From positions 62,001 to 126,000 of the forward strand of contig CAMYKK010000006.1 in the NCBI GenBank assembly GCA_947258975.1: a DNA stretch of 64,000 nt, read 5' to 3'. The stretch's first letter is position 1. Each line of letters begins with the position of its first letter. The notes beneath the pieces were generated by a model, which was given only the letters and a program-made list of their open reading frames with translations, had not been told where the DNA came from and did no database searches. This DNA comes from an uncultured Gammaproteobacteria bacterium. Lineage in GTDB: Bacteria; Pseudomonadota; Gammaproteobacteria; Arenicellales; JAANXG01. A program made the translations under genes and the position numbers. Below are positions 1 to 64,000 of the stretch, in pieces.

Positions 1-3000
1 CGAACTCGTCCAGCCAGCCATCGCCCATCGATCGCTTGACCAACTCCACGACAATATAGTCCGGCTCCAAGCCGGTGTCATCGGCGAAACGCGCCAATCC
101 CTGCTGACAGGCTGGGCACGCCGTGAGCAGTTTCACCTGCTCACCCCGGGACCGCTGCTTACCCGTTAACTTGTTGATTCCTTTGCTCAATTCCTCTTGT
201 TTACGGAAACGAACTTGGGTCGCAATATCCGGGCGCGCGACGGCAAACGTTCCCGCTTCGCCGCAGCATCTGTCAGAAAGCAATACGGATTGACCGGTAA
301 GTCGTGACACAACGCGCACCGGATCATGAGTTTTCATCGGACTGTGACACGGATCGTGATACAAGTATTGCACGCCGCTCAATCCCGCGAGGCGGTGACC
401 TTTTTCCATGAGGTACTCATGGATATCGAGCAATCGGCATCCAGGAAAGATTTGTTCGAACTCGTAGGCCAGCAATTGATCCATGCAGGTGCCGCAGGAC
501 ACAATTACTGTTTTGATATCCAGGTAGTTGAGGGTGTTGGCGACGCGATGAAAGAGCACCCTGTTCTCGGTCGTGATTTGACTGCCTGTGATGATGTCGC
601 CGCTGGACGTTTGCGGATAACCACAGCACAGATACCCCGGAGGCAGCACGGTCTGTACGCCCGCCCGGTATAACATCGCGAGCGTGGCAAGCCCGATCTG
701 GCTGAACAGCCGTTCCGATCCGCACCCCGGAAAATAGAACACGGCCTCGGAGTCCTCGGTTACACCGGTCGGATCGCGAAGGATCGGCACGGTGTTATGG
801 TCTCCCAGCCGCAGCAGCGATCGCATCGGTTTGCGCGGTACACTCTTCGGCAACGGCCGGTTGACGAAATGTATGATTTGTTTCGAGACTCTTGGTTTAT
901 GCGTAGTCGCCGGGGGTCGTTGCTTATCAGCGTGGAGACCGGGAATACCCTGATACAAACGGTAAGCGGCCCGCTGTCCGCGAAACCCCCATTCGATCAT
1001 CAACTTGCGCATTAGGTTGATCGTCGCCGGGTCTTTGGCGTTGAGAAACGCCATAGACAGCATGGTGCCAATGCTAAAACGCCGCTTACCGCGTTCCTTC
1101 AGGATCTTACGCATATTTACGGTCACGTCCCCGAAATCGATGTCTACCGGGCACGGGTTGAGACATTTGTGACAGATCGTGCAGTGGTCCGAGACGTCGT
1201 TCATTTCGTCGAAGTGACGCAGTGACACGCCGCGACGTGTTTGTTCCTCATAAAGAAACGCCTCGATAATCAACCCGGTAGCGAGAATCTTGTTGCGCGG
1301 CGAATATTGCAGGTTCGCCCTGGGCACGTGAGTAGTACAGAGTGGTTTACACTTTCCGCAGCGCAGACAGTGTTTGATCATGTTGTTGAGCTTGCCAAGC
1401 TCGCTTTCCTCCAAGATCAGCGCCTCTTGTTGCACTAATCTCAGTGACGGCGTATAGGCGTTTCCCAAGCCCGACCCAACGAGCAACTTTCCGCGGTTGA
1501 AGCGCCCATCCGGGTCCACTTGTTGTTTGTACCTGGCGAACGCATCTACCGCTTCGGGCTCAAGATATTGCATCTTGGTGAGACCGATGCCGTGTTCACC
1601 GGAGATCACGCCACCCAGCGACTGAGCCAGGGACATGATCCGGCCGACAATGCGTTCTGCGTTGTGCAGCATCTCATAGTCGTTGGAGTTGACCGGAATG
1701 TTGGTATGCACGTTGCCATCTCCCGCATGCATGTGCAGCGCAATGAATAAGCGGCTGCTGCGGATATCGGCGTGTAGTGCATCCAATTTGTCGCGCACCA
1801 ACTGCATGTCACCGCCGCCAAAGATATCCTTGAGTGGTTTTTCCACCTCGCGGCGGTAGGAGATGCGCAGTTTCCGGCGCAGGAACAACTCGAAGAGGGT
1901 CGTGTCCTTCGGTGCATCGGCGTCGATGGCCGTGGGACGCATGTTTCGCACCTCGGCCACGGGTGAGTCCAGATGATCCAAGATGGTCTGCCAGCGTTGG
2001 CTGGCGTCGGCCAAAATGCCCAGCGCCGTTGCCCTTTTGTCAGCAAAAATGGCGCTGGTCTCATCGCTGGGCGCCAGTTCGGTTCCTGCCTGTAGCGCCC
2101 GTACGTCACCTTGCAGGCACTCGGTCACCGCGGCCGCTATGCGCAGCTTGTTTAGAATCGACTGTTCTATATTGATGCGCTCGATGCCTTCGCTGTAATC
2201 CGCAAGCTTGTCCAGCGGTATGACCACATCTTCATTGATCTTGAATGCATTGGTGTGGGCGGCGATTGCGGCGGTGCGCGCGCGATCCAGCCAGAACCGA
2301 TGCCGGGCCTCGGGACTGGTGGCAATGAAACCCTCCGCATCGCGGATGTTGGCCATGCGCACGACTTCTGAGGCCGTTTTCGCCACCACCTGCCGCTCAT
2401 CTCCGGAGATGTCTGCGATCAGTATCATCTTCGGAAATTTCCCCCGCGAGGCCTTGGGGCTGTAATCCACAGCCTTGACGTAACGGTCGTCCAGATGCTC
2501 CAGTCCGGAAAGCTCGACGCCGTCACGTCCGTCGACATACTGCTTGATCTCGACGATCGCCGGCACCGCCTGCCTTAAATCGCAGCCATAAAACTCGAGG
2601 CATACGGTATATGTGAATCGCGGCATGTCATGCAGCACGAACACTCCGGATGTGATAATTCCATCGCAGCCCTCCTTTTGTATGCCTGGCACCCCACCGA
2701 GAAACTTATCCGTAACGTCTTTCCCGAGGCCCTGTTTGCGCATCGATCGCCCGGAAAAGCGCAGTGTCTCAGGCGCCCCCACCGGCGTCCCCCCCAACTT
2801 CTTGAATTTCGTGACCCGAAATTCCACGAGATCCTGCTCATGGATTTTGCCAAGGTTGTGCCGGAGGCGTTCTACCTCGAGCCATTCGCCGCAGGGGGTG
2901 ACCATCCGCCATGACAAAAGGTTGTCGAGGGTTGTACCCCACAACACGGCCTTCTTCCCGCCGGCGTTCATGGCGATATTGCCGCCGATGGTGGAAGCGT

Positions 3001-3813
3001 CCTGGGACGTGGGATCGACCGCAAACACCTTGCCGTGTTCAGCCGCCAAGTCGGCCACCCGGCGGGTCACGACCCCGGCTTCCGCCCGTACCGCAGCCAC
3101 AGGTTGCGCCGCACCGGATACCGATACCATCTGTACTTCGCTCAGACGTTCGAGTTTTTCCGAGTTGATCACTACCGAGTCTTCGTTCAGTGGCACCGCC
3201 CCCCCCGTGTACCCTGTGCCGCCACCGCGGGGAATTATGGTCAGATCGAGTTCAATGCAGGCGCGCACAATGGCTGCTACCTCGGCTTCGTCATCGGGAT
3301 GGACGACCACCAGCGGCAACTCCACGCGCCAGTCGGTGGCGTCGGTTACATGGGACACGCGGGCCAGGCCGTTGAATTCGATGTTGTCGTCGCGCGTACA
3401 GCGGCGTAACCGCTGCCGCACTACCCGTCGTTGCTGGGTGATGCGGTCTAACCAGTCGGAGAAGTGCTGCAACGCGTCGAGCGCCGAGGCTGCCAGCGCC
3501 AGCGCATCGCTATTGCCCTGTGCCCGTGCCACGATCTGGTCGAGACGCTGATGCATCACCTGATACATCGTATGCCGGCGTTTGCGGTTGGCGATTAGAT
3601 CGTCTTGTATGAAAGGATTTCTTTTCACCACCCACATATCGCCCAGCACATCGAACAGCATGCGCGCGGAGCGCCCGGTGCGCCGCGAACCACGCAATCG
3701 ATTCAACAAGCGCCAATTGTCTTCGCCCAGAAATCGGATCACGATCTCACGATCCGAGAATGACGTGTAGTTATAGGGTATCTCGCGGATACGACCGCCG
3801 GATTGAGGGCTCA
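1..3813 (-). CDS. FAD-linked oxidase / Fe-S oxidoreductase, DUF3683 type (C-terminus cut by window edge)
   Basis: An open minus-strand frame runs from ATG at 3813 to the window edge, so about 1271 codons are visible. The N-terminus (IREIPYNYTSFSDREIVIR) fits the DUF3683 domain that precedes a GlcD/D-lactate-dehydrogenase-like FAD domain. The FAD-binding PRGGGTGYTGG is near residue 193. Two cysteine clusters, HCLRCGKCKPLC near 813 and HCTICHKCLNPCPVD near 876, look like [4Fe-4S] sites. CCG-type motifs (FPGCG, LCCGYP, RCCGEAG) follow. The family is a single-chain fusion of GlcD- and GlcF-like parts, thought to oxidise a 2-hydroxy acid and pass electrons to the respiratory chain; the substrate is not known. 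Only the last residues should be missing. It is transcribed away from its right neighbour. Confidence 0.9.
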
Positions 3814-4141
3814 TAGTGATCTTGGAATACACATTACGGCCGGGCCGCGAATCCTAAGCGGAGGGGAACTGCCAAACACCCACCGTGATCGAAGCTTGCC
3901 CGATCCGTTGATCAAAAAGTCAGGGTCATAAGATTGTTCTTGCTGATGCCACGAACATAGCATACGTAAGCATATTTTTCGTTGTCACCGGCCGATATGT
4001 TTGCCCGCCTTCATCGCAAAGTTAATAAGTAAGCAAGTAAGCACGAGCCGCCGGATGAATCCGTGCGGTGTGAATAGCACTACCATTGCGCAAACCGGGC
4101 CGCACCCTGCTATATTGAGAAAAATTTATCGCCATCCGACC
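3814..4141. other. intergenic region between divergent genes
   Basis: About 330 bases separate the DUF3683-type oxidoreductase (minus) from the membrane protein at 4142 (plus). The frame upstream of 4142 is open back to 4001, but that stretch has no protein-like character. I see no RNA gene, terminator or clear operator; it presumably holds both promoters. Confidence 0.5.
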
Positions 4142-5221
4142 ATGTTGACCGCTGTCTTCCGACTTACATTTACGCTGATTGCCGCCGCGGTGATCGGCCT
4201 GACGGTGTGGGAACTGCGCGATCGATATTTCGCTACCTCATTGGTGCTGACGGAGGCGCCAATGGAAACGGCGGAGCGACTCGCGCAACAAGGCCGTTGG
4301 GCGGAGGCCCGGTGGCTCGCTGAATTCACGCGGGATCATCCCGCGCTCGGAGACGCTGAGCGCGCAAGCCGCTTGTCGCTCGCGGCGGAGTCTCGTCTAC
4401 ACAGCGTACGGGAGCGTGCCGCGCGGTTCGTATCCGGCGCTGTCACCGGTGAGCCGGAGGACTTGTTTGGCTTGATGGGCAGCTTGTCCCTCGATCTTTT
4501 TGTCATCGGCGATATACGTGACATCGCCGTGCAAGGCTGGAAGCAGATGCATTACGGGACCGGCGATGAGATCCTGCTTGCCTTGTCCGCGACCGGTCTG
4601 GCGACCACCTTAGTGCCACACGTGGATTGGGCGCCGGCGATGCTCAAGGCACTCAAACGGAGTGGGGCATTGAGTGCGGAGCTGCTGCGAACCCTCAAGG
4701 TGATCAGCCGGCGCGCCCTGCGAAGCGGTGATTTCCGTGAACTGAGTGCAATGATCGAAGATGTCGGTGACGCCGCCTTGCGGCTTGGACCGGGCCCGTT
4801 GCGCGGTGCGATGCCCGCTGTCGAGACCGCGGCTGACTTGTCGAAATTGGTAGATGCCGCAAAGGTCAATGCGCGGGACACCTATGTGTTGACATCGCAA
4901 TTCGGAACCCTGGGACTACGGCGTTTACACGCCGGGGGGCGCAACGTTTCCGGCCTGGTTGGGTCGATAAAAATTGGCGCCCGCGGCGTCAAGGCAGCCA
5001 GAAAAATGACCGGTACGATGAGTCCGGCTTGGTTGCTGCTGTTGCTCGGTGTCGCGATATCAACGCTATGGTGGAGCCTGCGCCCACGGCGGGTGCGGCG
5101 CGCGCGGCAAGTTCCAAGACATCAGCGGATCGAACCGTTTCTGAGTGCGGCAGCAGAACCGCAAATGACCCATGCCACAGACCCCGCGCTTGCTCCCGTG
5201 CTGCCGCCGTTGATCCGATAG
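4142..5221 (+). CDS. hypothetical protein with N- and C-terminal membrane segments
   Basis: I chose ATG at 4142 (about 359 residues) because a hydrophobic segment (FRLTFTLIAAAVIGLTVW) starts immediately after it. The frame is open a further 47 codons upstream without a better start. Between the N-terminal segment and a second one near the C-terminus (WLLLLLGVAISTLWW, followed by an Arg-rich tail) lies a roughly 300-residue helical, alanine- and leucine-rich region, probably periplasmic. There is no recognisable catalytic motif or family. It stands alone, with pcm 60 bases downstream on the same strand. Function unknown. Confidence 0.65.
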   Translation: MLTAVFRLTFTLIAAAVIGLTVWELRDRYFATSLVLTEAPMETAERLAQQGRWAEARWLAEFTRDHPALGDAERASRLSLAAESRLHSVRERAARFVSGAVTGEPEDLFGLMGSLSLDLFVIGDIRDIAVQGWKQMHYGTGDEILLALSATGLATTLVPHVDWAPAMLKALKRSGALSAELLRTLKVISRRALRSGDFRELSAMIEDVGDAALRLGPGPLRGAMPAVETAADLSKLVDAAKVNARDTYVLTSQFGTLGLRRLHAGGRNVSGLVGSIKIGARGVKAARKMTGTMSPAWLLLLLGVAISTLWWSLRPRRVRRARQVPRHQRIEPFLSAAAEPQMTHATDPALAPVLPPLIR

Positions 5222-5284
5222 CCGCGCATGGTAGTGGTAAAACCAATGCCGCCGCCGATTCCTGGTTGACTTGACTTCCTCGGC

Positions 5285-6016
5285 TTGACATCAGACACCA
5301 GAAAGCAGAACCTGAATGGTACTGCGGATGATCGGTGTCTACCCATGGGACAGACCGCGTTTACCGAACTTCGACAATTGATGCTGAAAGTCATCGCCGC
5401 CCATGCCCAGGTATCCAGCGAATTGACGGGCCGCCCGGTGCTGAATCCACGGGTGGTGGAAGTCATGGGAGAAGTCCCACGTCATGAGTTCGTTCCTCGA
5501 GAGTACCAGGCCTACGCGTATGAGGACGGTCCGCTGCCGATTGGTCATGACAAAACCATCTCGCAGCCTTTTATCGTGGCGCTGATGGTGGATCTGCTGG
5601 ATTTGAATGAAAAGGATTCCGTATTGGAGGTCGGGACCGGTCTTGGCTATCAGGCCGCAGTAATGAGCCGCTTGGCGTCCAAGGTATACACCATGGACAT
5701 CATGGAGGATTTGGCAACGGATGCTGAGGATCGGCTGAAAGATCTTGCCGCTTATGACAACGTGGAAGTGCGAATCGGCAACGGCTATTACGGCTGGTCA
5801 GAGCATGCTCCCTTTGACAAAATCATTGTTGCCGCTGCTCCGCAACACGTCCCTTCACCCCTGATGGAACAGTTGAAGCCGGGTGGCCGCATGGTACTGC
5901 CGCTGGGCGCCCTCGAGGATCAACAATTGATTGTCATACAAAAGGACCGCGTCGGAGGAACGGAAACCCGTCAACTATTACCGGTCCGTTTCGCGCAAAT
6001 GGTCATCGCGCATTGA
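5285..6016 (+). CDS. pcm: protein-L-isoaspartate O-methyltransferase
   Basis: This is a class I SAM-dependent methyltransferase that methylates isoaspartyl residues in damaged proteins so that they can be repaired, a cytosolic reaction. The family signature is clear: RHEFVP, then GHDKTISQP, the SAM-binding motif EVGTGLGYQAAVMSRL and the C-terminal LKPGGRMVLPLG. The open frame begins at a TTG (5285). An ATG at 5345 gives about 223 residues, nearer the usual length, and may be the true start. The gene converges on tonB, with only four bases between the stops. Confidence 0.9.
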   Translation: MTSDTRKQNLNGTADDRCLPMGQTAFTELRQLMLKVIAAHAQVSSELTGRPVLNPRVVEVMGEVPRHEFVPREYQAYAYEDGPLPIGHDKTISQPFIVALMVDLLDLNEKDSVLEVGTGLGYQAAVMSRLASKVYTMDIMEDLATDAEDRLKDLAAYDNVEVRIGNGYYGWSEHAPFDKIIVAAAPQHVPSPLMEQLKPGGRMVLPLGALEDQQLIVIQKDRVGGTETRQLLPVRFAQMVIAH

Positions 6017-6020
6017 ACGT

Positions 6021-7112
6021 TTACTTCAGATATATGGGTGGTATCTCGCGTTGCCGCTCGTAATCCTTGATATAGAAGACAATCGGAACGCGCAGTTCTA
6101 ATTCATTGCCGACGATCTCTGGCGGCATGGCGGGAAAGGGATCCGCCCGCTTCACCATATGCACCGCCTCTCCATCCAATAACTTATGCCCGGAACTGCG
6201 CTCTAATGTGGACGTGATTACCTTACCGTCACGTCCAATGGTGAAAAGGACGACCACCGTCCCTTGGTGTCCCTCTAACCACGCATCCCGCGGATATCGC
6301 ATGTTTCGTTGTAACCATCCCTTGAGTACGCCCGCGTACTGCGCAGTGACGCCACGCACCAGCCGTTGTTGCACCGGTGAGATCGATGTCGGCGCAGCAC
6401 GCGCGACCACATCTTCCGCAGGCATCAACGGCTGGGCTTCCTCAGCGCGCCGTTCGGGAACGCTTTTCGTCTCCAGGGGAATCGCCGGCGTGAGTTCGTC
6501 GAATTCGGTCTGCGGTGATGGGATGGGCTCTGGCGACGCGACGTCGATGCCCGGTATGACATTGGGATGAATCGCATCTAACTGTAGTGATGTCACGGCT
6601 GCGGGTGGCTCGGCGGTGGATACGTCACTCACAATCCGTCGCGCTTCGTAGATAATCTGGTTCTTGCCGCTCGCTGCACCTACGACTTGAGGGTCAGGTG
6701 GCGACGCCTCCGCCTGGATGTCCGGGTTGGTAACAGTATTGACCGGGGGTTCCTCCAACAGCAACGCTGGCGCGCTCAATGTGTCCGATGCCGTACTGGT
6801 GAGTGTGTTGGTTGGTTCTGGCCGCGACGCCTGTGGCGCCGGTTTGGCGGGCCGGATGATCGCAGTGTCGATCGTGTCGCGCTGCTGAGCGAACTCGCCT
6901 TTAATATCGTTTACCGCTTCCGCCGGCTGTGGCACTGGGGTGGCGTGCTCGCGTTGTTGTGTCAGCTTATCCTCCAGTGCAATGACGATGCCGGTGCTCA
7001 CCCGTGGTGGCTCGATTCGTGCCGTCGGTTGGCTCAACCACAGCAGCCCGGCAACATGCGTGGCGGTGGCCGCGGTGATCGCCGCCCACCAATGTGATGT
7101 ACGAATGACCAT
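6021..7112 (-). CDS. tonB: TonB-family energy transducer
   Basis: TonB links the inner-membrane ExbB/ExbD proton motor to outer-membrane receptors. The 363-residue protein has an N-terminal membrane segment (HWWAAITAATATHVAGLLWL), a long Pro/Glu-rich spacer (roughly 30-250) and a C-terminal TonB domain with YPRDAWLEGHQGTVVV and VPIVFYIKDY. Its ATG overlaps the stop of the upstream exbD by one base (TGATG), so the two are translationally coupled. It is the last gene of the secreted protein-exbB-exbD-exbD-tonB run. No TonB-dependent receptor lies beside it; the only related receptor sequence in the window is the broken one near 20.3 kb. Confidence 0.88.
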   Translation of the reverse strand: MVIRTSHWWAAITAATATHVAGLLWLSQPTARIEPPRVSTGIVIALEDKLTQQREHATPVPQPAEAVNDIKGEFAQQRDTIDTAIIRPAKPAPQASRPEPTNTLTSTASDTLSAPALLLEEPPVNTVTNPDIQAEASPPDPQVVGAASGKNQIIYEARRIVSDVSTAEPPAAVTSLQLDAIHPNVIPGIDVASPEPIPSPQTEFDELTPAIPLETKSVPERRAEEAQPLMPAEDVVARAAPTSISPVQQRLVRGVTAQYAGVLKGWLQRNMRYPRDAWLEGHQGTVVVLFTIGRDGKVITSTLERSSGHKLLDGEAVHMVKRADPFPAMPPEIVGNELELRVPIVFYIKDYERQREIPPIYLK

Positions 7113-7522
7113 CAGGGTTCGGATAGTTCGGTCAACAAAAGCAACCGCTTCACGCCCGCTTCCTTCAGGTGCTCCATGAGCCGAATCAGTTCCACAGCGT
7201 CGAGTCCGGCGTCAGCTTTTATTCTCACCCTAATCGCCGGTTTTTCATCAAGTAGTTTCGACACCGCGCTCAGCAGCAGGTCTTGATCCATTTCGTCATC
7301 ATTGAGTGCCAAGCGGCCATCGTTGGAGATCAGGATCAGTATATCGCTACGGGCCTCAATCTGGCCCCCGCTTGCGGAGGCCGGCGGTTGTATATCCAGC
7401 ACTTCCGGTGATGTGATTCTTCCCAATAACATGAAGAAGATGAGCAGCAGAAATACAATATTGACCAAGGGAACAATACTCGGTTCTTTGTAGCCTTGGT
7501 CGCTTACGCCACGCAGTTTCAT
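7112..7522 (-). CDS. exbD: ExbD/TolR-family biopolymer transport protein (first copy)
   Basis: This 136-residue protein is a proton-channel partner of ExbB. It has a short cytoplasmic N-terminus, one membrane helix (SIVPLVNIVFLLLIFFML) carrying the family's polar position as Asn in LVNIVF where most ExbD proteins have Asp, and a periplasmic ExbD domain ending in VKRLLLLTE. A second ExbD (7531-7956) keeps the usual LVDVVF. The pair may therefore form a hetero-oligomer with only one protonatable subunit. It is nine bases downstream of the second ExbD and overlaps tonB. Confidence 0.88.
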   Translation of the reverse strand: MKLRGVSDQGYKEPSIVPLVNIVFLLLIFFMLLGRITSPEVLDIQPPASASGGQIEARSDILILISNDGRLALNDDEMDQDLLLSAVSKLLDEKPAIRVRIKADAGLDAVELIRLMEHLKEAGVKRLLLLTELSEP

Positions 7523-7530
7523 GTCCGTCC

Positions 7531-7956
7531 CTATTTGCGTATCAGCGAAATGTCTTGTACGCCGGTCGCGTAAAGTGCATCGAGAACCATGACGACCTGC
7601 TGTAACGCCACGCCTGTGTCCGGTTGGACCAAAAACTGACGCTCACCAACGGTCTGTATGAATTGCGCCGCGCGTGCCTGGAGCTGGTTGACCGTAATCG
7701 GTTCTCCATTCAAGTCCAAACCTCCGTTACGCTTCACACGCAGCAGAACTGTTTTTGAATTGGTCGTCGGAGCGCCGATCGCGGGAGTGGTTAAACCAAC
7801 AGCGCGTTGATCTGAAAAACTGGAGGCGAGCATAAAAAACACCAGCAGGATAAATACGACATCGACCAGCGGCGTTAAACTGATAAGAGGCCGGCGTCGC
7901 CGAATGCTGTTATTCGACGTTTTGCTTAGTATCTGCGTGTAGGTTTGGGATTCCAT
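7531..7956 (-). CDS. exbD: ExbD/TolR-family biopolymer transport protein (second copy)
   Basis: The frame is open upstream to 8085, but ATG at 7956 starts the conserved protein: a short basic region, then one membrane helix (LISLTPLVDVVFILLVFFML) with the proton-carrying Asp in LVDVVF, then a periplasmic domain. It has 141 residues. It overlaps the 3' end of exbB by 47 bases in another frame, which suggests coupled translation. With the first ExbD, ExbB and TonB it forms an energiser with two ExbD subunits. Confidence 0.88.
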   Translation of the reverse strand: MESQTYTQILSKTSNNSIRRRRPLISLTPLVDVVFILLVFFMLASSFSDQRAVGLTTPAIGAPTTNSKTVLLRVKRNGGLDLNGEPITVNQLQARAAQFIQTVGERQFLVQPDTGVALQQVVMVLDALYATGVQDISLIRK

Positions 7957-8602
7957 GGGTCCAGGGTTGTTGCTGAATTGCCGCGGTGAACACCTGAGTC
8001 GCCGCACTCTCCATTGTATGCGCGGTTTTTTGCACGATGCGTTCCAGCCAATTGAGCACCGCCAGCACCGGTATCGCAATCGCAAGCCCGGCAGCGGTGG
8101 TCAGTAATGCCTCCCATATCCCCCCCGACAAAATAGAGGCATTAATGCGGTTTCCCGCCTGCTCGAGTTGTTGAAAGGCATCAATCATTCCGAGCACCGT
8201 GCCTAACAGTCCAAGCAAAGGACTCAACGCCGCGATAACCTCCAAGCCCCGCAAATATGAACGAAGTTGTTCCAGATATTCGCTCGCAACCCGGTCTACC
8301 TCTTCACGTATCAGGTGTTCATTCAAATCTCGCCGTTGTCTTCCTTCGATAGCGATTTCGAGCACTCTGGCTACCGGGCTTCGATGCCTGCTCAATACGT
8401 GTAACGCGTCTTGGATTCTGCCGGAACGATAGTGGTCCAATACAAGCGTAACAAACCTCTGGTCTCTGACACGAAGCATCGCGAACTGCAGCAACTTGAT
8501 CAATATGATGGCCAGGGCGATGGTAGAAAGGACAAACAAGATCACCAAGACTGGTCCGCCCAGTCTTAGTGCGTCGATCGCCTTGGTGAAAAGTTCCTCC
8601 AT
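7910..8602 (-). CDS. exbB: MotA/TolQ/ExbB-family proton channel protein
   Basis: This 230-residue inner-membrane protein has an N-terminal helix (LRLGGPVLVILFVLSTIALAI) and a two-helix block near residues 115-190 (LEVIAALSPLLGLLGTVLGM and a segment with LLTTAAGLAIAIPVLAV), the classical ExbB/TolQ proton-channel signature. It assembles with the two ExbD proteins downstream. The ATG at 8602 is preceded on the coding strand by an A-rich leader without a strong Shine-Dalgarno match. Confidence 0.92.
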   Translation of the reverse strand: MEELFTKAIDALRLGGPVLVILFVLSTIALAIILIKLLQFAMLRVRDQRFVTLVLDHYRSGRIQDALHVLSRHRSPVARVLEIAIEGRQRRDLNEHLIREEVDRVASEYLEQLRSYLRGLEVIAALSPLLGLLGTVLGMIDAFQQLEQAGNRINASILSGGIWEALLTTAAGLAIAIPVLAVLNWLERIVQKTAHTMESAATQVFTAAIQQQPWTHGIPNLHADTKQNVE

Positions 8603-8661
8603 TTGTTAGTTCTCAATAGGACATCAAAGGAAACAGGCGCGTGCCCGCGGTTCAACCCCGT

Positions 8662-9144
8662 TCACTTGAATAGGGGGACTGTGTTCTTCGAACTCGTAAC
8701 CACCATGTCAATACAACCCTCCTTGTTGTCACCGGCCAGATCCTGGCAGTTGATGACATCATTCAATAATATCCGCCCGATGGACTCGCATTTCAGACCG
8801 CTAATCTCGAACAATTTTACACTGGTCTTGTCTTTCGGTAGTGGACCGCCTTCGATTGCCAACCGTTTGGTAATTACGCCGTCTAGTCCAAACATGACAA
8901 GATCCAATTTCAACGAGCGGAATGCGCTCCCGGCCTTATTTTCGAATAACAAGTAGGCCCGGCACGCACCATCCGCTTCCTCCAGTTTGTTGAGCTCTAT
9001 CGTGAGCCCATCCGCGCTCGCGGCCGGTCCTGTCAACCAGGCCGTGGCTAGGACCAGCGAATAAGCGGTTGATTTGCTCCACCAGCGGCATGTCGTTGCT
9101 CCTCGTTTCGATACGAAATGTTCATCGATAATTGTCATTGACAT
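8662..9144 (-). CDS. secreted protein of unknown function at the head of the exbBD-tonB run
   Basis: The 160-residue product has a long basic N-region, then a hydrophobic stretch and a plausible signal-peptidase site (TAWLTGPAASA then DG). The mature part is a small beta-rich domain with four cysteines (GACRAYLLFENK, LKCESI, INCQDL, EGCIDM). It ends 59 bases upstream of exbB on the same strand, so it is probably co-transcribed. A similar short secreted gene is, from memory, often found next to ExbBD-TonB loci. The start is uncertain: ATG at 9138 is also possible. Function unknown. Confidence 0.7.
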   Translation of the reverse strand: MSMTIIDEHFVSKRGATTCRWWSKSTAYSLVLATAWLTGPAASADGLTIELNKLEEADGACRAYLLFENKAGSAFRSLKLDLVMFGLDGVITKRLAIEGGPLPKDKTSVKLFEISGLKCESIGRILLNDVINCQDLAGDNKEGCIDMVVTSSKNTVPLFK

Positions 9145-9690
9145 ACGGCCCTCAAATCCACTGCGATTCCCATCAAGCGGTTATTATACCCATCAAACGC
9201 AAATACTCCCGTGGTTTCTCGGCCGATACTCGGTGACCCCGAGACGCTGCCGGCAAATCTTCTTGCACGCGTTCAACAACGCGTCAGGGTACCGGGGCGA
9301 GTAGTGCGGAAATAGAGGTTTGGTACGGAGATATCGAGCGCCAAACCATACAGTTTATATGGAACCTTTGAAAAAATATCGACCTTGTTCCATACACCAC
9401 ACTGTTATCGCACGCGCAGCGCACCCCGTGAACGATTTGTGGGGATGGGTGCGGTCGTTGCGCAACCAACCGCAGCGCATTGCGTAAGGACGGGTCCGCC
9501 GCTGTCCGTTAACCTGGCGAATGCCGCCCGCGTTCAGTCGGTTTACCGGGTCGTCGGTCCCGCACCGCTGCGTTGAACCTGCTGAGGATTTGGCGAACTC
9601 GCCATTACGATGTAATTCAAGCTAAAGACGTATATATTTCCAGCCCAATTCCGCGCTGGCGGCCGTCACCATGCTACCTGGAGCGTGCGC
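9145..9690. other. long gene-poor stretch
   Basis: About 545 bases between the divergent secreted-protein gene and the DM13 gene. Short open frames exist, but none has codon use or a ribosome site that supports it. No tRNA, hairpin terminator or mobile-element end was recognised. It may contain a decayed gene, but I cannot name one. Confidence 0.4.
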
Positions 9691-10179
9691 ATGAAGAAAA
9701 TCATCATTTCCTTTTTGTTGGGTGGTGTTCTCGGTGGTCTTGCCGGGTTCGTAGTTGGCATCTTCGTGTATCCGTACATATTTCTTACGGATATCGTGGC
9801 GGATGAGAAAATCGGGAACATCGAGAGTAAACAAGTGCTGGCAAGCGGAGAATTTATTCATGCCAACCCGTCCGATCCGATTCATTATGGAAGCGGCAAG
9901 ATCTCGGTATACAAGGATGTTGTCCACCTAGAGCCAGATTTTGCAGTGGGTCCGGGGCCCGCCTTTCACGTCTACCTGGTCCCGGGCGATGGGGATATCA
10001 CCCCCGACACCGATGTCGCTGCGACGATGTTTGTTGACCTTGGACGCTTACGCGCGTTCAGGGGAAGTCAGGTCTACCCGATTCCCGAGGGAGTGGACAT
10101 CGCGAAATACGGCAGCATTGTGGTCTGGTGTAGACATTTTGGCGTGTTGATTTCACCGGCCAAGCTCGTTTATCGGTGA
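9691..10179 (+). CDS. DM13-domain protein, membrane-anchored
   Basis: The ATG at 9691 is preceded by GGAG seven bases upstream; a GTG at 9685 is also in frame. The protein starts with a basic n-region and a glycine-rich membrane anchor (IIISFLLGGVLGGLAGFVVG). The rest matches the DM13 domain: GSGKISVYKD, the FHVYLVPG block, and the conserved single cysteine in IVVWCRHFGVLISPA. DM13 domains are related to DOMON-type folds and have been proposed to act in redox or electron transfer at the cell surface; this is not proven. No obvious operon partner. Confidence 0.8.
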   Translation: MKKIIISFLLGGVLGGLAGFVVGIFVYPYIFLTDIVADEKIGNIESKQVLASGEFIHANPSDPIHYGSGKISVYKDVVHLEPDFAVGPGPAFHVYLVPGDGDITPDTDVAATMFVDLGRLRAFRGSQVYPIPEGVDIAKYGSIVVWCRHFGVLISPAKLVYR

Positions 10180-10243
10180 GTGCACAAAGTCCCAAGTTGA
10201 TTGGTTCCAGCATCAGTTCACACAGACGAGTTTCGTCCTTGCT

Positions 10244-11416
10244 GTGTTAACGGCATCGAGTTCCATTATTCATGTCGACATGGATGCCTTTTATGCATCC
10301 GTGGAGGTCCGTGACCGGCCCGCGCTGCGGGGTAAACCGGTACTCGTCGGGGGGGCTCCCGATGGCCGCGGAGTAGTGGCTGCGGCGAGTTATGAGGCGC
10401 GCCAATTCGGCATCCACAGCGCGATGCCTGCGGCTCATGCGAAGCGATTGTGTCCGCACGCGATTTTTATCCAACCAAGGCATGACTATTACGCTCAAAT
10501 ATCAGGCCAGATCCGAGGCATTTTTGATCGCTATACCCCACTGGTGGAACCCCTGGCGCTGGACGAGGCGTTTCTCGATGTTGCCGCCAGCCGCAGTCTG
10601 TGGGGAGAGGGCACCAAAATCGGGCAAGCTATCAGGCGCGACATCCGCGACCAGTTGGGACTGGTCGCGTCGGTGGGCGTGGCGCCCAACAAGTTTTTAG
10701 CCAAACTCGCCAGCGACTTCGATAAGCCCGACGGCTTTGTCGTAATCCAATCCAATGACGTGCAGGCTTTTCTTGATCCTTTGCCCGTCTCCCGGCTCTG
10801 GGGGGTGGGCAAGTCTACCGACCGTATATTAAGCGATCACGGCATCGCCACGATCGCACAACTACGAGAACTTCCCGAGCGCGCGCTGAAACGGCGTTTG
10901 GGTGAGTGGGGGCATCATTTTTGGCGGCTCGCGCAGGGTATCGATGACCGGCCTGTCGTCAGCGATCGCGAGGCCAAGTCGATCTCGCATGAGACAACCT
11001 TTGCGCGGGATATTGAGGATGTTGATACGCTCACGTCGGTGTTGCTTGAGTTGACCGAGCAGGTCGCTCATCGGTTGCGCGGACACCAACGCCGCGCGCG
11101 AAACGTCGAGATCAAGGTACGATTTTCTGATTTCACTACGATCACGCGTTCCAAGCGCCTGATGCAAAGCACCGATGTGACGAGGCATTTATTTCATACC
11201 GCCGAGAAAATGTTGACTAAAGTGTTGCCGAACTCATCTCACGCGGTTCGTTTGGTGGGTATAGGAGTCAGTATGTTTGATTACGACGCGGATAAGCAGC
11301 TTCCACTTTTTACGGATATCGCCGAGCAAAAACAAATCAAATTGGACAGCATTGCGGATCAGATTCAGGATCGGTTTGGAGTGCGATCGATCCACCGGGG
11401 CTGGAAGTCGCGGTAA
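10244..11416 (+). CDS. dinB: DNA polymerase IV (Y-family)
   Basis: This is a translesion polymerase acting in error-prone bypass of damaged DNA. The 390-residue protein has the catalytic palm motifs HVDMDAFYASVE near the N-terminus and LALDEAFLDV near residue 105. It also has SVGVAPNKFLAKLASD, the helix-hairpin-helix LWGVGKSTDRIL and a C-terminal little-finger domain. The frame begins with GTG at 10244 and the first conserved residues follow within ten codons, so no other start fits. No LexA box was recognised in the short upstream region. Confidence 0.94.
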   Translation: MLTASSSIIHVDMDAFYASVEVRDRPALRGKPVLVGGAPDGRGVVAAASYEARQFGIHSAMPAAHAKRLCPHAIFIQPRHDYYAQISGQIRGIFDRYTPLVEPLALDEAFLDVAASRSLWGEGTKIGQAIRRDIRDQLGLVASVGVAPNKFLAKLASDFDKPDGFVVIQSNDVQAFLDPLPVSRLWGVGKSTDRILSDHGIATIAQLRELPERALKRRLGEWGHHFWRLAQGIDDRPVVSDREAKSISHETTFARDIEDVDTLTSVLLELTEQVAHRLRGHQRRARNVEIKVRFSDFTTITRSKRLMQSTDVTRHLFHTAEKMLTKVLPNSSHAVRLVGIGVSMFDYDADKQLPLFTDIAEQKQIKLDSIADQIQDRFGVRSIHRGWKSR

Positions 11417-11477
11417 GGAAATTCCCGGGTTAATGCGCGGCGTGTGTTCAGATTCTACACATGAGTGAGTCTCGTTG

Positions 11478-13106
11478 ATGAAAGGCCTATATCGCTGGAT
11501 TGACCGCAACATCCTTGAGCTTGCCAGGGAGATGCGCCTGTCCTATCTGCCGCCACTGATGGTGTACGTGGCGGCGGGTGTTTCGGGGCTCACTGGAATT
11601 GTCGGTACGTTTTTCGTTAAGGATTATCTCGGGTTGTCTGCGGCATTTCTCGCTGCTTTGGGTTTCTGGGCGGGGATCCCCTGGGCGCTCAAGATGCCGC
11701 TGGGTCATCTGGTGGATTTGTTCTGGCGTTGGAAATCGGCGCTGGTCTTTCTCGGCGCCGCCCTCATTGCGCTCAGTCTCGCGATTATGATCGGCCTGCT
11801 CGGGTACACGGATTATATGCGTGAACTCCTGCCGCTAGATGCCTGGTATGTGGTCAGTGCGTTACTGGCGCCGGTCGGTTATGTGATTCAGGATGTGGTT
11901 GCGGATGCCATGACCGTGGAGGCGGTGCCGAAGGTGGATGACGAGGGGGTCCCGATCGATCGTGAGACCCGCCGCCTCATGCACACCACCATGCAGACTT
12001 TGGGACGCGTGGCCATCATCGGCGGTAGTGTGCTGGTGGCAGCGGTGAATATATTGATGTTTCAGGGTGCGGTGGCGCTTCCGGAGGCCGAGAAAATCGA
12101 GATATATCGGACGATATATACCCTGGCGTTGGCAATTCCGGTGCTGTCTGTATTGGGTGTGGTGCTCAGCGAAACGCTCAAGATCCGGGATGTTCGGCGT
12201 CTGCGGCGCAAAGGTTTCAGCAAACGGGACGCTGCGCTGATGCTCGAGGTCCAATCGGCAGCGCCGGAGGCCAATTGGTGGATACTGGTCGGCAGTTTGG
12301 TGTTTGTGGTGTTCACGCTCTCAATGGGGCTGAGCAAGGTCCCCTACAACCAGGAAATTATTTTCGCCGGCTCGATGATCATCGTGGTGTTTTTGATCAA
12401 CCGCCTAATTCGGTCCTTGGATGCCGATGCGCGACGAGTCCTGGTCGGAACTGCATTACTGGTTTTCGTGTTCCGGGCATTACCGGGTCCCGGTGCCGGA
12501 TCCACATGGTGGATGATTGATGAGTTAAAGTTTGACCAGCAGTTCCTGTCCGTATTGTCGCTGATCGGCAGCAGCCTGACATTGCTGGGAATGTTTATAT
12601 TTCGACGATTCATGGCCGAACGATCGATGGCCTATATCATCGGCTTTCTAACTATTGCCGGCACCGTACTCGCCCTGCCAATTCTCGGGATGTTCTATGG
12701 GCTGCATGAGTGGACCGCCGCACAAACCAACGGAGTAGTCGACGCGCGATTTATTGCTCTGATAGACACGGCGCTGGAGTCGCCGCTGGGGCAGATCGCG
12801 ATGATTCCGATGCTGGCGTGGATCGCCCATTCAGCGCCCGCCGACCTCAAGGCGACTTTTTTTGCGGTGATGGCGTCGTTCACGAACCTGGCCCTATCTT
12901 TGAGTCAGCTCGGCACTAAATACCTGAATCAGATATTTGTCGTCTCGCGTGAAGTCAAAGATCCTGCCAGTGTGGTTATCGCCCCTGCGGGCTACGGTGA
13001 TCTGGGCATGCTGCTGATCACGGTGTCGATCATCGGTTTCGTGCTGCCGATGCTCACCATCGTGCTTGTCAAGCTCAGCGCCCTGAAAGGGGTAGGGGAT
13101 AAATGA
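11478..13106 (+). CDS. multi-pass transporter, BT1 (folate-biopterin transporter)-like, MFS fold
   Basis: About 542 residues with roughly 12 membrane helices. The N-terminal half carries PPLMVYVAAGVSGLTGI, FFVKDYLGLSAAF and GYVIQDVVADAMTVEAVP; the last resembles the conserved QDVVADA-type motif of BT1/folate-biopterin transporters. The substrate in bacteria is unknown. I use ATG at 11478; an adjacent in-frame TTG at 11475 is also possible. It follows dinB by about 60 bases on the same strand, and its stop lies one base from that of the convergent gene at 13107. Confidence 0.75.
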   Translation: MKGLYRWIDRNILELAREMRLSYLPPLMVYVAAGVSGLTGIVGTFFVKDYLGLSAAFLAALGFWAGIPWALKMPLGHLVDLFWRWKSALVFLGAALIALSLAIMIGLLGYTDYMRELLPLDAWYVVSALLAPVGYVIQDVVADAMTVEAVPKVDDEGVPIDRETRRLMHTTMQTLGRVAIIGGSVLVAAVNILMFQGAVALPEAEKIEIYRTIYTLALAIPVLSVLGVVLSETLKIRDVRRLRRKGFSKRDAALMLEVQSAAPEANWWILVGSLVFVVFTLSMGLSKVPYNQEIIFAGSMIIVVFLINRLIRSLDADARRVLVGTALLVFVFRALPGPGAGSTWWMIDELKFDQQFLSVLSLIGSSLTLLGMFIFRRFMAERSMAYIIGFLTIAGTVLALPILGMFYGLHEWTAAQTNGVVDARFIALIDTALESPLGQIAMIPMLAWIAHSAPADLKATFFAVMASFTNLALSLSQLGTKYLNQIFVVSREVKDPASVVIAPAGYGDLGMLLITVSIIGFVLPMLTIVLVKLSALKGVGDK

Positions 13107-13595
13107 CTAAATCTCCTTGTCGTTGGTAAGCAGGATCAGGCCCTCACGATCAGTCGTGTTGGGTAAGCCGACGGCCAGGCTCCCATGGGGATAAATGGCA
13201 AGAATCTGTAGAAATTCCCGGGTAATGATTCCGTTGGTGTATCCCTGCAGCTCGATGGCGCATGTCCCGTCTCTTTCCCGATTGCTGACCCACGCCAGGA
13301 GGTACGCGAGTCCCTCGGAATCGTTGTTGGTAGTGACCTTGAAGAAATCCGGTGAGCCTGGTATCGGGAGGAAGGTTATTTCTGTAGTGTTGGAGGTAAT
13401 AAAATTTGAGATCGAGATTTCCTGATGGTCGGCCAAGTCATTAAACATCTGCGTTTTTAACAAATACAATTTGTCTATTTTTAGATTTTTGGTGCCTGCC
13501 AAGGGGAGGTTCTGGCAGGTAAACAGATGCGCTTGCCCGTCCAGCGTCCAGGCCATCGCAACTAAGAAATAACAGATCCCCAGTTTTTGTCGCAT
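13107..13595 (-). CDS. secreted protein of unknown function
   Basis: ATG at 13595 has a good purine-rich ribosome site (GGGGAAG) just upstream. The 162-residue product starts with a typical signal peptide (KLGICYFLVAMAWTLDGQA) and the mature part has two cysteines (FTCQNL, GTCAIEL). Asn/Thr/Ile are frequent and the codon use is more AT-rich than in the neighbours, a possible sign of recent arrival. No known domain was recognised. Confidence 0.65.
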   Translation of the reverse strand: MRQKLGICYFLVAMAWTLDGQAHLFTCQNLPLAGTKNLKIDKLYLLKTQMFNDLADHQEISISNFITSNTTEITFLPIPGSPDFFKVTTNNDSEGLAYLLAWVSNRERDGTCAIELQGYTNGIITREFLQILAIYPHGSLAVGLPNTTDREGLILLTNDKEI

Positions 13596-13896
13596 CAATC
13601 TTCCCCCTCGAGCATCTGATCTCTTAAGTTTAGCGGAGTAGCCCCTACGATGCAGGGCGAAGCGGGTACAAGACTTATGTAGACCACACGGTTTGGCTAT
13701 GGTTTCCTCGCCGTAGCCGCGACCCGGTGCGCCGCCGATGAATGGCGGTACAGGCCGGTTACCAGCTCATGATCTGGACGGTCAGCGATACGCGATCGCA
13801 ACTATCGCATGGGAAATGTAAACTCACGTGTGACGTCGATGGGCATATTTTGATGTAGCGCAAACACAATGCCTGCCGGGCATGTATGATTGCCGG
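13596..13896. other. intergenic region
   Basis: About 300 bases between the divergent secreted-protein gene and the 2-oxoacid oxidoreductase genes. It presumably contains both promoters. No structured RNA, operator dyad or mobile-element end was recognised. Confidence 0.4.
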
Positions 13897-15627
13897 ATGA
13901 ACGATACCAAAAGACGCAACTCGCTTTCCATTGCACTGGTGGGCTCGGGCGGTGCCGGCGTCGTGACCGTGGGCAACTTGTTGCTAGAGGCGGCCGCCGT
14001 TGACGGAAGTTATGGGTTGATGCGGCGTTCCGCAGGACCGCAGATTCGCGGCGGCGAGTCCGCGGCGTTATTGCACTTCGCTGACGTGCCGGTGGAATGT
14101 GCTGGCGATTATTACGACCTCTTGATCGCCCTCGATTGGCGGCATGCAGAGCGATTTCTCGATGAGATACCGCTCACGGCCTGCAGTTGCGTGTTATATG
14201 ATCCGGCGGCCGGTGATTTACCAGCGCCCGTCGTGCATACCGATGCCCGCTTGGTCCCCGTGGCAATGCAAAGGTTGGCAAAGGAAATCAAATTCGGCCG
14301 GGCCAATATGATTGCCCTGGGCTTGGTGTCGTCAATCACCGGGCTCAAGCTCGACACCCTGTGTGAGACTGTCAGTGGTGCATTGTCCGCCAAGGGTGAG
14401 GACGTGGTAACCGGGGCTTGTGCCTGCATCGCGCGCGGTGCAAAGCTGGGTCAGTCATTGGACATTGAGCTGTCGATCCCCACCGCACAACCCGGTGCCG
14501 AGGCGCGCTGGACCATCACCGGGAACCAGGCGTGCGGTTTGGGTGCGCTCAAAGGTGGTGTGCGTTTTGTGGCCGGCTATCCGATCACCCCCGCGAGTGA
14601 AATGCTGGAATGGCTGGCGGGGCGACTCCCCCGGACCGGCGGCTGTCTGATCCAGGCCGAGGATGAGCTGGCATCGGTGAACATGATCCTGGGCGCATCC
14701 TACGGCGGCGTTCCGGCAATGACCGTTACCTCCGGCCCCGGATTGGCGTTAATGACTGAAGGCATCGGTCTCGCGATCGCCAGTGAGACCCCGATCGTGG
14801 TCATCGACGTCATGCGCGGTGGGCCGTCCACGGGGATCCCCACCAAATCGGAACAAACCGACCTCAACATTGCGCTATACGGTATGCACGGCGAAGCGCC
14901 GCACGTGGTGGTGGCGCCCGTTTCGATTCCGGACAGCGTGTTTACCGTCCGCTGGGCGGTGAATCTGGCGGAGTCTTTGCAAACCGCAGTGATTGTATTG
15001 AGCGATCAGCTCCTGGCCCAGTCGCGCATGGTTGCGAATCGCCCGCCGGACGTCGGCTTTGTCCCGCGCCGGGTTACCGGTCAGGCGGGCGTCGAGAATT
15101 ATCGGCGCTACGCGCTGAGTGGCGACGGCGTGTCGGCGATGGCGATCCCCGGAACCACAGGCATGAACTACACGGCTGACGGTCTCGAGCACGACGAACG
15201 CGGCACGCCATCGACGGGCTCCCAGGATCACCTGCAGCAACTAGAGAAACGCGCGGCGAAATTGACCGGCTTCGATTATGGCGACCATTGGGCCGACGTC
15301 GAGGGGGACGGAACGATCGCGGTGGTGACCTGGGGCTCGTGTACCGGCGCCGTCAAGGAGGCCATCCGCAGAGCCGGCGAGCACGGGGTGCCGGTGCGCC
15401 TGATCGCCCTGCGGCTGTTGGCGCCGCTAAGCACGCGATACCTGGAACAGGCGCTCGAAGGCGTGACGCGGTTGCTGGTGGTCGAGCAGACGTTCTCGCG
15501 ACAGCTCTATCATTACCTGCGTTCACAGCTTGACCTCCCACAATGCACCGGCACCTTGGCGCGCCCGGGCCCGTTGCCGCTGGCACCGGGAGAGGTCACC
15601 GAGCGACTGTTGGCGGAAGCGTGTTGA
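13882..15627 (+). CDS. korA: 2-oxoacid:acceptor oxidoreductase, fused gamma-alpha subunit
   Basis: This subunit belongs to the thiamine-diphosphate enzymes that interconvert a 2-oxoacid plus CoA with acyl-CoA, CO2 and reduced ferredoxin. The first about 185 residues are the gamma domain (LVGSGGAGVVTVGNLLLEAA, then RSAGPQIRGGESA). From about 210 the alpha/pyrimidine domain follows (GNQACGLGALKGG, FVAGYPITPASE, TSGPGLALMTEGIG). The C-terminal domain holds VVTWGSCTGAVKEAI. Fusion of gamma to alpha is usual for two-subunit Kor/For enzymes. The substrate (2-oxoglutarate or pyruvate) cannot be fixed by eye. ATG at 13882 or 13897 could start it. Confidence 0.88.
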   Translation: MYDCRMNDTKRRNSLSIALVGSGGAGVVTVGNLLLEAAAVDGSYGLMRRSAGPQIRGGESAALLHFADVPVECAGDYYDLLIALDWRHAERFLDEIPLTACSCVLYDPAAGDLPAPVVHTDARLVPVAMQRLAKEIKFGRANMIALGLVSSITGLKLDTLCETVSGALSAKGEDVVTGACACIARGAKLGQSLDIELSIPTAQPGAEARWTITGNQACGLGALKGGVRFVAGYPITPASEMLEWLAGRLPRTGGCLIQAEDELASVNMILGASYGGVPAMTVTSGPGLALMTEGIGLAIASETPIVVIDVMRGGPSTGIPTKSEQTDLNIALYGMHGEAPHVVVAPVSIPDSVFTVRWAVNLAESLQTAVIVLSDQLLAQSRMVANRPPDVGFVPRRVTGQAGVENYRRYALSGDGVSAMAIPGTTGMNYTADGLEHDERGTPSTGSQDHLQQLEKRAAKLTGFDYGDHWADVEGDGTIAVVTWGSCTGAVKEAIRRAGEHGVPVRLIALRLLAPLSTRYLEQALEGVTRLLVVEQTFSRQLYHYLRSQLDLPQCTGTLARPGPLPLAPGEVTERLLAEAC

Positions 15628-16463
15628 TGAATCCGTTGCCCGGCAACCTCCAGCCCAAGGATTTCAAATCGGACGTGAAACCGGTGTGGTGTCCCGGGTG
15701 CGGTGATTTCGGGGTGCTGAACGCCCTTACCAAGGCCCTGGCCTCGTTAAAGCTGCCACCGGAACAGGTGGCCTTGATTTCCGGAATCGGGTGTTCGTCA
15801 CGGATGCCTGCGTACACCAGCGTCTACGGTTTCCATGGTATTCATGGCCGCGCATTGGCAGTCGGTGCGGGATTAAAGGCGGCGCGACCGGATATACACG
15901 TGGTAGTAACCGGTGGTGACGGCGACGGCTTTTCCATTGGCGGCAACCACTTCCTGCATGCTTGCCGGCGCAATATGGATATGACGTATATTGTGATGGA
16001 CAACGAAGTGTATGGTATGACCAAGGGCCAGGCGTCCCCGACCACGGCGCCGGATTGGACCGCAAGCGAGTTCACTCCGTCGGGTACCCACGCACGGGCA
16101 TTCCAACCGGCCGCCATCGCGCTGGCGGCCGGTGCCACCTTTATTGCGCGGGCATTCTCAGGGCAACCCAATACCTTGGCGCAGATGATCGTGATGGCGA
16201 TGCAGCATCCGGGGTTCGCGTTCATCCAGGTGTTGAGTCCCTGTCCCACGTTCCGTCCCGAACAGAAGGACTGGAAGAAAATCGTGCGCCCGTTCGCCGT
16301 GGACGATTTGCCGACGAGCGATCCGGCGCAGGCGGCCCTGCATTGCCAACGTGACGACGGAATGTCCACCGGCGTCATCTATGTTGAGGCCAGACCGGTA
16401 TGGCGACGCAGTAAGGCGCAGGAGATGACGGTCGAAGATATCGAGCAGGAGTTCCAGTTATGA
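15627..16463 (+). CDS. korB: 2-oxoacid:acceptor oxidoreductase beta subunit
   Basis: This is the thiamine-diphosphate- and [4Fe-4S]-binding partner of the upstream subunit. Its ATG overlaps the korA stop by one base (TGATG), so I reject the 28-codon upstream extension. Cluster cysteines appear as VWCPGCGDFG near the start, GIGCSSR near residue 53 and VLSPCPTF near 205. The thiamine-diphosphate motif is GGDGDGFSIGGNHFLHACRR and continues to VMDNEVYGMTKGQ. About 278 residues, normal for the family. It is followed by an overlapping ferritin-like gene. Confidence 0.92.
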   Translation: MNPLPGNLQPKDFKSDVKPVWCPGCGDFGVLNALTKALASLKLPPEQVALISGIGCSSRMPAYTSVYGFHGIHGRALAVGAGLKAARPDIHVVVTGGDGDGFSIGGNHFLHACRRNMDMTYIVMDNEVYGMTKGQASPTTAPDWTASEFTPSGTHARAFQPAAIALAAGATFIARAFSGQPNTLAQMIVMAMQHPGFAFIQVLSPCPTFRPEQKDWKKIVRPFAVDDLPTSDPAQAALHCQRDDGMSTGVIYVEARPVWRRSKAQEMTVEDIEQEFQL

Positions 16464-16978
16464 CCAAGCCGCAAGAAATCGCGACCAAGGCGGAGTTTTT
16501 GGCGCATGCATTCGCCTTGGAACAGGAGTCCGTGGACCGGTACGAGGAACTCGCCGACGCCATGGATACGCACAATAATCCGGAGGTCGCCGGCCTGTTC
16601 CGCAAGATGGCGGATTTCGGACGCAAACACGCCGCCGAGGTTGAACGCTTGGCGGCCGGCAGCGAGCTTCCGGTGCTGGAACCCTGGGATTTCAAGTGGT
16701 CGGATGATGAAGGGCCCGAGACCGGTGATTACGCGGATATTGATTACCTCATGACGCCGGTGCAGGCACTGCAGTTCGCGCTCGTAAACGAAAAACACAG
16801 CCGTGATTTCTATGGGCGGGTGGCGGCGCATTCGCCTACCCGGACGGTGCGTCAATTGGCGGACGAGTTTGCCCAAGAGGAAGCGGAACATGTCACGCTG
16901 TTGGAACGCTGGATCGCACGGCAGGATCCGGCCACGGCGGTACAGGACGATCTCGATCCCCCCAATATCGTCGACTAA
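16460..16978 (+). CDS. ferritin-like / rubrerythrin-type di-iron protein
   Basis: A 172-residue all-helical protein overlapping korB by four bases (ATGA). Two helix-pair halves carry Glu/His residues placed as in ferritin-like di-iron sites: ALEQESVDRYEELAD with KHAAEVERL in the first half, ALVNEKHSRDFYGRV with QEEAEHVTLLERW in the second. There is no rubredoxin domain. Coupling to an oxygen-sensitive 2-oxoacid:ferredoxin oxidoreductase suggests protection from oxygen or peroxide, or iron supply; that role is inferred. Confidence 0.85.
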   Translation: MTKPQEIATKAEFLAHAFALEQESVDRYEELADAMDTHNNPEVAGLFRKMADFGRKHAAEVERLAAGSELPVLEPWDFKWSDDEGPETGDYADIDYLMTPVQALQFALVNEKHSRDFYGRVAAHSPTRTVRQLADEFAQEEAEHVTLLERWIARQDPATAVQDDLDPPNIVD

Positions 16979-17015
16979 CCCGTATATCGCATCACGCGGG
17001 GCTAAAGAGGGACAG

Positions 17016-17197
17016 ACCCGAATGGCACTTACTGAAGCCTTGCAGAGGCAAAAAAGTGCTGAATTGAGGCGGAATTTCCGGGACCGTTGCCGGCAAGGAT
17101 GCGGGCGCCGAGCCTACCTGGAGGTATTGACGGCGTGTCCCGGGAATGGTCACTCGGTTCAGCGTGTCGTGATCCCTGAAGTAAGTGCCATTCGGGT
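17016..17197. repeat. MITE-like element with perfect 18-bp terminal inverted repeats
   Basis: The left end ACCCGAATGGCACTTACT (17016-17033) is the exact reverse complement of the right end at 17180-17197. The 182-bp interior has no gene and is itself an imperfect inverted repeat (around 17059-17086 against 17137-17162). A core of 105 bases (17058-17162) recurs in the same orientation at 19708-19812. No target-site duplication is obvious. This is the form expected of a non-autonomous element moved by a transposase encoded elsewhere; the family is not identified. Confidence 0.75.
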
Positions 17198-17218
17198 CAA
17201 ATCCCGTCCGCTGGTGCG

Positions 17219-18070
17219 CTATCCGGGTTGTTTCGACACCGGCCCCGAAGCGGCGCGGGCGCGCGCGCACAGCGCGGCGATTCCCGGATACTGGTCGGCC
17301 GTGAGCACAGTTTTTTTCACGCTGTCCCGCCACGGCTCGCCTGCTTGCATGCGCGCGAGCAAAGCATGTGCGTCGCTTACCCGCGACCCGCCCACCGCGT
17401 GCACACCCCGTGCAAATAATGGGTCCGGCAGGCAGCCGGCGGATGGTCCGATGACGGTGATCCATGCCGCGCCGGCGCAGTGGGGCAAAATTTCGTCGAT
17501 GGTGTCGTTCAGGAGTGTGGCCGCGGTGCACAGAATCTTGTTACAGGCGCCGAGTCGCGCAGGATCGAGGGTCACCCGAAAATGGGTGTTCGATTGCAAC
17601 AGCTCGGTCCGCTGCTCGATGACCGTCAACGGAACGCCGCGCTGACGCAGGCGGTTAACCAGGGAGGGGAACAAGCCGACCATACCCACGTGATCCCGCG
17701 GCGTATAGTCCATGCTGTGCCGGGCCGGTATCTCGTAACCGGCGCGTTTCAAGAAATGTTGGGTGATTGCACTGACCGCGCCGAATGCCAGGCCGCGCCG
17801 CCCGGCGTCCCGGCACGCCAGGTCACGACCCAGTTCCCATGCCGGAGTGCCGCTTGTGGTCTTCCCGGTTGCCTCGCGCAGAAGGCTGAGCGGCGCTTCC
17901 CGCGGTACATAGAACAGGCCCGCGCTGCCGTCCTCGAGGATTACCAGACCGAAGTCGGCGTGCGCCTTATCATGCCGCACCGGTGGCACATAAACACGGT
18001 CCACACGCGGCAGCGCAAATTCATCGTCGATGATTCGGGTCAACGCGAGAATTTCAGGTAGGATACTCAT
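17219..18070 (-). CDS. DUF364 (Rossmann-like) protein
   Basis: The 283-residue protein resembles the DUF364 family, which has an enolase-like N-terminal part and a Rossmann-like C-terminal part and has been proposed to handle chelated metal; function not established. Seen are VPPVRHDKAHADFGLVILED, the Rossmann-type VGMVGLFPSLVNRLRQRG near residue 128 and the late VIGPSAGCLPDPLFARGVHA. The 3' end stops 22 bases from the MITE-like element, so the last residues may have been altered by insertion. Gene and flanks lie between two copies of that repeat. Confidence 0.75.
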   Translation of the reverse strand: MSILPEILALTRIIDDEFALPRVDRVYVPPVRHDKAHADFGLVILEDGSAGLFYVPREAPLSLLREATGKTTSGTPAWELGRDLACRDAGRRGLAFGAVSAITQHFLKRAGYEIPARHSMDYTPRDHVGMVGLFPSLVNRLRQRGVPLTVIEQRTELLQSNTHFRVTLDPARLGACNKILCTAATLLNDTIDEILPHCAGAAWITVIGPSAGCLPDPLFARGVHAVGGSRVSDAHALLARMQAGEPWRDSVKKTVLTADQYPGIAALCARARAASGPVSKQPG

Positions 18071-18150
18071 TCGATTGATTAAAGCCGGGTTGGGTGCCTC
18101 GGGTCAAACCAGTGCGCGCCATCACCGATGCTGTTAACTCGTTCGACATT

Positions 18151-18540
18151 ATGAGCCGTGTCCCATCACATGCCGGTCGATACCTTGCCCTCAGCAGAGA
18201 TGATGAACGCATCTACGAGGCGCATATCGTGATTCAACTCGGGGCCGGACGCGCCATCTATTGCAAACGGCTTGGACGGCTGTACTTTTTTGACGCCGCC
18301 GACAGACAGATCGGGGCCGCGGTGCAAGCGGTGCTGCGAGGCCTGGGATGCGAAGCGGACATCCAGCCGGTGGAACTCGATCAACACCGGTACATGGCGG
18401 TCGGCAAAAAGGTGCAATTGGACGACGCACAGTTGGCGACGGTATTTTCCGCACTCGCATTGATGGGAGTTGCCGTCGAGCGGGGTGACTCCGATATCCT
18501 GCGCCGCGCAACCTTGGGCGCCGGCCCGCCTTCTGGTTGA
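18151..18540 (+). CDS. small protein of unknown function
   Basis: ATG at 18151 gives about 129 residues; the frame is open from a GTG at 18094, and the start is not decided by a clear ribosome site. The protein is a soluble mixed alpha/beta sequence (GRYLALSRDDERIYEAHIVI, YCKRLGRLYFFD) with no signal peptide or known motif. It is divergent from the DUF364 gene and convergent with the prenyltransferase. Function unknown. Confidence 0.55.
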   Translation: MSRVPSHAGRYLALSRDDERIYEAHIVIQLGAGRAIYCKRLGRLYFFDAADRQIGAAVQAVLRGLGCEADIQPVELDQHRYMAVGKKVQLDDAQLATVFSALALMGVAVERGDSDILRRATLGAGPPSG

Positions 18541-18546
18541 GGCGCT

Positions 18547-19518
18547 TCAGTGCGCCCGCGCGATAAATGCCAAGATGGACGCCAGCGTCAGACCATGAGC
18601 CAGGGCGCTGAAAATGGTCAGCTTGATCGGGATCAACAGCCGTGCAGGATGACCGGCATCGTGAATCAAATAGGCGGCCGATCTGGCCGCGATGACCAAC
18701 GGCAGCATCGACAGTAACACGATCGCCGGCGCGATTCCGGCGATGACCGCGAACAGCACAATGCCGGTCGCGGCAAACACATTGACGACATAGATCCATT
18801 TCCCGCGTTCCGGACCCAAGCGCACCACCCAGTGATGTTTACCAGCAGAGTCGTCGGCCAGCCGATCTGGAAACTGGTTGATATAGAGAATATTGGTCAC
18901 CAGCAGGCCATAAGGCAGACAAAGCCACGACAACTCCCAATCCCAACTCTGGCGTTGCACGAAGTCCGTGCCCAGAGGAATTAGAATACCGAAACCCAAC
19001 GCGACACAGGGCTCCCCCCAACCGCGGCTGTCGAGCTTAAATGGCGGTGCCGAATATGCCCAGCCGATGAACACACCGATCGCACCAAGGGCCAGCAAAC
19101 TCCAGTGGCTGCTAAAGGTCAGCACCGCACCGATAGATACTCCGGCGGCGAGCAACGCCAGGCCGTAGTGCAGGGTTTGTCTTTCCGTGAGCACCTGGTT
19201 CTGGATGAACCGGCTGCCGCCGGTGAACGGGTATATGCGGTCGTCATTGTTGGTGTCGCTGCCGTTCAAGGCGTCGTAGTAGTCGTTGAGCACGTTGATG
19301 GCGGCGTGAATGGCCGTTGCCCCGACGAGTGTCAACAGCGCCGTGGTCCAATTCAAAGGCGCACCGCGATATAGAGCATAGGCAAGGCCCAAGATGCATC
19401 CTGCAACCGTAATGGTGAGAAACGGTGGCCGCGTCGCCAACCAGTAACGACGCAGCGGATTCTTCAAGGCCTGCGGTGTGGGCTCGAGCGTTGCTGACTC
19501 GATAGGGTCTGCCTTCAT
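18547..19518 (-). CDS. UbiA-family prenyltransferase (MenA-like)
   Basis: A 323-residue integral membrane protein with about nine helices. The two Asp-rich motifs that bind the prenyl diphosphate through Mg2+ are visible: NVLNDYYDALNGSD near residue 76 and NQFPDRLADDSAG near 215. The sequence is closer in feel to MenA (1,4-dihydroxy-2-naphthoate prenyltransferase) than to UbiA of ubiquinone synthesis. No other menaquinone gene is nearby, so the aromatic substrate stays open. The gene sits between the two MITE-like repeats. Confidence 0.85.
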   Translation of the reverse strand: MKADPIESATLEPTPQALKNPLRRYWLATRPPFLTITVAGCILGLAYALYRGAPLNWTTALLTLVGATAIHAAINVLNDYYDALNGSDTNNDDRIYPFTGGSRFIQNQVLTERQTLHYGLALLAAGVSIGAVLTFSSHWSLLALGAIGVFIGWAYSAPPFKLDSRGWGEPCVALGFGILIPLGTDFVQRQSWDWELSWLCLPYGLLVTNILYINQFPDRLADDSAGKHHWVVRLGPERGKWIYVVNVFAATGIVLFAVIAGIAPAIVLLSMLPLVIAARSAAYLIHDAGHPARLLIPIKLTIFSALAHGLTLASILAFIARAH

Positions 19519-19664
19519 TAGCGTTGTTTATATCCCGGCTACGGGTGGATAGGATCCCGACTCTATTATGCAATGATTTGTCGCGAAGGATATCGCCGTT
19601 CCGGAGTGGCCCTTGGCATGATCGTGCCCACATTCGGGTTATCGTGGGTAATTTCCAGGCTCAG

Positions 19665-19853
19665 GCCCGAATGGCACATGCTCGAGGCCAACCCGAGCTT
19701 GAAAAGAGCTGAATTGAGGGGGAATTTCCGGGACCGTCGCCAGCAGGGATGCCGGCGTCGAGCCTACATGGACGTATTTACGGCGTGTCCCGGAAATTTT
19801 CCCTCGGTTCAGATCGGCCTGACACCTCCAACAAGTGCCACGTGGCACAGCCC
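19665..19853. repeat. second, degraded copy of the MITE-like element
   Basis: The core 19708-19812 matches 17058-17162 over 105 bases with roughly nine in ten identical and no length change. The left end (GCCCGAATGGCAC at 19665) still resembles the terminal repeat. The right end (AAGTGCCACGTGGCAC near 19832) has diverged, so the outer border is approximate. It has the same orientation as the first copy, so the two form a direct repeat around 17.2-19.5 kb. Confidence 0.65.
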
Positions 19854-20031
19854 CTGATTGTGCCAACGGTGGTGTTGGGCAGTACAGGCATAGTGGGTAG
19901 ATTCAAGGCTCGCGGATATGTGCCGGCATACCAGCGTGCCGGTGAGATGTAACCCGCGGTAGTTAAGGAGGTGGCATCCTGCCGCGTTCGGTTGGTTTAT
20001 CCGCTGCCCTTATCAGGAAGTCGACGCATTT

Positions 20032-20561
20032 TTAAAATCTGAAACCGACCGTAAACCGATACTCACGTACCGCAGTGCTATCAAACCCAACTTTACTCTG
20101 TTCGCCGACGAGCGAGGCATCGCCACTGGCCGGCGGCACGACCTTCGCAGTCTTGTTGCCGTCGCGGTAGTTCACGCCCGCGCTGGCAAACCCATTTTCA
20201 CCGAGACCGATCTCGATGCCGGCTCTGTTTCTATGGTCGTATTACTGCCGACGCGGATGTTGACTTTGGGATACGCGACAGTGGAAAAGCCGTTCAACTG
20301 GGCCTTCAGGCCATAGTTTCCCGGATCCAGCTCCAGGAAGCGGAATTGCCCTTGCGCGTCGGTGATTTGAATTCGCGGCGCGCCGGTGTCGGTCACCGTC
20401 ACCGTCACCGTCACCCCGGGGAGGGCGTTGCCCTCACTGTCGACCGCGGTGCCGTACAAGTTGCCGGTCTGCACCTGCGCGAGTGCGGGATGCGACGCAC
20501 CCATCACGGCGAACAGCAGTATCAGCGCAATGTTGCGGATAATGGAACCGGACTCCCCCAT
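20032..20561 (-). pseudogene. remnant of an Oar-like TonB-dependent receptor (internal deletion plus frameshift)
   Basis: From ATG 20561 the minus strand encodes a signal peptide (IALILLFAVMGASHPALA) and a carboxypeptidase-regulatory-like domain (TGNLYGTAVDSEGNALPGVT, then GQFRFLELDPGNYGLKAQL). This is the usual N-terminus of Oar-type outer-membrane receptors of about 1000 residues. The frame then stops at 20172. Another frame through the same region continues GLGENGFASAGVNYRDGNK and ends EYRFTVGFRF at a stop (20032-20034), a typical last beta-strand of an outer-membrane barrel. Plug and most of the barrel are absent. The most economical reading is a large deletion joining the two ends, with loss of frame. 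Confidence 0.75.
20392..20415. repeat. four tandem GTCACC hexamers
   Basis: Four perfect copies of a 6-bp unit encode part of a Val-Thr run (VTVTVTV) in the receptor remnant on the minus strand. Six is a multiple of three, so expansion would not shift the frame; this is probably slippage in a neutral segment. Confidence 0.7.
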
Positions 20562-20642
20562 AGCCCTGCGTAACCGATCATCGTGGTGCGACCGGTAGCA
20601 CCTTGCCCCCTTTCCAGGGAGCTTGTCAATATGGCCAATCAG

Positions 20643-22169
20643 TTATAGGCGCAAGCCAGTAATGAGATGATCCCAATCCAGGGCCGCGGTGGTATCGACG
20701 GCCAGGCGCACACGGCGCTCGTCATCCGTCAATGGCTGTTGTGAATCTAATTGCCGCTGCAATACCGCCACTGTTGCCTCCGAGGCATCCGGTCGACCCT
20801 GCTCCCGTTTCCGGATGCGTCGTTCCATTACCGCCTGGCCGGCGTGGCAATGCAGGATGTGGAATGGCACGCTGAGGCGCGCGGCCGCCTCACGAAATTG
20901 CCGGCGCTGCCCGGCCTCGAGAAAGGTGGCGTCGACGACCACCGGGTAGCCGAAACCGATGACTCGTTCGGCGAGCCGCAGCAAGACTTGATACACACGC
21001 CCGATATTGCGCTGCGTATAGCGGGCGCCGGCGTTGATGCCGGATCGCCGGCGCTCGATATCGGAGCGTATGCGGATAACACCAGTGCGCTCCACGAGCC
21101 GCTCGGTGAACCAGGTCTTGCCGGATCCCGACAGGCCGTGGGTGATGATCAATGGTGTCGCTGCTGGCTGGTGCATCAGAGCGCTGGCCAGTGAGATGTG
21201 ACGCACCACGTCCTGCTCCTGGCGCCGCTGCAGCGCATCGGATTGTTGGCGGCGTAGGCACGCGACCTTGGCACGCACCAGTGCGCGGTACACCAGGTAG
21301 TAGCGCAGCACCGAAAGCGCCGCATAATCTCCAGTGTGTTCCAGGTAGCGCAGCCACAGCCGGTGGGCGAGGTGCTCCCGCTCATGGTAATGGAGATCCA
21401 TCATCGCGAACGCGACATCGCTGGCAACGTCTATCCATCGTAATTGCGGGTTGAATTCCAGGCAGTCAAACAGCCGCACCTCGCCGTCCACCAGTACCAT
21501 GTTCGCCAGATGCATATCGCCGTGGCATTCGCGCACCCTGTCTTGGGCGAGCCTGCTGGCGAACGAATCTGCCAGCCGCTGCGCCGATTCTTGAGTCCAA
21601 TCATGCAGCTTCCGCAGTTGCTTTGCTTCATTGCCAATAACACAGGGATCGATATGTGGGAAGTTATCCAAGGCGCGTTCGCGTACGTGCTTGGCGTCGG
21701 AATAGTCCGAATCGGGCGCCGCTATCTCGGTCTGTTGGTGAAATTCAGCCACGTGTTGCGCCAGGTCATCAATGTGTTCGGATGTGATTCGGCCGGCGCG
21801 CACCATGTGATCCAATCGGTCCGGTTCGTGGAACTGGCGCATTTTTACCGCGTATTCGATCACCCTACCGTCGCCGCCGACGCGGGGGTCCTGTTCACTG
21901 CCGGTGATCGGCACCACGCCCAGATACAGCTCGGGTGCCATTCTCCGGTTCAAGCGCAGTTCCTCCTCACAGAAAAACAAGCGCTGATCGAGTGACGAGA
22001 AGTCGAGAAAGCCGAGGTCGACCGGTTTTTTGATTTTGTATGCGATATCACCGGTTAGCAGGATATACGAGATGTGCGTCTCCATGACTTCGAATCCGGT
22101 CACCGGGTGATCGAACAACTCCCGCCGTTGTAAGCGGTCGATCAATACCGGCCGCTGTGATTCACCCAT
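20643..22169 (-). CDS. aminoglycoside-phosphotransferase-like / P-loop kinase fusion protein
   Basis: A 508-residue cytosolic protein with two parts. Residues about 30-320 form an APH/kinase-like domain with the Brenner-type catalytic motif ECHGDMHLANMVLVDG and the metal-binding LFDCLEFNPQLRWID. From about 340 a zeta-toxin/gluconate-kinase-like P-loop domain follows, with Walker A HGLSGSGKTWFTERL and VVVDATFLEAGQRRQF. Such fusions are widespread and annotated as AAA-family ATPases; the substrate is unknown. It precedes the YbaK-type gene in reverse order with a 30-base gap. Confidence 0.85.
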   Translation of the reverse strand: MGESQRPVLIDRLQRRELFDHPVTGFEVMETHISYILLTGDIAYKIKKPVDLGFLDFSSLDQRLFFCEEELRLNRRMAPELYLGVVPITGSEQDPRVGGDGRVIEYAVKMRQFHEPDRLDHMVRAGRITSEHIDDLAQHVAEFHQQTEIAAPDSDYSDAKHVRERALDNFPHIDPCVIGNEAKQLRKLHDWTQESAQRLADSFASRLAQDRVRECHGDMHLANMVLVDGEVRLFDCLEFNPQLRWIDVASDVAFAMMDLHYHEREHLAHRLWLRYLEHTGDYAALSVLRYYLVYRALVRAKVACLRRQQSDALQRRQEQDVVRHISLASALMHQPAATPLIITHGLSGSGKTWFTERLVERTGVIRIRSDIERRRSGINAGARYTQRNIGRVYQVLLRLAERVIGFGYPVVVDATFLEAGQRRQFREAAARLSVPFHILHCHAGQAVMERRIRKREQGRPDASEATVAVLQRQLDSQQPLTDDERRVRLAVDTTAALDWDHLITGLRL

Positions 22170-22199
22170 CGATGGACGCGCCCCGATTATTCCATGGGG

Positions 22200-22667
22200 T
22201 TATTCTTTGACTGAAAAACTCGCGATCCGAGGCTGTACGAGCTTTGCGAAGTCTTCAAAGGCAAGGCGCACGACCTGCGTATGGGTACCGGCGTTGAAGG
22301 TGATGTCGTCGTCCTCCTTGAGCATCTCGTCGACATAGGTATCCATACCATACAGATTTCCGAACGGCGGCATGGCGCCGACCTCGCAGCCGGGAAACAA
22401 TTGTTGAAACTCCTGCTCGGTAGCAAGAGCGGCATTGACCGCGCCTGCGGTAGTCGCCAGCGTATCGAGATTGACGTGCCGTGACGCAGGCACCACCGCC
22501 ATGGCGATGTCTCCGTCCAGCTTCACCATCACCGTCTTGGCGAACTCACGCCGTGGTACCAATGTCGACGCGGCCACCTCGCGGGCGGTGTACACCGGCG
22601 AATGATCGATGGCGATGTACTTGATGCGATGGCTGTCGAGAAATTCTCTGAGTTTTTGAACCGGCAT
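22200..22667 (-). CDS. YbaK/ProX-type aminoacyl-tRNA deacylase
   Basis: A 155-residue single-domain protein of the YbaK/EbsC family, whose members hydrolyse misacylated tRNAs in trans. Family marks are YTAREVAAST, the lysine in FAKTVMVKLDG, MAVVPASRHVNLDTLA, and PPFGNLYGMDTYVDEML. The exact specificity cannot be set from sequence. It lies upstream of the kinase fusion and about 120 bases downstream of rtcB on the same strand. Confidence 0.85.
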   Translation of the reverse strand: MPVQKLREFLDSHRIKYIAIDHSPVYTAREVAASTLVPRREFAKTVMVKLDGDIAMAVVPASRHVNLDTLATTAGAVNAALATEQEFQQLFPGCEVGAMPPFGNLYGMDTYVDEMLKEDDDITFNAGTHTQVVRLAFEDFAKLVQPRIASFSVKE

Positions 22668-22790
22668 GGTTATTCTCGCTGTTCGGATCTTATGACAAGA
22701 ACTTCAGCACGAAGGCACGGGTTCACACCATGACTTCGGTCAAGTGACCGCTTACCGAACCGCGCAGCACGACGTGGCGCTGTGGCGTGA

Positions 22791-24221
22791 TTATCCTTTT
22801 ATGCACACCAGGGGGATTACGCGCGCCACCTTACGCGCCAGTCCGGCACGGTCGGCGGCGTTGACGACTGCGTCTACGTCTTTGTACGCGTCCGGGGCCT
22901 CTTCGGCGATGCCTCGCATCGAGGGGCTGCGCACGATGATGCCACGCTCCTCCAATTCATCGATCACCTCGCGTCCGCGCCAGGTCTTGGTGGCGCGTCG
23001 ACGGCTCATACTGCGTCCGGCCCCATGACAGGCAGATGCGAATGACAACGCATCGTTGCCGGCGTTGCCGGCGAGGACATGGGACGCGGTACCCATGGAA
23101 CCGCCTATCAACACCGGTTGTCCCACGTCCCGAAACACAGCGGGTAATTCCGGATGACCGGGGCCGAACGCCCGTGTGGCGCCCTTGCGGTGAACGTAGA
23201 GTTGCCGGATCTCGCCGTTGACTGCGTGCTGTTCCAATTTGCATGTGTTGTGCGACACGTCATATAACAATTCCAGCTGTGCGTCGGGCAGGACCCTCGC
23301 AAATACCTGGCGGGTCAGGTGGGTGATGATCTCACGGTTGGCGAGGGCGCAGTTGATGGCGGCGCGCATCGCACCCAGATAGCCCCTGCCTTGCGCAGAG
23401 TGAATCGGCGCGCATGCCAGTTCCCGGTCCGGTAGATCGATGCCGTGCCGGTGTGCTGCCTGGGCCATATCCCGGAGGTGTTCGGTGCCGATCTGGTGCC
23501 CCAGACCGCGCGACCCGCAATGTATGGTGACCACGATATCGCCGGTATGCAGCCCGAAAACTTCCGCGGTTCGCTGGTCGTAAACCTCGGATACCTCTTG
23601 AATTTCCAGGTAATGATTGCCGGAGCCCAGGGTGCCCATTTCGCTGCGTTGTCGTGTCTTGGCGCGCGCCGAAACCTCGTTGGGGAGCGCGTCGCGCATC
23701 GTACCGTGCTCCTCGATGCGCTCCAGGTCTGCAGCACTTCCCCAACCTTGCGCGACGGCCCACTGGGCGCCGCCGGCCAACATCGCGTCCATCTGCGCGT
23801 CATCCAAGCGGATGCGTCCGGTGCTGCCGACACCCACTGGGATCTCTTCATACAGCGCATTGGCGAGAATCCTTTTGTTTAACTCGAGGTCGGCGACCTT
23901 GAGACCGGTCCGCAGGGTGCGCACGCCGCATGAAATGTCGAAGCCGACGCCGCCGGCCGAGACCACGCCCCCTTGATCGGCATCGAAAGCCGCCACACCG
24001 CCGATCGGAAAACCATATCCCCAGTGGGCATCGGGCATCGCGTAGCTGGCGGTTACGATGCCCGGTAGGGCCGCGACATTCGTTGCCTGCTTCAATACTT
24101 TGTCATCCATGGCGGCGACAAGGTCGTAATCACCATAGATAACGACCGGCACACGCATGTGTCCGCGCGGATCCAATTGCCAACTGTATTTGGAACTCTG
24201 CTTCAGGTCATTTATATCCAC
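22791..24221 (-). CDS. rtcB: RNA-splicing ligase RtcB
   Basis: RtcB joins a 2',3'-cyclic phosphate (or 3'-phosphate) RNA end to a 5'-OH end using GTP and Mn2+. The 476-residue protein shows MPDAHWGYGFPIGGVAAFD, GGVGFDISCGVRTLRT with the metal cysteine, the TIHCGSRGLGHQ block, NHYLEIQ, and VSHNTCKLEQH with the guanylation-site region. The start is a GTG at 24221, twelve bases after the archease stop, so the two are co-transcribed. It could act in RNA repair or tRNA healing. Confidence 0.95.
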   Translation of the reverse strand: MDINDLKQSSKYSWQLDPRGHMRVPVVIYGDYDLVAAMDDKVLKQATNVAALPGIVTASYAMPDAHWGYGFPIGGVAAFDADQGGVVSAGGVGFDISCGVRTLRTGLKVADLELNKRILANALYEEIPVGVGSTGRIRLDDAQMDAMLAGGAQWAVAQGWGSAADLERIEEHGTMRDALPNEVSARAKTRQRSEMGTLGSGNHYLEIQEVSEVYDQRTAEVFGLHTGDIVVTIHCGSRGLGHQIGTEHLRDMAQAAHRHGIDLPDRELACAPIHSAQGRGYLGAMRAAINCALANREIITHLTRQVFARVLPDAQLELLYDVSHNTCKLEQHAVNGEIRQLYVHRKGATRAFGPGHPELPAVFRDVGQPVLIGGSMGTASHVLAGNAGNDALSFASACHGAGRSMSRRRATKTWRGREVIDELEERGIIVRSPSMRGIAEEAPDAYKDVDAVVNAADRAGLARKVARVIPLVCIKG

Positions 24222-24233
24222 GGGGCTATCCCA

Positions 24234-24671
24234 CTATACGTCCACGATACATTGCGCAATCCATACTCCTTCCTCATTGGCAACACGCAACTCCGTGTAG
24301 GTCGCTCCTTTCACTTCGACTGCCGGTTGATGACGGTATCGATCCACTCGCTCGCCCCATGCCTGAGCCTGCAAGTGGCAGTCGTCGATGTGCAGCTGGA
24401 AATGGCCGAACAACATATTGCGCACCGCCATTTCGTAGATCAACGCATTCAACCAATCGAACAGCAATGTCTCCAGTTCGCTGGCTTGAATCTCCAGTTG
24501 TATAGAATTACGGCACCGGACTTTTGACGGTTCGGTGATCGCCGCGGTCAATGCCATGGCTGCTTGTTCAAACGCCTCTTCAATACTGCAGCCGACACCG
24601 CGTATACCGATGTCCGCCATATGGGAAAAATGCTCCCAGTCCCCGGGACAGCTTGCCAGGCGCTTCGTCAT
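24234..24671 (-). CDS. archease, RtcB activator
   Basis: Archease speeds guanylation and turnover of RtcB. The 145-residue protein has the archease signature FSHMADIGIRG with the metal-binding Asp, then TEPSKVRCRNSIQLEI and ETLLFDWLNALIYEM. ATG at 24671 is preceded by GGAA seven bases upstream; the TTG at 24683 is less likely. It lies directly upstream of rtcB in the same operon. Confidence 0.9.
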   Translation of the reverse strand: MTKRLASCPGDWEHFSHMADIGIRGVGCSIEEAFEQAAMALTAAITEPSKVRCRNSIQLEIQASELETLLFDWLNALIYEMAVRNMLFGHFQLHIDDCHLQAQAWGERVDRYRHQPAVEVKGATYTELRVANEEGVWIAQCIVDV

Positions 24672-24986
24672 GGTAATTTCCAAGCATACTGGTATGTTTT
24701 GACATGTCGTTGATTGTAGTCAAAATTGAGTGTCCTGATACGTCTAACATTTGCTACCACACATCGACGGCACGGTTACCGTGTGTCCCAGCTACTCGCC
24801 AGTGTCCCCTCTTCAACCGGCGGGACGTGAATACCTCAGAGGCCGCCGCAAGCGGTTGGCCGGGGTCTGTGCAATCACCCATCGGATCGGCATGGCCGCA
24901 TTCGGCATCTACTTGATTTTCATCAAGGAGCGAGAAAGAACGGCAACGCACACTAAGCGGCGTGCCAATCATTGCGAGATCAGCCG
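24672..24986. other. divergent regulatory region, archease-rtcB / lon-usp-nrdJ
   Basis: About 315 bases between divergently transcribed operons. The right part carries a perfect FNR/Anr-type box (listed separately). The left part shows no recognised signal, including no evident sigma-54 site for rtcB. Confidence 0.5.
24913..24926. promoter_or_regulatory. FNR/Anr-type box TTGAT-N4-ATCAA
   Basis: TTGATTTTCATCAA is an exact match to the FNR/Anr half-site arrangement; the dyad extends one more base each side (24912-24927). Its centre is about 67 bases upstream of the Lon ATG. A start point near 24961 would put it at about -41.5, the position for activation, with CACTAA at 24951 as a weak -10. 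The operon encodes a protease, a universal stress protein and an oxygen-independent ribonucleotide reductase, which fits anaerobic induction. Regulation is inferred. Confidence 0.75.
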
Positions 24987-27395
24987 ATGCCGCGACCCGA
25001 ACCATTGCCGATCGAGGCCTTGTATACCCCCTGTGACACCAGCCAGATGCCGTTCGCGGATACCGCGGAATTGGAGGAATTTGACGGTGTCATCGGTCAG
25101 CCGCGCGCCCTGGGAGCCATCCATTTCGGTACCGGCATAGACCGGGACGGTTTCAATATCTATGCGATGGGTTCCTCGGGCACCGGCCGTTTCACAATCG
25201 CCAAGCGCATCCTCGAACAACAGGCCGCCAAACGCGATGCGCCTTCAGACTGGTGTTACGTGTACAACTTCAAACGACCTCATAAGCCCAATGCGTTGCG
25301 CTTACCAGCGGGGCATGGCGCAGCGCTGCGGGACGATATGGAGCAATTGATTGAAGATCTGAGATCGGAGATTCCCTCGGCGTTCGAAACCGAGGAATAT
25401 CACTCGCGCATCGAAAAACTTGAACAGGAGTTGAATGAACGGCGCGACAACGCGCTGAACGAATTGGCGACGGAAGCCGGGGAGCACAATGTTCGTTTTC
25501 TACATACGCCCGCCGGTTTCGCGTTCGCGCCGCTGGATGAAAAAGGCGAGGTGATCCGGCCGGAATCGTTTGAGCAGTTGTCGCCGGCGGACAAGCAACG
25601 CATCGAGCAGATAGTCGAGGACCTGCAGAAACGGTTACAACGTATTATCCGCCAGATTCCGATCTGGCAGAAAGAGACGCGGGAGAAAAACAAGGAACTG
25701 GATCGCGAAATCGGGCGATATGCGGTAGATCATTTGATCCGCCTCATAAAGGAACATCACCGACAGTTGCCCGAAGTAATGACCTATCTGGACGACGTCG
25801 AACGCGACATCGTCGAACATGTGCGTGACTTCGGCAGTGAGTCTGAACCCCAGTCAAGCCTGCCCGGTATCGCCCCCAAATCTGAGGCGCTGAATCGTTA
25901 CAATGTAAACGTCATCATAGATCATGACGGCGAACTTGCCGCGCCGGTGGTCTATCAGGACCTGCCTACGTATTCCAACCTCGTGGGGCGCGTGGAATAC
26001 CGTGCTCAAATGGGGACCTTGGTCACCGACTTCACGTTGATCAAGGCCGGCGATCTGCATCAGGCGAATGGCGGTTACCTGATCTTGGATGCGATTCGAG
26101 TGTTGACCCAGCCGTTCGCGTGGGACGGCCTGAAGCGGGCGTTGCGTTCGCGGGAAATTCGCATCGAGCCGCTCGAAAAGGCGTTGGGATTCATGAGTAC
26201 AGTGTCGCTCGAACCGGAACCGATACCGTTGGACGTAAAGGTCGTTTTGATCGGAGAACGCCTGCTTTACTATGTCTTGTGCCAATATGATCCGGAGTTC
26301 TCGGATCTGTTCAAGGTGGCCGCAGATTTCGACGAGCGCATGGATCGCGATCAAGAATCCGACCTTCAGTTCGCACGATTAGTGGGCCGGATCGCCCGCC
26401 AGGAATCGTTATTGGCTCTGGATCAGAGCGCCGTAGCGCGAACCATCGAACACAGCTCACGCCTGGCGGAAGACACAGAGAAGCTGTCGATTCATATGCG
26501 GGAAATCGTGGATATCATGCAGGAGGCGGATTTCCGCGCACGCGAGGATGAAAAAGAGGTCATCTCCCGGACACACGTGCAGCAAGCAATCGACGACAAG
26601 GTCTACAGATTGGACCGCATTCGGCAACACATCTATGAGTTGATTCGCCGCGGTACGTTGAAAATCGACATCAAGAACGCCAAAGTCGGGCAGATCAACG
26701 GCTTGTCGGTCATCGATATGGGCGGATTTTCATTCGGGCAGCCCGCCAGGATCACCGCAACCACACGGCTGGGATCAGGAAAGCTGATCGACATTCAACG
26801 GGAGACGGAACTCGGTGGCAATATTCACTCCAAAGGCGTACTGATATTGTCGAATTATTTGGCTTCTCATTATGCCAAAGGGTATCCACTGTCGATGTCA
26901 GCGAGCCTGGCATTCGAGCAATCCTACGGACTGGTGGACGGGGACAGTGCATCCTTGGCGGAACTTTGCGCGTTACTCTCTGCGTTGGCCGGTCTGCCGA
27001 TCAATCAGTCGTTTGCGGTGACCGGGTCTGTCAATCAACTCGGCGAGGTGCAGGCGATCGGTGGAGTAAATCAGAAGATTGAAGGATTCTTTGATATCTG
27101 TCGGGCCATTGAATTAACTGGCGAGCAGGCGGTGCTTATTCCGCGGTCCAATGTACCGCATCTGATGCTCCGTCAGGACGTTATCGCGGCGGTAGAACGC
27201 GGTGATTTCAGTGTCTACGCGGTGGACAATGTCGATGACGCAATGACGCTTCTCACCGGAGTGCCGGCGGGAGTCCGTGATCAGAAGGATGAGTACCCTT
27301 CCGCGTCGGTAAGCGGCAGAGTCGAACAGGCGCTCATTGATTTGGCGACGCGGCGCCGGGATTATGCGCGTGAACAACAGGACTCCGAACAATAA
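24987..27395 (+). CDS. Lon-like ATP-dependent protease (AAA_32 / LonB-like)
   Basis: A soluble ATP-dependent protease of the group with a divergent N-terminal AAA part and a C-terminal Lon proteolytic domain (802 residues from ATG 24987; a TTG five codons upstream is possible). Walker A is MGSSGTGRFT near residue 60. A coiled-coil insert covers about 125-270 (many Glu/Arg/Lys). The catalytic Ser is in VDGDSASLAEL near 653 and the Lys in GGVNQKIEGF near 696. Its stop overlaps the universal stress gene. Substrates unknown. Confidence 0.9.
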   Translation: MPRPEPLPIEALYTPCDTSQMPFADTAELEEFDGVIGQPRALGAIHFGTGIDRDGFNIYAMGSSGTGRFTIAKRILEQQAAKRDAPSDWCYVYNFKRPHKPNALRLPAGHGAALRDDMEQLIEDLRSEIPSAFETEEYHSRIEKLEQELNERRDNALNELATEAGEHNVRFLHTPAGFAFAPLDEKGEVIRPESFEQLSPADKQRIEQIVEDLQKRLQRIIRQIPIWQKETREKNKELDREIGRYAVDHLIRLIKEHHRQLPEVMTYLDDVERDIVEHVRDFGSESEPQSSLPGIAPKSEALNRYNVNVIIDHDGELAAPVVYQDLPTYSNLVGRVEYRAQMGTLVTDFTLIKAGDLHQANGGYLILDAIRVLTQPFAWDGLKRALRSREIRIEPLEKALGFMSTVSLEPEPIPLDVKVVLIGERLLYYVLCQYDPEFSDLFKVAADFDERMDRDQESDLQFARLVGRIARQESLLALDQSAVARTIEHSSRLAEDTEKLSIHMREIVDIMQEADFRAREDEKEVISRTHVQQAIDDKVYRLDRIRQHIYELIRRGTLKIDIKNAKVGQINGLSVIDMGGFSFGQPARITATTRLGSGKLIDIQRETELGGNIHSKGVLILSNYLASHYAKGYPLSMSASLAFEQSYGLVDGDSASLAELCALLSALAGLPINQSFAVTGSVNQLGEVQAIGGVNQKIEGFFDICRAIELTGEQAVLIPRSNVPHLMLRQDVIAAVERGDFSVYAVDNVDDAMTLLTGVPAGVRDQKDEYPSASVSGRVEQALIDLATRRRDYAREQQDSEQ

Positions 27396-28201
27396 TGAGT
27401 GACCCAAACACGACAACGGAGACCCGGGTTACACTGGTGATCGACGCTTCCCGTGGCAGCGTCGAAACCTTGAAGACGGCGGTTGACATCGCAGCGCGTG
27501 CACAGGCGCACTTGATGGCATTGTTTATCGAAGACATCAGCCTGTTTTCGCTTGCCGAGTTGCCATTCGCACGAGAACTCGACCGTACCAGCGGGGCTGC
27601 CCGACCTCTCGATCGGCATGCGGTCGCCCGGGCCTTGCAGGCGGACGCCGAGCGTATCCGTCAGTTGTTGCAAAGCGAGTCCGAGCAGCGTCAGATCAGT
27701 GCATCAATGAAAGTTGTACGGGGACATTATATCAGCGCTGCCATGGAGGCCGCAGAACAAACCGATGTCGTGATCCTCAGCAACGTGCCTGGAATTAGAT
27801 TGCGCACTGCAACGGCGCCGCTATGGGCACAACGGCGGCCGGCGAACCGCGCCGCCGGCGGCCCCAGTCCCGTGTGGGCATTGTTCGATGGGTCTCCGGC
27901 GGCCGCACGGGCGCTGGCGATGGCGAGAGATTTCAGCAAACAGCACGGCGCCGGATTGGTGGTGTTGATCCCCAATGACAAGGCGTTCAAACAACTGGCT
28001 GGGGAGGCGAAGGGTCTGCTCGAAGGCGCACCGGCCAGATACCAGCCGATTGCCGCATTGGACCCACAGGAGATATCGGGAGCCATGTCGGCTGAGGGAT
28101 CGCGTATGTTGTTTTTGCCGCGTGGGAAGTCATCGGCGTTCGATAAATTGCCCGCTGTCCTTGTAGGGGAGCTTGCCTGTCCACTGGTCATGGTGTCGTA
28201 A
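27395..28201 (+). CDS. universal stress protein family protein
   Basis: A 268-residue protein whose ATG overlaps the stop of the Lon gene (TAATG). It has a UspA-type alpha/beta fold repeated twice: VTLVIDASRGSVETLKTAVD at the start with ALFIEDISLFSLAELPF, and WALFDGSPAAARALAMARDF from about 170. The ATP-binding GxxG loop typical of some Usp proteins is not clear. In Pseudomonas several usp genes respond to Anr, which agrees with the box upstream of this operon. Confidence 0.8.
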   Translation: MSDPNTTTETRVTLVIDASRGSVETLKTAVDIAARAQAHLMALFIEDISLFSLAELPFARELDRTSGAARPLDRHAVARALQADAERIRQLLQSESEQRQISASMKVVRGHYISAAMEAAEQTDVVILSNVPGIRLRTATAPLWAQRRPANRAAGGPSPVWALFDGSPAAARALAMARDFSKQHGAGLVVLIPNDKAFKQLAGEAKGLLEGAPARYQPIAALDPQEISGAMSAEGSRMLFLPRGKSSAFDKLPAVLVGELACPLVMVS

Positions 28202-28221
28202 ACGGCAGGCGAAGGTGACGG

Positions 28222-30042
28222 ATGATGGGCACGGGTCATTTTGTCTGTGATGTGTCTGACCGGGTGTGGCGCGCCAAGTATCAATACAAAGATGACGACA
28301 TCGTTTACGACCAGACCATCGATGACACCTGGCGGCGGGTTGCGAGGGCGGCTGCTGCGGTTGAAGATGATTCAGATAACTGGTCACAGTTATTTTATCG
28401 CATCCTGAAGGATTTTCGATTCCTGCCGGGGGGGCGGATCCTGGCAGGCGCCGGAACCGGACGCAGGGTGACTTTATGTAATTGTTTTGTGATGAACATC
28501 GTCGAAGATTCCATCGATGGTATCTTCGACGCACTCAAGGAAGGCGCAATCACAATGCAACAGGGTGGTGGTGTAGGCTACGACTTCTCGACCCTGCGAC
28601 CGGCAGGGACCTACGCGCGCACGGTGGGAAACATTGCATCAGGACCCGTGTCCTTTATGCGCATCTGGGACAAGATGTGCGCGACGATACTTTCCACCGG
28701 ATCCCGGCGCGGCGCAATGATGGCGACTTTGCGTTGTGATCATCCCGATATTGAACAATTCATTGATGCGAAGAAAGACAGGCATGAATTGCGCCATTTC
28801 AATCTGTCGGTGTTGGTGAGCGATGCGTTCATGGAGGCGGTGCGGGGTGATCATCAATGGCCGCTGGTGTTCCCGGCTGGCAGATTGGAGCACAGCGGAG
28901 ACGATCTCGGCACCATTGAGGCCGTGTGGTCGAATGCCAGCGTTCCGGTGGTGTGCCGCGTGATCAAGCGTGTTCGCGCGCGCGCGCTGTGGGAGCGCTT
29001 GATGCGGGCGACCTATGATTATGCTGAACCCGGCGTGTTGTTCGTGGATCGCATCAATGAGACCAATCCGTTGTCTTACCGGGAGCGCATTACGGCCACC
29101 AATCCGTGTGGCGAAGTGCCCCTGCCCCCATACGGCGCATGTAATCTGGGATCGATTAATTTGGCGCGCTTTGTGCTGCATGCCTTTCAAAAGGACGCGT
29201 GTTTTGACTGGCCGGATCTGAACGAAACCACAAAAACCGCAATACGATTCCTGGACAATGTGATTGATATCTCACGGTATCCGCTGCAAGCTCAGCGCGA
29301 TCAAGCACAGGGAACCCGGCGTATAGGCCTGGGAATCACCGGCTTGGGCGACGCCTTGGCGATGTTGGGCCTGCGCTATGATTCAGATGCCGCGCGTGAG
29401 CACGCCCAGCAATGCATTGCCGGCATATGCCACACGGCATACCGCGCCTCGAGTGAGCTGTCGCGCATAAAGGGGAGCTTTCCGTTGCTGGACACGAATT
29501 CCCATATCCATGGCGCTTTTGTTCAATCGCTGCCTGAGGATATACGCGACGGGATCGCGGAGGACGGCCTGCGCAACAGCCACTTGCTCGCCATAGCGCC
29601 CACCGGATCCATCAGCCTGTTGGCCAACAATGTATCGAGCGGTGTCGAACCCATTTTTGAATGCGCATTTACGCGCCGAATTGTGGAGCCGGATGGTCAC
29701 TACTCCGTGCACGCCGTCGATGATTATGCGTGGCGGCGGTGGTGTGCCGAGCATGGACAGTCCCGAGCCCCTGCTTATTTCGTTACCGCGCGCAAGATCA
29801 GCCCCCAAGGCCACTTACAGATGCAGGCAGTGCTGCAGCCGTACGTGGATCAAGCGATATCCAAGACGATCAATGTCAGTGAGGCGATGGTGTTCACGGA
29901 TTTTCAAGAACTCTATCAGCAGGCTTACGACATGGGGCTGAAGGGGTGCACAACGTACCGTCCCAATCCAGTTACCGGCGCGGTGTTATCACCCCATCAG
30001 GACGACATCCACTGTTGCATCATCGAGCGGGAGGGAGATTAA
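28222..30042 (+). CDS. nrdJ: adenosylcobalamin-dependent (class II) ribonucleotide reductase
   Basis: Makes deoxyribonucleotides with a B12-generated thiyl radical, with or without oxygen. The 606-residue form is the short type: GGRILAGAG, then LCNCFVMN with an active-site Cys near 90, the ATNPCGEVPLPPYGACNLGS block near 292-311, IAPTGSISLLANNVSSGVEP and the C-terminal CC pair (HCCIIEREGD) that re-reduces the active site. Two ATGs overlap at 28222 and 28225, with GAAGG upstream. It lies 20 bases after the stress-protein gene, so the FNR/Anr-type box probably serves it too. Confidence 0.93.
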   Translation: MMGTGHFVCDVSDRVWRAKYQYKDDDIVYDQTIDDTWRRVARAAAAVEDDSDNWSQLFYRILKDFRFLPGGRILAGAGTGRRVTLCNCFVMNIVEDSIDGIFDALKEGAITMQQGGGVGYDFSTLRPAGTYARTVGNIASGPVSFMRIWDKMCATILSTGSRRGAMMATLRCDHPDIEQFIDAKKDRHELRHFNLSVLVSDAFMEAVRGDHQWPLVFPAGRLEHSGDDLGTIEAVWSNASVPVVCRVIKRVRARALWERLMRATYDYAEPGVLFVDRINETNPLSYRERITATNPCGEVPLPPYGACNLGSINLARFVLHAFQKDACFDWPDLNETTKTAIRFLDNVIDISRYPLQAQRDQAQGTRRIGLGITGLGDALAMLGLRYDSDAAREHAQQCIAGICHTAYRASSELSRIKGSFPLLDTNSHIHGAFVQSLPEDIRDGIAEDGLRNSHLLAIAPTGSISLLANNVSSGVEPIFECAFTRRIVEPDGHYSVHAVDDYAWRRWCAEHGQSRAPAYFVTARKISPQGHLQMQAVLQPYVDQAISKTINVSEAMVFTDFQELYQQAYDMGLKGCTTYRPNPVTGAVLSPHQDDIHCCIIEREGD

Positions 30043-30298
30043 CCCGACTATTGCGCCAAGGTGCTCCACCCCGATTCTTGCCCAGCAGTCGCAGCAGAGT
30101 GGAACATTCTCGATTCCCGGACGAGCCGCTACGGATTTATCGGCTGCATATCATGATTGGGGGCGGGATCATCCCGGCGCCCGCTCGTTTGCGAATACCG
30201 ATACTTGCGCTTGACGCGGCGCATTGCGCGCAGACATGGTTCGTGGAATGTGTAGAATAGGTCAACTTGGCATACGCAGTCAGCTCGGAGATCGACAC

Positions 30299-30766
30299 AT
30301 GGCAATAGAAGAGGGCAGAGCGGCGCCCGTGTTTACACTCAAAGACAAAAACGGCGATAAGATCGCGTTACGGGACCTGCGAGGTAAGAACGTCATTGTT
30401 TATTTTTATCCGCGGGACGATACCCCGGGTTGCACCAAGGAGGCCTGTGGTTTTCGTGACTTATGGAAGAAGATCCAAAAACAAGATGCTGTCGTGCTGG
30501 GCGTCTCTCCGGACAGCGAGGCGACGCATGTGAAATTCGCTACCAAGTACAAGCTGCCGTTTACGCTGTTGTCTGACCCGGATCGGAAAGTGATGACCAA
30601 ATATGGTGCTTACGGTGAAAAAATGATGTATGGAAAAAAGACCATGGGCGTGATCCGCTCCACGGTATGGATTGGTCCGGACGGCAAGATAAAAAAGCAC
30701 TGGAAAAGGGTGGCCAAGGCCGCCGATCATCCGGCGAAGGTCTTGGAGGCCCTGCAAGCGGAATAG
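30299..30766 (+). CDS. bcp: thioredoxin-dependent peroxiredoxin, Bcp/PrxQ type
   Basis: Reduces H2O2 and organic peroxides in the cytosol. ATG at 30299 has GGAG eight bases upstream, so the 25-codon extension is rejected. The 155-residue protein has VIVYFYPRDDTPGCTKEACG: the peroxidatic Cys is the one in TPGCT, and the second Cys five residues later is the PrxQ resolving cysteine. GVSPDSEATHVKFATKY follows. Confidence 0.93.
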   Translation: MAIEEGRAAPVFTLKDKNGDKIALRDLRGKNVIVYFYPRDDTPGCTKEACGFRDLWKKIQKQDAVVLGVSPDSEATHVKFATKYKLPFTLLSDPDRKVMTKYGAYGEKMMYGKKTMGVIRSTVWIGPDGKIKKHWKRVAKAADHPAKVLEALQAE

Positions 30767-30981
30767 GAATACGCACCAACAAACGCAGGTCAAACCCATA
30801 TCGGGCATCCGTGTGCCGGTTACCCGGTAGCCGTCCGTTTTCCATCAGAGTGCCTCTGTAATTCGCATCGCGGCCGTGCGAGCACGGGTTGGTGTCAATA
30901 AAGGCCCATACGACCATGGTTCAGGTGTGCGTGGGGACACAGCACCGCGCGGGCGAGATGGTAACGTCGGTATCGATAAGA

Positions 30982-30998
30982 ATGTTACTATATAACAT
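30982..30998. promoter_or_regulatory. Zur-like operator upstream of znuA
   Basis: ATGTTACTATATAACAT is a dyad with perfect six-base arms (ATGTTA/TAACAT) and closely resembles the gammaproteobacterial Zur box. It is about 50 bases before the start of znuA, where it could overlap the promoter and allow repression when zinc is sufficient. No zur gene is in the window. Confidence 0.75.
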
Positions 30999-31047
30999 AC
31001 GTGCCCCGCGCTTACGCATAGCTACCTCGTAGGAGCGATGTCTTTCG

Positions 31048-31914
31048 GTGTCGACGAAAATAGCGATGTTATGGATACTGATCGCTCTGTGGAGCCTACC
31101 GGCCGCGGCGTCACGGCTAGCCGTATTTGTGAGCGTGGCGCCACTACGCTATTTCCTGGAACGCATCGGTGGGGAGCATGTTCAGGTTTCGGTGCTGGTG
31201 AAACCGGGCCACAGTCCCGCCACCTACGAGCCTACGCCCAAACAAATGGCCGCGTTGGCGGCCGCCGATCTGTATGTACGTATCGGAGTACCGTTCGAAG
31301 ACGCGTGGATGGCGCGCATCGCATCATCCAACCCCGCATTGATCGTCATCGATGCGCGTGACGGGTTACCGCTGCGGGACATGACCGCGCATCACGACGC
31401 GGCAGGAAAGCGTTCGCGGCATGGTGCAACAAAGGATCCCCATATCTGGCTGAGTCCTCCATTGGCCTTGAAGATGAGCACGCACCTGCTTGCGCGGTTG
31501 CGCGCGTTCGATCCCGGCCACGGGGCGGAATATGAACAAAACTATCGGCGTTTGGTCGCCGATCTTGTACAACTTGATAAGGATATTCGGAAGTCGCTAG
31601 CGAACCTCCAGAGGCGCGACTTCATGGTATTTCATCCAGCCTGGGGTTATTTTACCGACGCCTACGGGTTGCAACAGATCGCCATCGAAGTCGAGGGCAA
31701 GGAACCGGGGCCAAGATCGTTGACGCGGTTGATCGACAGCGCCAGGGCACGGGGAGTGAAGATCGTGTTCGTCGACAGTCGAATCAGCCGCAAACACGCC
31801 ACCACGGTAGCGCATGCTATCGGTGGCCGGGTCGTCACTATTGACCCACTGGCGCAAGACTATCTACAAAACTTACGCCAAGTGGCCCGGATCTTAGCAT
31901 CGGTGAACGGATGA
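31048..31914 (+). CDS. znuA: zinc ABC transporter, substrate-binding protein
   Basis: A 288-residue cluster A-I (TroA/ZnuA) binding protein. The GTG at 31048 gives a basic n-region and a signal peptide (IAMLWILIALWSLPAAASRL). Metal-site features are VLVKPGHSPATYEPTPKQ, DPHIWLSPPLALKM with its His, VFHPAWGYFTDAYGL and FVDSRIS. The His-rich loop is short (MTAHHDAAGKRSRHG). An ATG ten bases upstream is in another frame; AGGAG at 31031 is about 12 bases from the GTG. Zinc is assumed from the Zur-like box. Confidence 0.9.
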   Translation: MSTKIAMLWILIALWSLPAAASRLAVFVSVAPLRYFLERIGGEHVQVSVLVKPGHSPATYEPTPKQMAALAAADLYVRIGVPFEDAWMARIASSNPALIVIDARDGLPLRDMTAHHDAAGKRSRHGATKDPHIWLSPPLALKMSTHLLARLRAFDPGHGAEYEQNYRRLVADLVQLDKDIRKSLANLQRRDFMVFHPAWGYFTDAYGLQQIAIEVEGKEPGPRSLTRLIDSARARGVKIVFVDSRISRKHATTVAHAIGGRVVTIDPLAQDYLQNLRQVARILASVNG

Positions 31915-32639
31915 CAGCGGTGATACGTGTCAAGGACGTGGTGTTTTCCTATGGCGGTCCGGTGGTACTGGAAGACGTACACCTCGATGTTGAAGACGGT
32001 GAATTCCTGGGTGTCGTCGGGCCCAACGCCGGGGGGAAGAGTACATTACTCCGGCTCATGCTTGGCTTGCTGGAGCCGACAGCGGGCAGTATTGAGGTGG
32101 GTGGCCGGGAGCCAAGCGAAGGCTCACGAGCGATAGGTTACGTGCCCCAATATCCACCGTTTGCGCGCGATTTCCCGATCACGGTGGAACAAACCGTCCT
32201 CCTCGGGCGCTTGGGTACCGCACACGTGATAGGCGGCTATTCACGGGGGGATCGAGATATCGCCGCTCGCGTGATGACGGAGACCGAAATATTGAATATC
32301 CGCAACCGGCGTCTCAACACGTTGTCCGGAGGGCAGTTGCAGCGTGTGCTGTTGGCCCGGGCCCTGGCTTGCGAGCCCAAGATCTTAATGCTGGACGAGC
32401 CGACGGCAAATATCGATGCGCGTATGGAGTCGGATATCTTTGCACTGCTCAGACAGCTCAATCAGCGGGCGACTATCATCGTGGTCTCGCACGACATCGG
32501 ATTTATTTCACAGTACGTACGGCGGGTCGCATGCGTCAACCGGACGTTGATATGTCATTCAACACTCGCCATCGATGGCAAGGTGATTCAGGATCTGTAT
32601 GGTGGCGATGTGCATATGGTGGAGCATGCGCATGCTTGA
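31911..32639 (+). CDS. znuC: zinc ABC transporter, ATP-binding protein
   Basis: A 242-residue ABC ATPase coupled to znuA by an ATGA overlap. Walker A is GPNAGGKST near residue 38, the Q-loop is in YVPQYPPF, the signature is [15 protein letters not shown] and Walker B is [14 protein letters not shown], followed by the switch His in VVSHD. It energises import through ZnuB, which lies about 200 bases downstream. Confidence 0.94.
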
Positions 32640-32841
32640 CCCGCATATCGCACCGAGGTGGCGACAAGAGGCGCTTGCAGTTTGTTTGCGATTACGGATT
32701 CGATGAATAGTCATGCCACATTTTGTATCTTGCGTCTCACGGTCCGGCCTCTATGTGCAGCGCCGCGGCGCGGCGTCAGCCGCCCGGTCCCGTCGCCGTC
32801 ATCCGCGATCTGTGGCACCAAACGCGGGTTAAGGTGAGCTG

Positions 32842-33684
32842 ATGGAATTTTTTCAGGCCTTAACCCAACACGCGTTTCTACAGCATGCTTTATTGGGGGG
32901 ACTGCTGGCGAGTATCGGCTGTGGTGTGATGGGTAGTTATGTGGTGGTGAAACGAATCGGATTCTTGGCCGGCGGAATCGCCCACGCGGTGCTTGGGGGC
33001 ATGGGTGCTGCGTTTTTCTTTGGCGCCGAACCGATGTACGGCGCTCTGATTGCGGCAATCATAGTAGCACTGCTGATCGGCTGGGTTACTTTGGGCTGGC
33101 GGCAACAGGAAGACACGTTGATTAGTGCGATGTGGGCGGTCGGGATGGCCGCCGGTATATTGTTCATTTCCCAAACACCCGGATATCAGATCGATCTGAT
33201 GACTTACCTGTTCGGCAACATCTTGTTGGTAACGTCAAAAGACCTATGGTTAATGATGGCGTTGGATGTCGTGCTGCTGTTGTTGGTTATGCTGTTCTAT
33301 CGTCAATTTCTCGCGGTGGCGTTCGATGAGGAATTTGCACGACTTCGAGGCGTCCCGGTGGCATTGTTTTATATGCTGCTACTTTGTTTGGTCGCCGTGT
33401 CCGTGGTGTTGCTAATTCAAATTGTGGGGTTGATCTTGGTGATTGCCTTGCTCACGTTACCGGCCGCCATCGCGTTACATTATGTCCAAACCATTGGCCG
33501 TATGATGATCGTTGCAACCTTTTTAGGGGCATTGTTTTGCGTCTCGGGACTCGCCGTTTCTTATCAACCGGATTTGCCCGCGGGTGCGACGATTATTCTA
33601 GTGGCGGGTGTGGCCTATCTACTTTCCACTGTTTTATCGAGTCTTCGTCAACGACACCGAGCACGTGCGATCACGTCACGATAA
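32842..33684 (+). CDS. znuB: zinc ABC transporter, permease
   Basis: A 280-residue membrane protein with about eight helices of the ABC-3 family. Seen are GGLLASIGCGVMGSYVVVKR near residue 20, FLAGGIAHAVLGGMG and the late LLTLPAAIALHYVQTIGRMM. It completes the znuACB importer. A 202-base non-coding gap after znuC is unusual for such operons. Confidence 0.93.
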   Translation: MEFFQALTQHAFLQHALLGGLLASIGCGVMGSYVVVKRIGFLAGGIAHAVLGGMGAAFFFGAEPMYGALIAAIIVALLIGWVTLGWRQQEDTLISAMWAVGMAAGILFISQTPGYQIDLMTYLFGNILLVTSKDLWLMMALDVVLLLLVMLFYRQFLAVAFDEEFARLRGVPVALFYMLLLCLVAVSVVLLIQIVGLILVIALLTLPAAIALHYVQTIGRMMIVATFLGALFCVSGLAVSYQPDLPAGATIILVAGVAYLLSTVLSSLRQRHRARAITSR

Positions 33685-33788
33685 ACGTCTGGTGATACAT
33701 TTAAGAAAGTGCGTGTAAATTTGACATTACGGCTATTTCACAGTCTCTATGTCGGGTACACTGCTTGCTATCCGGTCTTTTAACTCAG

Positions 33789-34262
33789 ATGCAGATGGCT
33801 ATAGTGACTATGTCACCGAACGCGTTAACAGATCGACGTATCGGTCCCGATCGACGTCAACGCCGCTTTCGTGCTTTTTTGTATCAATTCACGCATCAGC
33901 GGCGCCGTAACGATCGGCGATGTGCGGCAGCGGCCTGCTATGTTGATATTCATGAGCCACTGCTGCTGCTCACAACCTTGACCGCTTTGTTGATGTGCAT
34001 CATCGACGGTTACAACACCCTGTTGTTGTTGGATTTGGGCGGCGTAGAAATCAATCCACTAATGCGCGAGTTGATCGACCGCGATGCCACGTTATTTTTC
34101 AGTGTCAAGTATGCGTTGACCGCGTTTTGCCTCATGATATTGGTGGTCCACAAGCGTTTCTTGCTGCTGCGAGTTGTGTCTGGCTACCACATTATCATCG
34201 CGGTGATTTTTGGTTATACGATACTGATCGGCTACCAGTATCGTCTGCTTGCTTCCATCTGA
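33789..34262 (+). CDS. DUF5658 membrane protein
   Basis: About 157 residues from ATG 33789 (ATGs at 33795 and 33810 are alternatives; no convincing ribosome site). A very basic N-terminus (RRIGPDRRQRRF and QRRRNDRR) precedes three membrane segments: LLLLTTLTALLMCIIDGYNT, LFFSVKYALTAFCLMILVV and YHIIIAVIFGYTILIGY. The signature of the family includes the Asp/Asn between helices (DLGGVEINPLM). Function unknown. It converges on soxB, with 30 bases between. Confidence 0.75.
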   Translation: MQMAIVTMSPNALTDRRIGPDRRQRRFRAFLYQFTHQRRRNDRRCAAAACYVDIHEPLLLLTTLTALLMCIIDGYNTLLLLDLGGVEINPLMRELIDRDATLFFSVKYALTAFCLMILVVHKRFLLLRVVSGYHIIIAVIFGYTILIGYQYRLLASI

Positions 34263-34292
34263 CGACACTCCGACAACCCAAGGTTGGTTTGC

Positions 34293-36047
34293 TTAACTCG
34301 TTGACAGGCCCGGGTTGCCCTCGATGCCCTTAACGACGGGAACGTTGGCGTTGACCTCTTTGATCACTTTCTTATCACGCAGGTATTCGGCGACGACGTC
34401 CCACACTTCGGGGAGGCTGTCGGGTTGCGGATTGACACTGGCCCAACCCGCCACCTGATAGGTCTTCGAGGCGTCCAACGGCTTACCGTTGAGTTCCAGA
34501 TTGGACAAGCGCTGCCCGACCTTCTGCGTCGGATCAATGGTGTACTTGAGACCGCCGATGCGTACCATGTCCCCGCCCATCTGATAGTAGGGGTCGGGAT
34601 TGAACAGATTATCCGCAATGTCCTCCAGGATGTTCTTGATGAACTCGCCGTTCATCTCGTTCAAAGTCGACTTTGCGTAGGTGATGCCGGTCTGGTCCAT
34701 CAGCCTGTCCATGGTGATGGTATCGCCGGGCAACAGGCTGGTGCCCCAACGGAACCCCGGCGAAAATGCGATGTCGGCGCCGCGCACCTCCATTAACGCA
34801 TCGACGATCAATTGATCGAATGTGCCGTTGAAATTGCCCCGCCGGTAAAGGGTGGTTTCCGTTACCGCCAGTGATTCCGCCAGCTTGTCCTTGAACGGCG
34901 CGCGCACTTTGTCGATATGCGCGGCCATCTGCTTGTCGGCAGGCAGCAGGTTGGCGAATATCGGCATCATATGGAAGCGGAAATCCCGCATCTTTCCGTC
35001 TTTTACCTGCAGATCCAAAACCGACAGGAACTTGGCATTGGAACCGGAGTTAATCACCAGGGTCTGACCGCCGTTGTTACTCACTATTGTCGGTTTGGGC
35101 ATGCCATCATGGGTGTGTCCACCCAGAATCACGTCGGCCCCCGACACCCGGCTTGCCATCTTGAGATCGACGTCCATGCCGTTGTGGGACAGGATGACCA
35201 CCAATTGCGCGCCCTTACCGCGCACCTCGTCGATATATTTTTGTACCTGCTCATCACGAATGCCGAAGCTCCAGTCTTCAACCATATAGCGTGGGTTAGC
35301 GAGCGTGGTGTAGGGGAAGGCCTGCCCGATGACCGCGAGTTTGATGCCGTTGACGTCACGCATGGTGTAGGGCTTGAACACCTGGCCGCTTTCCAGGTCG
35401 AACGCGGGCTTTTCCGCGAACTGGGCGTCTTCCGTGAGCATCACATTCTGGGCGACGAATTCGATGCTGTCCTTGAGCTGATTGTTGATGATGTCGTGAA
35501 CCCGATCCATACCGTAGGTGAACTCCCAGTGACCGGTCATCATGTCTACGCCCAACAGCTTGCACGCATCGATCATGTCTTGGCCTTGGGTCCATAACGC
35601 CGTCGCCGACCCCTGCCAGGTGTCTCCGCTGTCCAGTAATAGGCTGCGATTGGGTCGTTGCGCTCGAATCTGATCGATAAGCGTCTTCAAGTGCGCGAAT
35701 CCGCCGACCTTGCCGAACTGACGGGCGGCCTTCTCAAAATCCAAGTAGGTGAACGCGTGTGACTCCAAGCTGCTCGGCGCCACATTGAACTGCTTGAGAA
35801 ATGCGTCTCCCACCAGATGGGGAGCCTGGCCTTTCGCCTGACCTACCCCGATGTTGTAGTTCGGTTCTCGAAAGTACACCGGCAACAGCTGCGCATGACA
35901 GTCGGTGAAATGCATCAGGGTTAAATTGCCGAAATCCGCTATTTCGTAGGGATTGGTCGATGTGTTTTGCGCTTTTGCAGTGAGGTCGAACCCGGCGGCC
36001 GCGGACACCGCCAATATCTGCAGAAACTCACGACGGGTTAGACTCAT
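34293..36047 (-). CDS. soxB: sulfate thiohydrolase SoxB
   Basis: SoxB releases sulfate from SoxY-bound S-thiosulfonate in the periplasm. The 584-residue protein has a Tat signal (LTRREFLQILAVSAAAGFD) and a 5'-nucleotidase/metallophosphatase core: LMHFTDCHAQLLPVYF, LLDSGDTWQGSATALW, GGHTHDGMPKP, and dimanganese ligands among these His/Asp residues. The ATG has GGAGGAG upstream. It is read in the same direction as soxA, but a terminator lies between them, so it may have its own promoter or receive read-through. Confidence 0.95.
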   Translation of the reverse strand: MSLTRREFLQILAVSAAAGFDLTAKAQNTSTNPYEIADFGNLTLMHFTDCHAQLLPVYFREPNYNIGVGQAKGQAPHLVGDAFLKQFNVAPSSLESHAFTYLDFEKAARQFGKVGGFAHLKTLIDQIRAQRPNRSLLLDSGDTWQGSATALWTQGQDMIDACKLLGVDMMTGHWEFTYGMDRVHDIINNQLKDSIEFVAQNVMLTEDAQFAEKPAFDLESGQVFKPYTMRDVNGIKLAVIGQAFPYTTLANPRYMVEDWSFGIRDEQVQKYIDEVRGKGAQLVVILSHNGMDVDLKMASRVSGADVILGGHTHDGMPKPTIVSNNGGQTLVINSGSNAKFLSVLDLQVKDGKMRDFRFHMMPIFANLLPADKQMAAHIDKVRAPFKDKLAESLAVTETTLYRRGNFNGTFDQLIVDALMEVRGADIAFSPGFRWGTSLLPGDTITMDRLMDQTGITYAKSTLNEMNGEFIKNILEDIADNLFNPDPYYQMGGDMVRIGGLKYTIDPTQKVGQRLSNLELNGKPLDASKTYQVAGWASVNPQPDSLPEVWDVVAEYLRDKKVIKEVNANVPVVKGIEGNPGLSTS

Positions 36048-36112
36048 GGGTCTCCTCCAGTGATTGCGTTACGATTCCGGACGCGCTGACAACTGGCGTC
36101 GCGGAACAGAAA

Positions 36113-36138
36113 AAAGCCTGGCCGCGGGGCCAGGCTTT
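36113..36138 (-). terminator. rho-independent terminator between soxA and soxB
   Basis: On the minus strand the 11-bp stem AAAGCCTGGCC / GGCCAGGCTTT with a four-base loop runs into six T residues. It lies 18 bases after the soxA stop and 66 bases before the soxB start, so soxXYZA transcripts should end here at least in part. Confidence 0.85.
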
Positions 36139-36155
36139 ATCCAGATGCCGTCGAT

Positions 36156-37010
36156 TTACTGACGTTGGCTCGGCACTTTGAGTGGCACACCCGTGCTGAG
36201 GGCTGCCTCATAAAACTCCAGCGCCCGGTATTGTTCGCTCTGCGGTTTGAAAGGCTTGGCTCGCACTTGCTTGTTGCAACCGCCGTAGCGCCGATGCACG
36301 GTTCCCCAGGGTTTTCCCTTGAGTGCCCACTTGGTGCGATACACCGGAAAACCCGTAGTATGTCCAAGGCCGGCGCTTAGCACGTCACCGCGCAGCTTGT
36401 TCCCCGCGCTGTGCACGTGGCAGTTGGCGCAGGAGAAATTCAATTGACCGCGTTTGGTCCAATAAAACTTCTTGCCCGCTTCGTAAGCCGCGACCGCCCC
36501 GGGACTGTCTACATCAACATTCCAGGTCTGACCGTTGTACTGCTCGCGGAATGCCGCCACCAGCAACGCCACCTTGCCATGTTTCAGGTTCTTGATCGGC
36601 TCTTCCCCGTTTTTCTTCAGACAATCGTTGAGGTCCATTTCGATGGTCCGAATCTCTTTGGCCTCATTGCTGTAATAGGGATATTTCGTCGCCGGCCGGC
36701 TGAAGCAACTGGCCAGGGCCTTGCCGCTTTTCATCGGCTTGTTCCATAGTGCGCGGGCCTTGTCCATATCCGCTTCGTATGGCGGAAACTCCATCAGCAG
36801 TTCCCAATTCGCGCGCCGCTCGGCGTATTGTGGCAGAGCATTGACGCCGTCGCTGTAATCAGAGAGGCCAACCGTTGGAAAACGCTTCTTGAAGTAGGCT
36901 TGGTACTCCGCAATCTCCTTTTTCACTTTCGGGTCCTGCACCGCCCACACCATGGCTGAGGAGCCACAAAGTAAGGTCAGCGCAAAGAGCATTAAAACAG
37001 GTTTTTGCAT
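36156..37010 (-). CDS. soxA: SoxA, c-type cytochrome of the SoxAX complex (monoheme)
   Basis: SoxAX oxidatively couples thiosulfate to the SoxY cysteine. ATG at 37010 with AGGAGGAG upstream gives 284 residues and a signal peptide (LMLFALTLLCGSSAMVWA). One heme-c motif is visible, CANCH at 194-198, and the active-site/ligand Cys is in GGCNKQVR (245). The N-terminal heme site of diheme SoxA is replaced by single cysteines at 102 and 130, which would form the disulfide known from monoheme SoxA. It is the last gene of soxX-Y-Z-A. Confidence 0.94.
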   Translation of the reverse strand: MQKPVLMLFALTLLCGSSAMVWAVQDPKVKKEIAEYQAYFKKRFPTVGLSDYSDGVNALPQYAERRANWELLMEFPPYEADMDKARALWNKPMKSGKALASCFSRPATKYPYYSNEAKEIRTIEMDLNDCLKKNGEEPIKNLKHGKVALLVAAFREQYNGQTWNVDVDSPGAVAAYEAGKKFYWTKRGQLNFSCANCHVHSAGNKLRGDVLSAGLGHTTGFPVYRTKWALKGKPWGTVHRRYGGCNKQVRAKPFKPQSEQYRALEFYEAALSTGVPLKVPSQRQ

Positions 37011-37066
37011 TACATCTCCTCCTGTATTGACGCCGGTCCACGGAGACCGGCGTTCAGTCAAGTTGG

Positions 37067-37381
37067 CTACTTGATGGCGCTTTGCGCGCTGCCGTTTTCA
37101 CCTTTGTTGTCGGTCCAGCTTATGTCCACTTTATCGCCTGCCTTGGCGTTCAATATCTCGATGCCGATGAGCGGGTTTTTCGACACACCACTGGCCATAT
37201 TTGCCTCGGCAACGACCTTTCCATTGTGTTTGAACGCCATGCTTTGTATGAAATGCGCAGGGATTAACTGACCGGTTTTAGAGTCTTTGCGACGCCCGGT
37301 CTCCATAGGATGGTTAACCAGGACGAGCACTTGATGCTTGTCGCCGGCTTTCTTGATTTTCATCTTGGTCAAACGAGCCAT
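37067..37381 (-). CDS. soxZ: SoxZ, sulfur-carrier subunit
   Basis: SoxZ pairs with SoxY to form the carrier. A 104-residue Ig-like protein without a signal peptide: RLTKMKIKKAG, VLVNHPMETGRRKD, IPAHFIQSMAFKHNGK, KAGDKVDISWTDNKG. It must be exported with SoxY by the Tat route. The ribosome site is GAGG upstream of ATG 37381. It is 33 bases from soxY. Confidence 0.95.
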   Translation of the reverse strand: MARLTKMKIKKAGDKHQVLVLVNHPMETGRRKDSKTGQLIPAHFIQSMAFKHNGKVVAEANMASGVSKNPLIGIEILNAKAGDKVDISWTDNKGENGSAQSAIK

Positions 37382-37413
37382 AATTTTTTCCTCTTCAATT
37401 CAAACGAACGTGT

Positions 37414-37878
37414 TTAACCACCACATCCACCGACGGTGACTTTGATCTGCTGCGTGGCCTTCATTAATTTTCCACCGGACTTCACCACCGCATGCACGTC
37501 CGAAGTTTGCCCCATCTTGATGCGTGCGCTGTAGAATCCTCCGGCGCCATCCAGGTTTACGTAGGTGGTCAAGGGTGCCGGGTTCTTAACCGCGACAATG
37601 GCGATGGCCTCGGCGGGCAGGGAGGTTTGTACCTTGATTGGCACCACCGCGCCGTTTTCCGCCTGCAGCGGCGCTTTGATCTGGATGTCACCGCTATCGC
37701 TCATGTCGGACATGCCTAATGCGGCTTTCAAAGCCTCTTCCGCGGAAATTTCTGTTTTGAATGCGGCCTCCGAATAAGCGGCCGCCAACACCTGGCTTGG
37801 TTTCAACAGGCCTGCGCCCGCGGCGACGGCCAATACGCCGCTGGTCAACGAACCTTTAAGGAATGTTCTGCGTTTCAT
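37414..37878 (-). CDS. soxY: SoxY, thiosulfate-carrier protein
   Basis: The Sox sulfur carrier. ATG at 37878 begins a Tat signal (MKRRTFLKGSLTSGVLAV). The 154-residue protein ends in KVTVGGCGG, the swinging arm whose Cys carries the sulfane intermediate. As the window has no soxCD, the outer sulfur on SoxY is expected to be passed to stored sulfur rather than oxidised in place. Confidence 0.96.
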   Translation of the reverse strand: MKRRTFLKGSLTSGVLAVAAGAGLLKPSQVLAAAYSEAAFKTEISAEEALKAALGMSDMSDSGDIQIKAPLQAENGAVVPIKVQTSLPAEAIAIVAVKNPAPLTTYVNLDGAGGFYSARIKMGQTSDVHAVVKSGGKLMKATQQIKVTVGGCGG

Positions 37879-37966
37879 AGAAAATACCCTCATCGCTGTG
37901 GCGATTAGTAATTGAGGAAGTGTCGAGAGCTTAAATTGTTGGAAAAGTTCAACCGTGGTGATCGGG

Positions 37967-38395
37967 CTAGATGGTCTGCAACCACTCCACGATCAAATCG
38001 ATCTCTTTTCCCGACAACAGCTGATTTTTGCCAAATGGCGGCATCACGCTTTGCGGGTTTGCGACGGTGGCATCGTGTATCTGCGCGCGCAGCTTCACCT
38101 TGTCGGGAAACCGCTGCTTCATGGCAACCAAAGGTGGTCCCATGTTGCCGCCGGGGGCCAGGGTTTCCGGCCAGCGCGCCTTGGTAGTTACACCATGGCA
38201 TGCCAGGCAGTTGCCTTTCCGTCGGGTGATCGCAACGCACCATCCCTTGATGACATTGTCCGCCGTCTTGGCGGCCTTCTTACATTGTTTTTCGTCGGGT
38301 AGTGTGTCAGCCGATGCCGTGGGTAGGGTTACCAGCGTACCGGCCATCAGGGCCGCGGCGCCAACCACGGCCGTCGTGAATATCTTCTTACGCAT
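37967..38395 (-). CDS. soxX: SoxX, c-type cytochrome of SoxAX
   Basis: 142 residues from ATG 38395, with GAGGAGG upstream. A signal peptide (IFTTAVVGAAALMAGTLV) precedes the mature protein. The heme-c motif CLACH is at 63-67 and the axial Met is in VMPPFGKN. The first gene of the soxXYZA run, followed by an 88-base gap before soxY. Confidence 0.94.
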   Translation of the reverse strand: MRKKIFTTAVVGAAALMAGTLVTLPTASADTLPDEKQCKKAAKTADNVIKGWCVAITRRKGNCLACHGVTTKARWPETLAPGGNMGPPLVAMKQRFPDKVKLRAQIHDATVANPQSVMPPFGKNQLLSGKEIDLIVEWLQTI

Positions 38396-38617
38396 CAATC
38401 CTCCTCATCCAGTGGGTAACTATCTGCGAGCCGAAGCTCGGGCAACGCGACGCTTCGTCACGCTATATCCACTTTATATTTACGGTTTAGCGCACCGGAA
38501 CGGTGTTCAAAACGACTAGATCATAATCATCTGGTGATTACAAGTGGCCACAGCGATATGCCCGGTCTCGGTGGATTGAAATTTTTACCCACGGCGATAA
38601 GCAATACTTATTGCGCG

Positions 38618-40129
38618 CTAGGGACGGGCCGGTTTATCGGACTTGATCTTTTCGCCCGCCAAACGCAGTTGTTGTTCGATTTCAGCGGTGCGTGCGTCGA
38701 TACTCGCGCTGGCATAAAAACTTTTCCCCGCATACGTGCGCGCGAGCCGCAGTTGGCGCAGCGCCTCCCTTGGGTTACCCGTTAGATAGTGGTATTCGGC
38801 CAATGCCTGGTGGGCAGCGAGGGGGTTTCTCAGTTCGCCCTCGGCGCGCGCCAGCATGGCGTACAATTTGGGCTCCGGTTGACTTTTCAGCATCACCTGT
38901 CGGATTAGCTCCTTGGCCTCCTGGTGGCGACCGGATTGCAGCAATGCCGCCGCAATGTAATGCTGGAAAACAACCACGTTGGCGTATTCCTGCCGTGCAG
39001 CGCTGTACAGTTCGAGCGCACGGTCGTGGTCGCCGGCACTCATTTCGATCTCGGCTTGCGCGATCCGGTAGCTGGGATTTCGCGGCTCGGACGCGACTAA
39101 ACTCTGGATCTGCCGGCGGGCGCGATCGTACTGTGAGGATGCCATCAAGGCCAGGGCGTATCCATAACGATCCGCGCTGGCATTGGTGTTGTCCTTGTCT
39201 TCCAGGGCCGATGCAAAATATGTCGCCGCGCGCTCCGGTTCGCCGTCATACAACGCGCGGATTTTGGCGCGCATGTGCAGAAAACGGTCTTCGTTCGATC
39301 GCTCGGGCGGTGGATATCTCTCCGCGCGCGAGATCGATTCGGCGATCCGGTCGGTGGTTAACGGGTGGGTGCGTAAGAACTCCGGCGCATTGGATTCCTG
39401 TGCTCGCGCCCACTGCTGCATGCGTTCGAAAAATTGTGGCATGGACCGGGGATCAAATCCAGATCGCGCCAGCGCGCGGATTCCAATTGCGTCCGCCTCA
39501 CGTTCAAAGTCACGGCTGTACTTGAGCTGACGCTCGATCAGAGACGCATTGGTAGCCGCCAGCGCCGCTTGACCGACCTGCCCGCCGAGTAAAATGGCAG
39601 CGATGATCGCCGCGGTCATCGGGATGGTTTGGCTCTTGACGGCAGCCAACATCCGCGGCAGATGGCGCTGAGTGATGTGCGCGACCTCATGGGCCAACAC
39701 CGACGCGAGTTCAGACTCGTGGCCCGTGGCCAGGATCAGGCCGGTGTGTATGGAGATGTGCCCACCGGGAACGGCGAAGGCATTCAAAGCCGGGTCCTTG
39801 ACGAGGTAAAAAGAGAAATCCACACTACCGCCGTCGCTGTTCGCCGCCAACCGCTGGCCGAGATGGTTCAAGTAGTCGTGCAGCTCCGGATCTTCGATGA
39901 AGGTCAAACTGCGGCGGGCGTCGCGCATGAATTCACGGCCCAGCTTTTGTTCCTCCACGGAAGAGATGACGCTGGCTGAAGAATCGCCCAGCTCCGGGAG
40001 TCGGTTCAGATCTTGCGCGGATGCGGCGGCGGTGGCGGTGGCTACCAAAATCGTGAGCGAGCGGCGCCGCCAACGCCGCCACGCGGGATGGACCCACGCC
40101 GGGGCCGGGCACATCGCAATACGGTACAT
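38618..40129 (-). CDS. bepA: M48 metalloprotease with TPR repeats, BepA-like
   Basis: BepA-type proteases degrade or assist outer-membrane assembly intermediates in the periplasm. The protein has a signal-like segment after WRRRSLTILVATATAAASA and the zinc motif LAHEVAHITQRH near residue 150. A third ligand Glu is in FEREADAIGIRALA. A TPR domain of about 200 residues ends it. The start is uncertain: ATGs at 40165, 40153, 40129 and 40114 are in frame, and I list 40129. It lies upstream of sox on the same strand but is probably unrelated to it. Confidence 0.88.
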   Translation of the reverse strand: MYRIAMCPAPAWVHPAWRRWRRRSLTILVATATAAASAQDLNRLPELGDSSASVISSVEEQKLGREFMRDARRSLTFIEDPELHDYLNHLGQRLAANSDGGSVDFSFYLVKDPALNAFAVPGGHISIHTGLILATGHESELASVLAHEVAHITQRHLPRMLAAVKSQTIPMTAAIIAAILLGGQVGQAALAATNASLIERQLKYSRDFEREADAIGIRALARSGFDPRSMPQFFERMQQWARAQESNAPEFLRTHPLTTDRIAESISRAERYPPPERSNEDRFLHMRAKIRALYDGEPERAATYFASALEDKDNTNASADRYGYALALMASSQYDRARRQIQSLVASEPRNPSYRIAQAEIEMSAGDHDRALELYSAARQEYANVVVFQHYIAAALLQSGRHQEAKELIRQVMLKSQPEPKLYAMLARAEGELRNPLAAHQALAEYHYLTGNPREALRQLRLARTYAGKSFYASASIDARTAEIEQQLRLAGEKIKSDKPARP

Positions 40130-40469
40130 CAGCGATTTAGTTTTGGTGAACATGTGTGGCGCCATTTGAGATTCACGGACACTCCAGGGTGTGCTGGGTG
40201 CACGCGGCCCTGACGTTGCGTTTTTGCCCCCTGGGCCCGGCGGTAATTGATTCCTGGTCAACGGGTGACCGGCGATGCAGGATGACTCAGGGTATGCGAC
40301 AACCTATGTTTTACCGGTGATGAGATCAGATTTCAATAATTTTGTATTTTCTAATACAATACTATTATTAAATTATGGTAATTGTCCCGATAGCGGTCCC
40401 GCTGGGCCGCTGCCGTACGGGGTTTAATACGCCTACAATAATGGCGATACTGACAGAGGAGAGCTGATT
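40130..40469. other. divergent regulatory region bepA / tusA
   Basis: The AT-rich middle (40330-40380) contrasts with the GC-rich neighbourhood and carries the dyad listed separately. Some of the left end may belong to bepA if an upstream start is used. GAGGAGAG just before 40470 is the tusA ribosome site. Confidence 0.5.
40342..40359. promoter_or_regulatory. candidate operator: TTGTATT-N4-AATACAA
   Basis: A perfect seven-base inverted repeat with a four-base spacer in an AT-rich stretch about 110 bases upstream of tusA. The site type is unknown to me; it does not match FNR, Fur or Zur. It could bind a regulator of the tusA-dsrE2 pair. Confidence 0.45.
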
Positions 40470-40703
40470 ATGGCTGATTTTGATCAAGAACTCGATGCGC
40501 GCGGTTTGAATTGTCCGCTACCCATTCTGCGTGCGAAGAAGGCGTTGAACGATCTGGGAGATGGTCAGGTATTACGGATCATGGCGACCGACCCGGGTTC
40601 CGTGAAGGACTTTGAGGCGTTTGCGCAACAGACCGGCAACACCCTACTGGAGTCAAATGAAGACAACGGTGAGTTTCACTTCCTGCTGCGGAAAAACGGT
40701 TAA
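40470..40703 (+). CDS. tusA: TusA-type sulfurtransferase
   Basis: A 77-residue sulfur carrier. The active Cys is in LDARGLNCPLPILRAKKAL (residue 15), the classical CPxP motif. In dsr-type oxidisers TusA hands sulfane sulfur from storage towards DsrEFH. It is followed by dsrE2, its common partner; a rhodanese that often completes the trio is not present here. Confidence 0.93.
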   Translation: MADFDQELDARGLNCPLPILRAKKALNDLGDGQVLRIMATDPGSVKDFEAFAQQTGNTLLESNEDNGEFHFLLRKNG

Positions 40704-40771
40704 CCGCAACGCGGATGTCCACCGTGAAGACACGTGACTAACACGATTAATTTTCCATGAGCGTATGAATT

Positions 40772-41251
40772 ATGGCTGACAAGAAATTGGCGATTATCGC
40801 CACCAAGGGCACGCTGGATTGGGCCTACCCACCCTTCATCCTGGCATCGACCGCCTCGGCGTTGGGATATCAGACCTGCATCTTCTTTACTTTCTATGGG
40901 CTACAACTTGTTAAGAAGAAGTTGGATCTGAAAGTAAGCCCACTCGGTAATCCGGGTATGCCGATGCCCATGGGAATGAATAAGTGGTTTCCGGTGCTTG
41001 GCACCACTATTCCCGGCATGGAAGGCATGATGACCACGATGATGAAACAGAAGATCAAGGCGAAGGGCGTCGCCACCATTGACGAACTGCGTGATCTGTG
41101 TGTCGAAGCGGAAGTCAGGCTGGTGGGTTGTCAGATGACCATCGATTTGTTCGATATCAAGCGCGACGAATTATTGGACAACATCGAACTGGGCGGCGCG
41201 GCGACCTTTTTCGAATTCGCAGGTGATGCCGACGTTACGCTGTTCATCTAG
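40772..41251 (+). CDS. dsrE2: DsrE2-family protein
   Basis: DsrE2 (DsrE/DsrF/DrsH-like) is a membrane-associated sulfur-transfer protein that works with TusA and rhodanese. The 159-residue protein shows IIATKGTLDWAYPPFILAS, a hydrophobic segment with Cys (GYQTCIFFTFYGLQLVKKK), the Met-rich NPGMPMPMGMNKW, and the conserved Cys in VRLVGCQMTIDLFD. It lies 68 bases downstream of tusA. Confidence 0.92.
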   Translation: MADKKLAIIATKGTLDWAYPPFILASTASALGYQTCIFFTFYGLQLVKKKLDLKVSPLGNPGMPMPMGMNKWFPVLGTTIPGMEGMMTTMMKQKIKAKGVATIDELRDLCVEAEVRLVGCQMTIDLFDIKRDELLDNIELGGAATFFEFAGDADVTLFI

Positions 41252-41371
41252 CTTCTCGCCGTTGGGCGCATCGCTGCTAACGATGAGCGTGCTTTGGGTT
41301 CATCGAGGTTAGTGCACTGATACGCCGGCACATTTTCGCGTGTCCTGCCGCGGCATTGATGACCCCGGTGA

Positions 41372-41671
41372 TCACTTGGGTTTTTTGCGTTTATATTTTA
41401 TCTGGTCAATCGACACGGATACCGGATCGTGCGTACCGGGCTCGTCGACGTAACGAGGGCGCGTGCCACTGGGGCGTCCCGCGTCTTTGGCGAGTTCCTG
41501 TTTTCGCGCCGAGATCAACACCAGGCAATCACGCATATCATGAATACAATCCGCGGACAGCGGATGCTTGAGGCCAGGGGGTGTGGCGGTTTCCCGGATG
41601 ACCCGCGTCAGCACCTTTTGCATGATTGATAAGATGCGTTCTTCTTTGGATGCAGACTGGTTTTTAGTCAT
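41372..41671 (-). CDS. small conserved protein of unknown function
   Basis: About 99 residues from ATG 41671. A helical N-terminal half (ILSIMQKVLTRVIRETATPP) is followed by CIHDMRDCLVLISARKQELA and a basic tail. Similar sequences are, from memory, found in other sulfur oxidisers, sometimes mislabelled as segregation protein A. It is divergent from the 41770 operon and convergent with dsrE2. Function unknown. Confidence 0.6.
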   Translation of the reverse strand: MTKNQSASKEERILSIMQKVLTRVIRETATPPGLKHPLSADCIHDMRDCLVLISARKQELAKDAGRPSGTRPRYVDEPGTHDPVSVSIDQIKYKRKKPK

Positions 41672-41769
41672 GACAGGACTCGTCAATAGTCATAGCTCCG
41701 GAAAGCTGGAATCTGGGAAGTCTTCGGATTACATTCATTAGCTGTGTCCAACTCGATCAAAGGGCCTTG

Positions 41770-41988
41770 ATGCCTTATTTTCTCTACCGGATCTCGCCGC
41801 AGCGATTGCTAACCTATATCAATGAATTCGCGCACTACCGAAACGCGCGCGACATGGCCAGGCAGATGCGTCAAGAGCAAACCCAGGACGATCTCGATAG
41901 CATAAAGATTCTTTTCGCCGAGCATCGAAGCGAAGCTGAAATATTGCTTAAATCCCGCCGTGTGCGTCAACCGTCTGAAGACGATTAA
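41770..41988 (+). CDS. small helical protein of unknown function
   Basis: 72 residues from ATG 41770. Starts MPYFLYRISPQRLLTYINEF, then a charged helical region (RDMARQMRQEQTQDDLD) and a basic end. No known motif. The stop is seven bases before the Cys-rich gene, so it appears to head the operon 41770-43136. Confidence 0.6.
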   Translation: MPYFLYRISPQRLLTYINEFAHYRNARDMARQMRQEQTQDDLDSIKILFAEHRSEAEILLKSRRVRQPSEDD

Positions 41989-41995
41989 GCGCGAT

Positions 41996-42478
41996 ATGGT
42001 CGACGAAGAGCAGTTTCGGCGCACATACCAGGAGGTGATCACCGCTCCTTGTCCGTTTGAGAAAGCCATACTGCAGCGGGTATGTGCCTGTCCGCGGGCG
42101 AACAAATGCAACATCGCCGAGCGTGAGGCGGTGAATTGTCAGTCTCCCGAAGCGCAGGAGACATGCGTAGCGTTTTTGCACTGTCTGAGAAAACGGGCGA
42201 ATTTTGCGCTGGGTTTGAAGCGCACGCCCGGGGCGCTGCCGCACGCGAAAGCCATCAAGATCCAATGCGGCGGGTTGTTGGGCCTGCAAAATGCGCTGGA
42301 TCCGTTCGCCCAGGAATCACGAGTATCGGATGTCCACGGATTGATGAATCGTGCCATAAAGCGTTTTCAGGAGATGGTCAACATTCCCTTCGATCAAATC
42401 GTGCGCGCGGTGAACCAATACGAGGGCCGGCGGCGCCCGCGTGGTGGTCGCAGCATGAGGGACCGGAAAGATGAGTGA
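41996..42478 (+). CDS. cysteine-rich protein of unknown function
   Basis: 160 residues from ATG 41996. Eight cysteines lie in about 100 residues: APCPFEK, RVCACPRANKCNIA, VNCQSPEAQETCVAFLHC and IQCGGLL. The spacing suggests an Fe-S or other metal centre, but I do not recognise the family. The last third is basic (EGRRRPRGGRSMRDRK). It overlaps the chelatase gene by eight bases, so a tie to siroheme or sulfur redox is plausible but inferred. Confidence 0.65.
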   Translation: MVDEEQFRRTYQEVITAPCPFEKAILQRVCACPRANKCNIAEREAVNCQSPEAQETCVAFLHCLRKRANFALGLKRTPGALPHAKAIKIQCGGLLGLQNALDPFAQESRVSDVHGLMNRAIKRFQEMVNIPFDQIVRAVNQYEGRRRPRGGRSMRDRKDE

Positions 42479-42851
42479 TCCGCATGTGTTATTGCTCGTC
42501 GCTCACGGCAGCCGCGGACAACATGCCAACGACGAAGTACGTCTATTGACGGCCAAGCTGGCACGGAAACTGGAACCGGAGTGTGTGCAGGTACAATGTG
42601 CATTCCTGGAACTCGCCGATCCCTCGATTCCGTCCTCCATTGACCAAGCAGTGTTACGGGGGGCGGACCGGATTACGGTGCTGCCATATTTTCTCGTTGC
42701 CGGGCGCCACGTGTCAGTGGATATTCCCAAGATCGTCGATCAAAAAAACGGAGAATATCCCGCTGTCGATATCCGGCTGTCCGCATACCTCGGTGCCACC
42801 GAGCGTGTTGTGGACATGTTGTCCGATATGGTGAAAAGAGCCATTGCATAG
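42471..42851 (+). CDS. cbiX: small CbiX/SirB-type sirohydrochlorin chelatase
   Basis: A 126-residue single-domain (short-type) chelatase that inserts a metal into sirohydrochlorin. The catalytic His is in LLVAHGSRGQHAN, and the second His is in FLVAGRHVSVDIP. Short CbiX proteins act as homodimers. Siroheme is the cofactor of DsrAB, encoded 12 kb away, so iron insertion for siroheme is the likely job; cobalt for B12 is the alternative. Confidence 0.88.
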   Translation: MSDPHVLLLVAHGSRGQHANDEVRLLTAKLARKLEPECVQVQCAFLELADPSIPSSIDQAVLRGADRITVLPYFLVAGRHVSVDIPKIVDQKNGEYPAVDIRLSAYLGATERVVDMLSDMVKRAIA

Positions 42852-42908
42852 CATTGTGCCGGGGGGCGTGAACATTATCGTGAAATGCCGGATGTCGGGA
42901 CGCCGGCA

Positions 42909-43136
42909 ATGACTGACGACAAGAAGTTCGGCGGCAAAAGTCCCACGGAGTGGAAGTTGTTGCGGGACAAAAGCCACAAGGTCGTGGAGCAGCAGAACGA
43001 CGACATCGCCGTTCACATCTGCTCGTTTTGCGGCCGCGACAAGTCCCAAGTGAAGCACATGATCTGCGGGCCGGCGGTAAATATCTGTGATGCGTGTGTC
43101 GCGAAGTGCAATCATATAATGATCGAAGACGCCTAA
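42909..43136 (+). CDS. stand-alone ClpX-type C4 zinc-finger protein
   Basis: 75 residues from ATG 42909 (an ATG at 42885 gives 83). The body is only the ClpX N-terminal zinc-binding fold: HICSFCGRDKSQVKHMICG and NICDACVAKCNH, i.e. two CxxC pairs. There is no AAA domain. In ClpX this domain dimerises and binds adaptors or substrates. It is the last gene of the 41770-43136 operon. Role unknown. Confidence 0.75.
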   Translation: MTDDKKFGGKSPTEWKLLRDKSHKVVEQQNDDIAVHICSFCGRDKSQVKHMICGPAVNICDACVAKCNHIMIEDA

Positions 43137-43270
43137 CTCGCATTTCTCACCAGGCGCCCCGCGACTATTCTTGCCACGCAATATCGACTGCCTTACCTCG
43201 CAACTTCAAAGAAGTGACGATGCGGGTCCTTCCATACATACCATGAATAGTTGCGGGGCCATCCCGAAAG

Positions 43271-43906
43271 CTACGACTTCGCCGTTTGATCGACTTCCCC
43301 GCTAAAACATACCCACGTGGTCGCGATGTATTTAGTTCCTTGTTCCAGCATGACACCACGGTGTGCGTGGGTCCAAAACGGTGGAAACAAGATCAGCTTA
43401 CCGGTCTCGGGTTTGATCTTGACGTCATGAAAATAAAATTCGGTCTCACCACCGGGGCCATCTACGTCGTTTAGATACCATATGGCGACCAACTGCCGCT
43501 GACTGAACTCGCCGGGCCCGCTGTCCACATGCCAATGATAAAACTGTTCCCGCTGCGTGCGCTGCATGTTGTAACCCATATCGCGCAAGGAATTGGAAGC
43601 GAAGAACGGGTGAACTTTGGCGATTTCATTAACTGCGGCGCTCAAGGATAGGAACAAGCCCTCATCGACGGATTTCCAATCCTGTCTGCCGCTGATTCGC
43701 AGATCGGACGAGCGCTTGATCGACCGCTCTTCGTCCTGCTGCGGGCCGATTCTGCCGGGATACTGTTGTTCCGGGTGAGCCTCGAAGCGGCGTATCATGT
43801 CGTCACAGATCTCGCGCGTCAGGGCATGACTCACCTCGTAGATGAAGCTGTGGGGGGCGACTTCGCTGAGCGTATAGTCAAGCACAGGGTCGCACTTTGA
43901 TCTCAT
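43271..43906 (-). CDS. 2OG-Fe(II) dioxygenase (prolyl-4-hydroxylase-like)
   Basis: A 211-residue jelly-roll oxygenase. Iron ligands are visible as HWHVDSGPGEF (HxD) and the distal His in PFWTHAHRGVML. The 2OG arginine is not certain. GGETEFYFHDVKIKPETGKL matches the P4H-type GxxxF region. The substrate is unknown. Found between the siroheme-chelatase operon and the dsrS region, on the minus strand next to the 109-aa gene. Confidence 0.85.
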   Translation of the reverse strand: MRSKCDPVLDYTLSEVAPHSFIYEVSHALTREICDDMIRRFEAHPEQQYPGRIGPQQDEERSIKRSSDLRISGRQDWKSVDEGLFLSLSAAVNEIAKVHPFFASNSLRDMGYNMQRTQREQFYHWHVDSGPGEFSQRQLVAIWYLNDVDGPGGETEFYFHDVKIKPETGKLILFPPFWTHAHRGVMLEQGTKYIATTWVCFSGEVDQTAKS

Positions 43907-43921
43907 GTAGTAGCTGTGCCT

Positions 43922-44251
43922 TTAGTTTTTCTCGAAGTTGAACCGCGTTTCATTCATGTCGCCCGTGGTATCGATATCTACCCATTCCACATTGGGCAAG
44001 CGCGTCATGATGTAGCCGGCCATGAGCAACAAAGAATGCTTGTTATTGTTGTGCATCGCTGTCAACAAGCGGTCGGCGGCGATCTGGCAGCGTTGTTCAA
44101 TATCCGGATTGGGTACGTACTCACGGCTCATCTGCCAACCGCGATCCATGTCCTTGTCCATCTTCCGGAAGAACGCGTCACCGTCATCGAGCACATCCGC
44201 CGGTACGTCGATACGGTAAGATTTGTCCTCAACTTTTATGTTCAAGATCAT
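43922..44251 (-). CDS. conserved protein of unknown function
   Basis: 109 residues: a beta start (ILNIKVEDKSYRIDVPADVL), then helices rich in Asp/Met (GDAFFRKMDKDMDRGWQMS) and YVPNPDIEQRCQIAADRLLT. No transmembrane segment, signal or catalytic motif. Its stop is 15 bases before the start of the 2OG oxygenase on the same strand, so they look co-transcribed. Function unknown. Confidence 0.65.
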   Translation of the reverse strand: MILNIKVEDKSYRIDVPADVLDDGDAFFRKMDKDMDRGWQMSREYVPNPDIEQRCQIAADRLLTAMHNNNKHSLLLMAGYIMTRLPNVEWVDIDTTGDMNETRFNFEKN

Positions 44252-44345
44252 CGCTATCTCCGGCGGGACGCCTTAGTGCAATAAACGGGCGATTGGGCGG
44301 CGGTGAGGATACGCGAACACCGCGGAAACTGAAAATGGAACTGCG

Positions 44346-44388
44346 AAAATGGGGTCAGACCCCATTACATGGGGTCTGACCCCATTTT
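44346..44388. repeat. perfect 20-bp-arm hairpin, REP-like (GGGGTCTGACCCC)
   Basis: Perfect inverted repeat: arm AAAATGGGGTCAGACCCCAT (44346-44365), three-base loop TAC, reverse-complement arm 44369-44388. A related but less perfect palindrome is at 45783-45824, on the other side of dsrS. The pair looks like REP/BIME-type sequence. This hairpin may also stop transcription of dsrS. Confidence 0.75.
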
Positions 44389-44403
44389 CGACTTCGATTT
44401 CGT

Positions 44404-45564
44404 TCATGGTAACGATAGCGATTTGCCGCGCAGCCGGGCGCTGGCTGCCAACACCGCATTGGTCACCGGTGCGATTTTCTTTCGCATCAGCGAACCGATG
44501 GCGTCAGTTCGTGCGAAGATCGGCCGCACCAGCGGTTCGCCACTGTGAGCCAACAGCAGCATGTCCCGGAGGTCGGTTGCCGATTCCGGGAGACTGCGGC
44601 GCACGGGTGCACCCCGCGGATCATGCGCCTGCACCACGCGATCGATGTATTGCTCCAACTCAGTGACGCTGTCGAACTCGCGATCATCCGTTCGCAGCGG
44701 TGCAAAGTAGTGATACATGGCGTCCAGCAATTCAACCACGACATCTTGATCGAGGGATTTGCACAGAACACGTTCACAGGTGTGCAAGAACGCCTGCCCG
44801 GGGGCGGATAGCACCCGTAACAATTGCTTTGCCACGGGATCATCGGTGAGCGCCCGTAGCGCGCCTGTTACAGATTGATAGTCCGCGCGCGCCGGTTGTG
44901 GATCGGGCAGATCGTCGGGCATGGTCTGCAGGAACCCCACGTAGTAATGGTTTTTCTGTGCGCCGCGCCGCCAAATTTCGCGGCGTTGCGCATCACTGAT
45001 TAAACCCGGCTGCAGGATCAATCGTACGGTGTTGATCAAATTGGCGGGTACTTCTTCGAACGGTAAATATTCCGTGAGGTATGCGGCCAGTATCGGGCCC
45101 ATGACGCCATGGACGACGCCTGGGTGTTCCAGCATGTAACGGCCCACCTCCGCGGTTGGCAGCGTCCACCAGATTCGCGCCGCCAGCTCGTCAGTCAGGC
45201 CGGCAGCGCGGGCTACTGCGATCACCGCTTCATCCTCGGCCAACATGAGCAACGGCTCCAGCCGCTTGTTGCGCATGTCTCCCATGCGCGTCCAGCGCCG
45301 CAGGTACACCGGGTAGCCTCTGGGGGATCCCAATGCGTTGGTGGAAAGCATCTCCCGCACCAAGCGTAGATATTTTTCCGGCGGGCAGTTAGGACTCAGC
45401 TCGACCCTGGCGTCGTCGCCGTCGGTCATGCCGTACACACACATGGTCTGCTCATTGATACGGATTGCTTGCGCGTTGGCGAGCAATACGTTGAGCTTCA
45501 GAGTGTCTTCAGCGCGCAATTCCATCAAGGGTCCGATTGCCTGTGGTACGGTCGAGTCGTGCAT
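44404..45564 (-). CDS. dsrS: DsrS, sulfur oxidation protein
   Basis: DsrS is the last dsr-linked protein in Allochromatium-type clusters, a soluble protein of unclear role whose loss affects Dsr function. The 386-residue protein carries MELRAEDTLKLNVLLANAQA, GSPRGYPVYLRRWTRMGDMR, EYLPFEEVPANLINTVRLIL and GFLQTMPDDLPDPQ, a pattern I recognise from DsrS. The open frame continues upstream to 45840 through a 22-bp tandem repeat, which is not real coding. I take ATG at 45564; ATG at 45525 is possible. Here dsrS is about 9 kb from the main dsr operon. Confidence 0.8.
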   Translation of the reverse strand: MHDSTVPQAIGPLMELRAEDTLKLNVLLANAQAIRINEQTMCVYGMTDGDDARVELSPNCPPEKYLRLVREMLSTNALGSPRGYPVYLRRWTRMGDMRNKRLEPLLMLAEDEAVIAVARAAGLTDELAARIWWTLPTAEVGRYMLEHPGVVHGVMGPILAAYLTEYLPFEEVPANLINTVRLILQPGLISDAQRREIWRRGAQKNHYYVGFLQTMPDDLPDPQPARADYQSVTGALRALTDDPVAKQLLRVLSAPGQAFLHTCERVLCKSLDQDVVVELLDAMYHYFAPLRTDDREFDSVTELEQYIDRVVQAHDPRGAPVRRSLPESATDLRDMLLLAHSGEPLVRPIFARTDAIGSLMRKKIAPVTNAVLAASARLRGKSLSLP

Positions 45565-45687
45565 TGTTGCCGGGTTCGGCGGCAATTGGAACTGGCCCGC
45601 AGTTTGCACCAAAGATCCTGGATGATGGCGCAGTACTCGTGCAGCTGAGTCCCCTCCTGTGCTTGTGCTGCGAGGAGTTCCCCTGCC

Positions 45688-45770
45688 GTGCGGGGACAAG
45701 CCCCCTGCTGTGCGGGGACAAGCCCCCTGCTGTGCGGGGACAAGCCCCCTGCTGTGCGGGGACAAGCCCC
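45688..45770. repeat. 22-bp tandem repeat, 3.8 copies
   Basis: The unit GTGCGGGGACAAGCCCCCTGCT occurs at 45688, 45710 and 45732, with a partial fourth at 45754. The GGGGACAAGCCCC part of each unit can fold into a small hairpin. Twenty-two is not a multiple of three, so the repeat cycles frames and is not coding. It lies upstream of dsrS. Confidence 0.85.
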
Positions 45771-45782
45771 GCGGCTGGAACG

Positions 45783-45824
45783 ATGCAAAATGGGGGTCAG
45801 ATTTGAAATCAGACCCCATTTTCT
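45783..45824. repeat. second REP-like hairpin upstream of dsrS
   Basis: AAAATGGGGGTCAGATTT and its near reverse complement AAATCAGACCCCATTTT form an imperfect inverted repeat related to that at 44346-44388. Together they bracket dsrS and its 22-bp repeat. Confidence 0.65.
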
Positions 45825-46022
45825 CACGAGTGAAGGCCAAGCGCAGAGGTGCGAGAGCCAGCTAGGGGCGGGGTGCCATGGTGCGCTATTCGGACTAGCC
45901 CTTTATGGGTATCTGCGCGCTCTGGAGCATCTACCGATTGGGGGTGCTTGTGGCGGCCGGATGGATGCAATATATTGCGCGCCCTTGGTATTTCGTCCAC
46001 CACATGCACGAGAGAAAAATTG

Positions 46023-46217
46023 ATGGACAAAATGTATTACGAGACTATCGACAAGTTGGAAAAGCTGGGCGTTGATCGTGAGTATCTCCAGGGTTGGATC
46101 GGTGGTTATCTGGAAAATCCCAAGCGCGAAGAGCAGCGGATTACAGAGGCCTACGAGGCGGGCTATGAAGATGGCGCCGCGAAAGAGATCAACAGCGCAG
46201 AGCGATTCAAGAACTAA
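46023..46217 (+). CDS. small conserved protein of unknown function
   Basis: 64 residues from ATG 46023, with a purine-rich ribosome site (GAGAG). The sequence is acidic and helical (YYETIDKLEKLGVDREYLQG, AYEAGYEDGAAKEINSA). The frame is open 58 codons upstream but only this part looks like protein. It converges on the 202-aa gene. Function unknown; related short proteins seem to occur in sulfur oxidisers (from memory). Confidence 0.6.
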   Translation: MDKMYYETIDKLEKLGVDREYLQGWIGGYLENPKREEQRITEAYEAGYEDGAAKEINSAERFKN

Positions 46218-46231
46218 GTAGTCTCATTTCA

Positions 46232-46840
46232 CTAGTCGGCGCCGACCACCGCCTCTTTTGAGGTTGGCCGCGGATCGATGTTCGACGTGCCGAACAGATT
46301 ATCCATTGCGGTGTTGAGATGTTTCACCGCTTCCGGAGCATCCAGGTCAATCACCTGCTGAATGACCCACTTGTTGATCTGCGTCATGCCCATCACTGCT
46401 TGAATTTTCTCGCCGAGACAACGGCGTGCCTCATAGCCGGGATCACCTCCGGGAAACGGGGTGTCCGCGTATTCAGAGGCGCGCGCGTTCAATTTCTCGA
46501 TGTAACCGGAGCGATAATCGCCGTGTCCCATGATGTCCGCGAGATTACGCTGGTAATGGCGGGCGGTATGTTGCGCCAGCGTGGTAACGAATATCCTGCG
46601 TGATTCGTCACTCATCTGCGAAAACGCACGGCGATCCGCCGCGTGCACCAAGAACATCAGGTACTCTGCAATCACCGCGGTGCGTTGATCATCCGACTCG
46701 TACTCGAAATCCTCAACGTGCAGATTCTTCGCCGCGGCCAGAGCGATCTGCCAGATCCCGTAGGCAAGGGAGGTCGCGTTGTCCTCCAAGGATCCTTGCC
46801 GGTCCCGGTTCCGCCACTTGTCACGGATGCGCGTATTCAT
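46232..46840 (-). CDS. conserved protein of unknown function
   Basis: 202 residues, mostly helical and soluble: NATSLAYGIWQIALAAAKNL, AVIAEYLMFLVHAADRRAF, RIFVTTLAQHTARHYQRNLA. A fixed-looking ending around QAVMGMTQINKWVIQQVIDL. No known motif. Divergent from the 46995 gene. Function unknown. Confidence 0.65.
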   Translation of the reverse strand: MNTRIRDKWRNRDRQGSLEDNATSLAYGIWQIALAAAKNLHVEDFEYESDDQRTAVIAEYLMFLVHAADRRAFSQMSDESRRIFVTTLAQHTARHYQRNLADIMGHGDYRSGYIEKLNARASEYADTPFPGGDPGYEARRCLGEKIQAVMGMTQINKWVIQQVIDLDAPEAVKHLNTAMDNLFGTSNIDPRPTSKEAVVGAD

Positions 46841-46994
46841 TGTGGTGCGTCAATCGCCTATCACTATTAAATGTTTATAACGTCGCCAATTCCCGGTCGG
46901 GGCCCGTGCGTCAGGCACTTCAGTGCGATGCATACTAGCCCGCCCATGGACTTCATGCTACTTTAGCCTGGTATCGACCGGTCTTCTTTTCGCC

Positions 46995-48038
46995 ATGCAA
47001 TCCAGACTTTGCAATCTCGTCGCCGCGGTCCAGCGAAACTGTGACGTGTCCGATGCCCACTTCGCGGGGGACTATACCCTGTGCGTGTACCTACTGAAGA
47101 TGCGGGAGTTTTACCGCTGGAGCAAGGGCCTGCCCCTTGGCGACAGTATCGCAAGCGATGCAGTGGGGCGGTGGGTGGAACAGCGCGAGGCCTGCTGGGA
47201 GGATCTGGAGGACCAGGACTACCTGCCCGTTACCGTTGACGGCATCGATTTTCCAGCCCTGGAAAGTGAAGCCGTCAATGCGCGGCTTCTGCCCCAAGGG
47301 TACGTATATGGCGCCGGACTCGGCCGTTTCGCCAAGCCTTACTTCTTTCTCGCCGAACTGCTCAATCAAGAACCCCTGCAGGGCTACACCGTGTTGGTGG
47401 CCGGGCGTGAATATGCTCGTGAACTGGCAGCGCCTCCTGCCATGGCGCAGGGGAGAAATATTTTTATTCGCCGTGAATGCCTGCGGCGCATGTTATGGGA
47501 GAACGTCGACGAATGGCGCTGGCGAAAACGGGAGAATGCCATGGCCCGCGCGATTGGCTGTTACGATTTCGACCGCGACCTGGAACAGGCGTTGGAGAGT
47601 ATGACCCAGAACGAACTGGAGACCGTTATCCTTCACGAGATCGGTGAGGTGGTGGCAGGGGAGTTGCTTGGTCACGCGTGGAACGACATGTTGTTGACGG
47701 TTTCCCGCACCAGCGCAGAGATGTTGGCGCGGGCGGTGCGCGATCTTCTTGCCGACTGCCTGTCTTCTTTGCCGGCGTTACTCGACGAAGAGAACCAGGC
47801 ATCATTGCATTATTATTTCGCCAATTTCAGCCCCGTGCGAAAAGATCTATTTCCATCGCTGGAGCATGCATACCAGACCTGGCTGAACGACCGCAGTCTA
47901 AGACCGCTCAAAGCGGCAGTCAGGGACGGAAAGTCACATTGGTTGGCGGTGGCCGGGCAGATTGTGGATGCCTATGATCGATATCGCGACCACAGCGCCA
48001 CGGCGATTGAAAAATTGGTCAACGACAGCCGATTTTAA
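46995..48038 (+). CDS. conserved protein, possibly Sfum_1244 family
   Basis: 347 residues from ATG 46995; I reject the 24-codon upstream extension, which lacks protein character. The sequence is soluble and helical: CDVSDAHFAGDYTLCVYLLK, REFYRWSKGLPLGDSI, GYVYGAGLGRFAKPYFFLAE, VILHEIGEVVAGELLG. HEIGE resembles a metal-binding HExxE motif. The overall pattern recalls the family called Sfum_1244 seen in sulfur-metabolising bacteria; this is from memory and not certain. It overlaps no neighbour and is followed by a hydroxylase gene. Confidence 0.65.
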   Translation: MQSRLCNLVAAVQRNCDVSDAHFAGDYTLCVYLLKMREFYRWSKGLPLGDSIASDAVGRWVEQREACWEDLEDQDYLPVTVDGIDFPALESEAVNARLLPQGYVYGAGLGRFAKPYFFLAELLNQEPLQGYTVLVAGREYARELAAPPAMAQGRNIFIRRECLRRMLWENVDEWRWRKRENAMARAIGCYDFDRDLEQALESMTQNELETVILHEIGEVVAGELLGHAWNDMLLTVSRTSAEMLARAVRDLLADCLSSLPALLDEENQASLHYYFANFSPVRKDLFPSLEHAYQTWLNDRSLRPLKAAVRDGKSHWLAVAGQIVDAYDRYRDHSATAIEKLVNDSRF

Positions 48039-48078
48039 CGCCGGCCGGTACACCGGCCATCCTCAGATTCTGCCCTGT

Positions 48079-48750
48079 ATGTTGATTAGGATCCCCGCGA
48101 TATTGAACGTTGAGCAACTGCGTGCGGTGCGCGGCTTGCTGGCGGGCGCAGCCTTTGTCGACGGCAGTCTGTCAGCGGGGACCGTGGCGCGGCGTGTCAA
48201 GTGTAATCAGGAGGTCGATCCCCAGGCTGTCGAAATCGAGCAGTTGCACAACATTCTTATGGGCAGCCTGGTTCATCACCCGATGTACAAGGCGGCCGCG
48301 CTGCCGCATCGCGTGGCCGCCCCTGTTTATGCGCGCTATGGTGAAAATATGGAGTACGGACCGCATATCGACGATCCGGTGATGGGAGAGGGAACCCGCT
48401 TTCGGTCCGATATCGCGGTTACGGTGTTTCTATCGGAGCCCGAATCCTATGCGGGTGGAGAGTTGGTGGTTACGACTTCATTCGGGGACCAGTATATAAA
48501 GTACCCCGCCGGTGACGCGGTGATCTATCCGGCATCCAGCAGCCACCACGTAGCAAAGGTCACGAAAGGCGTGCGTCTGGTCGCTGTGACTTGGGTGCAG
48601 TCGTTGGTTCGCGATGCCGCCAAGCGGGAGTTGCTGTACGAACTGCATCAAGCCCGCGAGACATTGTTGCACCAATCACCCGACGCCGAGGAAACCCGGC
48701 ATCTGGACACCGCATACGTCAATCTAGTACGCATGTGGGCGGAAGTGTGA
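48079..48750 (+). CDS. Fe(II)/2OG PKHD-type hydroxylase (PiuC-like)
   Basis: 223 residues from ATG 48079. Shows CNQEVDPQAVEIEQL, ARYGENMEYGPHIDDPVMG with the HxD iron ligands, FLSEPESYAGGELVVTTSFG, YPAGDAVIYPASSSHHVAKV with the distal His, and the 2OG-binding Arg in TKGVRLVAVTW. PiuC-type proteins are often tied to iron uptake; the substrate is unknown. Confidence 0.9.
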   Translation: MLIRIPAILNVEQLRAVRGLLAGAAFVDGSLSAGTVARRVKCNQEVDPQAVEIEQLHNILMGSLVHHPMYKAAALPHRVAAPVYARYGENMEYGPHIDDPVMGEGTRFRSDIAVTVFLSEPESYAGGELVVTTSFGDQYIKYPAGDAVIYPASSSHHVAKVTKGVRLVAVTWVQSLVRDAAKRELLYELHQARETLLHQSPDAEETRHLDTAYVNLVRMWAEV

Positions 48751-48814
48751 GTTGACCGGCGCGCCCACCATCCAGCGTCAATAGTAAAAACTAACCATAG
48801 CGAGAACCACGACG

Positions 48815-49543
48815 ATGGTGATACATGATCGCTCTGCGGAAAAGCTAAGACTCAAGCCCGTCGACGACGGCCAATTATCCCGGGAATCCTGGAAAGTGTT
48901 TCAAATCATGGCGGAGTTCGTGGAAGGATTTGAAAAATTGTCGGCGATTCGACCGTCGGTGAGTATTTTCGGTTCCTCCAGACTGACGCCGGACCACCCT
49001 TACTATCAATTGGCGGAGCGCATCGCCCGGGAATTGTCGGACGCCGGGTTTTCGGTGATCAGTGGTGGCGGACCGGGCATCATGGAGGCCGCTAATAAGG
49101 GCGCCTTCGAGGGCGGTTCACCGAGCATCGGCCTGAATATCCAATTACCGCGCGAACAGACGGCCAATAGCTATCAGGATATCTCCCTGGATTTTCACCA
49201 CTTCTTCAGCCGCAAGGTCATGTTCGTGAAGTACGCCAGTGCGTATGTGGTGTTGCCCGGTGGGTTCGGCACCCTGGACGAGTTCGCCGAAATACTTACC
49301 CTGGTGCAGACCGAAAAGACCCAGCGCATCCCCATTATCCTCGTCGGTGCGGAGTTTTGGCGTGGATTGTTGGACTGGTTCCGGGAGCGCCTGCTGGGCC
49401 TTGGCGCCGTCAGCGCGGGCGACCTCGAGTTATTCCAGGTGTTGGACGAACCCACCGCGATCGTCGAGGCGATCTTCGCGCACTACAAGGGGCGCAGTTT
49501 TCAGCCGTCCACCGAGGAGCGCGAGCGCCTCATGCGCTTGTAG
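48815..49543 (+). CDS. LOG family protein (TIGR00730-like)
   Basis: Members of this Rossmann-fold family hydrolyse nucleoside 5'-monophosphates (or cytokinin riboside phosphates). The 242-residue protein shows SIFGSSRLTPDHPYYQLAER, VISGGGPGIMEAANKGAFEG and the signature VVLPGGFGTLDEFAEILTL. Its bacterial role is uncertain. Confidence 0.9.
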   Translation: MVIHDRSAEKLRLKPVDDGQLSRESWKVFQIMAEFVEGFEKLSAIRPSVSIFGSSRLTPDHPYYQLAERIARELSDAGFSVISGGGPGIMEAANKGAFEGGSPSIGLNIQLPREQTANSYQDISLDFHHFFSRKVMFVKYASAYVVLPGGFGTLDEFAEILTLVQTEKTQRIPIILVGAEFWRGLLDWFRERLLGLGAVSAGDLELFQVLDEPTAIVEAIFAHYKGRSFQPSTEERERLMRL

Positions 49544-49685
49544 CCCGCCAATCACACCCAGGCATCCGGCGCCCACAGCGGCCGTCAACAATATGGGAGC
49601 ACCTTAAGCTGTGGGGAGCGCCTTTATAGGCGCGATCGTCTCCCTCGCAGCAACCTGCAAGGCAGGGGGCGAAACCGTAAAAACC

Positions 49686-49725
49686 TGTCAATTCTCATTG
49701 ACAATCCGCAATATATTGAGATAAT
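49686..49725 (+). promoter_or_regulatory. sigma-70-type promoter with overlapping dyad
   Basis: TTGACA at 49698-49703 and GATAAT at 49720-49725 are separated by 16 bases. A perfect seven-base inverted repeat TGTCAAT-N4-ATTGACA (49686-49703) covers the -35, so a regulator could act there. The transglycosylase ATG at 49792 follows about 60 bases downstream, after AAGGAGGAG. Confidence 0.6.
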
Positions 49726-49791
49726 CATCCTTTATTTTGACCATCAGCCACTAGATATAGGTTTCGTCCACACACAAGGAGGAGCACATCT

Positions 49792-50478
49792 ATGGTGGTG
49801 CAATTCGACTGGCGCTGGTTCAACTGGCTGCTCCCAACCCTGTGCCTGTGGGCCTGGGGCGGCGCGGTCATCGTCCTGGTGTCATCGGATGCCGGGGACG
49901 CGACGTTGTTCAACCGCGTTTTCGGGGTCAATCCGCCCGCGGACACGTCCATGTTGCATGCGGGGCGACGTAGCGCGACCCGCGATGCCAAACCGCGCAT
50001 GCCGTACTACGGCGGGCGACTGTTCACGGTGAACTCGCGCTTCCATCCGCTAATAGAAAAGGTGTCGGCCACCCATAACGTGGACGACGCGCTGGTCAAG
50101 GCCATGGTGCAAGCCGAATCAGCGTTCGACTCCGACGCGCTGTCCACACAGGGCGCGCAGGGGCTGATGCAGGTGTTACCGACCACCGCCGCACGGTACT
50201 CTATCGAGAATCTCTTCGACCCGCAGCAGAATCTGCACGCCGGAGTGCGGCATCTAAAACGCCTGTTAAGGATGTTCAAAGGCGACGTTGCGTTGGCGCT
50301 TGCCGCCTATAACGCCGGCGAGAATGCGGTGAAGCGCTTCGACGGGATTCCACCCTATGAGGAAACCCTGGCCTATGTCGGCAAGGTGTTGGGATTGTGG
50401 AAGTTGTACGCGCGGCAGCTCCCGCTCTATCCGCCCACGACCCTGTTATCCCAGTCACAGGTGGGCAGCTCCGGTTAG
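49792..50478 (+). CDS. membrane-anchored lytic transglycosylase (SLT domain)
   Basis: Cleaves peptidoglycan glycan strands in the periplasm. ATG at 49792 with AAGGAGG upstream. One N-terminal membrane anchor (FNWLLPTLCLWAWGGAVIVL), then the goose-type SLT domain from about 85: the catalytic Glu 109 is in MVQAESAFDSDA, then GLMQVLPTTAARY and ALAAYNAGENAVKRFDG. 228 residues. The adjacent LOG gene is on the same strand, but the promoter in between suggests a separate unit. Confidence 0.9.
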   Translation: MVVQFDWRWFNWLLPTLCLWAWGGAVIVLVSSDAGDATLFNRVFGVNPPADTSMLHAGRRSATRDAKPRMPYYGGRLFTVNSRFHPLIEKVSATHNVDDALVKAMVQAESAFDSDALSTQGAQGLMQVLPTTAARYSIENLFDPQQNLHAGVRHLKRLLRMFKGDVALALAAYNAGENAVKRFDGIPPYEETLAYVGKVLGLWKLYARQLPLYPPTTLLSQSQVGSSG

Positions 50479-50496
50479 GCGCAACGCCGCCCGGTC

Positions 50497-50886
50497 TTAA
50501 TTTCTCCGTTCCAAGCGCAGTAGGTTCGTAATCAATCCGTGGAACGCGGCGCCCTCCAGTTTTTGGTACACCCATCCCAAGTGCGTGCCACAGCCTGCGC
50601 ACAACGCTATGCGCCAGGCATAGCCGGGGAACCAGGTGAATTCATCCGTTGCCGCGCCCAGGTAGGAGCAACCCGGCGCGTCGCGAAAGCAACCGATCTG
50701 GTAGGTGACCCGGTGGGGATTGGTGAACGTGTGTTGGTGTGCGCCCTCCATGATGATGCGTTCGCTCTCCACGGTAATGGGGTAGCTGCATTCGGCGCAT
50801 ACCAGTCGCGGTGTGCGTGGCGCGTCCACGGCGTGCCGAGTTTGTGTTAATTTCGCAGCTTCGAATTCGGCGGTCCCTTTGAACAT
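50497..50886 (-). CDS. bacterial cereblon-like CULT-domain protein
   Basis: The 129-residue protein matches the CULT (cereblon ligand-binding) fold. Two CxxC zinc pairs are visible (RLVCAECSYPIT and ALCAGCGTHLGW). The aromatic cage comes from Trp residues in FTWFPGYAWRIAL and LGWVY, with the NPHRVTYQIGCF core between. In eukaryotes this domain of CRBN binds thalidomide and degrons with cyclic imides. A stand-alone bacterial homologue is known from Magnetospirillum, with unclear native ligand. It is convergent with the transglycosylase. Confidence 0.85.
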   Translation of the reverse strand: MFKGTAEFEAAKLTQTRHAVDAPRTPRLVCAECSYPITVESERIIMEGAHQHTFTNPHRVTYQIGCFRDAPGCSYLGAATDEFTWFPGYAWRIALCAGCGTHLGWVYQKLEGAAFHGLITNLLRLERRN

Positions 50887-51029
50887 GCTGCCACTCCCGA
50901 TCTGTTAGCAGTGTGCGGAAAATCAGACAAAACCGGCGCCCAAACAGCGGCATTGTCGTCAGCGGTCCCGGGTGCTGTCGTATGATCCCATAATGTTGGA
51001 CGCGGCTGAAGCGCGGGGCCCGCAGATGA

Positions 51030-51056
51030 AAAAAGCCGGCGCAAACGCCGGCTTTT
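51030..51056 (-). terminator. rho-independent terminator
   Basis: The hairpin AAAAGCCGGCG/CGCCGGCTTTT with loop CAAA lies just past the stop of the 71-aa gene (51083). Read on the minus strand it is followed by a T run, so it should end that transcript; it may work in both directions. Confidence 0.8.
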
Positions 51057-51082
51057 CTCGGTTACAGATCGCGCGCAAACCG

Positions 51083-51298
51083 TTATCTCCTGGACCCCTT
51101 TTCCGCGTGGGCGAGGTCCACCAACCGCGATGACATCTCGTCGTACTTCTCTTTGTGTTGAAACAGGGGGTGCCCCTCCTCGCTTACCCAGTACTCCTCG
51201 GGTTCAACACCTTTTTTATGCTCGAATTCAATAAATTTTTTCTGCATCTCGAGCATCTGCTCGATCAGTTTACGCTTCTCGGTAGCTGCATCGCTCAT
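51083..51298 (-). CDS. small conserved protein of unknown function
   Basis: 71 residues from ATG 51298. A charged helical protein: KRKLIEQMLEMQKKFIEFEH, then PEEYWVSEEGHPLFQHKEKY and a basic end. No motif or signal. It is downstream of the DsrC-like gene on the same strand and has its own terminator. Function unknown, but linkage to the adjacent sulfur genes is suggestive. Confidence 0.65.
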   Translation of the reverse strand: MSDAATEKRKLIEQMLEMQKKFIEFEHKKGVEPEEYWVSEEGHPLFQHKEKYDEMSSRLVDLAHAEKGSRR

Positions 51299-51407
51299 CT
51301 CAAAAATCCTCAACGTCCAAATACGTGATCTCGAGTCACCCTACCACAGGCGGAAGACAAAACGGCATACGCCTTTATGGATAGCCATATTCGCACCGCA
51401 TCGCGAA

Positions 51408-51746
51408 TCAATAACCGCCTTTGCGGCGCGACTCTGGAAGGCCCGCGATCTTGCCGCCTTGCTTGCTGGGCATCAGCGGAAACAAGTCATACATCTCCTT
51501 GCTGCTGAGTTTTGTGTTCCATAGTTTGCCCACAGCTTTCAAGATTGTGCGCTCATTGGGTTGATTGCCGCCCTGGTTGAAATACTCGTCTCGCAGATAG
51601 TTGATGACATCCCAGTGTTGATCAGTAAGCTCGATTCCCTCCAGGGACGCTATATGACGAGCGAGCTCTGCACTCCAATCATCGGCATTGACGAGATGAC
51701 CGTTGGCGGTGGTCTCTATTGTTTTACCTCGGAACTCTAAGGCCAT
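51408..51746 (-). CDS. DsrC/TusE-family protein lacking all cysteines (RspA-like)
   Basis: 112 residues from ATG 51746, with AAGGAGAC upstream. The fold is that of DsrC: ALEFRGKTIETTANGHLV, LTDQHWDVINYLRDEYFNQG, YDLFPLMPSKQGGKIAGLPE. The C-terminal arm reads SRRKGGY and contains no Cys at all, whereas DsrC at 58470 keeps two. Cys-free members have been called RspA and proposed as regulators rather than carriers; that role is not proven. It is the last gene of the TauD-to-Cas6-like run. Confidence 0.85.
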   Translation of the reverse strand: MALEFRGKTIETTANGHLVNADDWSAELARHIASLEGIELTDQHWDVINYLRDEYFNQGGNQPNERTILKAVGKLWNTKLSSKEMYDLFPLMPSKQGGKIAGLPESRRKGGY

Positions 51747-51792
51747 GGTTTGTCTCCTTAAAACTGCTGAGTATCCACATGGGGTTAATGTG

Positions 51793-52482
51793 TTAGTCGT
51801 CATCGTCGGTGGTCACCGGTTTGATTCCTTTGTGCGGAATGAAAAGCCCGCAGCCGATGCCGCGACCGGGTCCGAGACCGCGCTGTTGCAATAACACCGA
51901 TTCCTCCGGTTTGAGGTCCGCCAGCATCAGGCTGCGCACCAATACGCGCTGCGTCGGGAATGCGAACGATGATTGCCGGCCGCACAACAACTTGCGCACC
52001 TGTATCCCCAGGCGTTCCAGCTCGGCAACATAATGCGTCACGAATTCCGACTCGGTTTGCACCGTCTCGACGATGACATGGCGGGAAAAAAGCGTTGTTT
52101 GTGCGCTCAACGGCCTGACCGTGGCGGCACCCACGGTCATTTCGTGTCCGCCAACATCCAGACGATGGCCGGTCAGGGCGCGGGCGTCGTCCAGGCGCGC
52201 CTTGGGCAGCCGCAGCCGTAAACGGGTGCGCCGCGAGAGCTGCAGCAGCGCGCCCTCGGAATCGGCGGGCCGGTACCAGCCATTGCCCGATTCGGCGACG
52301 TGGATCAGATGGATCCCGGCATCCGGTTCGGATTCCAACCACGGCAGCACGCCGGTGATGGCGCGCGACAAGGCATAGGCATGGTCCACTGGCAGGCAGC
52401 GTGCCTGCATCCGGAACGCAAGATCCTGGACGTCGTCGGGAACGACGAAATTCCGGGCCACCGATTTGTCGTGCCAATACAT
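51793..52482 (-). CDS. Cas6/Cmx6-like protein without a CRISPR array
   Basis: 229 residues. Shows FVVPDDVQDLAFRMQARCLP at the start and two RAMP-like halves. Near the end LKPEESVLLQQRGLGPGRGI runs into GCGLFIPHKGI, the Gly-rich loop of Cas6-type RNA endonucleases (closest in my memory to type I-MYXAN Cas6/Cmx6). No cas gene or repeat array is in the window. The stop of the upstream 235-aa gene is four bases before this ATG, and the DsrC-family gene follows, so it belongs to a sulfur-linked operon. An RNA-binding or processing role is inferred. Confidence 0.7.
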   Translation of the reverse strand: MYWHDKSVARNFVVPDDVQDLAFRMQARCLPVDHAYALSRAITGVLPWLESEPDAGIHLIHVAESGNGWYRPADSEGALLQLSRRTRLRLRLPKARLDDARALTGHRLDVGGHEMTVGAATVRPLSAQTTLFSRHVIVETVQTESEFVTHYVAELERLGIQVRKLLCGRQSSFAFPTQRVLVRSLMLADLKPEESVLLQQRGLGPGRGIGCGLFIPHKGIKPVTTDDDD

Positions 52483-52485
52483 GGT

Positions 52486-53193
52486 TCAGTTTACCGGCAG
52501 CGTGGCCTGAATCTGGTCACGATCGAACCACCAGTCGTCCTGCACCATCACGTCAATGACATTGCGCAGCCGCACCAGGAATTTGGCCGGATCGGTGAGT
52601 TCCAGCCGTGCCATCCAGCCGTCGAATTCATCCTGACTCGCTACATTGGCGTGCCGGCGTGCGACGCTGCCCAGCAACTGCATCGCGAAGAAATGCAGAT
52701 CACGGCGTTGTCCTTCCGCAGCGCGCAGATCCACGGCGTAGACGGCGGTGGCCGCGGCCACCGCGGCGCCGTCGGCAGTATCCGGTGTTTCGTCCACGAT
52801 GTGCTGCAACATGGCAACGGTCAATTCCGGATCGATGGGAAAGGTCACCGCCAACCACACGCCCTGGCCAAGTGCGCTGAGGGAGGCTTGCTGATCGGCG
52901 CGGTATAACAGATCAAAGACCTCCACCGCCTTTTCCCAGTGCTCACCGTCGATATAAACTGCGACGATCGGCCGGACGCTTGCCCATGCCTCGTCACCAC
53001 GGTCCAACGCGATCAGCAACGCAGCCCTTTGCTTTTCCAGATCGGCGCGTTGCATCGGGTCGGCATCGCTTCCGAGCTCCAGCAGCCGCTCTTGTAACGC
53101 GCACAAGCGCGACTCGTTGGCGGCGCTGGACGCGATTGCCTCTTCGCCGCTCTCAGCGCCGAGGTCGAACTGATCAATATTGATATGTTTCAT
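52486..53193 (-). CDS. helical protein of unknown function (TPR-like)
   Basis: 235 residues, acidic and almost wholly alpha-helical: RLCALQERLLELGSDADPMQ, DEAWASVRPIVAVYIDGEH, AVEVFDLLYRADQQASLSAL, FAMQLLGSVARRHANVASQD. The helix-turn-helix rhythm suggests TPR-type repeats, i.e. a scaffold or binding protein. It is between the 68-aa gene and the Cas6-like gene in a run without real gaps. No catalytic motif. Function unknown. Confidence 0.65.
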   Translation of the reverse strand: MKHINIDQFDLGAESGEEAIASSAANESRLCALQERLLELGSDADPMQRADLEKQRAALLIALDRGDEAWASVRPIVAVYIDGEHWEKAVEVFDLLYRADQQASLSALGQGVWLAVTFPIDPELTVAMLQHIVDETPDTADGAAVAAATAVYAVDLRAAEGQRRDLHFFAMQLLGSVARRHANVASQDEFDGWMARLELTDPAKFLVRLRNVIDVMVQDDWWFDRDQIQATLPVN

Positions 53194-53207
53194 GAACGCT
53201 AATCCGG

Positions 53208-53414
53208 TTACTCAAGATCCGTTTCATCCAGGGCCGCGGTGAACGCCGCTTCGAGGCGATCTTCCCAATTCTCCGGTGTATCTTTGAACGGCGGTCTGAT
53301 GTCCATGCGGAAGAAGCGTTCGCCATTGCGAGCGCCGGCCTTGACCAGCCCAGCCAACTCATCGAACGAATCGATGTCCTGATTTTGCAGCAGAATTTCA
53401 CTAAGCCAGAGCAT
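53208..53414 (-). CDS. small protein of unknown function
   Basis: 68 residues, overlapping the TauD-like gene by 14 bases in another frame: LWLSEILLQNQDIDSFDELA, then GERFFRMDIRPPFKDTPENW and an acidic end. The overlap and 14-base spacing to the next gene support it as real. No motif. Function unknown. Confidence 0.6.
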   Translation of the reverse strand: MLWLSEILLQNQDIDSFDELAGLVKAGARNGERFFRMDIRPPFKDTPENWEDRLEAAFTAALDETDLE

Positions 53415-54360
53415 GTTCGGTCGCGCTCAAAAAGCTGTCCGTGTCGGTCTCGTTAATGCGATCGTAATAGCGCGCGCGATACAACAACCGCCCACCCGCC
53501 GCACCATTGGAGAACGCAGACCGGTTGTGCAGGACATTGTTGCACACCAGACCTTGACCGGGACGCAGGCGGTGTTGCAATACATATGGGGTCTGGCGCG
53601 ACAGAATCTCAACCAGAACACCCACGGCGTCCCGCGTGATGGGATCGTCGCGCCAGGTAATCGACCGGGTGCGCGCGGTATAGCGCATGTGTAACGACCC
53701 GGTAACGGGATCGACGGAGAATACCGGGCCGCTCTGGGCGCCGCGCGTCGATCCGCCACCGTGGTGGGCGGGAACGGTCATCGCCTGTGGGTGCATGAGT
53801 GCGTGGACATAGTCGGGGTTCTCGTCGCGCATCAGGATGTACGCCATCTCCGGGTCCAGGAGTTGGTTGATGCCGCCCTGCGAGGCGTTGCGAACGCAGT
53901 GCAATACGAAGGCGCGTATCTGCTGGCTGCCAGGGTTGTAGTAGCCGTCGGTGTGCCAGTTGAGGGCGCGGTCGGTGTAGGGAATGTAGCCGGCATGCAG
54001 GTCTTCGGACCGCACCTCCAGCGAGCTGATGCCGTCGTGATCCGCACACAGGTTGTTGTCCAAGCGGGTCAGTCCGAGCTGCGCGCCCAGCCGGCGCACG
54101 GCAGATTTGTCCATTGGGGCGGCGCAGTGATAGAGCGCGAGGTTCGCGCTGCGGCATCGGTGCAGCAATGCCTCGCGCTCGGCGCGGGTCAACGCGTGGG
54201 GATCGCCGATTTCGACCATCAAATCCGGCGCGCCGCGCGGATGATGCGCGAGTTTCTTCTGCCGCCAGACCGCATACGCGCCGCTGTCGCTCAGGGAAAA
54301 CGGATTCCCCGATGCCGGGGCGGACACGTGATGCGTCGTTGTGCGGGTCATGGTCGTCAT
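53401..54360 (-). CDS. TauD/TfdA-family dioxygenase
   Basis: A 319-residue Fe(II)/2OG oxygenase. The iron motif HxD appears in ALNWHTDGYYNPG, the distal His in VCNNVLHNRSAFSNG and the 2OG Arg in LLYRARYYDRI. The family oxygenates small acids such as taurine; here the substrate is unknown. TauD-type enzymes can release sulfite from sulfonates, which would suit its place beside sulfur-oxidation genes, but this is inference. It is first in the operon and divergent from dsrA. Confidence 0.85.
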   Translation of the reverse strand: MTTMTRTTTHHVSAPASGNPFSLSDSGAYAVWRQKKLAHHPRGAPDLMVEIGDPHALTRAEREALLHRCRSANLALYHCAAPMDKSAVRRLGAQLGLTRLDNNLCADHDGISSLEVRSEDLHAGYIPYTDRALNWHTDGYYNPGSQQIRAFVLHCVRNASQGGINQLLDPEMAYILMRDENPDYVHALMHPQAMTVPAHHGGGSTRGAQSGPVFSVDPVTGSLHMRYTARTRSITWRDDPITRDAVGVLVEILSRQTPYVLQHRLRPGQGLVCNNVLHNRSAFSNGAAGGRLLYRARYYDRINETDTDSFLSATEHALA

Positions 54361-54660
54361 CTTAGCGCAGTTAAAAACGGGATTTTTCCAGGGCCTTTAT
54401 CATTGTGTTTGGTCTACACCACCGCCGGCCTGCCTTCGGATCGGCGTGCGTGCGTGCAGGGCGCGGATTGTAATGAAGCTGACTGCGGCCGTTAATCCGG
54501 CAAACGGGGTAGGGCGCCGGTCGCACGGGTCGCCCAGCGTCAACTTCGTTGGCGCCCGCACCCCGGGATGCATCGGTATGTAAAATCTCTGCTTTTCAGC
54601 AACTTGCGGACGTCCGCCGCCCGTTGCCGGGACCAGGCGGCAGCCCGCCGGTAAAACGCC

Positions 54661-54676
54661 TATCTCTTAAGAGATA
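54661..54676. promoter_or_regulatory. perfect 16-bp palindrome upstream of dsrA
   Basis: TATCTCTTAAGAGATA is exactly self-complementary, 190 bases before the dsrA ATG in a GC-rich stretch. Such a site is typical of a dimeric regulator. The protein is unknown. It could serve dsr, the divergent tauD-like operon, or both. Confidence 0.55.
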
Positions 54677-54693
54677 CGGGGTGGTGGCCATTT

Positions 54694-54708
54694 CCTCCCA
54701 TAAGGAGG
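54694..54708. promoter_or_regulatory. small hairpin CCTCC-N5-GGAGG in the dsrA leader
   Basis: An inverted repeat 18 bases after the 16-bp palindrome. If within the leader transcript, it hides a GGAGG motif in a stem. No open frame follows that would use it. Significance uncertain. Confidence 0.3.
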
Positions 54709-54865
54709 GTGCGTCCGACACGCGAACCTCAATACAATCCGTCAGTGAATTTTTTCGGCGTTGGCACGGGCCCGGCATTAATCCCGTGACGCCATTGAAG
54801 ACGCCGCGTTTCGAACGAACTCATCCGCTGACCAGCGGGCACGAAAGACTGAGGAGAGCAACACG

Positions 54866-56128
54866 ATGGCGAAATCAATTCATGACACACCGATGCTAGA
54901 CGAATTGGAGAACGGTCCCTGGCCGAGCTTCGTTTCCGGCATCAAGCGATTGCGCGATAAGCATTCCGATGAACGCATCAACGGCATTGCCAATGACTTA
55001 TTGGGTCAGCTGGAGCATTCCTATGAAACCCGCAAGGGTTACTGGAAGGGCGGCACGGTAAGCGTATACGGCTATGGCGGCGGCATCATTCCGCGTTTCT
55101 CCGAAGTCAGCGCCCAGTTCCCCGAGTCCAAGGAATTTCACACGCTGCGCGTGCAACCCCCCGCCGGCAATTTCTACACCACCGACATGCTGCGCAAACT
55201 GGGTGACAGCTGGGAGAAGTGGGGATCGGGGTTGGTGACGTTCCATGGCCAGACCGGGAACATCATGTTTATCGGCGCCAGCACCGAGAACACGCAGCAT
55301 TTCTTCGACGAGATCAACGACTACGGTTGGGATCTGGGGGGCGCCGGTCCGTGCGTGCGCACCGCCATGTCGTGTGTCGGATCGGCGCGCTGTGAGCAGT
55401 CATGCGCCAACGAGCACAAGATCCACCGCACCCTGGTCAATAATTTCACCGATGATGTACATCGCCCGGCGCTGCCGTATAAGTTCAAGTTCAAGGTCTC
55501 CGGATGTCCCAACGATTGCGTGAACTCTATCGAGCGCGCTGACTTTGCGGTGATCGGCACCTGGCGGGACGAGATCAAAGTCGATCAGCAGGAGGTCAAG
55601 GCGTTTGTCGACAAGAAGGGCCGTCAATACCTGATTGACAACGTCATCACCCGCTGCCCCACGAACTGTATGTCACTGACAGACGGCGACACCGTGGAGA
55701 TCGACGATCGTAACTGCGTCAAGTGCATGCATTGCCTGAACGTGATGCCGAAGGCGTTGTCCCCTGGCGACGACAAGGGCGTCACGATTTTGATGGGCGG
55801 CAAGCGGACCCTCAAGATCGGGGACCTGATGGGCACCGTGATCGTGCCGTTCATGAAGTTGGAGACCGAAAAAGACTATGAACGTATTACCGAACTCGCC
55901 GAGGAGACCATCGACTTCTGGGCCGAAAACGGTCTCGAGCACGAACGCTGTGGCGAGATGATCGAGCGTATCGGCTTGGTGAACTTCCTCGAGGGAATCG
56001 GCGTCGATGTTGATCCCAACATGGTGTCCCATCCCCGTGAGTCATCCTACGTGCGTATGGACGGATGGGACGAGGAAGCGGAAAAATGGTTTAGCCGCAA
56101 GGCGGAGGAGAAGGCGGCCGCCGGTTGA
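54866..56128 (+). CDS. dsrA: reverse dissimilatory sulfite reductase, alpha subunit
   Basis: DsrAB oxidises DsrC-bound or reduced sulfur to sulfite in the cytoplasm of sulfur oxidisers. The 420-residue subunit has siroheme-[4Fe-4S] cysteines as C170-x5-C176 (SCVGSARCEQSC) and C214-x3-C218 (SGCPNDCVNS). An inserted ferredoxin domain carries C264/C268 and C284/C287/C290 (RNCVKCMHCLNV). The order dsrABEFHCMKLJO and the presence of dsrL and dsrEFH identify the oxidative type. ATG 54866 has TGAGGAGAG upstream. Confidence 0.97.
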   Translation: MAKSIHDTPMLDELENGPWPSFVSGIKRLRDKHSDERINGIANDLLGQLEHSYETRKGYWKGGTVSVYGYGGGIIPRFSEVSAQFPESKEFHTLRVQPPAGNFYTTDMLRKLGDSWEKWGSGLVTFHGQTGNIMFIGASTENTQHFFDEINDYGWDLGGAGPCVRTAMSCVGSARCEQSCANEHKIHRTLVNNFTDDVHRPALPYKFKFKVSGCPNDCVNSIERADFAVIGTWRDEIKVDQQEVKAFVDKKGRQYLIDNVITRCPTNCMSLTDGDTVEIDDRNCVKCMHCLNVMPKALSPGDDKGVTILMGGKRTLKIGDLMGTVIVPFMKLETEKDYERITELAEETIDFWAENGLEHERCGEMIERIGLVNFLEGIGVDVDPNMVSHPRESSYVRMDGWDEEAEKWFSRKAEEKAAAG

Positions 56129-56157
56129 GGCGCGCGCTCCCGCAGTAATGAATCCAC

Positions 56158-56178
56158 GGAGGCGGCGCGTTCGCCTCC
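56158..56178. promoter_or_regulatory. intercistronic hairpin between dsrA and dsrB
   Basis: GGAGGCG (56158-56164) pairs with CGCCTCC (56172-56178) around a seven-base loop and is followed by two T residues. There is no long T run, so it is more likely to protect the dsrA message end than to stop transcription fully. Confidence 0.55.
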
Positions 56179-56219
56179 TTTACAGAATGTAATTTTAAGC
56201 AGGGTTATCGGAGGTCAAC

Positions 56220-57296
56220 ATGGCGCGAAAAGAGATGCGCAGCCCGATCGAGTCCGGGTGCCCGGATGGTTTTCAGTACATGCATCCGGTGATGCTCAAG
56301 AATTTCGGTCAATGGAAGTACCACGAGCATCCACGACCCGGTGTGCTGCGCCACATTGCCCACAGCGGCGACGAGGTGTGGACCGTCAAGGCCGGTACGC
56401 AGCGCATCCTGGATATGTTCACCCTGCGCAAGCTGTGCGACATCGGTGACGAATTCGCCGACGGATATGTGCGCTTTACGATTCGCAGCAACATTGAGTA
56501 CATGCTCGAGGACGAGTCCAAGGTTGAGCCGTTGATCGGCGCCTTGGAGGGCGCGGGCTTCGTGGTCGGCGGCACCGCCAACTCGGTGGCGATGATCTCG
56601 CACACCCAGGGATGGTTGCATTGCGACATCCCCGGTACCGACGCCTCCGGTGTGGTGAAAGCGATGATGGATGAACTCATTGACGAGTTCAAAAACTGCA
56701 ATATGCCCAACCGCGTGCACGTTACCACCTCCTGCTGCCAGATCAACTGCGGCGGGCAGGGCGACATCGCCATCAACGTGCAGCACACCAAGCCGCCGAA
56801 GATCAATCACGATCTGGTCGCCAACGTCTGTGAGCGTCCGTCCGTGGTGGCGCGCTGCCCGGTGGCCGCGATTCGTCCCGCCCAGGTGAACGGCAAGCCG
56901 ACGCTGGAAGTGGATGAGAAAAAATGCATCTGCTGCGGCGCCTGCTATCCGCCCTGTCCGCCAATGCAGATCAACGATCCGGAACACAGCAAATTGGCGA
57001 TTTGGGTGGGCGGCAACCATTCCAATGCGCGTAGCAAACCGAGCTTTCAGAAGCTGGTTGCCGCGGGTGTGCCCAACAATCCACCCCGGTGGCCGGAGGC
57101 GACCGCGATCGTGAAAAAGATCCTGCGTTCCTACAAAGCGGACGCAAAAGATTGGGAACGCATCAACGATTGGATCGACCGCATCGGTTGGCCGCGGTTT
57201 TTCGAACTGACCGGGTTGCCGTTTACCAAATATCACATTGACAACTGGCGCGGCTCCCGCAAGAGTCTCAATTCATCGTCTTACATTCGGCTGTAA
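56220..57296 (+). CDS. dsrB: reverse dissimilatory sulfite reductase, beta subunit
   Basis: 358 residues, partner of DsrA in an alpha2beta2 complex. Siroheme-region cysteines appear in TTSCCQINCGGQGD (172/173/177) and VARCPVAA (213). The ferredoxin domain is at 236-246 (KKCICCGACYPPC). The ATG has GGAGG six bases upstream. A hairpin lies between it and dsrA. Confidence 0.97.
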   Translation: MARKEMRSPIESGCPDGFQYMHPVMLKNFGQWKYHEHPRPGVLRHIAHSGDEVWTVKAGTQRILDMFTLRKLCDIGDEFADGYVRFTIRSNIEYMLEDESKVEPLIGALEGAGFVVGGTANSVAMISHTQGWLHCDIPGTDASGVVKAMMDELIDEFKNCNMPNRVHVTTSCCQINCGGQGDIAINVQHTKPPKINHDLVANVCERPSVVARCPVAAIRPAQVNGKPTLEVDEKKCICCGACYPPCPPMQINDPEHSKLAIWVGGNHSNARSKPSFQKLVAAGVPNNPPRWPEATAIVKKILRSYKADAKDWERINDWIDRIGWPRFFELTGLPFTKYHIDNWRGSRKSLNSSSYIRL

Positions 57297-57308
57297 TCGG
57301 GATTAGCT

Positions 57309-57701
57309 ATGAAATTCGGTATCCTCGTCAACGAAGGCCCCTATCAACATCAGGCCGCTGACACCGCGTTCAACTTCACCAAGGCGGCGCTGGACAAAGG
57401 CCATGAGATCGTACGCGTGTTCTTCTACCATGATGGTGTGAACAACGGCACGCGGCTGACTACGCCGCCGCAGGACGACCGGAATATCGTCAATCAGTGG
57501 AGCGAGTTGGCCAAGGAACACGAACTCGACCTGGTGGTGTGTGTTGCTGCTGCCCAGCGTCGCGGCATCGTGGATGAAGACGAAGCGAAGCGGCACGGAA
57601 AGAACGCCGACAATATCGCCGAGGGTTTCCGTATCTCCGGCCTCGGGCAGTTGATCGAGATGGGGATCAAGGCCGATCGCTTGATGGCGTTTGGCGACTA
57701 A
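57309..57701 (+). CDS. dsrE: DsrE, subunit of the DsrEFH sulfurtransferase
   Basis: 130 residues. DsrE2F2H2 receives sulfur from TusA and passes it to DsrC. The active Cys is Cys78 (DLVVCVAAAQRRGI), at the same position as in Allochromatium DsrE. Also DRLMAFGD at the end. Twelve bases after dsrB. Confidence 0.96.
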   Translation: MKFGILVNEGPYQHQAADTAFNFTKAALDKGHEIVRVFFYHDGVNNGTRLTTPPQDDRNIVNQWSELAKEHELDLVVCVAAAQRRGIVDEDEAKRHGKNADNIAEGFRISGLGQLIEMGIKADRLMAFGD

Positions 57702-57713
57702 AGAGGAGGGGAC

Positions 57714-58124
57714 ATGGGAAACGGTGCCAAAAAATTCATGTACGTGAACCGGCGGGCCCCCTACGGGACGATCTATGCGCTGGAGGGACTCGAGGTGGTG
57801 CTGATCGGTGCCGCCTTTGATCAGGATGTCTGCATGGCGTTTGTTGATGACGGCGTGTACCAGTTGCAGAAGGGTCAAGATACCGCTGAATCGAATATGA
57901 AAAACTTCTCTCCCACTTATCGCGCGCTCGGCGACTACGAGGTGACGAAGCTTTATGTGGAGAAAGAATCCCTGGAGCAGCGGGGCATGAGCGAAGACGA
58001 TCTGATGGAGTTGACCTACGAAGACGAGGACGACGATTACCAGGAGAAGCCGTCGATCCGGATCGTAAACCGCGGGGAACTGACGGATTTAATGGAACAA
58101 CAAGATGTCATCCTGAATTACTAG
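57714..58124 (+). CDS. dsrF: DsrF, subunit of the DsrEFH sulfurtransferase
   Basis: 136 residues: KFMYVNRRAPYGTIYALEGL, then VVLIGAAFDQDVCMAFVDDG with a Cys, DTAESNMKNFSPTYRALGDY. Belongs to the DsrE-like fold and forms the heterohexamer with DsrE and DsrH. The ATG follows GAGGAGGGG. Confidence 0.96.
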   Translation: MGNGAKKFMYVNRRAPYGTIYALEGLEVVLIGAAFDQDVCMAFVDDGVYQLQKGQDTAESNMKNFSPTYRALGDYEVTKLYVEKESLEQRGMSEDDLMELTYEDEDDDYQEKPSIRIVNRGELTDLMEQQDVILNY

Positions 58125-58134
58125 GAAGCTTACG

Positions 58135-58437
58135 ATGTTGCACACAATTAACAAATCGCCCTTCGAGAAGAATAGCCTGGATACCTGCCTTCGCCTGGCC
58201 AAGCCGGGGAGCGAGATATTGCTGCTCGAAGATGGCGTGTACGCCGCAGTGAAAGGGACCGCCGTCGAGCAACAGGTGATGCAGGCGCTGAGCGACTATA
58301 CTGTGTACGCCTTGGGACCGGATCTCAAGGCGCGCGGGATCGAGGAGAAACGATTAATTGATGGGATTGAGGTGGTGGGGTACGACGGGTTTGTCGATCT
58401 CGCCGCCAACAGCGAACGCGTTCAATCCTGGTTATAA
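58135..58437 (+). CDS. dsrH: DsrH, subunit of the DsrEFH sulfurtransferase
   Basis: 100 residues of the DsrH/TusB family. The conserved Cys is at 18 (KNSLDTCLRLAKPGSEIL), close to Cys20 of Allochromatium DsrH. LLLEDGVYAAVKGT and VVGYDGFVDLAA follow. Ten bases after dsrF. Confidence 0.95.
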   Translation: MLHTINKSPFEKNSLDTCLRLAKPGSEILLLEDGVYAAVKGTAVEQQVMQALSDYTVYALGPDLKARGIEEKRLIDGIEVVGYDGFVDLAANSERVQSWL

Positions 58438-58469
58438 CTGACTACCCTTATCCGCAGGAGACCAAGACA

Positions 58470-58802
58470 ATGGCATTCGAAATTGGTGGTAAGACTTACG
58501 AAACAGACGAAGAAGGTTACTTGGCAAATTTGGCCGACTGGAACCCTGAAATCGCCGACTACATGGCAAAAGATGACGATTGCGACCTCACCGACAACCA
58601 CTGGGAGGTGATCAACTTCCTGCGTGAGTACTACGAGGAGTACCAGATCGCTCCGGCGGTCCGCGTGCTGACCAAGGCCATCGGCAAACGGCTGGGCAAA
58701 GAAAAGGGCAACAGCAAGTATCTCTACGAGCTGTTTCCGTACGGTCCTGCGAAGCAGGCCTGTAAATATGCCGGGCTGCCCAAGCCGACCGGCTGCGTCT
58801 AG
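58470..58802 (+). CDS. dsrC: DsrC, sulfur-carrier protein with two C-terminal cysteines
   Basis: 110 residues. The conserved C-terminal arm has Cys98 and Cys109 (QACKYAGLPKPTGC), the pair that carries sulfur as a trisulfide and exchanges with DsrEFH, DsrAB and DsrMKJOP. LTDNHWEVINFLREYYEEYQ matches the family. Contrast with the Cys-free paralogue at 51408. A GC-rich hairpin follows its stop. Confidence 0.97.
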   Translation: MAFEIGGKTYETDEEGYLANLADWNPEIADYMAKDDDCDLTDNHWEVINFLREYYEEYQIAPAVRVLTKAIGKRLGKEKGNSKYLYELFPYGPAKQACKYAGLPKPTGCV

Positions 58803-58817
58803 GCGCTCTCCCGACCC

Positions 58818-58833
58818 GGGGGCTCGCGCCCCC
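58818..58833. promoter_or_regulatory. hairpin after dsrC
   Basis: GGGGGC-TCGC-GCCCCC between dsrC and dsrM. Without a T run it is probably a stabiliser or partial barrier, which would let dsrC be made in excess over the membrane complex. Confidence 0.55.
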
Positions 58834-58871
58834 TCGCATCAGCAACGATCCTGTAGGGGAAGGCTGGACCC

Positions 58872-59618
58872 ATGTCGGTCTTAACGGCGATTTTCGCATT
58901 GTTGTTCTACACCGCGATCGTGGTCCTGGTGGCGGGTCTGGTGGCGAAGATCCGCCAATACGCCCGTACCCCGGCGCCGCTGAAGATCCCCACCACCCCC
59001 GCGCCGACTACCCGCGGCGGCGTTGTCGCGCGTCTGTTCCGCGAGGTGGTGTTATTCGAAAGCCTGTTCAAGGGCAGCAAATGGAGCTGGTTGTTTGGCT
59101 GGCTGTTTCATTTCGGCCTGCTCATTGTCTTGGTTCGCCATTTGCGCTATTTCACCGAGCCGATCTGGTTCGCCGCCGCCCTGGTGCAGGATATCGGCGT
59201 CTACATGGGTTTTGTGATGCTGCTGGGATTGTTGGGTCTTCTGGCCCGGCGCTCGTTGGTGGATCGCCTGCGTTATATCTCGGCGCCGTCGGATTATTTG
59301 ATGCTGGCGCTGCTCATCGCCATCGGTGGTAGCGGCCTGCTGATGAAATTCGTGGCGCGCACCGACATCGTGGCGGTGAAGGCGTTTTTCCTCGGGCTGA
59401 TGCGGTTCGACTGGCAGCCGTTGCCGGCGGACGCCTTGCTGTGGATTCACCTCCTGTTGGTGGCGGCGCTGATGATCATCTTCCCGTTCAGCAAGCTGCT
59501 GCACGTGCCCGGGCTGTTTTTCAGTCCGACGCGCAACCAGGCCGACGATCCCCGCGAGCGCCGCCATCTGGCGCCGTGGGCGGCGAAGCTGGATGCCACG
59601 CGGACACTCGGTAACTAA
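58872..59618 (+). CDS. dsrM: DsrM, cytochrome b-type membrane subunit
   Basis: The 248-residue subunit of DsrMKJOP has about five helices, related to NarI: LTAIFALLFYTAIVVLVAGL at the start, LFHFGLLIVLVRHLRYFTEP and LLWIHLLLVAALMIIFPFSK with heme His residues. It links the complex to the quinone pool. Confidence 0.94.
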   Translation: MSVLTAIFALLFYTAIVVLVAGLVAKIRQYARTPAPLKIPTTPAPTTRGGVVARLFREVVLFESLFKGSKWSWLFGWLFHFGLLIVLVRHLRYFTEPIWFAAALVQDIGVYMGFVMLLGLLGLLARRSLVDRLRYISAPSDYLMLALLIAIGGSGLLMKFVARTDIVAVKAFFLGLMRFDWQPLPADALLWIHLLLVAALMIIFPFSKLLHVPGLFFSPTRNQADDPRERRHLAPWAAKLDATRTLGN

Positions 59619-59643
59619 ACACAGGCAGGCACTTAGAGACATC

Positions 59644-61146
59644 ATGGCCAAGGCTAAGCAAGAATTCGCAACCCCGGTGCTTGCCGACATCCCGATCATT
59701 CCGGCGATCGCCCCCGATGCCATGGCCCACAGCAAACCGTTCAAGGCCAAGCCGGAGCACCAGGAACCCCTCGGTTTCCCCGGTGAGTTGGTGGGCAACT
59801 GGAAGGAAAAGGCCCTCGATAAGATGGGCGAGATGCTCGGCAAGTACCGCTCGCTGCCGGTATTCCTCGACGCGTGCGTGAAATGCGGCGCCTGCACCGA
59901 CAAGTGTCACTATTACCTAGGGACCGCCGACCCAAAGAACATGCCGGTGGCGCGCCAGGACCTGCTGCGCAAGGTGTATCGCCGGCACTTCACGGTCGCC
60001 GGCAAGTACTTCCCCAAATTGGTGGGTGCGGTGGAACTCAGCGAGGAGGTCATCGAAGACTGGTATAAATACTATCACCAGTGTTCGGAATGCCGCCGCT
60101 GCTCGGTGTATTGTCCGTATGGCATCGACACCGCCGAGATCACCATGGCCGGGCGCGAGATTCTGGCGCATATCGGCGTCGGCCAGAAATACTCCAACGA
60201 GATCATCGCCAAGGTCCACAAGATCGGCAACAACCTCGGCCTGCCCAAACCGGCCCTGGCGGATACCCTGGAGGGCTTGGAGGAAGAGGTCCAGGAAGAC
60301 ATCGAAGTCGACGTCAAATACCCCCTCGACCAGGAAGGCGCCGAGGTGCTGCTGGTCACCCCCTCGGCGGACTTTTTCGCCGAACCCCACGTGGACGGTT
60401 TGATCGGCTATGGCAAGGTCTTCCACCAGGCCGGCATCAGCTGGACCTTGAGTTCGTTCGCGTCGGAGGCGGCCAATTTCGGCATCTTCATCGGCAATTA
60501 CGAGAACATGCAGAAGGTCGCCATGCGCATTCGTCAAGCGGCCCTGGATCTGGGTGTCAAGCGCATCGTGGTCGGCGAATGTGGTCATGCGTGGCGGGTT
60601 GCCTACAGCTTCTGGAATACCTTGATCGGCCCGTTTGATTTTCTCGATCCCAACTATCCGGTGCCGCAGCACGTGTGCGAGTTTACCTACGACCTGATCA
60701 ACAGGGGCGCGCTGAAATTCGACAAGGAAGCCAATGACGACAAGGTGGTGACGTTTCACGATTCGTGCAACGTCTCCCGCGCTTCGCGCATGGGCGACAT
60801 GCCGGGCGGGCAATTCATGATTCCCCGCGCGCTGCTCAAGGCGGCGTGCAACCACTACGTGGACATGGCGCCGGACACCATCCACGAGCACACCTTCTGT
60901 TGCGGCGGCGGCGGCGGTCTGCTGACCGACGACCTCGTGGAGCTGCGCGTCAAAGGGGCGGTGCCGCGGATGGAGGCGTTGAAGAAGGTCATCGACGAGG
61001 ACGGGGTCACGCACATGGCGGCGATCTGCGCGATCTGTAAGAGCCAGTTCACCAAGGTCCTGCCCTATTACGGCATGGGCATGGACATGATCGTGAGTGT
61101 GCACCAGTTGGTGGGCGACGCGTTGGTGATGGGCGCCGAGCACTGA
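59644..61146 (+). CDS. dsrK: DsrK, HdrD-like Fe-S subunit
   Basis: 500 residues from ATG 59644; the upstream extension overlaps dsrM and is rejected. DsrK is thought to be the catalytic site that interacts with DsrC. Two [4Fe-4S] motifs are at C78-C88 (DACVKCGACTDKC) and C147-C157 (HQCSECRRCSVYC). CCG-domain motifs follow (VGECGHAWRV, TFHDSCNVSR, HTFCCGGGGGLL). Confidence 0.96.
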   Translation: MAKAKQEFATPVLADIPIIPAIAPDAMAHSKPFKAKPEHQEPLGFPGELVGNWKEKALDKMGEMLGKYRSLPVFLDACVKCGACTDKCHYYLGTADPKNMPVARQDLLRKVYRRHFTVAGKYFPKLVGAVELSEEVIEDWYKYYHQCSECRRCSVYCPYGIDTAEITMAGREILAHIGVGQKYSNEIIAKVHKIGNNLGLPKPALADTLEGLEEEVQEDIEVDVKYPLDQEGAEVLLVTPSADFFAEPHVDGLIGYGKVFHQAGISWTLSSFASEAANFGIFIGNYENMQKVAMRIRQAALDLGVKRIVVGECGHAWRVAYSFWNTLIGPFDFLDPNYPVPQHVCEFTYDLINRGALKFDKEANDDKVVTFHDSCNVSRASRMGDMPGGQFMIPRALLKAACNHYVDMAPDTIHEHTFCCGGGGGLLTDDLVELRVKGAVPRMEALKKVIDEDGVTHMAAICAICKSQFTKVLPYYGMGMDMIVSVHQLVGDALVMGAEH

Positions 61147-61192
61147 GACCCCACACCCAGCAAAAGATTACAGCGAAATTCGGAGAAGCAAT

Positions 61193-63145
61193 ATGGCGAC
61201 GTCCCAGGACGAGATGAAACAAGGCTTAACGTTCCGCTTGTACGAAGACGGCGATTACAAGACGACGAGATGGCAAGAGGACATCTTTGAAGCCGATCAC
61301 TCGCACAAGTGTCCGACCTATGTGCATCGCACGCCGCCGTGCCAAGGCAGCTGCCCGTCCGGCGAAGACATTCGCGGCTGGTTGCAGATCGTGCGTGGCA
61401 TCGAGCGGCCGCCCGAGGGCACCAGCTGGCAGGAATACGCGTTCCAACGCTCCACCGACGCCAATCCGTTTCCATCGATGATGGGACGGGTATGCCCGGC
61501 TCCCTGCGAGGACGGGTGCAACCGCAACAACGTCGAGGATTTCGTCGGCATCAACTCGGTGGAGCAATTCATCGGCGACACCGCGTTCAAAGAGGGCTTC
61601 AAGTTCGAGGCCCCGCCGCCGCTGTCGGGCAAGCGGATCGCGATCGTCGGCGGGGGGCCCGCCGGTCTCGCCGCCGCCTATCAGCTGCGCCGTTTCGGTC
61701 ACGCGTCGACCATTATCGAGATGCAGGAGAAGCTCGGCGGCATGTTCCGCTACGGTATTCCCGGATACCGCACGCCGCGGGATTACCTGGATCACGAGAT
61801 TCAACGCATTATCGAGCTCGGCGATATCGAGGTGCGCACCAACACCCGGGTCGGCAAAGACATCACCATCGACGAGCTGGAAAACGACTTCGACGCGGTG
61901 CTGTGGGCCATCGGCTGCCAGAGCGGTCGCGGCCTGCCGGTGCCCGGTGGCGACGCCCCCAACTGTGTCAACGGCGTGAAGTTCCTCGAGGCGTTCAATA
62001 AGGGATCGCTGCAAGTGACCGCGGACAAGGTCGTGTGCATCGGCGGGGGCGACACCTCCATCGACGTCGTGTCGGTGGCGCGCCGTCTTGGAAAGATCGA
62101 GAAGTTTAATCCCAAAGACCGTCCGGAAGAAGTGATCGGCGGTTACGTCGCCCACGACGCCGCCTACGCCGCCGCCCGCAAGGGCGCCACCGTCACCCTG
62201 ACCGCCTTGTTCCAGCGCGAGGAAATGACCGCCTCGGAACACGAGGTCGACGACGCGTTGCAAGAGGGGGTCACCATCATGAATGGGGTGATGCCGGTGG
62301 CGGTGATCGTCGGCGACGACGGCCGCGCCACGGGAGTGAAGATGGCCAAGTGCACCGTGGACGATCGGGGCATCCCGACGCCCGTCGCCGACACCGAGTT
62401 CGAGCTCGAGGCCGATCTGATCGTGTCCGCCATCGGCCAAGGCGGCGATCTGGCCGGCATCGAGGAAATGGGCAATGATCGTCGCTTGATCGATGCCGAC
62501 AATTTCTACCAGGTGCCGGACCGGCCCGGCCATTTCGTCGCCGGCGATATCATCCGGCCGCACTTGTTGACCACCGCCATCGGCCAGGCGTCGATCGCCG
62601 CGGAGAGCATCGATCACTATGTCAGCGGACGGGAGCCGAGCAAGCGGCCGAAGGTCGACGTGGATCATTTCAATCTGCTCGATAAATTGAGTGAGAGCGG
62701 GCACGCGCCCAGCGCGTACGATCACACCCAGGACTGGGGCACGGCGTCGGCGAACTTTGCGGTGCATAATTACGAAGACCGCTCGGCGCACGAAATTGTC
62801 GCGTCCGACAAGCTGTTCCTCGCCCACTTCGAACACACGCCGCGCCAAAAACGCGCGGCCAAGGTGCCTGGGCCCGACGAAGTCCTGGGCCACTTCGAGG
62901 AGCGCCACTATGGCCTGGAGGAGGATCGGGCGATCGAGGAGGCGACGCGCTGCATGAGCTGCGGCCTGTGCTTCGAGTGCGATAACTGTGTCATCTTCTG
63001 CCCCCAGGACGCGGTGTTCCGGGTCAAGAAGGATAAATCCACCACCGGACGCTATGTGGACACCGATTACAACAAATGCATCGGTTGTCATATTTGTGCC
63101 GAGGTCTGTCCCAGCGGGTATATCGATATGGGGATGGGTGGATAA
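61193..63145 (+). CDS. dsrL: DsrL, NAD(P)H:acceptor oxidoreductase
   Basis: 650 residues, homologous to the small subunit of glutamate synthase. DsrL interacts with DsrAB and marks the oxidative pathway. N-terminal Fe-S cysteines are at 40, 50, 54, 101, 105 and 109. FAD binds at IVGGGPAGLAAAY (153), NAD(P) at CIGGGDTSIDVVS (283). The C-terminal ferredoxin domain (587-639) has CMSCGLCFECDNC and CIGCHICAEVCP. It follows dsrK by 46 bases. Confidence 0.96.
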   Translation: MATSQDEMKQGLTFRLYEDGDYKTTRWQEDIFEADHSHKCPTYVHRTPPCQGSCPSGEDIRGWLQIVRGIERPPEGTSWQEYAFQRSTDANPFPSMMGRVCPAPCEDGCNRNNVEDFVGINSVEQFIGDTAFKEGFKFEAPPPLSGKRIAIVGGGPAGLAAAYQLRRFGHASTIIEMQEKLGGMFRYGIPGYRTPRDYLDHEIQRIIELGDIEVRTNTRVGKDITIDELENDFDAVLWAIGCQSGRGLPVPGGDAPNCVNGVKFLEAFNKGSLQVTADKVVCIGGGDTSIDVVSVARRLGKIEKFNPKDRPEEVIGGYVAHDAAYAAARKGATVTLTALFQREEMTASEHEVDDALQEGVTIMNGVMPVAVIVGDDGRATGVKMAKCTVDDRGIPTPVADTEFELEADLIVSAIGQGGDLAGIEEMGNDRRLIDADNFYQVPDRPGHFVAGDIIRPHLLTTAIGQASIAAESIDHYVSGREPSKRPKVDVDHFNLLDKLSESGHAPSAYDHTQDWGTASANFAVHNYEDRSAHEIVASDKLFLAHFEHTPRQKRAAKVPGPDEVLGHFEERHYGLEEDRAIEEATRCMSCGLCFECDNCVIFCPQDAVFRVKKDKSTTGRYVDTDYNKCIGCHICAEVCPSGYIDMGMGG

Positions 63146-63149
63146 AGCG

Positions 63150-63590
63150 ATGCGCGCAGCGATCGCGGTATTGAGTTGGGCGTTGATCTGCGCGGCCGGG
63201 TGGACGGCCGTGGCCGCCGCCGACACGCCGATGCCGACGCCGCCGCGCGGCAAGGGCGAGCGGTGCGTCGAAGCGACGGACGTGATGCGCCGCGACCACA
63301 TGCGGCTTCTCACCCATCAGCGGGACGAGACCATGCACCGCGGCATCCGCACCAAGAAACACAGCTTGGTGGAATGCCTGGAATGCCACACCCGCAAGGA
63401 TGACCAAGGACAATTTATGCCGGTCAATGCCGAGGGCGAGTTCTGCAATGTGTGTCACGATTATTCGGGAGTGACGATGGATTGCTTCGAATGCCACGCC
63501 ACCACGCCGCGGCAGCGCAAGCCCGTGGCGGCGCGCCCGCTCGCAGAACCGGGCAGCGACGTCAGCTTCCGGCTGCGCGTCGCGCCTTGA
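63150..63590 (+). CDS. dsrJ: DsrJ, triheme cytochrome c
   Basis: 146 residues from ATG 63150, four bases after the dsrL stop. Signal peptide (IAVLSWALICAAGWTAVAAA), then three heme-c motifs: CLECH, CNVCH and CFECH. A further Cys in GERCVEATDVMRRDHM may be the unusual His/Cys heme ligand known for DsrJ. Acts in the periplasm within DsrMKJOP. Confidence 0.95.
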   Translation: MRAAIAVLSWALICAAGWTAVAAADTPMPTPPRGKGERCVEATDVMRRDHMRLLTHQRDETMHRGIRTKKHSLVECLECHTRKDDQGQFMPVNAEGEFCNVCHDYSGVTMDCFECHATTPRQRKPVAARPLAEPGSDVSFRLRVAP

Positions 63591-63604
63591 GGGAGTCGAA
63601 TTTC

Positions 63605-64000
63605 ATGCCAGCCAATGACACCGAGTCGAAGATGAACAGCGGGCGCCGCGAATTCATTGGCCGTGCCGGCGCCGCCGCGGCGATGCTGACCCTGGCGCCC
63701 GGCGTGCGCCTGGTGGATCTGGCGCGCGCGCGGCCGGCGGATGAAGCGGCATCGGACAAGGTGCGCTGGGGCATGCTGGTGGATGTGACCCAATGCGCGC
63801 AGGGTTGCACCGAGTGTGTCGATGCGTGCAACGAGGAGTTCGGCCTGGAAGGCATGGGGCGGCCCAAGACCGACGCGCAGTACATCCGCAAGATCGACCT
63901 CAAAGACAAGACCACCGGTAAGCGTTATTCGTTGCCGGTGATGTGCCAGCACTGCGAGACCGCCCCGTGCGTGGACGTGTGCCCCACCGGCGCGTCGTTC
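63605..64000 (+). CDS. dsrO: DsrO, periplasmic ferredoxin-like subunit (cut by window end)
   Basis: 132 residues are visible from ATG 63605. A Tat signal (GRREFIGRAGAAAAMLTL) is followed by the first clusters: DVTQCAQGCTECVDACNEEF and PVMCQHCETAPCVDVCP. DsrO is the Fe-S electron-transfer subunit of DsrMKJOP. dsrP would be expected to follow outside the window. Confidence 0.94.
   Translation, partial: MPANDTESKMNSGRREFIGRAGAAAAMLTLAPGVRLVDLARARPADEAASDKVRWGMLVDVTQCAQGCTECVDACNEEFGLEGMGRPKTDAQYIRKIDLKDKTTGKRYSLPVMCQHCETAPCVDVCPTGASF

Follow-up and report, generated by a model that had tools for sequence, protein, structure and literature searches.

We show, on the basis of sequence comparisons across genomes, that the predicted protein encoded at positions 51793..52482 (minus strand) belongs to a clade of RAMP proteins of the Cas6/Cmx6 type that is old and distinct, and that this clade is part of the reverse-Dsr locus and not of CRISPR-Cas. 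The gene lies in a stretch of 64,000 nucleotides from an uncultured gammaproteobacterium, here called the window. It starts with ATG and codes for 229 amino acids, so that the coordinates and strand in the first-pass annotation, which had proposed a relative of the Cas6/Cmx6 endonucleases inside a sulfur-gene operon, were right. In the following, the protein and its relatives are referred to as dsr-linked Cas6.

The ORF at 51793..52482 encodes a true Cas6/Cmx6 homologue

The ORF matches the Pfam family Cas6 (PF09559) with 209.5 bits (E 6e-62, cut-off 26.7) and the NCBIfam Cas6/Cmx6 equivalog TIGR02807 with 127.6 bits, above the cut-off of 98.85. The latter would label the protein, like 8/8 relatives tested, as a type I-MYXAN Cas6/Cmx6, and the PADLOC Cas6 models are matched by 99/99 members of the dsr-linked clade. 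The AlphaFold model (m68401dbe2886; pLDDT 90.4, pTM 0.86) contains the two ferredoxin-like halves of Cas6, i.e. the double ferredoxin-like RAMP fold, and Cas6 structures head the list of its fold matches. The top structural match is 8fcj_B, the Cas6 of a type I-B CRISPR-associated transposon (CAST) (Z 24.7, rmsd 2.2, 198 residues aligned, 25% identity). The same chain is matched by sequence in the PDB with an E of 1.7e-14, and of 1e-26 when a profile of 99 relatives is used. Archaeal and Thermus Cas6 and Cas6e (3pkm, 2y8w and others) have the same fold and match the model with Z 9-16, but they are only 9-16% identical to the protein and stand in a CRISPR context. The ORF is a true Cas6/Cmx6 homologue, with a similarity far beyond chance. 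The relation claimed in the first pass was therefore borne out by profile and fold, as well as by the tree described below, and a lack of Cas6 similarity is excluded.

Dsr-linked Cas6 co-occurs with dsrA

The class was sampled evenly with 369 genomes, of which 118 contained the Cas6-like gene, with 34-61% identity outside its own genome. There was one match per carrier in all but G264, whose two matches are pieces of a single gene. We counted dsrA at a best E of ≤1e-30; the first value beyond this limit, 8e-19, belongs to G318, whose dsrA is cut by a contig end, and was left out. Both genes were present in 111 genomes, Cas6 only in 7, dsrA only in 8 and neither in 243. Thus, dsrA was found in 111/118 carriers versus 8/251 of the other genomes (phi 0.91, p 7e-75, uncorrected for kinship). 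For six of the seven genomes with Cas6 only, the Cas6 contig stops before dsrA could be reached (L044, L054, L056, L068, L075 and L145). In the eight genomes with dsrA only, no Cas6 was found by a profile search at E 0.001. Five of these eight are less than 90% complete. One of the eight, G123, has the gene of the small operon protein p68 (see below) beside dsrA, 212 bases from the contig end, and its Cas6 may lie in an assembly gap. G110 (94% complete) and G207 (99% complete) are likely true absences of Cas6 despite the presence of dsrA.

An independent draw from a second order (that of G596, which we take to be Burkholderiales) gave Cas6 in 12/56 and dsrA in 12/56 genomes, with dsrA counted at E ≤1e-80. 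These were the identical 12 genomes (both 12, either one alone 0 and 0, neither 44), in each of which dsrA and Cas6 are 435-812 bases apart. In G757, of the same order, dsrA is in two pieces and falls below the family cut-off. A draw of 398 genomes from the phylum yielded five carriers, and in all of them (5/5) the gene was adjacent to dsr. Among the named carriers are Thioalkalivibrio sulfidiphilus ALJ17, T. denitrificans ALJD and Thiohalobacter thiocyanaticus Hrh1.

Cas6 was located away from dsr in 7/118 loci (L050, L062, L074, L107, L110, L111 and L115). The genomes of these displaced loci still contain dsrA in 7/7 cases and p68 in 5/7. The genes that adjoin the displaced Cas6 are unrelated and differ between families; in L111 a DsrE-family gene lies 7 kb off. 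In addition, five genomes of 1.0-1.1 Mb keep Cas6 next to dsr (L105, L109, L112, L113 and L114). Both the retention of the gene after it had left the operon and its retention in these five small genomes argue against mere linkage.

Operon structure and gene neighbourhood

Adding the regions around Cas6 in the 117 other carriers to the locus in the window gave 118 loci for comparison. Where dsrA falls within the region retrieved, the Cas6 operon diverges from it in every case (83/83 loci), and the median gap is 389 bases. In the window, the plus strand carries dsrA, encoding the reverse-type dissimilatory sulfite reductase alpha subunit (54866..56128; TIGR02064 635.5 bits at G000:C6:116896-118107, PF01077), dsrB (56220..57296) and two DsrE-family genes (57309-57701 and 57714-58124; PF02635 with 109 and 87 bits, respectively). 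dsrB was named by position and sequence, and a homologous ORF stands beside dsrA in 75/118 loci. A second, more distant dsrA/dsrB-like pair is present in the same genome (G000:C3:214320-216622, 475.7 bits), and a second dsrA also occurs in several relatives.

On the minus strand, the operon begins with a gene encoding a TauD/TfdA-like 2-oxoglutarate oxygenase of 319 amino acids (53401..54360; PF02668, 70.7 bits), found in 81/118 loci, with WHTDGYY and NNVLH motifs that are conserved across 71 loci. It is followed by p68, a small acidic protein of 68 amino acids without a Pfam family (53208..53414, minus strand). By homology to the gene in the window, p68 was found in 98/118 loci, and by profile A2 in 106/369 genomes, i.e. 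105/118 Cas6 genomes versus 1/251 others. Its model is small and helical (pLDDT 89.3, pTM 0.70) and gave no Foldseek match at E <1. Between p68 and Cas6 lies a gene for a 235-amino-acid protein (52486..53193, minus strand; 45/118 loci) without a Pfam match over the cut-off. It had been described as adjoining Cas6 with a four-base spacing; the two are indeed neighbours, but the end of the 235-aa ORF precedes the Cas6 start by three bases. The small protein p76, encoded at the end of the operon (51083..51313, minus strand; 58/118 loci), also has no Pfam match over the cut-off.

Downstream of Cas6, on the same strand, lies a DsrC paralogue (ORF 51408-51803; PF04358, 108 bits). The domain is that of the DsrC/TusE/RspA family, but the protein ends in -RKGGY and not in the two redox cysteines. 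Its likely start is an internal ATG at 51746, preceded by GGAG, which would give a gene at 51408..51746 and a product of 112 amino acids. This product has no cysteine, as the first pass had stated for the DsrC relative, whereas the longer ORF contains one. Such cysteine-free proteins of the DsrC family are called RspA. A same-strand DsrC copy is present near Cas6 in 89/118 loci, and in 89/89 of these one copy ends in KGGY, which stands in the place of the two C-terminal redox cysteines of DsrC. Canonical DsrC copies on the opposite strand end in ...GCV or ...GCI and have a cysteine within the last three residues in 97/103 cases (163 loci compared, with some genomes counted twice). In both orders, the cysteine-free DsrC-KGGY paralogue marks the locus. 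A paper on the Solemya velum symbiont notes dsrC homologues that lack the C-terminal cysteines (PMC4287430).

In the second order, the operon consists of genes for a DUF6967 protein, Cas6, DsrC-KGGY, a sulfurtransferase, a 200-aa protein and a TauD-like protein. The DUF6967 protein (71-72 aa) takes the place of p68 there and also in L083. The sulfurtransferase is TusA in L197 and a rhodanese in L195. Synteny with sulfur genes, including the DsrC family, is thus conserved and much stronger than could be seen in the first pass, as it extends to dsrAB itself and to two orders.

No CRISPR context was found at the locus

Cas6 is the enzyme that matures CRISPR RNA by cutting. No CRISPR-like array was found in the 64-kb window and none of 20 long window ORFs put through PADLOC was a cas gene, which agrees with the first-pass annotation. 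It had left room for a CRISPR-cas locus just outside the window; in the rest of the genome (96% complete), which has a single PF09559 gene, neither Cas1 nor DevR/Cas7 was found. Beside the fetched genes no CRISPR array was detected by a simple exact-repeat scan of 198 loci. The two tandem repeats at the contig ends of L115 and L163 lack variable spacers. The window itself has a 22-base tandem repeat at 45680-45789, with four or so copies and no spacers, within the region of a 478-aa ORF without a Pfam family. Rfam gave no match in the window at gathering thresholds. Neither a scan of viral contigs nor a plasmid search started from the window protein gave a relative.

Across the 369 genomes, a Cas1 match was present in 50/118 Cas6 carriers versus 85/251 non-carriers (phi 0.08, p 0.13). 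It was absent from 68/118 carriers, a count that does not reach solitary effector systems free of Cas1. In the loci of the relatives, dsr genes stand where cas genes would be. The Cas6-like protein does not behave as a CRISPR gene.

A further 2-oxoglutarate oxygenase in the window (43271-43906) matches the PADLOC model '2OG, CAS-associated'. We speculate that this label could stem from dsr loci mistaken for CRISPR, as 2-oxoglutarate oxygenases lie near dsr-linked Cas6.

Conserved residues, net charge and phylogeny

The Gly-rich C-terminal loop of the Cas6 type that had been noted in the first pass (GLGPGRGIGCGLF) is conserved: among 116 aligned rows, G202 is kept in 115, G204 in 112, G210 in 114 and G212 in 116. 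Furthermore, H34 is kept in 117/118 carriers, and G68, W69, R85 and R91 in 118/118. H34 and H58 occur together in 152/163 rows, in which some genomes are counted twice; one dsr-linked member (L197) has neither. Either is a candidate for the catalytic histidine. H34 (7/9 CRISPR-type rows), R91, R134, Q199 and the GxG loop are common to dsr-linked and CRISPR-type Cas6. H58 is conserved on the dsr side and present in 2/9 rows on the CRISPR-type side, both of them the closest CAST-like ones; in the CAST Cas6 of 8fcj, residue 34 is N and residue 58 is H. Taken together, the conserved loop, histidines and arginines favour continued work on RNA.

Other residues mark the dsr side only, namely R85, E144, G168 and K218, to which W3 and an NGWxRP loop are added in the first lineage, the Gammaproteobacteria outside the second order. 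W3 and NGW are near-invariant, yet they lie in regions that the model leaves poorly ordered (residues 1-10 and 61-80). Such disorder in a single-chain model is what a docking segment would be expected to show.

The cyanobacterial type I-B/I-MYXAN Cas6/Cmx6 proteins, including the CAST Cas6 (8fcj_B, 8fcu_B), belong to the same Pfam and NCBIfam families and have the same fold as dsr-linked Cas6, but differ from it in context and charge. The cyanobacterial plasmid genes stand beside cas3/cas8/cas7/cas5 in 7/8 regions, whereas the dsr-linked clade stands beside dsrAB. The median net charge is -5.5 in dsr-linked proteins (n=50) and +7 in their CRISPR-type relatives (n=9). We built a tree of 63 rows, with eight cyanobacterial plasmid relatives, the 8fcj chain, 50 of the 99 dsr-linked proteins and four second-order rows (L197 twice). 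The nine CRISPR-type rows split off on one branch with a support of 100/99; the tree is unrooted and gives no order of descent. The first pass had spoken of a domestication, a term that presumes a direction; the unrooted tree separates the two groups and is silent on which came first. The eighth of the plasmid genes, a Cas6/Cmx6 of Gloeobacter morelensis (L204, 5971-8543), has no cas neighbours within 6 kb and is followed by a PAPS-reductase-family gene and then a cupin gene; it is perhaps another non-CRISPR Cas6.

Finally, the sequence distances of Cas6 were compared with those of its neighbours in 62 loci. The correlations with the TauD-like protein (r 0.76), p68 (r 0.63) and DsrA (r 0.44) were beyond all 500 permutations; with DsrB, r was 0.32, under the permutation maximum of 0.47 in the same 62 loci and 500 permutations.

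The intergenic region and the search for an RNA target

Two inverted repeats (54661-54676 and 54694-54708) lie in the intergenic region that separates dsrA from the divergent Cas6 operon (54361..54865). In relatives, inverted repeats are again found ahead of dsrA, as a TATCCC-N4-GGGATA palindrome and as a CACCCCAT...GGGTG type, and the palindromes precede a CTAGACT or TACAAT box. Among 108 leaders, GGGATAG was found in 33, CACCCCA in 41 and CTAGACT in 32, compared with 1.3, 2.6 and 1.7, respectively, in shuffles. Palindromes and box are likely a dsr promoter with operators.

No conserved hairpin was found in the 330-base dsrA leader (108 rows), nor in the gaps of both operons, and for the 120 bases ahead of dsrA the predicted folding was not better than that of shuffles (mean z -0.24, 108 rows). 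Recurrent hairpins, among them CTACCC(A/T)TGG, were considered as RNA target, but their place is well upstream of dsrA, ahead of a -10-like box, and they resemble DNA operators. Other recurrent hairpins of the gaps were set aside, being within the coding flanks (the end of dsrC). The negative charge of the protein and the lack of a target found in these searches speak against generic RNA binding.

Proposed role and alternatives

Since the Cas6-like gene goes with sulfur-oxidation genes and not with CRISPR, it probably serves sulfur metabolism. Our preferred reading, which we put forward with slightly less than even confidence from sequence and context, is that the protein regulates reverse-Dsr sulfur oxidation by cutting or binding RNA. 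The protein would have kept the Cas6 mode of recognising one or a few specific cellular RNAs, as a hairpin or junction. The candidate RNA is perhaps a dsr transcript or a small RNA, which would be cut or masked by the protein, and this would tune the expression of the sulfur-oxidation machinery post-transcriptionally. Points against this reading are the negative charge and the failure to find a target hairpin in the leader and gaps, the loss of both histidines in L197, the DsrB distances, and the two well-assembled dsrA genomes, G110 and G207, in which no Cas6 was found. The clade-specific N-terminal Trp and the NGWxRP loop may serve as docking site for a partner encoded in the operon, with p68 and DsrC-KGGY as candidates. 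That NGW docks p68 in particular is a tentative idea, as W69 is found in 118/118 carriers while 13/118 have no p68. DsrC-KGGY, unable to carry sulfur, could signal to the Cas6-like protein what state DsrAB or the sulfur relay is in. The fuller version, in which a Cas6 ribonuclease would set reverse-Dsr output via a cellular RNA, with signals from DsrC-KGGY as a sulfur-blind decoy and from the 68-aa partner, is a shade more tentative still.

The strongest competitor, though unlikely in our estimate, is that RNA work has been lost and that the Cas6 fold has been exapted as a scaffold or chaperone working with p68, DsrC-KGGY or DsrAB/DsrEFH. The acidic net charge would fit such a function, and so would the marks of the clade (W3, NGWxRP, R85, E144 and K218), which differ from the residues common with CRISPR-type Cas6. 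The tight co-occurrence with p68 and the fact that the highest distance correlations are those with the TauD-like protein and p68 point the same way. However, the Gly-rich loop, H34, R91 and R134 are retained and would be superfluous for a scaffold, and the invariance of W69 in carriers with and without p68 tells against this reading.

We regard as improbable that the operon is an RNA-modification module, in which the Cas6-like protein would present an RNA, e.g. a tRNA, either to the TauD-like oxygenase or to a relay of the TusE/DsrC type and so link sulfur supply to RNA modification. A Cas6-type protein, a 2-oxoglutarate oxygenase and a DsrC/TusE-family protein are indeed joined in the operon, with TusA or a rhodanese in that of the second order, but the DsrC partner has none of the cysteines that a relay needs. 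Moreover, the gene set tracks the dissimilatory dsrA and not tRNA thiolation in general, and the TauD-like gene is confined to 81/118 loci.

It is very improbable that the gene is a passenger carried with dsrAB by vertical descent or transfer, without a function in sulfur oxidation. Linkage alone could carry a gene that is always beside dsrAB where the stretch holds dsrA, but the frames are intact at 34-61% identity with near-invariant residues, and the gene is kept in genomes of 1.0-1.1 Mb and after leaving the operon in seven loci. Least probable of all is that the protein is a regular CRISPR Cas6 serving, in trans, arrays at other sites of the genome, which the TIGR02807 naming and the Cas1 matches in 50/118 carriers could suggest, but against which stand the 68/118 carriers without a Cas1 match, the about equal frequency of Cas1 in non-carriers, and the failure to find Cas1 or DevR in the own genome or an array in the window and the 198 loci scanned.

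Implications

In the open-access literature we found no description of a Cas6 in a dsr locus (subscription papers lay outside the scope of the search). The passages on Cas6 in PMC7540712, PMC10952691, PMC5728499, PMC5944118 and PMC8889020 deal with regular CRISPR systems or belong to a gene list. Being labelled a CRISPR protein by automatic annotation would hide dsr-linked Cas6. Matches to TIGR02807 or PF09559 in sulfur oxidisers are no evidence of CRISPR, which affects automatic counts of defence systems.

In two orders, the dsr-linked Cas6 clade accompanies the reverse dissimilatory sulfite reductase no less faithfully than do many named accessory proteins of Dsr. If the clade acts on RNA, sulfur oxidation, a globally important pathway, would gain a layer of post-transcriptional control, and a CRISPR ribonuclease could be studied in a second cellular use. 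Should the fuller version of our reading hold, with its signals from DsrC-KGGY and the 68-aa partner, no CRISPR RNA-processing enzyme would have been shown before to belong permanently to a central energy pathway.
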